Both the position numbers and the translations under genes were made by a program. Source: Nitrospirota bacterium (GTDB taxonomy: Bacteria > Nitrospirota > Leptospirillia > Leptospirillales > Leptospirillaceae). Taken from it: DNA of 38,794 nt. The stretch's first letter is position 1, and each line of letters begins with the position of its first letter. The notes under the pieces were generated by a model. That model worked only from the letters and a program-made list of their open reading frames with translations. It ran no database searches and was not told where the DNA came from. The DNA lies in the NCBI GenBank assembly GCA_027366615.1, contig DAHXNG010000119.1, positions 1-38,794 of the forward strand, given 5' to 3'. This document shows positions 1 to 38,794 of the stretch, piece after piece.

Positions 1-962
1 CAGGATTGATAGCCGCCGGCACCGTTTGTGCACAACCGCTCGTTCCCCTCCCCCCCTCTCCCCCGGTTCCGCTTTCCAATCTGCAGGTTCCGTCAAAGGT
101 CGCCCTCGGAAAGAAGCTCTTTTTCGATCCGAAACTTTCCGTCAACGGGTCCATCGGCTGTGCTTTCTGCCACATGCCCAAGGCAGGGTATGCGGATCCC
201 CGCCCCGTTTCCATCGGAGTGGGAGGAAAGAGGGGCGGGAGAAATGCTCCCTCCGTGCTCAACGCCGCCTACAAAGACAGACAGTTCTGGGACGGGAGAG
301 CCGGAAGCCTTGAAGAACAGGCCATCGGCCCCCTGACAAATCCGGTCGAGATGGAAAACCCCAGCAACCGGAGCGTTGTCGACAGACTCCGGAAGATTCC
401 CTATTACAAGTTGACCTTTCGTGAGGTTTTTGGCGGAGAGGTCTCCATCGACCGAATTGCTCAAGCGATTGCCGCTTACGAGAGAACGCTCGTGACCCCC
501 GAAACTCCATACGACCGTTTTCTCATGGGGGACAAGAAAGCGCTCTCCCCCAATGCCCAAAAAGGCTTCCTTCTCTTCAAGGGGAAAGCCCGTTGCGTTC
601 TCTGCCACTCGGGAGCCCTCCTCTCTGACCAGGCCTACCATAATCTGGGGGTCCCCCAGACAGGGACTCTCTCCGTGGATGTGGGACGTTATGCGATTTC
701 CCACAATCCGGCAGACAAGGGGAAATTCAGGACCCCTGGACTCAGGAATATCGCATTGACGTCGCCATACATGCACGATGGAGTCTTTCGGACCCTTAAA
801 AAAGTCGTGGATTTCTATGACCAGGGGGGAGGGAGTTCGGACTTCAAGACAAAAGACCCCCTTCTTGTCCCCCTCCATCTGACAAGACAGGAAAAAAACG
901 AACTCGTCGACTTTTTGCTCTCTTTGAGCGGAGAAACGGCTCTCGAGAAAAATCAACCCTGA
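1..962 (+). CDS. Di-haem cytochrome c peroxidase (MauG/CcpA family), 5' end cut by window
   Basis: Periplasmic di-haem c-type peroxidase that reduces hydrogen peroxide with electrons from small cytochromes. Numbering from the TTG at 6, two haem-binding CxxCH motifs are visible: CAFCH (Cys52-His56) and CVLCH (Cys197-His201). The conserved SPYMHDG segment (Met256) supplies the likely distal Met ligand of the electron-transfer haem. The frame is open to the left edge and the first residues (LIAAGTVCAQ) look like the end of a Sec signal peptide, so the true start lies outside the window and TTG at 6 is probably not the start. The C-terminal domain is complete and ends normally. The next gene is separated by over 100 bp, so it need not be co-transcribed. 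Family assignment is secure; the physiological role (peroxide defence or a MauG-like oxidase) is not decided by sequence. Confidence 0.9.
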   Translation, partial: GLIAAGTVCAQPLVPLPPSPPVPLSNLQVPSKVALGKKLFFDPKLSVNGSIGCAFCHMPKAGYADPRPVSIGVGGKRGGRNAPSVLNAAYKDRQFWDGRAGSLEEQAIGPLTNPVEMENPSNRSVVDRLRKIPYYKLTFREVFGGEVSIDRIAQAIAAYERTLVTPETPYDRFLMGDKKALSPNAQKGFLLFKGKARCVLCHSGALLSDQAYHNLGVPQTGTLSVDVGRYAISHNPADKGKFRTPGLRNIALTSPYMHDGVFRTLKKVVDFYDQGGGSSDFKTKDPLLVPLHLTRQEKNELVDFLLSLSGETALEKNQP

Positions 963-1081
963 CAATCACCGGGAATTCTCATCTCCCGGCCATCTGGGAT
1001 TAGGAACGAACGATCGGTATCGTCGCATATATTAGCCCTCTCAGGCTCTATTACTACTTCAGGGATCTCCTGCAGATCATT

Positions 1082-1792
1082 TTGACCAGTGTGTATGACT
1101 TTCTCCGTCTCACCCTGACCAGAAAGCTCTCGCTCCATCTCTATCTTCACGCCATTGTGACAGCCGGTCTCAGCGCTCTTCCAATCATTTCCATCGTCGC
1201 ACTTCTCGTCGGAGCGGGAATCGTGGCCGAAACGGGGATCGAGCTGCCGAAACTCGGCATCCAGAATCTCGTCGGAGCGATCGTGCTTCACGTCATCTTC
1301 GGCATCGTCGGCCCCTTTGCCACAGCCCTGATCGTCATCGCCCGATCAACGTCTGGCCTCGCAGTCGAGATCGGCAATATGCGCGTCTCCGGCGAGCTCG
1401 ATACCATCGAAATGCTTGGAGTCAACCTCTCCTACCTCATTATCACACCCAATATGGTCGGAATCATTGTCTCAACGATTGCCCTCACATTCTACTTCGG
1501 GATCGTCGCCATGGTGGGGGGCTTTGCCATGGCACTCATGGGGCTCTCCATGCCGATTGCGACGCTCGTCCGGATGATCGAGACGAACATTCGGCTTTCG
1601 GATCTTCTTTTACCCCTTCTCGAGGGGCTTTTCTACGGACTGATCATCTCCACCGTGAGCGTCTACCATGGATTGCGCGTCAGAAGATCTCCCGCGGAGG
1701 TCCCCAAGGAGACACGGCTGGCCCTTGTAAGCGCACTGGCCTTGTCGACCGTGACACTAAGTCTTTACCTTATTTTTTCGTCTCTGACATGA
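1082..1792 (+). CDS. mlaE: MlaE-family ABC transporter permease
   Basis: Inner-membrane permease of an Mla-type phospholipid transport system. The protein has several hydrophobic helices and the family's cytoplasmic coupling segment (GELDTIEMLGVNLSYLI, near residues 102-118), which contacts the ATPase. It is followed by the MlaF-like ATPase and MlaD/MCE genes, as expected for an Mla operon. The start is uncertain. The only standard in-frame start is TTG at 1082, without a convincing Shine-Dalgarno. The frame is open upstream to a TAG at 1001, and those 26 codons (ending SPLRLYYYFRDLLQII) look like the amphipathic N-terminus typical of MlaE proteins, yet contain no ATG, GTG or TTG. Function by family is clear; the exact N-terminus is not. 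Confidence 0.88.
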   Translation: MTSVYDFLRLTLTRKLSLHLYLHAIVTAGLSALPIISIVALLVGAGIVAETGIELPKLGIQNLVGAIVLHVIFGIVGPFATALIVIARSTSGLAVEIGNMRVSGELDTIEMLGVNLSYLIITPNMVGIIVSTIALTFYFGIVAMVGGFAMALMGLSMPIATLVRMIETNIRLSDLLLPLLEGLFYGLIISTVSVYHGLRVRRSPAEVPKETRLALVSALALSTVTLSLYLIFSSLT

Positions 1793-1841
1793 CGGAACCT
1801 ATCGTGAAAAATAAGGATCTTCTCCCTGTCATGGAGCCTAT

Positions 1842-2516
1842 GTGGAGACCTTGATCGAGTTTCAGGGAGCCGCCATCGGATACTCCCGCGAGGCTCCCCT
1901 CATCCCCCGATTGACGATGAGCCTCAAAAAGGGGGACCATACAATGATCGTCGGCCATTGCGGGGTCGGAAAGTCCGCCCTTGTAAAGACGATCATGGGT
2001 ATTCTCTCCCTATGGGATGGAACATACCAGGCTTTCGAACGAGGGATGGAAACCCCCTCGGAGCCCCTGCTTTCCTACGTCCGGAAAAAGATCGGTCTTC
2101 TTCCGGATCGGGGAATACTTCTCCAGAACATGACCGTTTTTCAGAATATCGCCCTCCCCCTGCGCTTCGGACATTTTTTTCCGATCGACAAGGTCAGGGA
2201 TCGGATCGAGCCTTACATCGAGGAGTTCTCCCTTGAACCCCTTCTTGAACTCTACCCATGCGACCTGAATATCGACCAAATCAAAAAGATCGGCTTTGTG
2301 CGGGCGATCCTGAATGATCCCGACCTTCTCCTCCTCGATGATCCCTATGAGGGGCTCGATGACGAGGGCTTTGAAAAAATGAATCGTTCGCTAAAAAACA
2401 TTGCGGAAAAAGGCGCAACGACCATTTTGGCGCTTTCACGAAAGAGCGTCGACAGGTCGCCTCACTTCAAGAATGTTCTTAGACTCACCCAAGATGGCCT
2501 GACGGAGATTCGATGA
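1842..2516 (+). CDS. MlaF-like ABC ATPase with degenerate catalytic motifs
   Basis: ATP-binding subunit expected to power the MlaE permease. The GTG start has GGAG five bases upstream (1833-1836). Walker A is intact (GHCGVGKS, residues 38-45) and Walker B is recognisable (LLLLDD, 162-167). The other motifs are altered. The Q-loop Gln is replaced (LLPDRG, Asp89). The LSGGQ signature reads LNIDQ (142-146). The catalytic Glu after Walker B is Asp167. The switch His is Arg200 (ALSRKS). Length (224 aa) is slightly under the usual 240-270. ATP binding is plausible but normal hydrolysis is doubtful; this is inference from motif loss. The reading frame itself is intact and overlaps the next gene by ATGA, so it is maintained rather than a pseudogene. 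Confidence 0.85.
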   Translation: METLIEFQGAAIGYSREAPLIPRLTMSLKKGDHTMIVGHCGVGKSALVKTIMGILSLWDGTYQAFERGMETPSEPLLSYVRKKIGLLPDRGILLQNMTVFQNIALPLRFGHFFPIDKVRDRIEPYIEEFSLEPLLELYPCDLNIDQIKKIGFVRAILNDPDLLLLDDPYEGLDDEGFEKMNRSLKNIAEKGATTILALSRKSVDRSPHFKNVLRLTQDGLTEIR

Positions 2517-3424
2517 AGCTTCACTATACCCATCGTACGAATGAAAAAAAGATCGAACAGCTCGCAGGTATTTTCCTGCTTGTCCCCCTGATCGGATTCA
2601 TCTTTGGCCTCTATGAGATTGCAGTCCATCAGCACGTCTTCGACAAGCGCTTCCATCTCTACACCACTCTCGATCAGACCTACGGCATCGTTCCCGGCAC
2701 CCCCGTCAAGCTGGCCGGACTCGAGGTCGGCGAGGTCGACACGATCGACTTTACAAAGCTCAACCAGATCAGAGTCTCAATGAAGATCCTGAAAAAATAC
2801 GAGAACCTCATTCGCAAGGACTCCTTCGTCACCGTCAAGAAGTCGGGGATCATCTCCGGAGACGTTTCGTTGCGGATCAGCATCGGAACCCCCTGGCTTC
2901 CCGAAATTGCCGCAAATGCAAACATCCGCGTCGAGACTCCCCTCACATTGGAACAGATCATGGCAAAGCTCAATCCGACGATTATCGACGTTCAACGGAT
3001 CGTCCGGAACATCGCCGATCTCTCGAGTTCCGTCGACCGCGGAAAGGGAACCGTCGGGGCGATTCTCAGGAAGCCCGAGATCTACGATGAACTTCAAAAG
3101 ACGACTCTCAATGTTCAGAAAACCTCTGAAAACATTAAAATCATGAGCCGCGATCTCCCAGACCTCATCAAGAAACTTCAGTCGGTCGTCGACGACGTGA
3201 AGAAAGCCACCCCCAAGCTCCCCGAGATTACCCGAAAGACGGCCTCCGTCCTCTCGGCCACGGACAGAACCGTCAATACGACGCAGACGATCCTCAACGG
3301 GGTCAAGCAGAGCTGGCCTGTCAAGAATCTCATGCCGCCGCCGTCTTCCCCTCTCGGTACTCTCGGACAGGGTCAGAGGGCTCCCCTGCCCCTTCCTCCT
3401 TCCAAGGGAGGAACCACACCGTGA
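2513..3424 (+). CDS. mlaD: MlaD-like MCE-domain lipid-binding protein
   Basis: Membrane-anchored periplasmic substrate-binding component of the Mla system; MCE domains form a hexameric ring with a lipid pore. An N-terminal anchor helix (about residues 19-39, LAGIFLLVPLIGFIFGL) is followed by an MCE domain (about 45-125) with the typical GIVPGTPVKLAGLEVGEV segment. A long C-terminal region (about 150-275) looks helical/coiled, and the tail is Pro-rich. The start ATG overlaps the ATPase stop (ATGA, 2513-2516), indicating translational coupling. The stop overlaps the following GTG start. No MlaC or STAS-domain MlaB gene is present here. Confidence 0.9.
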   Translation: MKLHYTHRTNEKKIEQLAGIFLLVPLIGFIFGLYEIAVHQHVFDKRFHLYTTLDQTYGIVPGTPVKLAGLEVGEVDTIDFTKLNQIRVSMKILKKYENLIRKDSFVTVKKSGIISGDVSLRISIGTPWLPEIAANANIRVETPLTLEQIMAKLNPTIIDVQRIVRNIADLSSSVDRGKGTVGAILRKPEIYDELQKTTLNVQKTSENIKIMSRDLPDLIKKLQSVVDDVKKATPKLPEITRKTASVLSATDRTVNTTQTILNGVKQSWPVKNLMPPPSSPLGTLGQGQRAPLPLPPSKGGTTP

Positions 3425-4359
3425 GCGCCTTGAATCGCGTCAGGAAGACACTGCTTCTTCTCCCCCTTTTAGGGACCCTTTCTGCCTGTGCCGGATCCCC
3501 CATCGGGCATCCGAACCGGCTTCTTGCCGCAGAGCATCTCGGGAATGCAAACGCGCTTCTTCAGCGGAACCATCCCCACCAGGCCATCCTTTCCGTCAAG
3601 AAAGCCTTGAAGCGCCACAGGCTGTCGGGGGACTTTTCCGGAACGATCGACGATATGAACCGTCTTGCCCGCCTCTCGCTGGTTCTGGGAAAAAAAGACA
3701 GGGCCCAGATCTGGATCGACCGGGCCCTTCTTCTCGAGAGTGTCGGGGGCCCTCCCGACAAAAAGGCCGAGACTCTTCTCCTGGGCGCAAGGATCGCGGG
3801 GGCGGTGAGATACCACGATTGGATCCGGGAGGCACAAAAAGCGATCGGCGCCCTTCCCGATAGCGGAAAACGGCAAAGACTTTTCTCCCGCCTCTATGGG
3901 ATTGAGGGAAGCCACCAGTCTGAGGAAAAGAATTACCGCCAGGCAAGCGTTCTTTTCATGAAAGCGCTGGCGATCGACAAGGATCGGGGAGACCGGCTCG
4001 CTATTGCCTCCGATCTTGCCGGCATGGGCCAAGCCGATCTTCTTGCCGGAAACACAGCGCAGGCCATGGACTCCTTCGAGAAGGCCAGAAAGATCGACGC
4101 CTCTCTCGGAAATCATGCGGGCCTTGCCTTCGACCTCGAAGGACAGGCGCTTATCCATTCGTCGCAAGGTCAGTATGGAGTTGCGGCAAGGGAGATGCTC
4201 ACCGCGTCGGGAATCGAAGAAGCTCTGGGGCACCGGGAACGGGCCAGAAAGGATCTCGCCTTTATCGCCTCTTTCGCGTCAAAGGTCGGAGGGATTCCTC
4301 CGGCAGCAATCCGCGCAATCCTCGACTCCTGGTTTGACACGGGAGGGGGTCAGGAGTAG
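3421..4359 (+). CDS. TPR-type lipoprotein of the Mla cluster
   Basis: Predicted lipoprotein: the first about 25 residues form a signal peptide ending in a lipobox (LSAC, Cys23). The mature part consists of alpha-helical pairs resembling tetratricopeptide repeats (for example about 85-110, 175-200 and 205-235), usually a protein-binding scaffold. The GTG start overlaps the MlaD stop (GTGA) and is preceded by GGGAGG about nine bases upstream. Position and coupling imply a partner role in the lipid transport complex, perhaps at the outer membrane where MlaA or MlaC would otherwise act; that is inference. Its last bases overlap tail-to-tail with the convergent GGDEF-like gene. Confidence 0.75.
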   Translation: MSALNRVRKTLLLLPLLGTLSACAGSPIGHPNRLLAAEHLGNANALLQRNHPHQAILSVKKALKRHRLSGDFSGTIDDMNRLARLSLVLGKKDRAQIWIDRALLLESVGGPPDKKAETLLLGARIAGAVRYHDWIREAQKAIGALPDSGKRQRLFSRLYGIEGSHQSEEKNYRQASVLFMKALAIDKDRGDRLAIASDLAGMGQADLLAGNTAQAMDSFEKARKIDASLGNHAGLAFDLEGQALIHSSQGQYGVAAREMLTASGIEEALGHRERARKDLAFIASFASKVGGIPPAAIRAILDSWFDTGGGQE

Positions 4360-5780
4360 TAGAAGGTTCCATCGACGGTATTCTGCGTCTCGACCTTGTG
4401 CAGAATCTGCTCAAAGAAGGTTCCGACCGACAGGGTCGAGTCGGCGGGATAGGGGACGAGAACCCCGCGGAAGTTCAGGCCTTTTTCGATGGATTTCGAC
4501 TGGGCATACTTCGCGAGAGACCTCATGATACGGGCCATGACGACCTGTCCGTCGGGCTCTCCCGCCTCCAGGACCTGGACCATCAGAAGGTCGGCCCGGG
4601 GCCGCATAACCCAGTCCGTTGGCCTAAGTGTCGATGAGACCGCCGCCGTCAACCGGCTCCAGGCCGTCTCCAGGGGAGCGGCCCCGTATCTCTTCTCGAC
4701 CTCGTCGAGATTGTCGACGCGAAAGACGATCATGCAAAAGGGGATCCCCATCTTTTTCGTCTTGGCGAGCTCTTCCATCAGACGATTCATGGTGGCCCGG
4801 TAGTCGAGCGAGCCGGAGGAATCCCGCGTAGTCAGCGTGGGGTCGATCCCCGTCTTTTCCTGCTTCCCTATCAAGGACTTGAGAAGATGAAGAGATCCTT
4901 GAAGGCTATCCTGCCAGTTGTCGGGAGGACGCAGCATCATCATTTCGACGAGGAGAACGCAGAACTCCCCGCCCCCTCCCCCGAAGGGATAGATCCAGGA
5001 TTCGCCGAGCGAGATACCCGATTGGGGAACGGGAGTGAGCATGCGCAATGGACTTGAAAAGACAATCTCCGGAGGAGAGACAGCCGATCCGGGAAGCTTG
5101 AAGTCCTCCCCGTTGCTGACGCCGCAGATCCGGAACTGGTCGTCGGGCTCGTCGTAGCGGAAGAGAGTCAGTCGTGACGACCGGCTCCCGGCCCCAAGGG
5201 CATGGCGGAGAGAGTCGAGAACGCTGTCCATTTTCCTGACGGCCTTCTCCGGGGGAATCTCGCTTCCCGACCGAACATCCTCCTCCTCTGCCTTGATGAC
5301 CTCCTGGAGGGGACGGGGAGGAGCGACGGAAGCGCCGTACCCCCCTCCGCCAAACCGGCCGGCGTTTTCCCGGACGAGCTCCATCCCCTCCCGGATTTTT
5401 TTGTTCTGACGGCTGATGATCATGAAAAAGGCCACGGCCCCGCCGACGAACATGACCCCGCCAAGAAAGACAAGAATCGGGTGGGTCTTGAAAGACCTCT
5501 CCCACAGAGGTTCGGAGGGATTTTCGTCAGCGGGCGACAGCCCCAGGTCGTTTCTCAGATATTTTTCGGATTTTTGCAAATCATTTATGCTTGCATGGAG
5601 AAAAAAGGCAGTCCCCTGCGAAGAGACGCACCCGTTGCAGGCGGCTTGATGTTTTTCGGCCGGCGGAGTGGTCCAGTACAGACAAAGGGAAAAGATGACC
5701 AGTAACGGCCAGAACCCATATTTCATTTGCAGAAATTCTCCCTTCCGACCCTTTAAATATACCCAGGAGCTTTTCGGCAT
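4350..5780 (-). CDS. Membrane protein with catalytically degenerate GGDEF domain
   Basis: An N-terminal hydrophobic helix (about 19-36), a periplasmic loop of about 65 residues, a second transmembrane helix (about 101-121), a middle region that may be GAF-like, and a C-terminal about 155-residue domain with the GGDEF layout (DYRATMNRLMEELAKTKK... PFCMIVFRVDNLDEV). The GGDEF motif itself is replaced by RPRADLL, and the first metal Asp of the usual DID motif is Arg (FRVDN). Diguanylate cyclase activity is therefore not expected; a c-di-GMP- or GTP-sensing, or protein-binding role is possible. ATG at 5780 is chosen because GGAGG lies eight bases upstream. ATG at 5726 (MKYGFW) is an alternative that would make the first helix a signal peptide. 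Divergent to the cyclase gene, 57 bp apart. Confidence 0.75.
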   Translation of the reverse strand: MPKSSWVYLKGRKGEFLQMKYGFWPLLVIFSLCLYWTTPPAEKHQAACNGCVSSQGTAFFLHASINDLQKSEKYLRNDLGLSPADENPSEPLWERSFKTHPILVFLGGVMFVGGAVAFFMIISRQNKKIREGMELVRENAGRFGGGGYGASVAPPRPLQEVIKAEEEDVRSGSEIPPEKAVRKMDSVLDSLRHALGAGSRSSRLTLFRYDEPDDQFRICGVSNGEDFKLPGSAVSPPEIVFSSPLRMLTPVPQSGISLGESWIYPFGGGGGEFCVLLVEMMMLRPPDNWQDSLQGSLHLLKSLIGKQEKTGIDPTLTTRDSSGSLDYRATMNRLMEELAKTKKMGIPFCMIVFRVDNLDEVEKRYGAAPLETAWSRLTAAVSSTLRPTDWVMRPRADLLMVQVLEAGEPDGQVVMARIMRSLAKYAQSKSIEKGLNFRGVLVPYPADSTLSVGTFFEQILHKVETQNTVDGTFYYS

Positions 5781-5837
5781 TTTCACGCCCTCCCTGAACA
5801 TCTTCCGACGGCCGGGGTCAGGTCGCAAAACACGCCC

Positions 5838-7199
5838 ATGAGAATCTCTCTCTTTTTCAAAATATTCGGGCTCTCCCTCGTCGTCCTGGGGATCTCACTG
5901 GGGCTTGGCACCCTTCTGCTCGAGCGGTCGATGCTTCTCGAAACGCGCAGGCAGATCGAATCGGACAATATTCTCCTTGTCAGGGAGCTTTCCCGGGGGC
6001 TCGCTCTTCCCCTTCTCAAAAAAGATCGTCTCGCCATCGAAGACAACCTCGGAGTCTTCGAACATACGAAAGGCGTCCTCGATATTCGGGTCTACGACCG
6101 AAACGGGACTCTTGCCGAACACCTCTCCCCCCATCATAGAACGGAACCATCCCAAAGAAAACAATCCGGTTTTTCCCGGGGCACCGCCAACCCATCGGAC
6201 ATCAGTTTCACGGAAATACCCTCGAGCCATCTCTTTCGACTCCGCGCACCGGTTCGTTTCCAGAAAATCCCGGTCGGGGCCGTCGAGCTCTCCGTCTCCG
6301 ACGCCTCCTACCGGGAGGTCAAAAGAAAAATCCTCCAGACCTTCCTTCTTCTGGGGGGGGGAAGCGCCCTTCTGGCGCTGGCGGGATCCCTCTTTCTCGG
6401 GGCCTTCATCTCCCGTCCCGTCCGGGACCTCCGCAATGCGACGGAGCGACTGGCGAAGGGAGACTTTACCCCCGTCCCGCCGCCCCTTCTTGCCGACGAG
6501 ACGAGTGATCTTGTCCTGGCCTTCAACCGGATGGCCGAAGGGATCCTCCACAAGGATCTCCTCGAGAAGGCCCTTGTACGCTATGTCTCCCGCGATGTCG
6601 CCGAATCCCTGATCGGCCGTCCCGAGCTGATCCATCTTGGAGGCGCCAGACAGGAAGCGGTCATCCTCTTTTGCGACATCCGGAACTTTACGCGCCTCTC
6701 CTCCCGCCTCTCCCCCGAAGAGGTCGTGGAGGTCTTGAACAGCTACTTCGACGCCTTTATCGACCTCGTCTTCAGATATCGGGGCTCGGTCAACAATATT
6801 ATGGGAGACGGCCTCATGATCGTCTTCGGGATTCCCGAGTTTCTCCCGGACCATCCGGAGCTGGCCATCGAATGCGCCCTATCCATGAGGGAATCCATCC
6901 AAGCCCTCTCGGAAGAGCGACTGAAAGAGGGAAAGCCTCATGTGGAGTTCGGCTTCGGACTTCATGTGGGCTCAGGCATTCTCGGCAATATCGGTTCCCG
7001 CTCCCGCATGGAGTATACTATCGTTGGGGAAACGGTCAATCTGGCCTCCCGGATCGAGCAGGAGGCGGCTCCCGGGGAGATCCTCCTTTCGGATCTCCTC
7101 TGGGAGAGGATCCCCGAACGATCGCGACCGGAATCCTCTGTTTCCCGAACTTTTTTGCCTAAAGGGATCGACCGGCCCATCCGGATCTATGCCATCTAG
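5838..7199 (+). CDS. Membrane-bound class III adenylate/guanylate cyclase with HAMP domain
   Basis: Sensor cyclase making a cyclic nucleotide from ATP or GTP. Layout: transmembrane helix 1 (about 7-28), periplasmic sensor region (about 30-165), transmembrane helix 2 (about 168-192), HAMP linker (about 190-240), class III catalytic domain (about 270-450). Metal-binding Asp280 (FCDIRNFT) and Asp324 (IMGDG) are present, as is the transition-state pair Asn401/Arg405 (NLASRIE). The position normally occupied by the adenine-recognising Lys is Asn320 (VNNIMGDG); its usual partner position is Thr394 (EYTIVG). Substrate specificity is thus unclear. It heads a plus-strand run continuing through the TPR lipoprotein, DsbA-like and pur genes, and is divergent from the degenerate GGDEF gene, which suggests a signalling pair. 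Confidence 0.9.
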   Translation: MRISLFFKIFGLSLVVLGISLGLGTLLLERSMLLETRRQIESDNILLVRELSRGLALPLLKKDRLAIEDNLGVFEHTKGVLDIRVYDRNGTLAEHLSPHHRTEPSQRKQSGFSRGTANPSDISFTEIPSSHLFRLRAPVRFQKIPVGAVELSVSDASYREVKRKILQTFLLLGGGSALLALAGSLFLGAFISRPVRDLRNATERLAKGDFTPVPPPLLADETSDLVLAFNRMAEGILHKDLLEKALVRYVSRDVAESLIGRPELIHLGGARQEAVILFCDIRNFTRLSSRLSPEEVVEVLNSYFDAFIDLVFRYRGSVNNIMGDGLMIVFGIPEFLPDHPELAIECALSMRESIQALSEERLKEGKPHVEFGFGLHVGSGILGNIGSRSRMEYTIVGETVNLASRIEQEAAPGEILLSDLLWERIPERSRPESSVSRTFLPKGIDRPIRIYAI

Positions 7200-7245
7200 C
7201 CTTCGACAGACGAAGGCTCCCACTCTCGGAGCCGAAAGCCAGACG

Positions 7246-8076
7246 ATGCCTTCTCCCCTCCCCTCTTCCTTGAGGCTCTTTTTTTCCACGGTATGGCTGG
7301 CCATCTTGGGACTCGTCGGGGGATGCGCACTGGCCTCGTCGCCAAATTCCCCCTCCCCCCCTGCCCTTTCTGCGGCCAATGACCGGAGCATGAAGAAGGT
7401 CGTGGCGGCTCTCTCTTTAAACAAGGTTTCCGAGGCCAGAAAATATCTTGGCGCAATGCCCTCTTCTCGGGAAAAAAGATCCCTCGCCCTTCTGATTCGC
7501 CATGAGGAGGAACGACAACTCCTGAAAAAAGCGCTCGCCGACATCTCCCGAAAGGATCTCCTGGCTTCCGCCGCCACGATAAAGCCTCTTTACCATCGGG
7601 ATCCCCGCGATGTCTCTCTCCTGCTCGGCAGCCTCTCCCCCCTTCTCCGGGAGGGAGTTCTCGAAGCCCTCGTCGAAACAGGAGACGAAAGGCTCGCCAT
7701 TAGAACTGCGCGCCTTCATTCCCCACATCTCGACCCCTCGGGGCGCAAATTTATCTCCTTTGCCTACGCCCGATGGGCACAACGGAGGGAGAAGGCAAAG
7801 CGGTTCAGCGATGCTTTGGGGCTGGCCGACCAGTCCCGCAGTCTCGATCCCGGGAATCCACTGGCCCAGGAGATTGAAAAACGCGTCAAGCTCCTCATGA
7901 AAGAAAAGGTGAACGAAGGGCTTGCGGCCTACCGCCACAGACATCTCAAGAAGGCGATCCGCCTCTGGCAGGAGGCCCTTCGCATCGACCCTTCCCAGAG
8001 AGAGCCCAAAAAGTATATTCTCAAGGCTCAAGCCATTCTCAAAAATATACGGACTCTCGACGCCCCGGAACAATAG
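7246..8076 (+). CDS. TPR-containing lipoprotein, unknown function
   Basis: Starting at ATG 7246, the N-terminus is a signal peptide with a lipobox (LVGGC, Cys25), predicting a lipid-anchored envelope protein. The mature chain is mostly alpha-helical. A clear TPR-like pair lies at the C-terminus (GLAAYRHRHLKKAIRLWQEALRIDP, about residues 225-250), a motif normally used for protein contacts. ATG at 7189, overlapping the cyclase stop, would add 19 residues in front of the signal and is an alternative; neither start has a strong Shine-Dalgarno. It lies between a cyclase and a DsbA-like gene in one transcript direction. No specific function is recognisable. Confidence 0.7.
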   Translation: MPSPLPSSLRLFFSTVWLAILGLVGGCALASSPNSPSPPALSAANDRSMKKVVAALSLNKVSEARKYLGAMPSSREKRSLALLIRHEEERQLLKKALADISRKDLLASAATIKPLYHRDPRDVSLLLGSLSPLLREGVLEALVETGDERLAIRTARLHSPHLDPSGRKFISFAYARWAQRREKAKRFSDALGLADQSRSLDPGNPLAQEIEKRVKLLMKEKVNEGLAAYRHRHLKKAIRLWQEALRIDPSQREPKKYILKAQAILKNIRTLDAPEQ

Positions 8077-8087
8077 GAGATCTTCCA

Positions 8088-8729
8088 ATGGAACCGGTCC
8101 TCTTTGCCGAATGGTATACCGATCCCTTCTGCTCGTGGAGCTATGCCGCAGAAGGGGCGCTGGACAAATTCCGGAAACACTTCGGCTCTCGCCTCTCCTT
8201 TCGCCATCGCCTTCTTCCCCTCTACAAGGACCTCGGCCCCTTTCTCGCCCACCACGGATTCTCAAATCAGGCAGAGTTCGCCCCGAGAGTGCTCAAGGTC
8301 TCGAAGGTCACGGGCATTCCGATGAGCCCCAGGGTCTGGGAGCTCGGAAGGGCTCCCACATCGACGGAGGAGTGCTGTCTCTTCGCCAAGGCCGCTCTTA
8401 TTGCGGATCCTGCGCAGGGAGACCTCCTTCTATCCAGGATGCGCGTTCTGGCCTTCGTCGAGGGAGAGGCGATCGGCGACCGGGAGCTTCTTCTCCGGGA
8501 GGCCAATCGCCTGGGACTCGACACCAAACGTCTGGAGGAGCTCGAGAGAAGCCCCGCCGTCTCGGCCGCCCTGCAGGAGGATGTCGACCGGGCCCGGGAG
8601 GAGGGAGTGACCACCCGGCCCACTCTTGTTCTTGGCAATGCCGGCGGCGACCGGGTCTTTATCGGGGGACTCCGGAATGCGGAACTTTTTATCCTGGCGG
8701 GGGAGACCCTTGTTGCCGAGGATGCATAA
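8088..8729 (+). CDS. DsbA/FrnE-like thioredoxin-fold protein with a single active-site Cys
   Basis: Thioredoxin-fold protein of the DsbA superfamily (FrnE / 2-hydroxychromene-2-carboxylate isomerase branch). The active-site region is DPFCSWSY: Cys15 is present, but the second Cys of CxxC is Ser18, so it cannot run a normal dithiol cycle. A likely cis-Pro segment (TTRPTLVL) lies near residue 181. There is no signal peptide, so it is cytoplasmic. AGGAG lies eight bases before the ATG. Monothiol variants may act as glutathione- or thiol-dependent isomerases or reductases; the substrate is unknown. It sits 11 bp after the lipoprotein gene and 18 bp before purE. Confidence 0.75.
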   Translation: MEPVLFAEWYTDPFCSWSYAAEGALDKFRKHFGSRLSFRHRLLPLYKDLGPFLAHHGFSNQAEFAPRVLKVSKVTGIPMSPRVWELGRAPTSTEECCLFAKAALIADPAQGDLLLSRMRVLAFVEGEAIGDRELLLREANRLGLDTKRLEELERSPAVSAALQEDVDRAREEGVTTRPTLVLGNAGGDRVFIGGLRNAELFILAGETLVAEDA

Positions 8730-8747
8730 ACGAAAGGAGCACGACCG

Positions 8748-9239
8748 TTGAGTAGCCCGCTGATCGGCCTCGTCATGGGAAGCCAGAGCGACTGGGAGAC
8801 GATGCAGGGAGCTTCAGAGATCCTCGACAAGTTCTCTCTCTCCCACGAATGCCGGGTTGTCTCTGCCCATCGGACTCCGCTGGAAATGGTCGAATACGCC
8901 AGGAGCGCCCGGGAACGCGGCCTCCGGATCATCATTGCCGGAGCGGGAGGGGCGGCCCATCTTCCGGGTATGCTCGCCGCCCTGACCCCCCTCCCCGTCC
9001 TGGGAGTGCCGGTTCCCTCTGCCCATCTGGGGGGAATCGACTCTCTCTACTCCATTGTGCAGATGCCCAAAGGGGTTCCCGTGGCGACATTTGCCATCGG
9101 AAAGGCCGGAGCCGTCAATGCGGGACTCTTTGCCGTCTCCATGCTCGCAACCCAGGATCCCGGGCTCTTCAAGCAGCTCGAGGACTACCGGAAAGAGCTT
9201 GTCGAGCAGGTCCACCAGATGACCCTTCCGAAGGGATAG
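8748..9239 (+). CDS. purE: N5-carboxyaminoimidazole ribonucleotide mutase
   Basis: Catalyses conversion of N5-CAIR to CAIR in de novo purine synthesis. The 163-aa length is normal for class I PurE. Characteristic segments are present: GSQSDWETM near the N-terminus, SAHRTP (about 40-45, with the catalytic His), [17 protein letters not shown] (about 65-81) and a C-terminal [16 protein letters not shown] helix. The TTG start is preceded by AAAGGAG about nine bases upstream. purK follows 13 bp later, the classical purE-purK pair, which supports the N5-CAIR route. Confidence 0.95.
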
Positions 9240-9252
9240 GAGCCTTCTCGCC

Positions 9253-10422
9253 TTGATCAGACCCGGAGCGACCCTCGGCGTCCTTGGCGGCGGCCAGCTT
9301 GGACTCCTGTTTGCGCTCTCCGCCCGACGCGCAGGCTTTCGGACAGTCGTCCTCGATCCCGATCCCCAGGCCCCGGCCATGGCCTGTGCCGACTGGACGA
9401 TCGTCGCACGCTACGACGACACGGAGGCCCTTCTTCGTCTTTCGGAGTCGTGCCAGGCCATCACGACCGAGTTCGAAAATGTTCCCGCCGCCTCTCTCGA
9501 GTTTCTTGCCACCCGGGGAGTCGTCCGCCCCTCGGCCCTCTCTGTGGCCATCTGCCAGGACAGGATCCGGGAAAAAACCTTCCTCGCCGACAACGGCTTT
9601 CTTACCGCTCCCTTTATCGTCGTCGCCGGCTCCTCCCGTCCCACTCCCGAGACGATCGCCCCCCTTCTTCCAGGGATCCTCAAAACCAGCCGCGAGGGCT
9701 ACGACGGCAAAGGACAGTGGCCGATCGACACCATCGACGACCTTTTTTCCGTGACCGACACCCTTCCCGGACCATTTATTCTCGAAAAAAAGCTCGACCT
9801 CGACCGGGAGCTCTCCCTTGTCATCGCCCGGGGATCGGACGGAAGGACGGCTCTCTATCCGGTCTCGGAAAACTTCCATGAGCGGGGGATCCTCCATCTT
9901 TCAGCGGTTCCGGCCGACATTCCCCAGGAGATCTCGGGGAAGATCCGGGAGATCGGGGAGGCCATCGCGCAGGGGCTCGACTACACGGGGGTCATGGCCG
10001 TCGAGTATTTTCTGGACAGATCCGGCCGCCTTTACGTCAACGAGATGGCACCCCGTCCCCACAACAGCGGCCATTACACCATCGATGCCTGCGTCGCCAG
10101 CCAGTTCGACCAGCAGGTTCGGTCGCTCTGCGATCTTCCCCTGGCCTCTCCCCGCCTCCTCTCCCCCTGCTCCATGGGCAATCTTCTGGGGGACCTCTGG
10201 CCCGAAGAGGACCTCCCCGACTTCGCCCCCATTCTCTCCGAGCCCCGGGCCAAGCTGACCCTCTACGGCAAGAAGTCTCCCCGTCCCGGACGCAAGATGG
10301 GCCACTTTACCGTTCTGGGGGAGAGCGTTCGCGAATCGGCCTCTCTCTCTCGATCGATCCTGACCCGACTCTATCAAAATGTCTCCGCCCTCCCTTCGGG
10401 GAAGGACAGGACGATTTCATAG
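9253..10422 (+). CDS. purK: N5-carboxyaminoimidazole ribonucleotide synthase
   Basis: ATP-grasp enzyme that carboxylates AIR with bicarbonate and ATP to N5-CAIR, the substrate of the adjacent PurE. The N-terminal GVLGGGQLGLLFALSARRAG motif is typical, followed by the ATP-grasp core (KTSREGYDGKGQW) and the conserved NEMAPRPHNSGHYTIDA segment. The 389-aa length matches the family. TTG start; AAGGGATAGGAG lies upstream at the end of purE. Last gene of the plus-strand run before the accessory island. Confidence 0.95.
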   Translation: MIRPGATLGVLGGGQLGLLFALSARRAGFRTVVLDPDPQAPAMACADWTIVARYDDTEALLRLSESCQAITTEFENVPAASLEFLATRGVVRPSALSVAICQDRIREKTFLADNGFLTAPFIVVAGSSRPTPETIAPLLPGILKTSREGYDGKGQWPIDTIDDLFSVTDTLPGPFILEKKLDLDRELSLVIARGSDGRTALYPVSENFHERGILHLSAVPADIPQEISGKIREIGEAIAQGLDYTGVMAVEYFLDRSGRLYVNEMAPRPHNSGHYTIDACVASQFDQQVRSLCDLPLASPRLLSPCSMGNLLGDLWPEEDLPDFAPILSEPRAKLTLYGKKSPRPGRKMGHFTVLGESVRESASLSRSILTRLYQNVSALPSGKDRTIS

Positions 10423-10463
10423 TCGAAAATCCTGGCATGACAATTGCTTTCCGGTCTGTTTTT

Positions 10464-10541
10464 CCTGAAAAAATCCTGAGATTGAGAAGCGGGAGGAATG
10501 AGATTCCTGGAGAAATGTCCAGTTTTCCTCGATTTTTCAGG
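10464..10541. repeat. Imperfect inverted repeat downstream of purK
   Basis: CCTGAAAAAATC (10464-10475) and GATTTTTCAGG (10531-10541) are inverted copies differing by one base, about 55 bp apart, in the 197-bp gap between purK and the transposase remnant. They could form a long-loop hairpin or be a vestige of an element end. No clear U-tract terminator was found in this gap. Confidence 0.35.
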
Positions 10542-10619
10542 GATTTTTGAGGCAGAAGGGGCGCGTCCCCGAAAAGAGGGGAAAAGAAAATCCGGAAGAA
10601 CGGCCCGCGCGAGGCGGAG

Positions 10620-11564
10620 TCAAAGACAGATGAAGCAGAAGACCTTTTTCCACTCCCAGGCGAAGCTCCGGAGGAGCTCGGCGAAATAGCCCGTCGTTTT
10701 TTTGATGTTGGACAGGGAAACGGCCAGGTTTCTGAATTCGGCCATGTTTTTGGCTCCGTTCCCGGCCCTGACGGTGGAGCGATCCTCCCTCAGGACGACA
10801 TCTTCCTTCCAGTGAAGACGCTTCTCGATGGACCAGTGGTTTCGGACAAAGTCCAGGAGATCCCGGGGAGAGGCTTTTTCCGGAGAGTGGCTCGCGATGC
10901 CGTAGGCGACTCGACGGTGGTCATTTGGTAATGGTGCGCTTGATGCGGAAGGTCTGGCGGAGATAGGGGAAGGCGAGATCCGTCCGAACATAGTCGGAAA
11001 GCCCGGGATCGAAGACCTGGATCTCCCGGATCTCGAGACGGCCGTGCTCCTGCTCGACGGTTCTGGCCGTTTTGTCCGGAGGGGGAAAAAGCCCCGTTGT
11101 CGGGGCCGGCGAGAGCCTCCCGGAGCTCCAGCTCGTTGTCCTTGACGGTCATGACGAAGTCGGCCCTCTTGCCCTCGACTGCAAAACGGGCATGCTCGCG
11201 CTGGGTGTGCATGGCGTCGGCGGTGACGGTGATGCCGAGGGGGCGAGAAGCTCCCGAAAGGCGGGGATCTCGTGGGACTTATCGCCGACCGGGAGTTGGG
11301 AGAGGTCGACCCGCGGAGTTTTTTTCCGTCGAGGGTGAGTGCGGCAGGGAAGAGTCCCAGGGACAGGATCCAGTTCCGGAGGATCTGTTGACCCACGCCC
11401 TTGGCATGCTCGGCCCCCGAGAGGATCGAGGCGACAACGATCTTGAAGATCGAGATCAGGGAGTGGCGCCGGCACTGACTGATGCGGGGATCCGGCAGGG
11501 AGGCGAGATGCTTCCAAAGTCCTCCGCGACCGTCGAGACGAAGCGCTTCGAGAGAAACAGTCAT
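10620..11564 (-). pseudogene. Degenerate ISAs1-family transposase
   Basis: Remnant of a DDE transposase of the ISAs1 (H-repeat) family. Recognisable blocks are spread over three frames: an N-terminal block SLPDPRISQCRRHSL... and LDGKKLRGS (first catalytic Asp); then DKSHEIPAFRELL in a second frame; ADAMHTQREHARFAV...DFVMTVKDNE (second Asp, about 11150-11230) in a third; HGRLEIREIQVFDPG and FPYLRQTFRIKR in yet another shift; and finally RNHWSIEKRLHWKEDVVLRED (catalytic Glu) back in the first frame. At least four frameshifts are needed. Segments between the N-terminal block and DGKK, and between LRGS and DKSHE, are shorter than in intact family members, indicating internal deletions. No convincing terminal inverted repeats or target duplication were seen. 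Non-functional. Confidence 0.85.
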
Positions 11565-11679
11565 GCGAGGTTCTCCTGTCAGAAGGGTGGGCGAAGAGGG
11601 ATCGAAAGGATCTTTCGGGCTTCCCGAACCCAGACCGTCTTGGGCTGGACATGGTGCCGGTAGACCCCAAAATGCTTCC

Positions 11680-11706
11680 TTGAAAAATGGCACAAAATAG
11701 TATACT
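11680..11706 (+). promoter_or_regulatory. Predicted promoter of the AbiE-type operon
   Basis: TTGAAA (11680-11685) and TATACT (11701-11706), each 5/6 to the sigma70 consensus, are separated by 15 bp, shorter than the optimal 17. The -10 lies inside the 22-bp palindrome, so repressor binding there would block RNA polymerase. Confidence 0.45.
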
Positions 11707-11713
11707 ATTTTGT
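11692..11713. promoter_or_regulatory. Perfect 22-bp palindrome, probable antitoxin operator
   Basis: Two perfect 11-bp half-sites (ACAAAATAGTA and its reverse complement) meet without a spacer, 17 bp before the antitoxin ATG and overlapping the predicted -10. Perfect AT-rich palindromes at this place are typical operators. AbiEi-type antitoxins are known in other systems to repress their own promoter by binding inverted repeats, so autoregulation is the natural inference. Confidence 0.65.
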
Positions 11714-11730
11714 TTAAAAGGAGGAGTCCC

Positions 11731-12315
11731 ATGTATTCAAAAATCATTCTGAAAAAGATTCAAAGTTTCCCGGAAGGAGAACCATTCAAGGCGAATATGT
11801 TCCTTGAGATCGCCCCGCATACCGCCATCCGACATGCCTTGTCCAGACTCGTCAAGTCCGGATATCTGATGAGGGCAGCAAGGGGTGTCTATGTCCAGCC
11901 AAAAATGAACCGGTTTGTCGGACCTGTTCCTCCAACTTCCGAAAAGATCATCCGGCTAAAGAGCGAAGGTGAAACGATCGGCATCAGCGGGGCAGAAGCG
12001 GTCCAAAGATTGGGTCTGTCGACGCAGGTTGTCCTGAAGGAAATCTTTCTCACATCGGGAAGATCGCGGAAGATCCAGCTTGAAAATGGACGTGAGATCT
12101 TTCTTCGCCATGCGGCACCCCGAAAACTCATATTGGCAGGGCGGCCTGCCGGAGTTGCACTGACCGCCCTGTGGTATCTCGGCAAAAACGGAGTGACGAC
12201 GGAAACGATCCATCAGATCCGTAGACGGCTTCCTTCCGAAGAATTCGATATTTTAAAAAAGGAGGCCCATTTGATGCCCGCATGGATGAGCGAAAGACTT
12301 CTGAGATCAAGATGA
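11731..12315 (+). CDS. AbiEi-family antitoxin (DUF6088-like), type IV toxin-antitoxin
   Basis: Antitoxin/repressor of an AbiE-type system. An N-terminal winged-helix-like region (about 1-55, with HTAIRHALSRLVKSGYLMRAARGVY) is followed by the AbiEi-type domain (about 60-194). The 194-aa length and overall pattern fit DUF6088 proteins. ATG at 11731 is chosen over the upstream TTG at 11710 because AGGAGGAG lies five bases before it and 11710 falls inside the palindrome. The frame is intact. It overlaps the toxin start by ATGA (12312-12315). In known AbiE systems the antitoxin both neutralises the nucleotidyltransferase toxin and represses the operon. Here the toxin is truncated, so only the repressor role could remain. 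Confidence 0.8.
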   Translation: MYSKIILKKIQSFPEGEPFKANMFLEIAPHTAIRHALSRLVKSGYLMRAARGVYVQPKMNRFVGPVPPTSEKIIRLKSEGETIGISGAEAVQRLGLSTQVVLKEIFLTSGRSRKIQLENGREIFLRHAAPRKLILAGRPAGVALTALWYLGKNGVTTETIHQIRRRLPSEEFDILKKEAHLMPAWMSERLLRSR

Positions 12316-12638
12316 GGAGGAAGGTGGTGGTCGATAGATTTCTGGACCTTCGGGACGAAGAAAAGCGAGAGATTTTTGTCGGTTTACAGGACAAAATAAA
12401 GTTGTCCCCCACGGCAATCGAAAAAGATATCTGGGTCTGCTGGGTTCTTCAGACGCTTTTCTCAATGCCGGAGCGTCCAAGAATGTGTTTTAAGGGAGGA
12501 ACTTCTCTTTCCAAGGTATTTGGAGCGATATCACGGTTTTCCGAAGATGTGGACGTGACCATCAACCATCGAACGGAAAAGGCTCCGGAGATGAACCCAT
12601 TCAATGAGAAGCCGAAGGTCCCTGAACCCAGAATGTGA
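12312..12638 (+). pseudogene. Truncated AbiEii nucleotidyltransferase toxin
   Basis: N-terminal fragment of an AbiEii-type nucleotidyltransferase. VDRFLDLRDEEKREIF... IEKDIWVCWVLQTLF is the usual family start. FKGGTSLSK (residues 60-68) and SEDVDVT (77-83) are the catalytic GS...DxD-type motif with Asp79 and Asp81. Similarity stops near residue 86 (about 12570), and the remaining about 22 codons look unrelated before a stop. Family members are usually over 250 residues, so most of the fold is missing and the toxin is almost certainly dead. ATG at 12312 overlaps the antitoxin stop; an in-frame ATG at 12282 is possible but less likely. Confidence 0.8.
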
Positions 12639-12763
12639 ACAATACTCTTTACGACACGTTCCTTTGTCTCACCCCGCGATTTCCATTGTCCTCTCCTGCC
12701 CATGAGAAAGAGCGGATCCGTCGATCCCGGAGGAGGGACTCTCAGAAGTGCGGGAGAAGAACT

Positions 12764-13126
12764 CTAAGCCTCCTCGACGATCGCCACCGCCAGGAAAGGT
12801 CCGCCCATCCGGAGGGGCCGGAGGATCGGGAAAAAGTCCTTCCGGAGGACCGCGCAAAGCTCCTCGACCCCGCCGTAATATTTCACGTTCGCATCCTTTT
12901 CGTCATGCACGGACGACATGCGATGTTCTTCGGCATAGCGCATCCAGAAATGATAACGTTGGGCATAAGGGTCGACGATGTTCGGATGACAGACCCCCTC
13001 TATCATTTCCATGATGGACCGGTCGAAGAGTGCCGCCCGGCAAAGCTCAGCCCAATCTGCGTATTCCAAGTATCGCGGGAGGAGACCTTGACCGCGGAGG
13101 TGCCCCATCCCAGAAGAGCCACCCAT
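12764..13126 (-). CDS. Unrecognised ORF, possibly the 3' fragment of a foreign gene
   Basis: Not recognised. From about residue 22 (ADWAELCRAALFDRSIMEMIEG) the sequence looks like real protein: balanced composition, aromatic-rich (YAQRYHFWMRYAEEHRMSS), with a hydrophobic C-terminus ending AVAIVEEA. The first about 20 residues are read from bases that code, in another frame, for the DruA-like fragment, so the ATG at 13126 may be accidental and the gene may have lost its 5' part at a junction near 13080. It has no Shine-Dalgarno of note and lies in the decayed island. It could be a complete small gene using an internal Met. Confidence 0.4.
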   Translation of the reverse strand: MGGSSGMGHLRGQGLLPRYLEYADWAELCRAALFDRSIMEMIEGVCHPNIVDPYAQRYHFWMRYAEEHRMSSVHDEKDANVKYYGGVEELCAVLRKDFFPILRPLRMGGPFLAVAIVEEA

Positions 13127-13320
13127 TCCCCATCGAGAAAAGCCACGTGCTTGATCGACTTGCCGGCAAACCAGCCGAATTCCAGAGAGTGGTGTTCCCG
13201 CATCAAGGAATCCCAGCGCTCCCGCTCGGAGGCATAAATCGGCCGGACAACGAGCGTGCGGAGATCCCGGGTCGGGATCGGAAGGTCGGAGGGGTCGAAA
13301 ACGGCGGTTGGCTCTTTCAT
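13003..13320 (-). pseudogene. Truncated DruA-like (DUF4338) protein
   Basis: N-terminal part of a DUF4338-family protein, the family that includes Druantia DruA and proteins carried with transposons. Diagnostic segments: RTLVVRPIYASERERWDSLM, EHHSLEFGWFAGKSIKHVAF and DGEWVALLGWGTSAVKVSSRDTW. In family members this last segment continues into a long conserved domain; here similarity ends at DTW (about 13070) and the frame closes soon after at 13003. ATG 13320 (MKEPTAVFDP) is the likely start, with a weak GAAGGGA before it. Overlaps the unrecognised ORF in another frame, consistent with a recombination junction. Confidence 0.7.
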
Positions 13321-13347
13321 GGATCCCTTCGGGGAAGGGCTTCCCGG

Positions 13348-13376
13348 TTGAAAAAAAACCGGTACCGCGGTAAAAT
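13348..13376 (+). promoter_or_regulatory. Predicted sigma70 promoter of the nuoF-like operon
   Basis: TTGAAA (13348-13353, 5/6) and TAAAAT (13371-13376, 5/6) with an optimal 17-bp spacer. A start near 13383 gives a leader of about 110 nt before the ATG at 13494. Confidence 0.6.
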
Positions 13377-13425
13377 TCTCCTCTCGGGAAACATTTTCAG
13401 CCGTCAATTCTCCCTTGAAACGAGA

Positions 13426-13447
13426 AGGCCGGAGCGGCCTCTTTTTT
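13426..13447 (+). terminator. Possible attenuator/terminator in the nuoF-like leader
   Basis: A short GC-rich hairpin (AGGCC, loop GGAGC, GGCCT; 13426-13440) followed by C and six T residues (13442-13447). The stem is only 5 bp, so termination would be partial. It lies between the predicted promoter and the nuoF-like start codon, which suggests attenuation; alternatively it simply blocks read-through from the island. Confidence 0.4.
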
Positions 13448-13493
13448 CCCTGGGGAGCCACAAAGGCTTCCAACCCGCAAGGTCTCTATTTTT

Positions 13494-14843
13494 ATGGACA
13501 TGACCATCATGGAGGGTCCCGACCGGGTCCTCACCGATCCTGCGCTCATGGGAGACCCCTCTCTCGCCTCCTACGAAAAGGGAGGCGGATACAAAGGACT
13601 CCGGAGAGTCCTCTCCGCACTCTCCCCGACGGACGTTATCGCGGAGATCAAGGAGTCCGGACTTCGAGGACGGGGAGGATCGGGCTTTCCCACGGCCCTC
13701 AAATGGGAAAAGGTTGCCCACCACCGTGTTCCTGTCAGATACGTCGTCGCCAACGGGAGCGAAGGGGAGCCGGGCAGCCACAAGGATCATTACCTGATCT
13801 CCCGATCTCCCCACCAGATCCTCGAGGGAATGATCATTGCCTGTTTCGCTGTTTCGGCCAAGAGCGGACATCTTTTCGTCAAGGAAAGCTTCCCCGAAGG
13901 CGTGGCGATCCTGAAGAGAGCCCGGGAGGAAGCGCTTCGGGCGGGCCTTCTCGGAAACAACATTCTCGGGACGGGATTCTCCGTCGATATCGAGATCTTT
14001 GTCGGCCCCGCCGCCTATATCGCCGGCGAGGAGACGGCCCTTCTCGAGGCCCTTGAAGGCCGGATGCCCAGACCTCGCCCAAAGCCTCCCTTCTATCCGA
14101 CGGAGATGGGCCTCCACAGAAAGCCGACGGTCGTCAACAACGTGGAGACCTACGCCCATGTGTCTCGCATCATGGCCAATGGTCCCGCATGGTTTCGGGA
14201 GAGAGGGACCCAGAAGAGTCCTGGCACGATGATCTTCTCCGTTTCAGGATCCGTCAGGAGGCCTGTGGTTGTTGAGCTTCCTCTGGGATTCTCCCTCGAG
14301 CGCCTCCTCTATGACTACGCCGGAGGCCCTCTTCCCGGAGAAAGCTTCCAGTGCTTTTTTACGGGAGGCCCCTCCTTCGGCATTCTTCCTGCTCGCGAGA
14401 TCGATACGCCCCTCGAATACGATGCGCTCCGGGCGAAGGGTACCGGGCTTGGCTCCGCCGGAATCATCGTCCTTGGATCGGGGGACTCTATCCTCGCCAC
14501 CGCCTCGGCCTTTGCGGCCTTCTATGAAAAGGGCTCCTGCGGACAGTGTCCTCCGTGCCGTCTCGGCACAGAATCCCTGCACGACCTCCTCGAGCGGATC
14601 GAGGGCGGATCGGGATCGGAAGAGACCCTCGAACGAATCGCGAAGGTGGCAAAAATGATCAAGGGACGGGGAAACTGCGGGCTTATCACCGCCTCGGCCT
14701 TCATGGTCGAGTCCCTTCTCGACCACTTTGCCCCCGTTCTTCGCGAAGAGATCGCCTCCCATGGAGAGAGACACCCCCGGCGTATCCCCTCCTGGCAATA
14801 CGACCACTTTGTTCCGCAAGAACAAGCGTCCGCCCATGAATAG
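13494..14843 (+). CDS. nuoF: NuoF-like NADH-binding flavoprotein subunit
   Basis: FMN- and NADH-binding subunit of the complex I / HoxF / NAD-dependent formate dehydrogenase family. Motifs: GRGGSGFP (59-66) and NGSEGEPGSHKD (87-98) for FMN/NADH binding, GPAAYIAGEETALL (171-184), and [4Fe-4S] ligands CGQCPPC (Cys349, 352, 355) with Cys395 (GNCG). The length (449 aa) is that of NuoF itself. It stands apart from other nuo genes in this window. Its only redox partner nearby is the small ferredoxin gene 45 bp downstream, so it may be a stand-alone NADH:ferredoxin-type module rather than part of complex I. ATG 13494 is used; ATG 13500 and 13509 are possible. Confidence 0.88.
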   Translation: MDMTIMEGPDRVLTDPALMGDPSLASYEKGGGYKGLRRVLSALSPTDVIAEIKESGLRGRGGSGFPTALKWEKVAHHRVPVRYVVANGSEGEPGSHKDHYLISRSPHQILEGMIIACFAVSAKSGHLFVKESFPEGVAILKRAREEALRAGLLGNNILGTGFSVDIEIFVGPAAYIAGEETALLEALEGRMPRPRPKPPFYPTEMGLHRKPTVVNNVETYAHVSRIMANGPAWFRERGTQKSPGTMIFSVSGSVRRPVVVELPLGFSLERLLYDYAGGPLPGESFQCFFTGGPSFGILPAREIDTPLEYDALRAKGTGLGSAGIIVLGSGDSILATASAFAAFYEKGSCGQCPPCRLGTESLHDLLERIEGGSGSEETLERIAKVAKMIKGRGNCGLITASAFMVESLLDHFAPVLREEIASHGERHPRRIPSWQYDHFVPQEQASAHE

Positions 14844-14888
14844 GAGAAGGCCCACCCGGCCTGACACCCTCTCCGGGAGACGACCTTG

Positions 14889-15236
14889 ATGAGCCGTCCC
14901 CCGATCACCCGCCACCTTCTCTTCTGCACCGGGAACAAATGCCTGGGTAAGGGCGGCGAAGATATGAAGATCCAGGCCCAGAACATCGTCGACAAAACCC
15001 CCGAACTCTCCACTGTTCTGGTCACGAAGACGGGTTGTCTCAATATGTGCGAGAATGGACCGATGGTCCTTCTTTATCCCGATGGATACTGGTTCTCCGA
15101 CATGACCGATGGCCGGACGAAGGCACTTCTCGAAGGGATCCGCTCGAAGAGAGAGGATCTTCTTTCCGGAAATGTCGCCTTCAGACTGGAAGCAAACGCC
15201 CCTTCGCTCTCTCCGGCGAAGACAAAGACACACTGA
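14889..15236 (+). CDS. Thioredoxin-like [2Fe-2S] ferredoxin
   Basis: Small cytoplasmic ferredoxin of the thioredoxin-fold type (NuoE C-terminal / Shethna-like). Four Cys ligands fit the family: Cys13 and Cys18 (CTGNKC), Cys50 and Cys54 (GCLNMCENGP). ATG 14889 with GGGAGA upstream is preferred to the TTG three bases earlier. Adjacent to the NuoF-like gene, it probably passes electrons between that flavoprotein and an unknown acceptor. The last about 20 residues are a polar, probably disordered tail. Confidence 0.85.
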   Translation: MSRPPITRHLLFCTGNKCLGKGGEDMKIQAQNIVDKTPELSTVLVTKTGCLNMCENGPMVLLYPDGYWFSDMTDGRTKALLEGIRSKREDLLSGNVAFRLEANAPSLSPAKTKTH

Positions 15237-15247
15237 AAGGAAAACTG

Positions 15248-16027
15248 ATGGCTTACCGCATCCGCAAAAAAAACACATCGGGAAACGAATCCGGCCCTCC
15301 TGAGAGCCCCACACCCTCCGTCTCCGCCCGGACCGAATCCATGGGGGCGAGACTCTCCGGTGTCTCATCTTCGCGCAATGCGTGGGGATTTGCCGGTACG
15401 ATCCTCCTGGTGCTCCTCATCGGGACCGGTGTCGTCTACCATATCCATTCGAAGAAGGTCGCCCGGGAATCGGCGGCGGCAGCGCTCGAAACAAAGGCGG
15501 AACAGCTCTACTCGCAGGGACAGCAGACCAACGGCCCCGAGCTTGTCAAGGCCAAGGAGCTCCTCCTCAAGGTCATGAGCTCCTATGAGGGGACCGCCTC
15601 TTCCCGCGTCGCCCCCCTCTTTCTGGCCTCCATCATCAATATCCAGACCCCCCAGGACTCCGCGAAGGCGATCGAATGGCTTCATCGCGGCCTCGACAAG
15701 AATGCCGGCAACATGAAGCTTCTTCCGTTCTACTACGAAAGCATGGGGCTCACCATGATGTCCTCCCGCCAGTACGACCAGGCGATCGCCATGTTCCAGA
15801 AAGTCACAGCCTTTCCGTCAAAGGTCCTCGCCGATGCCGCCCTCTACAACATCGGCAAGACCTATGAGATTCTGGATCAGCCCGCCCTGGCGATCATCAA
15901 CTACAAAAAGCTCGTCTCGGAGTTCCCCAGCTCTCCCTGGGCCGCCGAGTCGGAGCCGTTTCTGATGAAAAATGGCGTGACGCCTCCGGCGACGACCCAA
16001 CCGCTGCCCCTTTCCCCTCAAAAATAA
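15248..16027 (+). CDS. Membrane-anchored TPR protein
   Basis: A disordered Ser/Pro-rich cytoplasmic N-terminus (about 1-45), one transmembrane helix (about 48-68, TILLVLLIGTGVVYHI), then a periplasmic helical domain with TPR-like repeats (KAIEWLHRGLDKN, QYDQAIAMFQKVTAFP, QPALAIINYKKLVSEFP). The plan resembles YfgM/BamD-like envelope scaffold proteins. ATG 15248 has AAAGGAAA six bases upstream; the frame is open further upstream but that part overlaps the ferredoxin gene. The exact function is unknown; it lies between the redox pair and mtnA in one transcript direction. Confidence 0.75.
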   Translation: MAYRIRKKNTSGNESGPPESPTPSVSARTESMGARLSGVSSSRNAWGFAGTILLVLLIGTGVVYHIHSKKVARESAAAALETKAEQLYSQGQQTNGPELVKAKELLLKVMSSYEGTASSRVAPLFLASIINIQTPQDSAKAIEWLHRGLDKNAGNMKLLPFYYESMGLTMMSSRQYDQAIAMFQKVTAFPSKVLADAALYNIGKTYEILDQPALAIINYKKLVSEFPSSPWAAESEPFLMKNGVTPPATTQPLPLSPQK

Positions 16028-16073
16028 ACCGGTCCGGGGAGATTCCTCCGGCATTACAGGATACGAGGTCGAC

Positions 16074-17144
16074 ATGGTCGAGGCCATCTGGACAACGACG
16101 GACAAAAACGGGCAGACGCTCGTCCACCTGATAGACCAGCGCGAGCTCCCCTCACGGGAGATCGAAGTCCTGTGCAGAACCCACCGGGAGATGGCCGACG
16201 CCATCCGGGAGATGGTCGTGCGCGGAGCTCCTGCCATCGGGATCTCGGCGGCCTTCGGCCTTGCCCTGGGAGCCCAGGAAGAGAGCGCTCCCGCAGAAGC
16301 TCTCGCCTTCGCAAACCATATGGAGTCGGTCGCGGTGACACTCGGGCAGACCCGACCCACTGCGGTCAACCTCTTCTGGGCCATCGAACGGATGCGCCCC
16401 GTCTGGCAGAAGGCGGCCAATCTTCCCGCCGCCGAAAGGGCCCGCGTTCTCTTTACGGAGGCCCAGTCCATCAAGGACGACGATATCGAGCGGAACCGGA
16501 AGATCGGATCTCACGGACAAGCGCTCCTCCCGCAAAAGGCGACGGTGCTGACCCACTGCAATGCGGGCGCTCTGGCCACGGGAGGCTACGGAACGGCACT
16601 GGGAGTCATCCGCGGTGCGGTCGAGGCGGGAAAGAGCATCAACGTCTATGCCGACGAGACCCGTCCCTACCTCCAGGGCGCCCGCTTGACCGCCTACGAG
16701 CTTGCCAGCGACGGGATCCCCACAACCCTGATCACCGACTCCATGGCGGCCATGGTCATGTCCCAGGGGCGGATCGACGCGGTCATCGTCGGAGCCGACA
16801 GGATCGCCGCCAACGGAGACACGGCGAACAAGGTCGGAACCTACGGCCTCTCCGTTCTTGCCCGCGAACACGGGATCCCCTTCTACATCGCGGCCCCCTT
16901 TTCCACCATCGATTCCCGGACCCTGACCGGAGAAATGATTCCGATCGAGGAGCGCTCCGCCCGGGAGGTCACACACCAGGGGGAACGGCGGATGGCACCC
17001 GAAGGCGTCTCGGTCTACAATCCGGCCTTCGACGTCACCCCTGCCCGCAATATTACCGCCATCATCACCGAACGCGGGGTCTTTAGCCCCGACGAGCTCT
17101 CCGCCTATCTGTCCTCCTCCGGCTCCGGCCGGGCGACCTCCTAG
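16074..17144 (+). CDS. mtnA: S-methyl-5-thioribose-1-phosphate isomerase
   Basis: Methionine salvage enzyme converting 5-methylthioribose-1-phosphate to the ribulose form; homologous to eIF2B alpha. Typical segments: RGAPAIGISAAFGLALG, CNAGALATGGYGTALGVI (with the catalytic Cys), DETRPYLQGARLTAYEL, and GADRIAANGDTANKVGTY (with the catalytic Asp). The length of 356 aa is normal. ATG 16074 has GAGG five bases upstream. No other methionine salvage gene is nearby. Confidence 0.95.
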   Translation: MVEAIWTTTDKNGQTLVHLIDQRELPSREIEVLCRTHREMADAIREMVVRGAPAIGISAAFGLALGAQEESAPAEALAFANHMESVAVTLGQTRPTAVNLFWAIERMRPVWQKAANLPAAERARVLFTEAQSIKDDDIERNRKIGSHGQALLPQKATVLTHCNAGALATGGYGTALGVIRGAVEAGKSINVYADETRPYLQGARLTAYELASDGIPTTLITDSMAAMVMSQGRIDAVIVGADRIAANGDTANKVGTYGLSVLAREHGIPFYIAAPFSTIDSRTLTGEMIPIEERSAREVTHQGERRMAPEGVSVYNPAFDVTPARNITAIITERGVFSPDELSAYLSSSGSGRATS

Positions 17145-17164
17145 CCGAAAGCCGAAAGGTGACC

Positions 17165-18685
17165 ATGGACCCCCTGACTCCCGCCGAGACCGGCCCCCTC
17201 GACCAGAGCGAACACGAACGGGTTCGCCGGGCAAAGCGCGACCAGATCCTTTTGCGCGGGATCGATCCCTACGGAGCCCCCTTCCCCGACAGGGAGACGA
17301 TCGCACATCTTCGCGAACGGACAGGGACCCTCTCCCCCGAAACGCTTCCCGATCCGGCTCCGTCGGCCCGCATCGCCGGACGGATCGTCCTCATGCGCAA
17401 GTTCGGGAAGGCCTTCTTCGCCACACTCCAGGACGAGGGCGAGCGCTTCCAGATCTATGTGAAGGCCGACCTTCTGAAGGACTATGCGACCTGGGCCGAG
17501 CTTCTCGACCTGGGCGACATCGTGGGGGTCGAGGGAGCATTCTTCTTTACCAAGACAGGGGAGCCGACTCTCCAGATCACCTCCCTGACCCTTTTGGCCA
17601 AGTCCGTCCGCCCTCTTCCCGACAAGTGGCACGGACTCTCCGACACCGAGGCCCGCTACAGGCAGCGGTATGTCGACCTCATCGTCACCCCCGACACACA
17701 CCGTGTCTTCATCACCCGCTCCCTGATCGTCCGGTTCATCCGGAACTTCATGGACAAAGAGGGCTTCCTCGAGGTCGAGACGCCGATGATGCAGCCAACG
17801 CCCGGAGGGGCCCTCGCCCGGCCGTTCGCCACTCACCACAACGCGCTCGACATCGAACTCTTTCTTCGCATTGCCCCGGAGCTCTACCTCAAGCGGCTGA
17901 TCGTCGGAGGCATGACCCGCGTTTACGAAATCAACCGGAACTTCAGGAACGAGGGGGTCAGTACCCGCCACAACCCCGAGTTCACGATGATGGAGTTCTA
18001 CGCCGCCTACGCCTCCTATGAGGATCTGATGACGCTGACGGAGCGACTCTTCTCCGATCTTGCCCAAAAGATCCACGGGAAGACCCGCATCCCTTTCGGC
18101 GACCACGAGATCGACCTCTCTCCCCCCTTCCGGAGGATCTCCTACCTCGACTCGATCGGACAGGCCTTCGGCCTCGCGCCGGAAGACTACTTTAACGACG
18201 GCCGCCTTATCGCCCTCCTCCGGTCGAAGGGGATCCCTGTTCCGGAGCCTCGCCCCGGAAAGCCCCATGTCGCACTGCTTTTGAATGCCCTCTTCGAAGA
18301 GGCGATCGAACCGACGCTGACCCAGCCGACATTCGTAACGGGGTATCCCAAGGCCATCTCGCCCCTGGCGCGCTCGTCGGAGAACGATCCGGAGGTGACA
18401 GACCGCTTCGAGCTCTTTATTGCCGGGATCGAAGTGGCAAACGGCTTCAACGAGCTCAACGACCCCGACGAACAGCTCCGCCGCTTTCTGTCCCAACAGG
18501 AGTCCCGTCAGTCGGGTGACCTCGAGGCCCCCCCTCCCGACTACGACTACGTCCGGGCCCTCGAGTACGGCCTCCCTCCCACCGCCGGGGAAGGTATCGG
18601 CATCGACCGGCTTGTGATGCTCCTGACCAACCAGACCTCGATCCGGGACGTGCTCCTCTTCCCCCTTCTCCGGCCGGACGCATGA
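17165..18685 (+). CDS. lysS: Lysyl-tRNA synthetase, class II
   Basis: Charges tRNA-Lys. An N-terminal OB-fold anticodon-binding domain (about 55-150, GRIVLMRKFGKAFFATLQD) is followed by a class II catalytic domain: motif 1 region (FMDKEGFLEVETPMMQ), motif 2 (FRNEGVSTRHNPEFTMMEFY) and motif 3 (GIGIDRLVMLLT). The 506-aa length is normal. ATG 17165 is preferred over GTG 17159 because AAAGGTGA lies just upstream. The stop overlaps the lolC start (ATGA). Confidence 0.97.
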   Translation: MDPLTPAETGPLDQSEHERVRRAKRDQILLRGIDPYGAPFPDRETIAHLRERTGTLSPETLPDPAPSARIAGRIVLMRKFGKAFFATLQDEGERFQIYVKADLLKDYATWAELLDLGDIVGVEGAFFFTKTGEPTLQITSLTLLAKSVRPLPDKWHGLSDTEARYRQRYVDLIVTPDTHRVFITRSLIVRFIRNFMDKEGFLEVETPMMQPTPGGALARPFATHHNALDIELFLRIAPELYLKRLIVGGMTRVYEINRNFRNEGVSTRHNPEFTMMEFYAAYASYEDLMTLTERLFSDLAQKIHGKTRIPFGDHEIDLSPPFRRISYLDSIGQAFGLAPEDYFNDGRLIALLRSKGIPVPEPRPGKPHVALLLNALFEEAIEPTLTQPTFVTGYPKAISPLARSSENDPEVTDRFELFIAGIEVANGFNELNDPDEQLRRFLSQQESRQSGDLEAPPPDYDYVRALEYGLPPTAGEGIGIDRLVMLLTNQTSIRDVLLFPLLRPDA

Positions 18686-19929
18686 CCCCCTTTTTCGAGC
18701 TTAAGGTTGCCCTGCGCTATCTTCGCTCCTCCCGAAGCGAAAAGATGCGGCTCTCGCTCAACACCGTGATCTCGGTCGCAGGGGTGACGGTAGGGGTGGC
18801 GGCACTGATGGCCACGCTCGGGGTCATGACCGGCTTCCAGCACAAGCTCCGGTCGAAGATCCTGGGGGTCAACTCCCATATCGTACTGACCGACGGCCGC
18901 GGCGCCCCCATTCTGGATCCGGGACAGATCGAAAAATCCGTTGCCTCCCTCCCCGGGGTGGTCGCCCTCTCTCCCTTCATCGTGGGACAGGCCATGATTT
19001 CGGCCGACAAGACCGTCTCGGGAACGGTGATCAGGGGCGTGGATCCCCAGCGCGAAACCCAGGTCACCCGCATCGACCGCTATATGGTCGAAGGACACCT
19101 TTCCTCTCTTCTGAAGGATACGAAGGAGGCGAAGAACAGACGTCCCGGGGTCATTCTCGGGGCGGACCTGGCCGATCGCCTCGGTGTCGACCTCGGCGAC
19201 AAGGTCGATCTCATCAGCCCCACGGGAACCCCCTCCGCCTTCGGGATGATCCCCAAGATCCGCCACTTCCAGGTCGCCGGCATCTTCAAGTCGGGCCTCT
19301 ACGAATACGACAATACGCTGGCCCTTCTCGAGATCGGCCAGGCCGCCCGCTTTCTCGGACTTCCCGCCGGATCGGCGACGGGGCTTGAGATCCGGGTCCA
19401 CGACATCTTTGCCGCCTCCGGCATGGCCCACATGATCGGAAAACACCTGGGCTTCCCCTACTGGGCCCGCTCATGGCTCGAGATGAACAAGAACCTCTTT
19501 TCGGCCCTGATGCTGGAGAAGCTCGTCATGTTCATCATCCTTGTCCTGATCGTCCTCGTCGCCTCCTTCAACATCGTGAGCACCCTGTCGATGATCGTGA
19601 TCGACAAGGGCAAGGAGATCGCGATCCTCAAGACAATGGGCTCATCGAATCGACAGATCATGGCAATCTTCATCCTCGACGGCCTGCTGATCGGAGGAAC
19701 CGGAACACTTTTGGGGGTTCCGCTGGGATATTTCATCACCTTTCTCCTTGAGCACTACTACACCCTGCCTAACGACGTCTACTTCGTGAGCCATATCCCG
19801 GTCATCATCCGGATGAGGGATCTTCTCTCCGTCTCCCTCTCGGCCATCGGCATCAGCTTTCTTGCGACAATCTATCCCTCCCGGCAGGCCGCACGACTCA
19901 ATCCGGTCGATGCCCTGAGGTACGAATAA
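18682..19929 (+). CDS. lolC: Lipoprotein-releasing ABC transporter permease LolC/LolE
   Basis: Inner-membrane permease that extracts outer-membrane lipoproteins and hands them to LolA. Four transmembrane helices are visible: one N-terminal (about 25-50, LNTVISVAGVTVGVAALMATLGV) and three C-terminal in the FtsX-type domain (about 275-400). A large periplasmic domain lies between. The 415-aa length matches LolC/E. Only one permease gene is present with lolD, as in bacteria with a single LolF-type permease working as a homodimer. Start overlaps lysS (ATGA); stop overlaps the lolD start (TAATG). Confidence 0.92.
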   Translation: MTPFFELKVALRYLRSSRSEKMRLSLNTVISVAGVTVGVAALMATLGVMTGFQHKLRSKILGVNSHIVLTDGRGAPILDPGQIEKSVASLPGVVALSPFIVGQAMISADKTVSGTVIRGVDPQRETQVTRIDRYMVEGHLSSLLKDTKEAKNRRPGVILGADLADRLGVDLGDKVDLISPTGTPSAFGMIPKIRHFQVAGIFKSGLYEYDNTLALLEIGQAARFLGLPAGSATGLEIRVHDIFAASGMAHMIGKHLGFPYWARSWLEMNKNLFSALMLEKLVMFIILVLIVLVASFNIVSTLSMIVIDKGKEIAILKTMGSSNRQIMAIFILDGLLIGGTGTLLGVPLGYFITFLLEHYYTLPNDVYFVSHIPVIIRMRDLLSVSLSAIGISFLATIYPSRQAARLNPVDALRYE

Positions 19930-20600
19930 TGGCCGGACTTGCCGTCTCCGCCACGGACCTCTCCCGCTCCTACACCCGGGGAGGCCGGACGATCGAGGTC
20001 CTCAAGGGGATCTCCCTTGCCCTTTCGTCGGGCTCCTTTACCGTCCTGACAGGCCCCTCCGGAGCGGGGAAGTCGACACTCCTCCATCTTCTGGGAACCC
20101 TCGACCGCCCCACTTCGGGAGAGATCCTCTACGACGGACTCCCCGCCCCCGAAAAAAGGGATCGGGACCTTGCCGCCTTCCGAAGTGCAAAGATCGGCTT
20201 TATCTTTCAGTTTCATCATCTTCTTCCGGAATTCTCCGCCCTGGAAAACGTCCTGATGCCCACATGGATCTCGGGAAAGAAAGATGAGGGGAGAGAATGG
20301 GCAAGGGAGCTTCTGCAGGAGGTGGGGCTGGGCGAGAGGCTCGACCACAAGCCTTCGGAGTTATCGGGAGGGGAGCAGCAGAGGGTCGCCGTGGCCCGGG
20401 CCCTGGTCATGAAACCGGCCCTTCTCCTGGCGGACGAACCGACCGGAAACCTCGACTCCCATACGGGTCTCGAGGTCTTCACGCTTCTTCAGACCCTCTC
20501 CGGCCGCTTCGGCATGACCTGCCTCGTCACGACCCACAACGAAATGCTCGCAAAAAAAGCGGACCGCTCGATCGCCATGGACGACGGGCAGATCCGCTGA
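19929..20600 (+). CDS. lolD: Lipoprotein-releasing ABC transporter ATPase LolD
   Basis: ATPase driving lipoprotein release by the adjacent permease. Intact Walker A (GPSGAGKS, about 40-47), Q-loop ([16 protein letters not shown]), signature ([15 protein letters not shown]), Walker B (LLLADEP) and switch His (VTTHN). The 223-aa length is typical of LolD. The ATG shares one base with the permease stop, so the two are translationally coupled. Last gene of the plus-strand block; faces the fmdB-like gene. Confidence 0.95.
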
Positions 20601-20628
20601 AGCCGACCGGAGAGCAGGCCTTCTCGTT

Positions 20629-20964
20629 CTAGTCCGAAGAGGAGCCCCCGCCCGAGGCCGGAGCGGAGGGAGCCGCCGGAGCCGCGGGAGCTGAAGCGGC
20701 CGGGGTAGCCGGAGCGGCAGAAGCGGGCGCCGGGGAGGCGGCCGTGTCCCCCGACTTCGGCGCTCCTTCTCCGGAGTCTCCGCTTTTCTTGACGTAATCG
20801 GTAATATAGAAGCCCGATCCCTTGAACTGGAGGGCGGGCTTTCCCATTAGCCGAACCAGGGGGCCTTTGCATTTTTGGCAGACTTCGAGCGGCGGATCTG
20901 AAAACTTCTGGATTTCCTCGATAACCGTATGGCATTTCTGGCAGGAATACTCGTAGAGCGGCAT
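20629..20964 (-). CDS. FmdB-family zinc-ribbon protein with Ala/Pro/Ser-rich tail
   Basis: Small putative regulatory protein of the FmdB/CxxC family. The N-terminal zinc ribbon MPLYEYSCQKC...CQKCKG holds two CxxC pairs (Cys8/Cys11 and Cys29/Cys32), followed by the conserved GSGFYITDY segment. The C-terminal about 50 residues are low-complexity Ala, Pro, Ser, Gly and are probably disordered. ATG 20964 has AAGGAG seven bases upstream and matches the family start. It has its own predicted promoter. The molecular role of the family is not well established. Confidence 0.88.
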   Translation of the reverse strand: MPLYEYSCQKCHTVIEEIQKFSDPPLEVCQKCKGPLVRLMGKPALQFKGSGFYITDYVKKSGDSGEGAPKSGDTAASPAPASAAPATPAASAPAAPAAPSAPASGGGSSSD

Positions 20965-21022
20965 GAGCGACTCCTTGTCACACATCGGGGTTATTGCGTC
21001 GGTCCTGAATCTCTCTTCCTCA

Positions 21023-21052
21023 ATTATACTAAAGACTCCCACCATGCGCCAA
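21023..21052 (-). promoter_or_regulatory. Predicted promoter of the fmdB-like gene
   Basis: On the minus strand a perfect TATAAT (21023-21028) with a weak -35 TTGGCG (21047-21052), 18-bp spacer. Start predicted near 21016, leaving about 50 nt before the ATG at 20964. Confidence 0.5.
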
Positions 21053-21115
21053 TAACGCGGACATCTGCGCGCACGCCCGGAGCCTTCGCCGTTCCGTCAA
21101 AGCCTTCCTACGGGA

Positions 21116-22327
21116 TCACTCGAGAAGGGCGACGGCCTCCGAAAGCCTCCGAAGCCCCTCCTGGAGAGAGGAAAGGGAGGCGGCGTAGGAGAGCCGCATG
21201 TGAAGGGGAGAGCCGAACGGCGTCCCCGGGACCATCGCGACGCGGGCCACGTCAAGAAAAAACTCTGCCAGTTCATAGACAGTCTGGACCGGCACTCCCT
21301 TATAGGAGCGGCCGAGCAGTCCCGAGACGTTCGGAAACACATAAAAAGCGCCTTCCGGAGGAGCGCAGCGTATCCCGGGGATCCCGTTGAAGGCCGTGAC
21401 GACCCAATCCCGGCGCCTGTGGTACTCCTCGAGCATGGGAGCAAAGAAGGTCTCTCCGGAGCGGATGGCGAAGGCCGCCGCCTTCTGGGCGATGGAGTTC
21501 GGATTCGAGGCCGTCTGGCTCTGGACCGTGTCTACGGCCTCCATGATCTCGCGGGGACCCGCCGCATAGCCGATCCGCCACCCCGTCATGGCATAGGTCT
21601 TCGAGACTCCGTTCACGATCACCGTCCGCTCCCGGAGGGCCGGGTCGAGGGAGGCGAGGGAGGGCACCGGAGACGATGTGTAGTTGATCTTCTCGTAGAT
21701 CTCGTCGGAGATGACGAGAAGATCATTTTTCAGAACGATTTCGGCGATCCTTTCGAGGCGCTTCCTATCGAGAATGGCCCCGGTCGGATTGTTCGGCGAA
21801 TTCAGGACAAGAAGCTTCGATCTCGGCGTCAAAAGAGAGGCAAGCGCGTCCGGGTCAAGTCGGAAGCCGTCCTCTTCCCGACAGGGGACAAGAACCGGGT
21901 CCCCCTGGTTTAAAAGGATCTGGTCGGGATAGGAGACCCAGGCCGGCGCCGGAAGAAGAACCTGGTCGCCAGGATTCACTAGAACCTGAAAAAGCTCGAA
22001 GAGAGAATGCTTTGCCCCGTTCGAAACGACAATCTCCCGGGGAGTAAAGTTGAGCCCCTGATCCCGCAGAAACTTCTCCCGGATGGCCTCCTTCAGGTCG
22101 GGGATTCCTCCGACGGCCGTATACTTTGTGAAACCCTCCGAGAGAGCCTTGACCGCCGCCTGCTTGACCATCTCCGGGGTGTCAAAGTCGGGCTCCCCCC
22201 CGGAAAAGTCCAGAACGTCGATCCCCCTGGACTTGAGCTCTCGGGCTCTGGAAGAGAGAAGAAGCGTCGGGGACGGCTTGAGAAGGGAAAGACGGGAAGC
22301 CAGCATGTCGGATAGCGTTCGGGGCAT
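21116..22327 (-). CDS. aspC: Class I/II aspartate (or related) aminotransferase
   Basis: PLP-dependent fold type I aminotransferase of the Ib subgroup (prokaryotic AspAT-like). Visible: SGGEPDFDTP near the N-terminus, the NSPNNPTGAI segment, DEIYEKI, and the PLP-lysine motif VNGVSKTYAMTGWRIGY. The length of 403 aa is typical. Substrate range (aspartate, prephenate or other) cannot be fixed by reading. Start ATG 22327 lies 3 bp after the coaD stop, so it is the third gene of an rsmD-coaD-aminotransferase operon. Confidence 0.9.
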   Translation of the reverse strand: MPRTLSDMLASRLSLLKPSPTLLLSSRARELKSRGIDVLDFSGGEPDFDTPEMVKQAAVKALSEGFTKYTAVGGIPDLKEAIREKFLRDQGLNFTPREIVVSNGAKHSLFELFQVLVNPGDQVLLPAPAWVSYPDQILLNQGDPVLVPCREEDGFRLDPDALASLLTPRSKLLVLNSPNNPTGAILDRKRLERIAEIVLKNDLLVISDEIYEKINYTSSPVPSLASLDPALRERTVIVNGVSKTYAMTGWRIGYAAGPREIMEAVDTVQSQTASNPNSIAQKAAAFAIRSGETFFAPMLEEYHRRRDWVVTAFNGIPGIRCAPPEGAFYVFPNVSGLLGRSYKGVPVQTVYELAEFFLDVARVAMVPGTPFGSPLHMRLSYAASLSSLQEGLRRLSEAVALLE

Positions 22328-22330
22328 TCG

Positions 22331-22822
22331 TTATCTTCTCCGGGAGTATTTTTGCCTGAGAGCCTCTTCCACCGCCAATGGAACAAAGTGGGAGAGATCC
22401 CCGCCAAGTTCGGCAATCTCCCGAATGGCGGTGGAGGTGATGAACATATAGTTTTCTGAGGGCATGAGAAAGACGGTTTCGATGTCCCGGTCGAGATTCT
22501 GGTTGATCAGGGCCATCCGGAGTTCGTAGTCGAAGTCGGCCACGGCCCTGACTCCGCGAAGGATACAGAGGGCATCGACTTCGCGAACGAAATGGACGAG
22601 CAGATGGTCGAATCCCTTGACGACGACCCGGGGTACCGGATAGGGAATGGTTTTCCTGAGAAGATCGATGCGCTCTTCGAGGGAGAAAAGAGGGGCCTTG
22701 CGGGGACTGTCGGCGACGCCGATCACGATTTCATCGAAAAGAGAGAGCCCCCGATGAAGCATGTCGAGATGCCCGTTCGTGACCGGATCGAATGTACCTG
22801 GGTAGACCGCCCTGCGTATCAT
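22331..22822 (-). CDS. coaD: Phosphopantetheine adenylyltransferase
   Basis: Penultimate step of coenzyme A synthesis: ATP plus 4'-phosphopantetheine to dephospho-CoA. The nucleotidyltransferase motif YPGTFDPVTNGHLDML (TxGH-type NGH) opens the protein. RGVRAVADFDYE and the ISSxxIR-like element TSTAIREIAELGGD are present. The 163-aa length is normal. ATG 22822 overlaps the rsmD stop (ATGA). rsmD-coaD adjacency is common in bacteria. Confidence 0.95.
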   Translation of the reverse strand: MIRRAVYPGTFDPVTNGHLDMLHRGLSLFDEIVIGVADSPRKAPLFSLEERIDLLRKTIPYPVPRVVVKGFDHLLVHFVREVDALCILRGVRAVADFDYELRMALINQNLDRDIETVFLMPSENYMFITSTAIREIAELGGDLSHFVPLAVEEALRQKYSRRR

Positions 22823-23391
22823 CGGACCGAAGGAAGAAGCAGGCTCACGCCACTTTCTCCATAAATGTGATGAGACAAGATGCGGCAACCCCAGTCAGGG
22901 AGGAACTCCCACGGAAGGGAATCCTTGCGATGATATTCCAGAACCATGATGAAATTGTGGTCGAGTATACCATTTTCATGCAATGTCTTCAATAGAGCCG
23001 GCCAATCTGCGTAGCCGTAGGGGGGATCGAGGAAGAGGATTCCCGGGAGGGGATGCGGGGAGGGTGTCTTCAAAAAAGGAAGGATCTCTCCGGAAACAAT
23101 CTCGAACGCATCCGAACTCCCGGGGATCTCTTTCCCGATCCAGGCCGCAAGGCGCCTGACAAGCTCCGGATCCTTTTCCAGAAAGAGAACCTTTTCGGCC
23201 CCTCGGGAGTGGGCCTCAAGCCCGACCGCCCCGGAGCCGGCAAAGAGGTCCCAGAAGAGAGACCCCGGCAAATCGGTCTGAAGCATATTGAAGATCGCGG
23301 ACCGGACCTTCCCTGTGGTCGGACGGACCTTGCCGGGATCGGGAAGCGGCAGGGAGCGCCCCTTGAGTCGTCCGGACTGAATGCGGATCAT
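22819..23391 (-). CDS. rsmD: 16S rRNA (guanine966-N2)-methyltransferase
   Basis: SAM-dependent methyltransferase modifying 16S rRNA G966. IRIQSGRLKGRSL and VRPTTGKVRSAIFNML are family-typical N-terminal segments; the SAM-binding motif is DLFAGSGAVGLEA and the catalytic motif is DPPYG. The length is about 190 aa, as usual. ATG 23391 (MIRIQSG) is chosen because GAGGG lies five bases upstream; ATG 23403 has no Shine-Dalgarno. First gene of the operon, lying just downstream of the peptidoglycan-binding gene's terminator. Confidence 0.93.
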   Translation of the reverse strand: MIRIQSGRLKGRSLPLPDPGKVRPTTGKVRSAIFNMLQTDLPGSLFWDLFAGSGAVGLEAHSRGAEKVLFLEKDPELVRRLAAWIGKEIPGSSDAFEIVSGEILPFLKTPSPHPLPGILFLDPPYGYADWPALLKTLHENGILDHNFIMVLEYHRKDSLPWEFLPDWGCRILSHHIYGESGVSLLLPSVR

Positions 23392-23453
23392 TGGAACCCT
23401 CATAGATGTTCAGAGAAGCGAGCATGCGTTCCATGGCGTCGAGTGAGACGGGC

Positions 23454-23483
23454 AAAAAAAAAGAGGGACGCAATGTCCCTCTT
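23454..23483 (-). terminator. Rho-independent terminator of the peptidoglycan-binding gene
   Basis: On the minus strand a perfect 9-bp stem (AAGAGGGAC/GTCCCTCTT) with a 5-nt loop (23461-23483), followed by a run of T residues (23454-23462). It lies 24 bp after the stop of the small exported gene and isolates it from rsmD. Confidence 0.92.
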
Positions 23484-23506
23484 CTCAAAGCCTGAATGAA
23501 TTCGTT

Positions 23507-23866
23507 CTACTTGAGGCCAAGCGCCTTTTTGGTGGCGGCATTGATCTTGCCGGTCGCCTTGAGCTTGTTGGCCTTCTGGAACGCAAGGATGGCCTTGTGG
23601 GTAGCAGGTCCGGCAAAGCCGTCAGCCTTGATCTTGGCTCCCTTGGCGATCAGGGCAGTCTGGACCTTCTTCCAGAAAGCGGAAGGAGCGTGCTTCTTCA
23701 CTGCCTTTTTGACGGTTGCCTTCTTGGCAGGAGCCTTGGCAGTCGCCTTGGCGGCATCAGCAGCCACGGCACCCTGCACGGGGAGAAGAATCATCGACGC
23801 GGAAAGGACGAGACCCGAGATCACGGCAGAAACAGTTGAAAGAACATTCATCTTTGCATTTTTCAT
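23507..23866 (-). CDS. Small exported peptidoglycan-binding (PG_binding_1) protein
   Basis: 119-aa exported protein: signal peptide (about 1-36, ending GAVAADA), a Lys/Ala-rich linker (about 37-60), then one PG_binding_1 domain (about 65-119) with FWKKVQTALIAKGAKIKADG, FAGPATHKAILAFQKAN and TGKINAATKKAL. There is no catalytic domain. It probably binds cell-wall peptidoglycan as a highly basic periplasmic protein. The Shine-Dalgarno AGGAGGTG is essentially perfect. It has a strong predicted promoter, a long leader and a strong terminator, so it is a monocistronic, probably highly expressed gene. Confidence 0.87.
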   Translation of the reverse strand: MKNAKMNVLSTVSAVISGLVLSASMILLPVQGAVAADAAKATAKAPAKKATVKKAVKKHAPSAFWKKVQTALIAKGAKIKADGFAGPATHKAILAFQKANKLKATGKINAATKKALGLK

Positions 23867-23910
23867 TTTTTAAAACACCTCCTGGTTTGCACAACAGATC
23901 GCCGAAAGAC

Positions 23911-23960
23911 GGAACACCCATCAACGAAGCGTTTATCGCTACACTCAATCGGGCGTTCCC
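23911..23960 (-). promoter_or_regulatory. Predicted structured leader RNA of the peptidoglycan-binding gene
   Basis: In the about 207-nt leader (predicted start near 24073 to ATG 23866) the minus strand contains GGAACGCCC (23951-23959) and GGGTGTTCC (23911-23919), which pair over 9 bp with one G-U. They enclose a smaller hairpin AGCG-ATAAA-CGCT (23928-23940). A further small CCG/CGG hairpin follows, then the Shine-Dalgarno. It matches no riboswitch consensus I recall. Apart from this and the promoter, nothing else was seen in the gene-free stretch 23867-24280. Confidence 0.4.
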
Positions 23961-24079
23961 ACGAAGTGACCAAATTTCCGTCCCCTCCCGAAAATCCTCT
24001 TTATTACGAAGAGAGTTTTCAGGAGAGGGCAGAAAAAAAACCTTTGATAAGAATGCTACTAATGCACGCAACAGTTGGA

Positions 24080-24108
24080 ATGCTATCAACCTTTGAAACC
24101 GGTGTCAA
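24080..24108 (-). promoter_or_regulatory. Predicted strong sigma70 promoter of the peptidoglycan-binding gene
   Basis: On the minus strand a consensus -35 TTGACA (24103-24108), exactly 17 bp, then -10 TAGCAT (24080-24085, 4/6 with the key TA...AT positions). Predicted start near 24073. Confidence 0.6.
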
Positions 24109-24280
24109 GGAGCAGAGATAGGGAGATTTTTCTAAAATCACTCCCGCCCAAGGGCAAACCACCGAAATATCCTCATCAATGCAATGAGGTTATTCACCAT
24201 CGAATGACAGAAGGGGTCTTCGAACCGAGGTCCACCAAGGTTGTCAAAACGGCATATCGGGAGAGCTTTAAAAGAGGTCT

Positions 24281-24844
24281 TCAGGAGGGGAAGATCTCGG
24301 AGAGGGAAATCGACAGCCCCGGAAGCAGAGGGGATTCGAGATGATCGCCCTGGCCGTATTCGAGGGGTGCCGGATAACGTCCGGCGGAAAGCCGGAAGAT
24401 CAAGACAACATCCATCGCGGGATCCACGATCCAGTATTCGGGAACGCCGAACCGCTCGTAGAGAGAATGTTTCAGACGGCGGTCGGAAGATTCCGTCGAC
24501 GGGGAGAGGATCTCGACAAGAAGGTCCGGAACGCCCTGGATGTTCTTCTCGCCAATAATGGCCGAACGCTCCTTCAAGACAAAGACCAGATCCGGCTCGA
24601 CTACCTGAAGCAGGTCTTTGGAAAAGACCACGTCGTAGGGAGCGTAGAAGACTTTCCCCAGGGGATTTTTCCTGAGAAAACTTTCGATCTTGAAAAACAG
24701 GTTTTTGGAAATTTCCTGATGTCGAGTATTGGGGGACGGGGTCATGCAGAGTTCTCCATCGATGATCTCGTAGCGAAAGGGACCCCCTTCCGGGAGCGAC
24801 ATGAACTCCTCGTAGCTCCATTCTTTGAGAATGGCTGTTTTCAT
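24281..24844 (-). CDS. Uma2-family (DUF820) putative restriction-type endonuclease
   Basis: Uma2/DUF820 protein with the PD-(D/E)XK nuclease fold. Motifs: RYEIIDGELCMTPSPNTRHQEIS, VEPDLVFV (metal-binding Asp), PDLLVEILSPST (catalytic Glu) and YERFGVPEYWIVDP. The 187-aa length is typical. ATG 24844 has AAGGAGG five bases upstream. A TATGAT hexamer (24878-24883, minus strand) could be its -10. Its biological role is not established; such genes are often present in many copies and may be mobile. It stands alone between two unrelated units. Confidence 0.85.
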   Translation of the reverse strand: MKTAILKEWSYEEFMSLPEGGPFRYEIIDGELCMTPSPNTRHQEISKNLFFKIESFLRKNPLGKVFYAPYDVVFSKDLLQVVEPDLVFVLKERSAIIGEKNIQGVPDLLVEILSPSTESSDRRLKHSLYERFGVPEYWIVDPAMDVVLIFRLSAGRYPAPLEYGQGDHLESPLLPGLSISLSEIFPS

Positions 24845-25048
24845 CGAAGCCTCCTTCCGCCATGCGGATACCTTGTCATCATACCTCGTTCTGGGTTTAC
24901 TCCACCACACTGAGATCGTCCCGCCTTAAGCTCAGCCCATTCCCCATATCGAAGGCATCTGATATACGGTGATGTGGACAACGCCCGGCGCCCCCTCCTG
25001 AGCCTCCGAAAGCCCGGCGATATTCTCCCGATTCCGGGCCATTCCCGG

Positions 25049-26059
25049 CTAGGGACGAAAGCTCTTGTAGAGAATAAAAAGAATAATGAGGAAAAAGGCC
25101 GGGACAAGAAGAAAAACGATCAGATCCATGTTCAGGCGGGTCCGGGCGACCTGATCGTCGATGGAGGCTTTGGGGGCCTCCAGAACCGAAAGCCAGGGCA
25201 TAGGAGCAATCCCCGTCATGGTGACAAGAAGCGCCGAACCGAAGGTGGTCTTGACGCCGTCGACCGTTGCAGTCACCGTCCCTGCCCTCCCCTTCGAAAA
25301 AACATCAAGAAGGGCTCCCCTCCCGAGGTTATGAAGATTGAGGCCGACCATCGCCGGGTCGGAAGAGGCAAGGACAAGACCGTCGGAAGAGAGCAGATAG
25401 GAGCGGCCGGGGGTCCCGCGGAATCTGGGAACCGGGAGATATTTGTCCATCTCCCCCGACAGGTTCCGGAGAGCCACGAGGACTCCCCCGCCTCCCGAAG
25501 CCCTCCTTCCGGTCCGAACAGCCGTCATCAAGATGACTTCGGGGTGTGTGCCGGGGATCACAATCGTCGTTGTGCGAAAGCTTCCCCCGCGAGCCACAAG
25601 CTCTGCGGCAAGATCGCGGGCCCTCTGGACGTAGGGATCGATATCGCGCCGGTCCAGAAGAGCCAGGACCCTCCCCTTTGAGTCGACCACGGAAAATCCT
25701 GCATAGGCCGCAAGATCTCCCTCCCGAATATACCGCCCCAGCACATTCCGTAAGGACTTTTCGGAGGGGGAAGTCGCCGACCATCGGATCTGGTGTGCGA
25801 CCGCAGAAAGTGCCCGCATGTTTCCCAGAAGGATCGCCTCCATGCGGGAAGAGAGATGGACGGAGGCCGGTTCGAGGGGGTTGCGGGTCATATAGTAGGT
25901 GACCGAGACCTCGCGATAGTAGAAAACAAAGAGGAAGAGTGCGGGAACGAGGACCACAAGAACAAAGACCGCCCCGACCGTCCGCCGCCAGCTTGATCGC
26001 CGAGGACCGGAGGCTCTTCCCGGAGCCTGCTCCGGAGAGGAAAAGGGATTGTTTTCCAT
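25049..26059 (-). CDS. Cache-domain membrane protein without a visible output domain
   Basis: Transmembrane helix 1 (about 28-47), a periplasmic region of about 255 residues with dCache-like character (SSRMEAILLGNMRALSAVA, FSVVDSKGRVLALLDRRD, YLLSSDGLVLASSDPAMVG, PWLSVLEAPKASIDDQV), and a second helix at the very C-terminus. This is the sensor half of a chemoreceptor or histidine kinase, but the protein ends 5 residues after helix 2, so no HAMP, kinase, GGDEF or methyl-accepting domain follows. ATG 26059 has GGAG seven bases upstream. Last gene of the seven-gene run, 23 bp after the reductase gene. It may signal through a partner or just bind ligand. Confidence 0.7.
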   Translation of the reverse strand: MENNPFSSPEQAPGRASGPRRSSWRRTVGAVFVLVVLVPALFLFVFYYREVSVTYYMTRNPLEPASVHLSSRMEAILLGNMRALSAVAHQIRWSATSPSEKSLRNVLGRYIREGDLAAYAGFSVVDSKGRVLALLDRRDIDPYVQRARDLAAELVARGGSFRTTTIVIPGTHPEVILMTAVRTGRRASGGGGVLVALRNLSGEMDKYLPVPRFRGTPGRSYLLSSDGLVLASSDPAMVGLNLHNLGRGALLDVFSKGRAGTVTATVDGVKTTFGSALLVTMTGIAPMPWLSVLEAPKASIDDQVARTRLNMDLIVFLLVPAFFLIILFILYKSFRP

Positions 26060-26082
26060 GTCAGGACTCCTCTTCGGGGGAT

Positions 26083-26817
26083 CTACCATTGCTCCTTGCG
26101 GATTGATTCGTCCGGGAACCCGGCGGTCTTGAGCCATGAGTAAGTTGATGTCACCATCTCCGGATGTCCGCAAATATAGACAACCTGCCCCTGGTAGGAC
26201 GGATAGAGACGGGGGAGAATCTCGGGAACCCGTCCCGAATGACCGGACCAGCCCGGAGAGGGACGGGAGTGGGCGACGCGAAGGGTAAATCCGGGAACGG
26301 CCTTCTCGTACTCTTTCATCTCATCGGCGTAGATGAAGTCCTCCCGGTCGCGAAATCCGTAGAGGAGTTCGATCGGAGGAGGAGTCTTCCCGGAAAGAAG
26401 CGTCCGGATCATTGAGCGCAGGGGGGCAATTCCGCTCCCTGCCGCAAGAAAGAGATGGGGGCGCGGATCGAGGGAATCGAGAACGAAGGAGTTCCCGTAA
26501 GGGCCTTCCACCAGGGCGGGATCCCCGACATGGGCTTCGTGGATGCGGTTGGAAAAATATCCCCCCTCCCCTTTCCGGGTGATGGTGAAGGCAATCCTTC
26601 GGTCAAGAAGCTCGGGGGGAGAGGAGGCGATGGAGTAGGCCCGGCGGACGGGACGGCCCTTGTCATTTAAGAAGTCCGGAAGCGAGAGCATGGCAAACTG
26701 GCCCGACCTGAAAGAAAAATCCGTCCCGGGCGGAAACTCCAGAACAAAGGTCGAGACCCGGGGTGTTTCCCGGATGATATCCGCGACAGTGGCCGCGACG
26801 ACAGGGCGCTTTGCCAT
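26083..26817 (-). CDS. Ferredoxin-NAD(P)+ reductase-like flavoprotein
   Basis: Cytoplasmic FNR-superfamily reductase. FAD-binding motif RRAYSIASSP (RxYS type), the phosphate-binding GxxS-like region EGPYGNSFVL, the NAD(P) motif LAAGSGIAPLRSMI, and the C-terminal YICGHPEMV segment. There is no fused ferredoxin or globin domain; length is about 244 aa. ATG 26817 with AGGA nine bases upstream is preferred to TTG 26826. It follows the ABC permease by 47 bp. The electron acceptor is not evident from neighbours, an unusual companion for an exporter operon. Confidence 0.85.
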   Translation of the reverse strand: MAKRPVVAATVADIIRETPRVSTFVLEFPPGTDFSFRSGQFAMLSLPDFLNDKGRPVRRAYSIASSPPELLDRRIAFTITRKGEGGYFSNRIHEAHVGDPALVEGPYGNSFVLDSLDPRPHLFLAAGSGIAPLRSMIRTLLSGKTPPPIELLYGFRDREDFIYADEMKEYEKAVPGFTLRVAHSRPSPGWSGHSGRVPEILPRLYPSYQGQVVYICGHPEMVTSTYSWLKTAGFPDESIRKEQW

Positions 26818-26864
26818 AAAATGCAATCCTTTCTCATGAGAATGGTCGAAGAAAACTCCGGCGG

Positions 26865-27695
26865 TCAGGATCCGAGCTTCAGGTGAAAGCCCCTTCTGCG
26901 AGCGCGCCGGATCACGCCGGCATAGAGAAAGACTGCTCCGGCCATATAGACGCCGTCAAGAAGATAAGCCATAAAAAGGTCCCGAAGGGGCATGGTGCCC
27001 ACCGTCAAAAGAGACCTCATCCCCTCGAAGACGTAGGAGGCCGGAACGAACCGGGAGAGAGCCGCCGCAAACGGAGGAAGGACGGCGACGGGATTGAAGA
27101 CCGCGGAAAATGGCTGGAAGAGAAAGATGACACCCCAGGCCAGGACCTCCGCCTCCTGCCCGAATCGAAGAATGACGGCCGTCGTCATGATGCCCAGGGC
27201 CCACCCCATGGCAAGCAGGGCCCCGATAAAAAAAAGAAGGTCGATCCCGAGCGAAAAGATCTTGAAGGAAAACAGAAAGTAGGCCAGGGTCGCGGCGACC
27301 GTCGAGGAGAGGAGGACCTTGCCGAAGCTCGAGACAATGGCCGCGAAAACGATATGGTACGGAGTGACCGGCGCGACAAGAAGGTGGATCAGGTTTCTTG
27401 ACCAGATCTCTTCGAGAAACATGACCGAGATCCCCTGCTGGGCCCTGTAGAGCATGTCCCAGAGAAGGAGGGCCCCGAGAAGGGAGACGACGGCCGAGGG
27501 AAGAAAGGAGGGGATGCGCTTGAGATAGAGCGTCAAAAACCCCCAGACGAGAAGGTCGAGGAGCGGCCAGTAGAAGATCTCCATCCACCGCGGAAGCGAG
27601 CGGCGATAGAGGACCGCCTGCCGGTAGAGGATCCCGGCCATGGGACGCCAGGCGAAGAGGGAGACCGGCTCCGGTCCGTCAGGCAACGGCCACAT
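26865..27695 (-). CDS. ABC-2 type transporter permease
   Basis: Integral membrane permease with about six hydrophobic helices, ABC-2 family (WMEIFYWPLLDLLVWGFLTLYL, LLWDMLYRAQQGISVMFLEEIWSRN, LLVAPVTPYHIVFAAI, VIFLFQPFSAVFNPVAVLPPF). The SRNLIHLLVAPVTPYHI element is characteristic of NodJ/export-type permeases. ATG 27695 overlaps the end of the ATPase gene by 17 bp, with AAGGA just upstream. Together with the ATPase it should form an exporter for a lipid, glycan or small molecule; the substrate is unknown. Confidence 0.85.
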   Translation of the reverse strand: MWPLPDGPEPVSLFAWRPMAGILYRQAVLYRRSLPRWMEIFYWPLLDLLVWGFLTLYLKRIPSFLPSAVVSLLGALLLWDMLYRAQQGISVMFLEEIWSRNLIHLLVAPVTPYHIVFAAIVSSFGKVLLSSTVAATLAYFLFSFKIFSLGIDLLFFIGALLAMGWALGIMTTAVILRFGQEAEVLAWGVIFLFQPFSAVFNPVAVLPPFAAALSRFVPASYVFEGMRSLLTVGTMPLRDLFMAYLLDGVYMAGAVFLYAGVIRRARRRGFHLKLGS

Positions 27696-28437
27696 CCTTC
27701 CTTTCGGCCAGAAGAAGAAAAAGGGCCTCGAGATCCTGTGTCTTGTAGCGTTCCATGAGAGAGGCGGCCGTTCCCTGGGCGGCGATCTCCCCTTCGCGCA
27801 TGAGGACGATACGGTCGGAAAAGCGCTCCACCTCCCGCATGTTGTGGGAGGTATAGAGGAGCGCCATCCCCCGCTCCCGTACCATCCCGGCAAGGAGGTG
27901 GCGAAGCTGGCCTGAGACCTCGGGATCGAGGGTCGCCGTGGGTTCGTCGAGAAAGAGGATCTCCGGATCGTTGACAAGCGCTTTGGCGATCCCCATGCGC
28001 GCCACCTGTCCGGTCGAAAGAGCGCCGACCTTCCGGTCGGCAAACGACTCGAGGCCCAGAAGGGCCAGAAGGCGGGAGACTCTCTCCCGGGGCCTTTTCA
28101 TGTTGTAGATGAGGGCGTAGGTCAAAAGGTTCTCCCTGACGGTCAAGGCGTAGGGAAGGCTCAGGTCGGTGGAGGCATAGTTGATCCGGTGGGCGATCCG
28201 ACGCCTTTCAGCGACGACGTCCCGGCCAAAGATCCGGATACTCCCCCCATCGGGAATGAGAAGCCCCAGCATCATCTGAACGAGGGTCGACTTTCCCGCG
28301 CCGTTGGGCCCCACCATACTCACGACCTCCCCGGCCCGAAGCCGGAGATCGACCTCCTTGACCGCAAAGGGGCCTCCCGGGAGATAGCGCTTGGACACCT
28401 TCTCCGAAACGAGCACCTCCCCGCCGGACTCTCCCAT
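27679..28437 (-). CDS. ABC-2 type exporter ATPase
   Basis: ATP-binding subunit. Walker A GPNGAGKS, Q-loop region replaced by INYASTDLSLPYALTVREN (no Gln at the usual place), signature LSTGQVARMGIAKAL, Walker B ILFLDEP, D-loop TLDPE, switch His YTSHN. Apart from the Q-loop the active site is normal. ATG 28437 shares its A with the upstream TGA (TGATG), so translation is coupled. The C-terminal about 40 residues (RYKTQDLEALFLLLAERK) resemble the DLEDVFL tail of ABC-2 ATPases. Confidence 0.88.
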   Translation of the reverse strand: MGESGGEVLVSEKVSKRYLPGGPFAVKEVDLRLRAGEVVSMVGPNGAGKSTLVQMMLGLLIPDGGSIRIFGRDVVAERRRIAHRINYASTDLSLPYALTVRENLLTYALIYNMKRPRERVSRLLALLGLESFADRKVGALSTGQVARMGIAKALVNDPEILFLDEPTATLDPEVSGQLRHLLAGMVRERGMALLYTSHNMREVERFSDRIVLMREGEIAAQGTAASLMERYKTQDLEALFLLLAERKDVAVA

Positions 28438-29048
28438 CAGGAATGCGTCCGGGGAGTGGCGATGTTTTTGAAATGGATCAGAAAGCGGTCCCCCTTGATG
28501 CCGCGGGTTCCGACGAGCCCCAGATAAAGATCGAAGACCGGAGCGGTCGGCATCCTTGAAAAATGGATGGTGAAGCTTCCGGGGAGCCCCTTTTTGAAAA
28601 GCGTCGCCGTCGACAGGGAGGCCTCCCCCTTTCCGGAGTTCCTCCGGGAGTCGACCCACCGGGGCGTTCCCGCCACGGCCAGGGAGAGACCTTCACTGTC
28701 GGGCCCGTCCGTCCTGGCAGTCAAGGCCATCGACACGTCGAAGCCGGTCGGAGTCTTTGTCACCCCCCCGACTTGCAGATCAAAGTCCTTTGAGGCGAAG
28801 CTGTCGACCGCCGGTCCCTTGCCCGAGGGAAAAAAACTCGTGGGGGGAACAGGAAGGGGCACATGCCGGATCGCCTGCCCCGCCGAGTCGAAATCGTGAT
28901 GATTGGGGAGGGAGAGGTAAAAGAAAATCGTGTAAACGACCCCGGCCGCCATGACAAGGATCGATCCTCCTCCAAGAATGATGAAGCTTTTTGGAAGGCG
29001 AAACCTGTTGTCCGGCCCGCTCTTTTTCTCTGTCGAATTCTGGTCCAT
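28437..29048 (-). CDS. Single-pass membrane protein of unknown function in the exporter operon
   Basis: Not recognised. A short polar N-terminus, one transmembrane helix (about 24-46, SFIILGGGSILVMAAGVVYTIFFYL), then about 155 periplasmic residues of beta-rich character (DFDLQVGGVTKTPTGFDVSMALTART, GSFTIHFSRMPTAPVFDLYLGL). It lacks the coiled-coil and lipoyl features of a HlyD-type adaptor. ATG 29048 has GGAG nine bases upstream; ATG 29072 and 29054 are alternatives. Position between the outer-membrane genes and the ABC genes makes it a candidate periplasmic link of the exporter, which is inference only. Confidence 0.65.
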   Translation of the reverse strand: MDQNSTEKKSGPDNRFRLPKSFIILGGGSILVMAAGVVYTIFFYLSLPNHHDFDSAGQAIRHVPLPVPPTSFFPSGKGPAVDSFASKDFDLQVGGVTKTPTGFDVSMALTARTDGPDSEGLSLAVAGTPRWVDSRRNSGKGEASLSTATLFKKGLPGSFTIHFSRMPTAPVFDLYLGLVGTRGIKGDRFLIHFKNIATPRTHS

Positions 29049-29088
29049 ATGCATTGTCTCCAAAAGAGTCATGCCCCTTGGGGCTCCG

Positions 29089-29859
29089 TCAGAACCTCAC
29101 CATGATACCAGCAACGAGAGGCAAAATGGTCATGACGTTGTTTGAAAGATCGAAGAGGGTCGGGTCGGCCTCGAAAAAGACGCCCAGGGGGTAGCCCGGG
29201 AGGGAGAGGGAGAGTCCGGCACCTGCATCGATGAGCCCCCCGTAAGGATGGCCGGAGATCCCCGGGATGTTCGAAACCGCCCAGTCGACACCCCCCACAT
29301 CAATGCGCACATAGGGAACAAGGATCCGGTGGATCCCCAGGGAGTCGGGAACCATCCCGAAGATGTCGTAGGCCAGCCCCGCACGAACGATAAAGCCCGT
29401 AACGGAGGCCGATCCGGGAACGGGAGGAATAGAGGACGGCGAGGAGGAGGAAAAAAATCCCCCAGAGGCCGGAGGCGCCAGATTGGCTCCCGGCGTCATC
29501 TGAAAGTAGGAAAAGTCGCCCAGTACACGAAAGTGCGAAGAAAGGCTCTCCGGCGTTCCCCCGGAAGGAAGGTCCCCCAGCCGGTAGGAGAGTTCCCCGC
29601 CGACCCCCATCGCCTGGTCGATGTACCGGGAAAGCCCTCCGCCCGGGAGAAGATAGAAGGAATAGGTCGGAGAAAGAGACCATCGGTCGGTCGCCGGTCC
29701 GGAGTGTGTTCCCGCGACACGGGGGAGCCCCGGCGATGCGGGGAGAGGCATCATGGCCCCCGAATCCGCCCGGGAACGGGGGGCAAGAAGAAGATCGAAA
29801 AGAATAAAGGCCACGAACCCGACCATCGTCCATCTTCGCACTCTTGAGGAGAAGCTCAT
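29089..29859 (-). CDS. Predicted outer-membrane beta-barrel protein
   Basis: Signal peptide (about 1-31, ending SRADSG) followed by alternating amphipathic segments, Gly/Pro-rich turns and a terminal Phe (ITPL-type end MTILPLVAGIMVRF), the usual beta-signal for BAM insertion. Segments such as YSFYLLPGGGLSRYIDQ, GGELSYRLGDL and FIVRAGLAYDIFGMV look like barrel strands. The ATG overlaps the TolC-like stop (ATGA). Its C-terminus resembles that of the second barrel protein at 38252 (ITVIPVMAGTTFYF). Function unknown; co-translated with an outer-membrane factor. Confidence 0.7.
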   Translation of the reverse strand: MSFSSRVRRWTMVGFVAFILFDLLLAPRSRADSGAMMPLPASPGLPRVAGTHSGPATDRWSLSPTYSFYLLPGGGLSRYIDQAMGVGGELSYRLGDLPSGGTPESLSSHFRVLGDFSYFQMTPGANLAPPASGGFFSSSSPSSIPPVPGSASVTGFIVRAGLAYDIFGMVPDSLGIHRILVPYVRIDVGGVDWAVSNIPGISGHPYGGLIDAGAGLSLSLPGYPLGVFFEADPTLFDLSNNVMTILPLVAGIMVRF

Positions 29860-31265
29860 GGGAGATCCTTGGGAATGCGGTGTGTTCCGGGGTCGAGGTT
29901 GATTCCCTGGTCGTGTCGAAGTTGGGCGATGGCGATCGAAAGATCGGCCCGGTCCCTGACCAGGTTCGACCGCGCACTGGCCAGGTCCCGCTCCGACTGG
30001 GTGACCGCGACCGAGGTTCCGGTCCCGACACGGAACTGGTTTTCCGCCAGATAGAGGTTCTGACGGGCCTGGGCGACGATCTCCCGGTCGGCCGCTACCT
30101 TTTGCCGGTATGTTTTGATATTGAGGATGTCGGAGCGAACCTCGACGATCGCCTGCTGCCTTTTATCCTCCCTTTGAAAAATCATCTGGCGCATCTGGGC
30201 CTTGGCCATCTGTGTCTGGTGCACGAACTGGAAACCGTTGAAGATGGGGATGGTCAGAGTCGTCCCGACCGACCAGTTGTAGACGAGGGGAAAGAATTCG
30301 CTGTCGAGGCTGTAGGCGCCGACTGTCTGGACTGTCGGGAAGAACTGCGCCTGGTTGAACTTGACCACCTGCTTCTGGGCAAGAGCCTGCTCTGTCAGCG
30401 TCTTGAGGTCCGGCCTGTGGGAAAGTGCCAGCGAAACATCTCTGTCAGGGTCCAGATGCGGAGAGGAGAGGTGCGACGGCGCAACCACCCGATAGGAGGC
30501 GTGGGCCACCACGCCCATCGCCCGGTCGAGGCCGAGACGGTCGATCCTCTCCAGATTCTTGTCCGTCACCCGGGAGAGGCGAGCGTTCGAGAGGTTGACC
30601 CGGGCATTAAGCACATCGTAGGAGGTCGCCACTCCATCCTTGTAGCGGACCCGGGCGACCTCCTCCTGAATCCGGTAGTCGGCAATCGTCAATTCGTCCA
30701 CCGCCACGAGATTCTGGTCCTTCAGGACGAGGAAGAAGGCCTTCTCGACATTCAGGACAGTGTCCTGGAGTGTTTGCCGGTGCTGACTTCTGGAGGCGTT
30801 GTAGAGATGTCGGTTCTGGCTGACCTGCGAGCGCCGGCGGCCAAAGGAAAAGAGCGTCTCGGAGAGTGTCAGCTGGGCCTGGTAGAAGTCGAAGGAGACG
30901 GGGGACTCGGGAATGGTGAAGGGGAACCCCGGCTGGGGACCGAAGTTTCCCGTCTCGCGCGTATAGGTCGTCGCGCCGGAGAGGGTCGGATAATACTGGC
31001 TCTGGGCCACGCCTATTCCGGCCTTCGAGGCGAGAACTCCCTGCTGGGCAGCCCCGATCCCGGGATAGGACCTGAGGGCGATCCCGAGAGCTGCCCGAAG
31101 AGTCAGTCGAAACGGCCTGTCGAAGGAGGCGGAAGCTCCGGAGGTGCTCTCCGGAAGATCTTCCGCATCGGCCAATGCCCCGGGAAAGTCCATGGGTAAA
31201 GCATAAGACGAAAGCGATAAGGTCACTATAAAAAGAATCAGAAAGGAGCGGAAATAAAAATTCAA
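29856..31265 (-). CDS. TolC-family outer-membrane factor (first copy)
   Basis: Outer-membrane channel of tripartite exporters. Start at TTG 31265: AGAGG lies five bases upstream and it yields an ideal signal peptide (MNFYFRSFLILFIVTLSLSSYA). The two-repeat OEP layout is visible: LRAALGIALRSYPGIGAAQ, SLTLSETLFSFGRR-type strand region, DVLNARVNLSNARL helix, LALSHRPDLKTLTEQALAQKQ starting repeat 2, and TSVAVTQSERDLASARSNLV. The length of about 469 aa is normal. First gene of the seven-gene run, divergent from the LysR gene. It is a paralogue of the TolC-like protein at 36733 (shared DVLNARVNLSNA). Confidence 0.9.
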   Translation of the reverse strand: MNFYFRSFLILFIVTLSLSSYALPMDFPGALADAEDLPESTSGASASFDRPFRLTLRAALGIALRSYPGIGAAQQGVLASKAGIGVAQSQYYPTLSGATTYTRETGNFGPQPGFPFTIPESPVSFDFYQAQLTLSETLFSFGRRRSQVSQNRHLYNASRSQHRQTLQDTVLNVEKAFFLVLKDQNLVAVDELTIADYRIQEEVARVRYKDGVATSYDVLNARVNLSNARLSRVTDKNLERIDRLGLDRAMGVVAHASYRVVAPSHLSSPHLDPDRDVSLALSHRPDLKTLTEQALAQKQVVKFNQAQFFPTVQTVGAYSLDSEFFPLVYNWSVGTTLTIPIFNGFQFVHQTQMAKAQMRQMIFQREDKRQQAIVEVRSDILNIKTYRQKVAADREIVAQARQNLYLAENQFRVGTGTSVAVTQSERDLASARSNLVRDRADLSIAIAQLRHDQGINLDPGTHRIPKDLP

Positions 31266-31321
31266 CAGAACCTCTCTGGCATCCGTTTTTTGCTCGACCC
31301 CACTATGACAAAAAAAAATTA

Positions 31322-31351
31322 TTGAAGAATGAACCGGAAGAAATGTATAAT
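31322..31351 (+). promoter_or_regulatory. Predicted promoter of the LysR gene
   Basis: A perfect TATAAT (31346-31351) with TTGAAG (31322-31327, 4/6), 18-bp spacer; start near 31358, leader about 80 nt. The region also holds a direct repeat TGAAGAA (31323-31329 and 31351-31357) and inverted AATTATT/AATAATT arms (31317-31323, 31362-31368), possible regulator-binding sites between the divergent genes. Confidence 0.5.
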
Positions 31352-31437
31352 GAAGAAGTTTAATAATTCGGTTTTCAGCCCGAAAAAGATCCCCGCTACC
31401 GAATCTTCGGGAGCCTAACACTCGGAAGGACTAAAGA

Positions 31438-32376
31438 ATGACCCTGTCGCAGATTCAAACATTTCTCGTCGTCGGCGAATCCCTGAACTTTACAAGGGCG
31501 GCCCGCACCCTTTCCGTCACCCAGCCGGCTGTCAGCACGCAGATCCAGCTTCTGGAAAGGGAGCTGGAGGTCAGCCTCTTCAACCGGATCGGACGACGGG
31601 TCTATCTGAGCCAGGCAGGATTTCTCTTCCGCGAACTCGCTCTTGAAATCATAGCACGGGTCAATCGTTCGGAGTCACTTCTCCACTCCTTCACCCCGCT
31701 GACGAAGACGGAGTCTCTCCGCATCGGAACCGGGTTCGGCGCCCCCCAGAACAGGGAAAGATTTCTCCAGCACTATCTTCACGGAACATTCCAGAAGAGA
31801 ATCCCTGTGAAGGCCTTTCACGGAGCAGAGAAGGATCTTGTCTCTGAACTCGAAAGCGGTCAGGCCGACATCGTCATGTTCTATCACATGAATGACACCC
31901 CCGCCCCCTTCGCCAATCCCGCCGAGATCCGCAACCTGCCCGTCGACTCGGCGAAGACCCTCGTTCTGGGATCACCGGGACTCTCAAAGGACCGCTGGCA
32001 GAGAAATATCCGGATTCTCGAAAACTTTCCCGTCCTGCTCCCTCCCCCGGACAGTCTGATCCGGCGGCCGATTGAGGAGAAGCTTCACAAGCTCGGACTC
32101 AAGACGAAGCTCGGGATCGATACGGGAGAGGTCGACGTTCTCAGAAAGGCACTGCTCTCCGGATTCGGCGTCGGGATCTTTCCCAACAGCATCTTCAGGA
32201 AGGAGATCGAGAGCGGGGAGCTTATCGGGCTCTCCATCGACGAGGTCTCCTTCGACTGCACCCTGTCGGCCTACACCAGAAACGAGCCGGACATCCACCA
32301 CCTGACGACGAAGCAGGTCGCCCTCCAGATCCTGGCGTCAGGCTGGTCCGAATCCCCCCTTAAGGAGAAGAAGTAG
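31438..32376 (+). CDS. LysR-family transcriptional regulator
   Basis: N-terminal winged helix-turn-helix (about 1-60, LNFTRAARTLSVTQPAVSTQIQLLERELEVSLFNR) and a C-terminal substrate-binding regulatory domain (about 90-300). The length of 312 aa is typical. GGAAGGA lies seven bases before the ATG. LysR regulators usually control the divergent neighbour and their own gene. Here that is the TolC-led operon, with the RND operon convergent on the other side only 7 bp away. The inducer is unknown. Confidence 0.93.
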   Translation: MTLSQIQTFLVVGESLNFTRAARTLSVTQPAVSTQIQLLERELEVSLFNRIGRRVYLSQAGFLFRELALEIIARVNRSESLLHSFTPLTKTESLRIGTGFGAPQNRERFLQHYLHGTFQKRIPVKAFHGAEKDLVSELESGQADIVMFYHMNDTPAPFANPAEIRNLPVDSAKTLVLGSPGLSKDRWQRNIRILENFPVLLPPPDSLIRRPIEEKLHKLGLKTKLGIDTGEVDVLRKALLSGFGVGIFPNSIFRKEIESGELIGLSIDEVSFDCTLSAYTRNEPDIHHLTTKQVALQILASGWSESPLKEKK

Positions 32377-32383
32377 CTTTCAA

Positions 32384-35300
32384 TCAGTCGTTTTTCGCAG
32401 GAGCGACCTTCTCCCATTCCGCCGGAGTGGGGAAGGTCGTGCCCTTGCCTCGTCGTTTTTCGCGCCACTCGTGGAGAGAGACGTAGACGAGGGGAATGAG
32501 AACGAGCGTAAAGATCGTGGAAAAGCTCAACCCTCCGATGACTGCCCGGGCCAGGGGCATGCTGTTCGAACTTCCCACCTCAAGTCCGATGGCCATAGGC
32601 AATAGCCCCGTGATCGTCGCAATGCTCGTCATGAGAACCGGCCGAAGACGTGTCCGGCCTCCCAGCACTACCGCCTCTTTCAGACTTCTCCCCTTCTCCC
32701 GGACCAGCTTGTTGGTGTAATCGACCAGAAGAACCCCGTTGCTGACCGCAATCCCCCCCGTCACGATCACCCCCATGAAGGCGATCGAGGAAAAGTTCGT
32801 CCCCGTCAAAAAGAACATCCAGATGACCCCGACGAGCCCCAACGGAACCGTGAACATGATGATGAAAGGGTCGATGAAGGAGCGGAACTGGATCGAAAGG
32901 ACCATGTAGACGAGAAAGAGCGAGGAGAGGAGGGCCAGGCCGAGCGAAAGAAAGGCTCCCTTCTGTTCGGCGATCTGACCGGCCATTGTGACGCTGAAAC
33001 CGTCGGGAAGAGGGGTCTTGGCGAGCATCGCGGAAAGATCCCGGGCGATATCTCCGAGGGAGCGGTTCACGGGATTGGCGGTGATGGTGATGAGCCTCGT
33101 CATGTACTTCCGGTCGACCTCGTTGGGCGAGGTTCCCTTCACGACGGTCGCGATATTGCGAAGAAGAACCGGCTCCCCGGAGGGGGTCATGAGAAAGACG
33201 TTCTGAAGATCTTCGAGGGAGTGGCGGAAGGGGCGGTCGAACTGGACGACGATATTGTATTCGTTTCCCGTGGCGGGATCGGTGTAGATCGAGGGATTGT
33301 TCTCGTTGCCGACGAAGCTCCACAGGACGGTCGAGGCGATATCGGAGACGGAGAGACCCAGTATCCTGGCCTTCACCCGGTCGATCCTCACGTTGTATGT
33401 GGGGTAGTGGAAGTCGTTGGGAAGCACCTGGATGTCACCGACTCCGGGAATCTTCCCCATCTCCCGGGCCAGCCGGTAGGAGAGATCCTCTCCCGTCTTC
33501 AGATCATACCCGTAGACCTCGAGGTTGATGATCCCCTGATAGCCGAAGTTGATGATCCGTTCTATGAGCCCTCCCGGCATGAAGTAGATCCTCACACCCG
33601 GGAAGAGACCCGCAACCGCCTTCCGGACCCGCTCCATCGCCTGGTCGGAGCTTTCGCTGCGCTTCTCCGGGTCGACGAGGTTCACCTGGACGAACCCGGT
33701 ATCGGGGCCCGTGTTGGAGGTGAAGACCGAGGCGGCGCCGTTTGTTCCCCGGCCGGCCGTACTGCGGAGTCCAATGTTCGAGGCGACGAGCCGGATTTCC
33801 CCGGGGGGGAGGGTTTTCTTGACGAGATCCTCGATCTTTCGGGCGGTCTTGGTCGTAATTTCAATGCGCGTGCCGGGGGGCTCCTGAATATTGACTGTGA
33901 ACTGGCTCTCGTCCGGAGACGGAAAGAACTCGGTCCCGATTCCCTTTAAAAGAGGAAGAGTGAGAAAGAAGATTACGGTCATCGCCACATAGACTTTTTT
34001 TCTGTACTCCAAAGAATAGGTCAGGATCTCCTGGTAGCCGACCTCCACCCGGGTAAAAAAACGACGAAGAGGGCTCTCCTTCCCTCCTCCGGAAGGGGCC
34101 TCCCCTCCCTTCAGGAATCGATAGCACAAAAGAGGCGTCACCGTCCGGGAGACGAAAAAGGAGGCAAAGAGGGCAAAGGTAATGGTCAGCGCCATGGGGG
34201 TAAAGAGAAGACGACCGATTCCTTCCATGAAGACGATCGGGAAGAAGACGATGACCGTCGTGATCGTAGAGGCCAGAATCGGCATGGCGACCTCGCGGGC
34301 CGCCGTCAGAAGGGCAACGGGACGACTCTCTTCGCGAATCGAAAAATGGCGAAAGATATTTTCGAGCTCGACGATCGAATCGTCCACGAGCCGGCCGATC
34401 CCCAGTGCCAGTCCGCCAAAGGTAAAAATGTTGAGAGTCTCGTGGGTGAAATAGAGAAAGATGAGGGCCACCAGGGCCGATAGCGGGATCGCCACTCCGA
34501 TGATGAAGGTGGCGCGAAGGCTTCCGAGAAAGAGCAAAATGACAATGACGGCGAGGATCGCCCCCTGGACCGACTCGTGGTAGAGCCCCCGTATCGACTG
34601 GCGGATATAGGTGGACTGGTCGAAAAAGGTGTCGAGATGAACTCCCTTGGGGAGCCCCCGGAGGTGGGGAATGGCCGCTCTGACCGCATCGACGACCGCC
34701 ACCGTGTTCGAGCCGGGCTGCTTGTTCACCGACAGGTAGACGGCGTTCTCTCCGTTGACCCGCACCAGGTTTGTCTGGGTTTCGGCCGAATCCGCGACCC
34801 GGGCGAAGTCCTTGACGAAGACAGGAACCGTCCGTCCGTCCGGGGTCGCCTGCGTCGTCACCGGAACATTTCTCAGGACGTCGACCAGGTTCCGGCTAAT
34901 CTGGGTGTTGACAAAAAGATTGTAGTCCTTGCTCCCGATCTTGATGTCACCGGAGGGCAGGATCAGGTTGGACAGATTGACGGCGTTCACAACCTGGATC
35001 ATCGAAAGGTTCCGGGCCAGAAGCTCGCGGGGATCGACATTGATGTTGATCTGGCGAACCTTTCCGCCGTTCACCGTCGCTTGGGAGACATTGGGGAGCT
35101 GTTCGAGCTGCGGTTCGATCGTGTTGTAGGCCAGGTCATAGAGCTGGATCTGGTTCATTTCCGGATCGGAGACCGTCAGCGAGACCACCGGGATATTGGC
35201 AATGTCGAACTTGAGGATAAAGGGCTGCTGAATGCCCGGGGGAAGCTGGTTCTGGATCTGGGAGATCTTCTGGACGGCCTGGACGAGACCGCCGTTCAGA

Positions 35301-35599
35301 TCCTTGCCCCAGTTGAACCAGACCTGGATCGACGAGACGCCGATGCGCGACTGGGACTGAATATGGCTGACGTCGTCGATGGTTGCCAGCGTCTTTTCGA
35401 GGGGGTAGGTGACGCTTCTCTCGACGTCGACCGGAGAGGCGCCGGGATAGAGGGTTCCGACGATCAGGACGGGAACGGCAAGATTCGGGAAGAGGTCGAT
35501 CGGAAGCTTGCTGACGGACTGGGACCCCACCAGGACGAGAAGGAGCGAGGCCATAAAGACCGCGATGGGGTTTTTGAGTGCGATACGGGTCAGCCACAT
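32384..35599 (-). CDS. RND efflux pump inner-membrane permease (AcrB/HAE1-like)
   Basis: Proton-driven efflux permease, 1071 aa, the normal size. The N-terminal RIALKNPIAVFMASLLLVLVG helix, porter domains, the proton-relay pair Asp406/Asp407 in TM4 (GRLVDDSIVELENIF), and a second set of helices with GGIAVSNGVLLVDYTN and TRLRPVLMTSIATITGLLPMA. The position of AcrB Lys940 is Ser in this subgroup-like motif. HAE1-type sequence (no CzcA metal motif seen) suggests organic substrates, but that is inference. Follows the adaptor gene by 27 bp. Confidence 0.93.
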   Translation of the reverse strand: MWLTRIALKNPIAVFMASLLLVLVGSQSVSKLPIDLFPNLAVPVLIVGTLYPGASPVDVERSVTYPLEKTLATIDDVSHIQSQSRIGVSSIQVWFNWGKDLNGGLVQAVQKISQIQNQLPPGIQQPFILKFDIANIPVVSLTVSDPEMNQIQLYDLAYNTIEPQLEQLPNVSQATVNGGKVRQININVDPRELLARNLSMIQVVNAVNLSNLILPSGDIKIGSKDYNLFVNTQISRNLVDVLRNVPVTTQATPDGRTVPVFVKDFARVADSAETQTNLVRVNGENAVYLSVNKQPGSNTVAVVDAVRAAIPHLRGLPKGVHLDTFFDQSTYIRQSIRGLYHESVQGAILAVIVILLFLGSLRATFIIGVAIPLSALVALIFLYFTHETLNIFTFGGLALGIGRLVDDSIVELENIFRHFSIREESRPVALLTAAREVAMPILASTITTVIVFFPIVFMEGIGRLLFTPMALTITFALFASFFVSRTVTPLLCYRFLKGGEAPSGGGKESPLRRFFTRVEVGYQEILTYSLEYRKKVYVAMTVIFFLTLPLLKGIGTEFFPSPDESQFTVNIQEPPGTRIEITTKTARKIEDLVKKTLPPGEIRLVASNIGLRSTAGRGTNGAASVFTSNTGPDTGFVQVNLVDPEKRSESSDQAMERVRKAVAGLFPGVRIYFMPGGLIERIINFGYQGIINLEVYGYDLKTGEDLSYRLAREMGKIPGVGDIQVLPNDFHYPTYNVRIDRVKARILGLSVSDIASTVLWSFVGNENNPSIYTDPATGNEYNIVVQFDRPFRHSLEDLQNVFLMTPSGEPVLLRNIATVVKGTSPNEVDRKYMTRLITITANPVNRSLGDIARDLSAMLAKTPLPDGFSVTMAGQIAEQKGAFLSLGLALLSSLFLVYMVLSIQFRSFIDPFIIMFTVPLGLVGVIWMFFLTGTNFSSIAFMGVIVTGGIAVSNGVLLVDYTNKLVREKGRSLKEAVVLGGRTRLRPVLMTSIATITGLLPMAIGLEVGSSNSMPLARAVIGGLSFSTIFTLVLIPLVYVSLHEWREKRRGKGTTFPTPAEWEKVAPAKND

Positions 35600-35626
35600 G
35601 GCAGAGGGACGCCTTCCGTTCAGACG

Positions 35627-36736
35627 TTAGAAGTTTGGCACTCCAGTATCGATCACCTTGGCCTGGACATGGTCACCGTCCTCGAGATGCTCCTGGCCGG
35701 CCACGACGACGGTCTGCCCCGGCAAGAGACCGGAGAGAACCTCCGCATTTCTCTGGCCGAGAATTCCGAGAGCGATTTCGCGCTTCTTGACGACGGAGCC
35801 CGGCTCGAGGGTGTAGACCCAGCTCTTGCCCTGCCGCGACAGGATCGCGATTTTCGGAACCTGAAGAACGCCCTTGTGGGTCGTCAGGTTCAGGACCGCC
35901 TTTGCGAACATTCCGGGCTTGAGACGGCCGTCGGGGTTGTCCATGTCGATCTCGACCGCCAGGGTGCGCGTCGAGGTGTCCAGGGCCGGGTTCATGCGGG
36001 TGATCTTCCCGGGAAAGGACTCTCCGGGATAGGCGTCGGCATGGACCATGACGTGGAGGCCCAGGTGGAGATAGCGGATGTCGCGCTCGGGAACGTTCAC
36101 GACAATCTTGACGATATGGGTGTCGACCACGGTAAAGAGGGGATTTGAGCCGGAGGAGAGGGCCGCCGTCGTCGCCGGGATGGTCGCTCCCGGATCGACC
36201 ATGCGGTTGAAAATGTATCCGTCGAAGGGGGCGACAATGTCGGCATAGGAGAGCATCTTCCGGGAGTAGTCCACCGTGGCCTGCGACTGACGGCACTGGG
36301 AGTTCGCCAGATCGTAGGCATCCTTGGAAACGAGGCTCTTCGCCAGAAGCGCCTTGTAGCGCGTCGCATTAAGACACACATAGTCCCGGTTCGCCTGGGC
36401 CTGGTGGTACTGGGCCTTCAGGGTGGTGTCGTTGATGTGGGCCAGGAGCTGGCCCTTCTTGACGCGGTATCCTCTGCGGACGGTAATCCTGTCGAGGTAG
36501 CCGCTCACCTGGGAATAGATCGCCGCCTGGTTGATCGGCTGAATATCGGCCGTGAGGGTGATGACAAGGGAGATGTCATGGAGCTTCACGGGCATGACGC
36601 CCACCATCTCGGGAACCGCCACCTTGCCGCGAGTGCGGGAGGGTGCCCCCGAATGGTGCAAAAATCTCACGGCGATAACGACCAGGATGAAAGCGGCCAC
36701 AAGCAACAGGGTCAGACGGGTTCCACGACGATTCAC
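35627..36736 (-). CDS. RND periplasmic adaptor (membrane fusion protein)
   Basis: Links the RND permease to the outer-membrane factor. An N-terminal membrane anchor (about 8-26, LTLLLVAAFILVVIAV), a lipoyl-like half-motif (YSQVSGYLDRITVRRGYRVKKGQLLAHI), a short helical hairpin (about 110-165), the second lipoyl half (IVAPFDGYIFNRMVDPGATI), and beta-barrel and membrane-proximal domains (VMVHADAYPGESFPGKITRMNPALD). The length of 369 aa is normal. ATG overlaps the upstream TolC-like stop (ATGA). Confidence 0.93.
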   Translation of the reverse strand: MNRRGTRLTLLLVAAFILVVIAVRFLHHSGAPSRTRGKVAVPEMVGVMPVKLHDISLVITLTADIQPINQAAIYSQVSGYLDRITVRRGYRVKKGQLLAHINDTTLKAQYHQAQANRDYVCLNATRYKALLAKSLVSKDAYDLANSQCRQSQATVDYSRKMLSYADIVAPFDGYIFNRMVDPGATIPATTAALSSGSNPLFTVVDTHIVKIVVNVPERDIRYLHLGLHVMVHADAYPGESFPGKITRMNPALDTSTRTLAVEIDMDNPDGRLKPGMFAKAVLNLTTHKGVLQVPKIAILSRQGKSWVYTLEPGSVVKKREIALGILGQRNAEVLSGLLPGQTVVVAGQEHLEDGDHVQAKVIDTGVPNF

Positions 36737-38226
36737 TTTTTTCTCTCCTCCGTATTCTTCCGTCTCTTGGCCTGGGACAGGGGGTCGAGGCCAGCATCCT
36801 TGATAAGCGCCGCCCGGGCGATCTTGTACCCGTAAACCGCCGAGACGACCTGGGCCCGGGCGGCCGCCAGATCCGCCTCGGCCTGGGTCAGCGCCACGGC
36901 GCTTCCCACCCCGACCTGGTACTGTCCCGCCGCAAGACGCAGGCTCTCCTTGGCCTGGGAGAGAAGATCCCGGGTCGTGCTGATCCTTTGCGAGGCCGTC
37001 CTGAGATTGTCGACATCCTGGTGGATCGCCGAGACGATCCCGACCCGGACATTCTCCTCGGCGTCGCGAGCGGCCAGAGTCGTCTTCTGCGCCTGCCGCT
37101 CCTGATGGACCGTCAAAAATCCCGAGAAGATCGGGATCGAGATCGTCGCTCCGGCCGACCAGTTGTATGTCAAGGGAAAGAACATGCTGGCATAGGTGTA
37201 GCCGCCGGTCATCCCGATCGACGGCATGTAGGTGCTTTCATAGTAACGTTCGTTCTGGAGGTCGGAGAGCTTCTGGTTCATGGCCGAACTGAGGTCCGGA
37301 CGGTTTTCGAGAGCCATCCTGACGAGCTTCGTGCTGTCGGCGTCGAAAGGGACCACGGAGAGGTCGGTATCGACCGTGTACTGCTCGTTCGTTTCTATTC
37401 CCATGGCGTTGTTCAGGGCGACCCGGGCCGTCGAGACATTGTTTTCCGCGGTGATGAGGTTGAGCTTGGCGTTGGAGAGGTTGACGCGGGCATTGAGCAC
37501 GTCGAACTTGGCCGCCATGCCGATCTGGAACTCCGCCTGGGCGACCTGGAGCTGGGCGGTATAGTCGTCGACGGTTTTCTTTGCCGCCCCGACGAGGAGA
37601 AGGTTCTGGGCAAAGGTGTCGTAGGCCGTCTCCACCCCGTAGAGGAGGTTGACGAGAGTCCATCTGGCCTGGTCGAGGGAGGCTTTATAGGAGTATTTGG
37701 CCTGCCGGAGCTGAGTGACGCGCTGACCGAAGGTATAGATCGTCTGGGTCAGGCTGAAGGAGGCCTGGTAGAAGTTGTAGGCCTGATTCGAGTTGGCCGG
37801 AAGAACGGCGTAAAAAGAGGCGGGGATCCCCGGGGAGATGACGAAGTTTCCTGTCTCGAAGTTGTAGCCGGCCCCGGCGGAAAGATGGGGCAGATAGTTG
37901 GAAAATGCCTCCCCGATGACCTCCTTGTTGGCCTGGGCCGTATGGAGGGCCTGCTTGTACTGGGGATGCCGGTCGATCGTGATCTCCATCGCCTGAAGAA
38001 GTGTCAGATGGTGAGGAATCGCAAGCGCGCGCTCTTTTGAGGGGGCGAGGAGGGTGGTGTTCGAATCGACGGTTTCCGCCCTTGCCGGGCTCCCGGAAAA
38101 AAGGCAGGTCCAGAGAAAAAGAAGGGAGAAAAGGGAAAGGCCACGCAAAAAGGGAGAAGTGGCATCATAGATCCTCCCCTTCCTCCCCGTGTCGTTCCCT
38201 ATTTTTGAAAGATTCCTCGCCATCAT
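36733..38226 (-). CDS. TolC-family outer-membrane factor (second copy, RND operon)
   Basis: Outer-membrane channel of the RND system. A long signal peptide (about 1-51, with hydrophobic LSLFSLLFLWTCLFSG, ending PARA), the OEP repeat 1 (LLQAMEITIDRHPQYKQALHTAQANKEVIGEAFSNYLPHLSAG), the DVLNARVNLSNAKLN helix, and repeat 2 (MALENRPDLSSAMNQKLSDLQNERYY...AVALTQAEADLAAARAQVV). The length of 497 aa is normal. ATG 38226 or ATG 38223; no strong Shine-Dalgarno. Downstream of the beta-barrel gene and translationally coupled to the adaptor. Confidence 0.92.
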   Translation of the reverse strand: MMARNLSKIGNDTGRKGRIYDATSPFLRGLSLFSLLFLWTCLFSGSPARAETVDSNTTLLAPSKERALAIPHHLTLLQAMEITIDRHPQYKQALHTAQANKEVIGEAFSNYLPHLSAGAGYNFETGNFVISPGIPASFYAVLPANSNQAYNFYQASFSLTQTIYTFGQRVTQLRQAKYSYKASLDQARWTLVNLLYGVETAYDTFAQNLLLVGAAKKTVDDYTAQLQVAQAEFQIGMAAKFDVLNARVNLSNAKLNLITAENNVSTARVALNNAMGIETNEQYTVDTDLSVVPFDADSTKLVRMALENRPDLSSAMNQKLSDLQNERYYESTYMPSIGMTGGYTYASMFFPLTYNWSAGATISIPIFSGFLTVHQERQAQKTTLAARDAEENVRVGIVSAIHQDVDNLRTASQRISTTRDLLSQAKESLRLAAGQYQVGVGSAVALTQAEADLAAARAQVVSAVYGYKIARAALIKDAGLDPLSQAKRRKNTEERKK

Positions 38227-38251
38227 CCCTGCCGCCTGTCAAAAATACCAG

Positions 38252-38794
38252 TCAAAAATAAAAGGTCGTTCCCGCCATGACCGGTATAACGGTGATGATC
38301 TGTGGTCCAAGGAAAAGCCACTGGGACCTGATCTCTCCGAAAAATGCCATGGGAACGGCCCGGGGACGAGCCTCGATCCCGAAACCCAGATCTTCCATAA
38401 GGCCATTGGTGTGAAGGCTCGCCGGACCGTCGTTGCTCACGCTGGTAAAGACCCCTCCCGTATCTCCCCGGAGGTAGGGGAACCACGGCTGGTACCTGAT
38501 CATGGAGGGGAACCAGCGCGTCAGCTCGACCTGAAGGCCCGCATAGACTGGCACATAGCTGATCGAGGGGCCGGAAGACTTTTTCACGTTGAGCGGGGGA
38601 GCTAAATGGGGGGAGCCCATATTGAAGCCGGCGCCGCCCAGGATACGGATTCCCCGGAAGAGGCCGTAGGAGATCTCCCCGACTCCGCCGATGCTGTCCT
38701 GATAGAGCTTGACCGGAGCCGGAGTCTGGAGCGCATCGTAGGAAAACATCAAGGAAAGACCGAATCGTCCCGTCTGGGAGGCATAGGGTTCCGA
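38252..38794 (-). CDS. Predicted outer-membrane beta-barrel protein, 5' part beyond the window
   Basis: C-terminal part of a beta-barrel protein. The frame is open to the right edge, and upstream of the internal ATG the residues GRFGLSLMFSYDALQ already look like a barrel strand, so the true start is outside. Strands such as GGVGEISYGLFRGIRILGGAGF and PVYAGLQVELTRWFPSMIRYQPW alternate with turns. It ends in Phe (ITVIPVMAGTTFYF), the BAM-recognised end. It is the counterpart of the barrel protein at 29089 and precedes the TolC-like gene by 25 bp. Confidence 0.7.
   Translation of the reverse strand, partial: SEPYASQTGRFGLSLMFSYDALQTPAPVKLYQDSIGGVGEISYGLFRGIRILGGAGFNMGSPHLAPPLNVKKSSGPSISYVPVYAGLQVELTRWFPSMIRYQPWFPYLRGDTGGVFTSVSNDGPASLHTNGLMEDLGFGIEARPRAVPMAFFGEIRSQWLFLGPQIITVIPVMAGTTFYF

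Follow-up and report, generated by a model that had tools for sequence, protein, structure and literature searches.

A seven-gene operon combining outer-membrane parts, an ABC-2 pump, a flavin reductase and a dCache-like protein is genuine and conserved across one family of Nitrospirota bacteria, most likely the Leptospirillum group, and represents a new variant of ABC-2 export, not a new kind of system. It is located in the window, i.e. the whole 38,794-nucleotide stretch of DNA analyzed here, which belongs to an incomplete host genome assembly (1.38 Mb, ~70% complete). The operon is apparently without an existing name, and no paper on it was found in the literature. We see about an even chance that its products work as one machine, namely a widespread ABC-2 exporter that was elaborated in this lineage and is controlled by LysR. 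If so, this lineage would have extended an old two-gene ABC-2 pump into a trans-envelope exporter by means of parts unused elsewhere, which would raise the question of whether an HlyD-type adaptor is required for every exit of the TolC type. To our knowledge, the envelope systems of acid-mine bacteria have been little studied, and the operon provides a candidate export system in these organisms.

Gene content and organization of the operon

All seven open reading frames are intact and lie on the minus strand (Table 1), in the order TolC-like protein, barrel, single-pass protein, ATPase, ABC-2 permease, FNR reductase and Cache protein. This reading of frames and junctions agrees with the earlier note, which had described seven genes on one strand connected by ATGA, TGATG and 17-bp overlaps or by short gaps. 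The TolC-like frame is open to 31421, with a likely TTG start at 31265, and is linked to the barrel gene through an ATGA overlap (29856-29859). The barrel stop (29089) is followed by the start of the single-pass protein at 29048 (40 bp, the likelier one) or 29072 (16 bp), and the latter gene is joined to the ATPase gene by TGATG at 28437. The permease gene overlaps the ATPase stop (27679) by 17 bp if started at 27695 or by 8 bp if started at 27686, which is the start used in relatives. A 47 bp gap separates the permease stop (26865) from the FNR start (26817), while the FNR stop (26083) overlaps the Cache start (26089) by 7 bp, with AAGGAG found just 5' of this start. Relative to the nearest relative, third codon positions hold most of the substitutions in each gene, which indicates selection at the protein level on all seven.

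The interval originally delineated (25049-31265) does contain these seven genes, and the earlier inventory was right on this point; however, it overlooked the neighboring RND set as well as the divergent LysR gene (31438-32376), which belongs with the operon. Relatives from each of the five genera have this LysR gene at the same place. The intergenic region includes a promoter-like TTGAAG-18-TATAAT site facing LysR (31322-31351), conserved in the genus alignment. A search for a LysR box common to the genera found none, which weighs against the model proposed below.

Table 1. Features of the operon and its surroundings (window coordinates)
Feature	Position	Strand	Evidence
Cache protein: dCache-like periplasmic domain flanked by a transmembrane segment on each side	25049..26089	-	weak dCache_1, hydrophobic segments
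Soluble FAD/NAD(P)H reductase, FNR superfamily	26083..26817	-	PF00175 NAD_binding_1 2.6e-20, PF00970 FAD_binding_6 5e-6
ABC-2 permease	26865..27686 (TTG start; or ATG 27695)	-	PF01061 ABC2_membrane 1.8e-8
ABC ATPase	27679..28437	-	PF00005 ABC_tran 2e-33
Single-pass inner-membrane protein, predicted periplasmic Ig-like sandwich	28437..29048	-	hydrophobic segment, AlphaFold
Signal peptide + predicted 8-stranded outer-membrane beta-barrel	29089..29859	-	AlphaFold model, Foldseek
TolC/OprM-like outer-membrane factor	29856..31265	-	PF02321 OEP 4.9e-58
Divergent promoter region	31266..31437	.	promoter-like site facing LysR at 31322-31351
LysR-type regulator, divergent	31438..32376	+	HTH_1 5.2e-19, LysR_substrate 3.7e-14
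Neighboring RND set (conserved neighbor, not claimed as operon part)	32384..38752	-	PF00873 6e-230
RND pump	32384-35599	-	PF00873 6e-230
RND-set adaptor	35627-36736	-	lipoyl match at 36434-36520
RND-set outer-membrane factor	36733-38226	-	
Second barrel, near contig end and cut	38252-38752	-	homologous to first barrel

Conservation within one family

Of 20 relatives from the same family, spanning five genera, 18 share the gene order, with the single-pass protein retained down to ~33% identity. The expectation that the neighborhood would be conserved beyond this strain was thus borne out, an arrangement specific to the strain was rejected, and the operon is a family trait. Neighborhoods were read in 17 relatives, and each displayed the same order, either complete or interrupted by a contig end; in another genome counted among the 18 (G007), the operon pieces are spread over short contigs. 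Both exceptions can be explained by incomplete assembly: G011 has a truncated barrel match, and its permease, FNR and Cache genes open a different contig, as would be expected if the assembly had a gap at the gene for the single-pass protein, and the absence of every operon part from G019 fits a region missing from the assembly of this 80% complete genome. Outside of the family, the single-pass protein was not detected: in the sample of relatives, 19 of 61 genomes carry it, all belonging to the family of the window, and a phylum-wide sample of 296 genomes added no others to these 19. Similarly, the barrel was identified in 20 of 118 genomes, all from this family. Among the sampled genomes, the single-pass, barrel and Cache proteins thus seem confined to this family.

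In all genera, the TolC-like, barrel and ABC genes are linked by overlaps or short gaps. The single-pass and ATPase genes are tightly coupled in every relative read, through a 1-bp overlap, an 8-bp overlap or an 18-bp gap, which favors a subunit role for the single-pass protein. The gap before the FNR gene ranges from 39 to 139 bp across relatives, so that FNR and Cache could form a separate unit. Just past the Cache gene, the window encodes a putative endonuclease of the Uma2 family (24281-24910); the corresponding gap in the closest relative is too short for such a gene, which suggests a recent insertion in the window, or a loss in this relative.

An old and widespread ABC-2 exporter

The ATPase displays intact motifs, including Walker A (GPNGAGKST), the LSTGQ signature, Walker B (LFLDEP) and the H-loop, and together with an ABC2_membrane permease in the same operon it forms an ABC-2 exporter. 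Both genes are complete and under purifying selection. The drrA-type and TIGR03864 models match the ATPase below their cut-offs, and its assignment to the PQQ-alcohol-dehydrogenase-linked ABC ATPases (TIGR03864) was rejected, with 160 bits against a curated cut-off of 302.

The permease profile matches 103 of 198 phylum genomes, mostly with one strong copy apiece, and the family permeases are monophyletic (support 100/100). Across 20 neighborhoods outside of the family, the ATPase gene is found beside the permease gene in nearly all, and the other five genes in none; likewise, the ABC pair is present alone on alphaproteobacterial plasmids. The ATPase and permease are thus an old two-gene ABC-2 exporter widespread in the phylum, and describing the whole locus as an undescribed system, as was initially suggested, was too strong. 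Two-gene exporters of the COG1131/COG0842 type, such as that of Azospirillum lipoferum and the orthologous pairs in Nitrospirota, share the same ATPase/permease order, and the permease is 40% identical to the Azospirillum protein over 99% of its length and 36-53% identical to other Nitrospirota permeases. Unlike these bare pairs, however, the pair is here embedded between the TolC-barrel-single-pass genes and the FNR-Cache genes.

The surroundings of the bare pairs vary. In Azospirillum lipoferum, the pair adjoins RegA/RegB redox regulators and tenA (L120:7084-10822). In several Nitrospiraceae-like genomes, it comes after genes for DegP, TatC, MoCF, a NubPL-type ATPase, MoeA, MobB and a NapC-like cytochrome (L117:1907-9916, also L107, L110, L113, L114 and L116), which suggests a connection with the maturation of molybdoenzymes or cytochromes in these genomes. 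In another Nitrospirota family (L104:8524-14399), the genes after the pair encode a predicted outer-membrane protein, a CarboxypepD_reg-like protein and a dCache_3-HAMP-cyclase protein, an arrangement that loosely recalls the barrel and Cache protein described here.

Outer-membrane components and the neighboring RND set

The TolC-like protein is a TolC-family outer-membrane factor (PF02321), as found in tripartite ABC exporters. Its closest solved relative is OprM (2e-15), and the RND-partnered OprM and OprJ are nearest. The barrel did not display any match in Pfam or NCBIfam. This 256-aa protein has a signal peptide, ends in F, and was modeled by AlphaFold with eight long strands, for which Foldseek retrieved OmpX, Ail, OmpA, NspA and a Dot/Icm-associated porin with E-values down to 1e-6. 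Based on this predicted structure, it would thus be a small barrel of the OmpX/OmpA type, sharing with OmpX (Foldseek E ~5e-6), Ail and OmpA the eight predicted strands, signal peptide and terminal F. Unlike these proteins, it has no sequence family match, and in this bacterial family barrels of its kind accompany the outer-membrane factor of the ABC set as well as that of the RND set.

Matches to OEP, ABC_tran and ABC2_membrane support the outer-membrane channel and ABC-2 pump proposed in the earlier note, and its statement that the set includes no recognizable adaptor also held, with no HlyD/MacA-type gene detected among the seven using Pfam and NCBIfam. HlyBD-TolC, MacAB-TolC and YbhGFSR likewise associate an ABC pump with a TolC-family outer-membrane factor in one operon, but the operon described here differs from all three by the absence of an HlyD/MacA adaptor gene and by the addition of the barrel, the Ig-domain protein, the reductase and the Cache protein.

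An adaptor belonging to the RND set is encoded ~4.4 kb upstream within the window. More broadly, the lipoyl-domain family has 5-7 matches in five of six family genomes and two in one 64% complete genome. The same family also matches in organisms without such pumps, indicating that not every match is an adaptor; one of them is the RND adaptor of the window. Of the other adaptors in the genus, the one read (L133) adjoins not an ABC pump but a large membrane protein that resembles, by eye, an AaeB/FUSC-type transporter. The adjacent RND set contains one paralogue of the barrel and one of the outer-membrane factor (29089-29859 and 38252-38752 for the barrels; L122:12147-13052), and from these sequences the barrel-plus-channel module seems to have been duplicated. 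In other genera, a gene for a TetR-type regulator separates the second barrel from the outer-membrane factor of the RND set (L123:11945-12604), and none was seen in the window's genus.

The single-pass protein

Consistent with the description in the earlier note of a beta-rich, single-pass protein of no known family, the product of 28437-29048 contains one hydrophobic segment, no cysteines, and did not yield any sequence match in Pfam, NCBIfam or the PDB. In the AlphaFold model, an N-terminal tail leads into a single transmembrane helix, followed by a linker modeled with low confidence and a sandwich of ~115 residues (residues ~91-205, pLDDT near 90), and two motifs are invariant, VPLPVPP in the linker and PRWVD. 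Foldseek returned weak matches only, to ApaG and adaptin-ear sandwiches (best E 1e-3, TM-score ~0.3 by query length), so that the protein can be described as an Ig-like sandwich at most.

The possibility that it matches a known adaptor or an unrelated family had been raised, and no such match was found. It had also been placed where an adaptor would be, and this role as a stand-in is not upheld: the predicted sandwich is small and includes neither hairpin nor lipoyl domain, and adaptor candidates are encoded elsewhere in the genome. Identification as an HlyD-type adaptor was rejected, given that lipoyl, hairpin and adaptor barrel domains are lacking by sequence and by fold. The simplest reading is that the protein is an accessory subunit of the ABC exporter. 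Searches of plasmids recovered no homologue, membership in a defense system was rejected, with no match in PADLOC, and hhalign comparisons of this protein and the barrel to a lipoprotein and an outer-membrane protein beside an ABC pair in another Nitrospirota family (L102) gave nothing.

The reductase and the Cache protein

The reductase matches profiles of the NqrF, MmoC and BenC reductases, with which it shares FAD- and NAD-binding domains carrying the usual motifs, and its RAYS and GSGIAPLR motifs are invariant. Unlike these enzymes, it has no [2Fe-2S] domain among its profile matches, and a partner oxygenase is absent from the operon. For the Cache protein (346 aa, hydrophobic segments at 38-56 and 323-341), dCache_1 was matched in six of nine members, weakly in each case (0.11 for the window protein, i.e. 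12 bits against a cut-off of 45, and 2e-5 for the best relative). For the "Cache sensor" proposed earlier, these weak matches hint at a dCache-like periplasmic domain, and a sensor role is not supported: the protein ends ~5 residues past the second membrane segment, with no cytoplasmic kinase, cyclase or MCP output domain.

Working model and alternative explanations

Gene content, order and conservation, along with family-level folds and the phylum-wide spread of the ABC pair, led us to propose a model for the complex, its direction, its regulation and its substrate. ATP hydrolysis by the ATPase would drive the permease to remove a substrate from the cytoplasm or inner membrane; this substrate is probably a small molecule that is toxic or redox-active. 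The Ig-domain protein would act as an accessory subunit at the periplasmic face of the permease, and the TolC-like factor and small barrel would supply the outer-membrane part, with the channel probably using an adaptor encoded elsewhere, e.g. that of the adjacent RND set; alternatively, the outer-membrane parts may work separately. As a guess, the cytoplasmic target of FNR may be the substrate or redox damage, and the Cache protein may bind a periplasmic ligand and tune the pump.

A possible, if somewhat doubtful, alternative is that two independent modules share a promoter, the TolC-like factor and barrel serving the RND pump and other systems, and the single-pass protein, ATPase and permease forming an exporter or flippase that is confined to the inner membrane and has no contact with TolC. 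The lack of an adaptor within the operon, the OprM-like character of the channel, the RND set next door with its paralogous barrel and outer-membrane factor, and the occurrence of bare ABC pairs in other members of the phylum and in Azospirillum are all consistent with such a division, yet this RND set already owns an outer-membrane factor and a barrel, and the junctions between the TolC-like, barrel and ABC genes stay tight in all genera. We consider it quite unlikely that the single-pass protein is instead a new kind of periplasmic adaptor linking the ABC-2 permease to the TolC-like channel. Its position in the operon, its single pass, beta-rich periplasmic domain and invariant proline-rich linker, and its occurrence only where the TolC-like gene goes with the ABC pair would suit this role, but it lacks a coiled-coil hairpin, lipoyl or adaptor beta-barrel domain, and a ~115-residue domain is unlikely to span the gap filled by HlyD-type adaptors. 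We give similarly little credence to the more far-reaching proposal that the pump delivers to a TolC-type channel without any HlyD-type adaptor, and that the Ig-domain protein, with the small barrel, founds a new class of ABC-2 subunits.

The conserved order might also be due only to a low rate of rearrangement within a small clade, with neighbors that are otherwise unrelated. Synteny in the family indeed extends to LysR, the RND set, the second barrel and, as identified by eye from their sequences, purQ-purL-purF, so that conserved order by itself is no proof of a functional unit. Stronger evidence for an operon appears to come from the overlapping or near-touching junctions, which persist at 33-40% protein identity; these, and the break in conserved order between genera directly after Cache, make slow rearrangement improbable. 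A published L. ferriphilum transcriptome includes a TolC, of an accession not mappable to this locus, that is up 7.4-fold in salt-adapted cells (PMC9053815).
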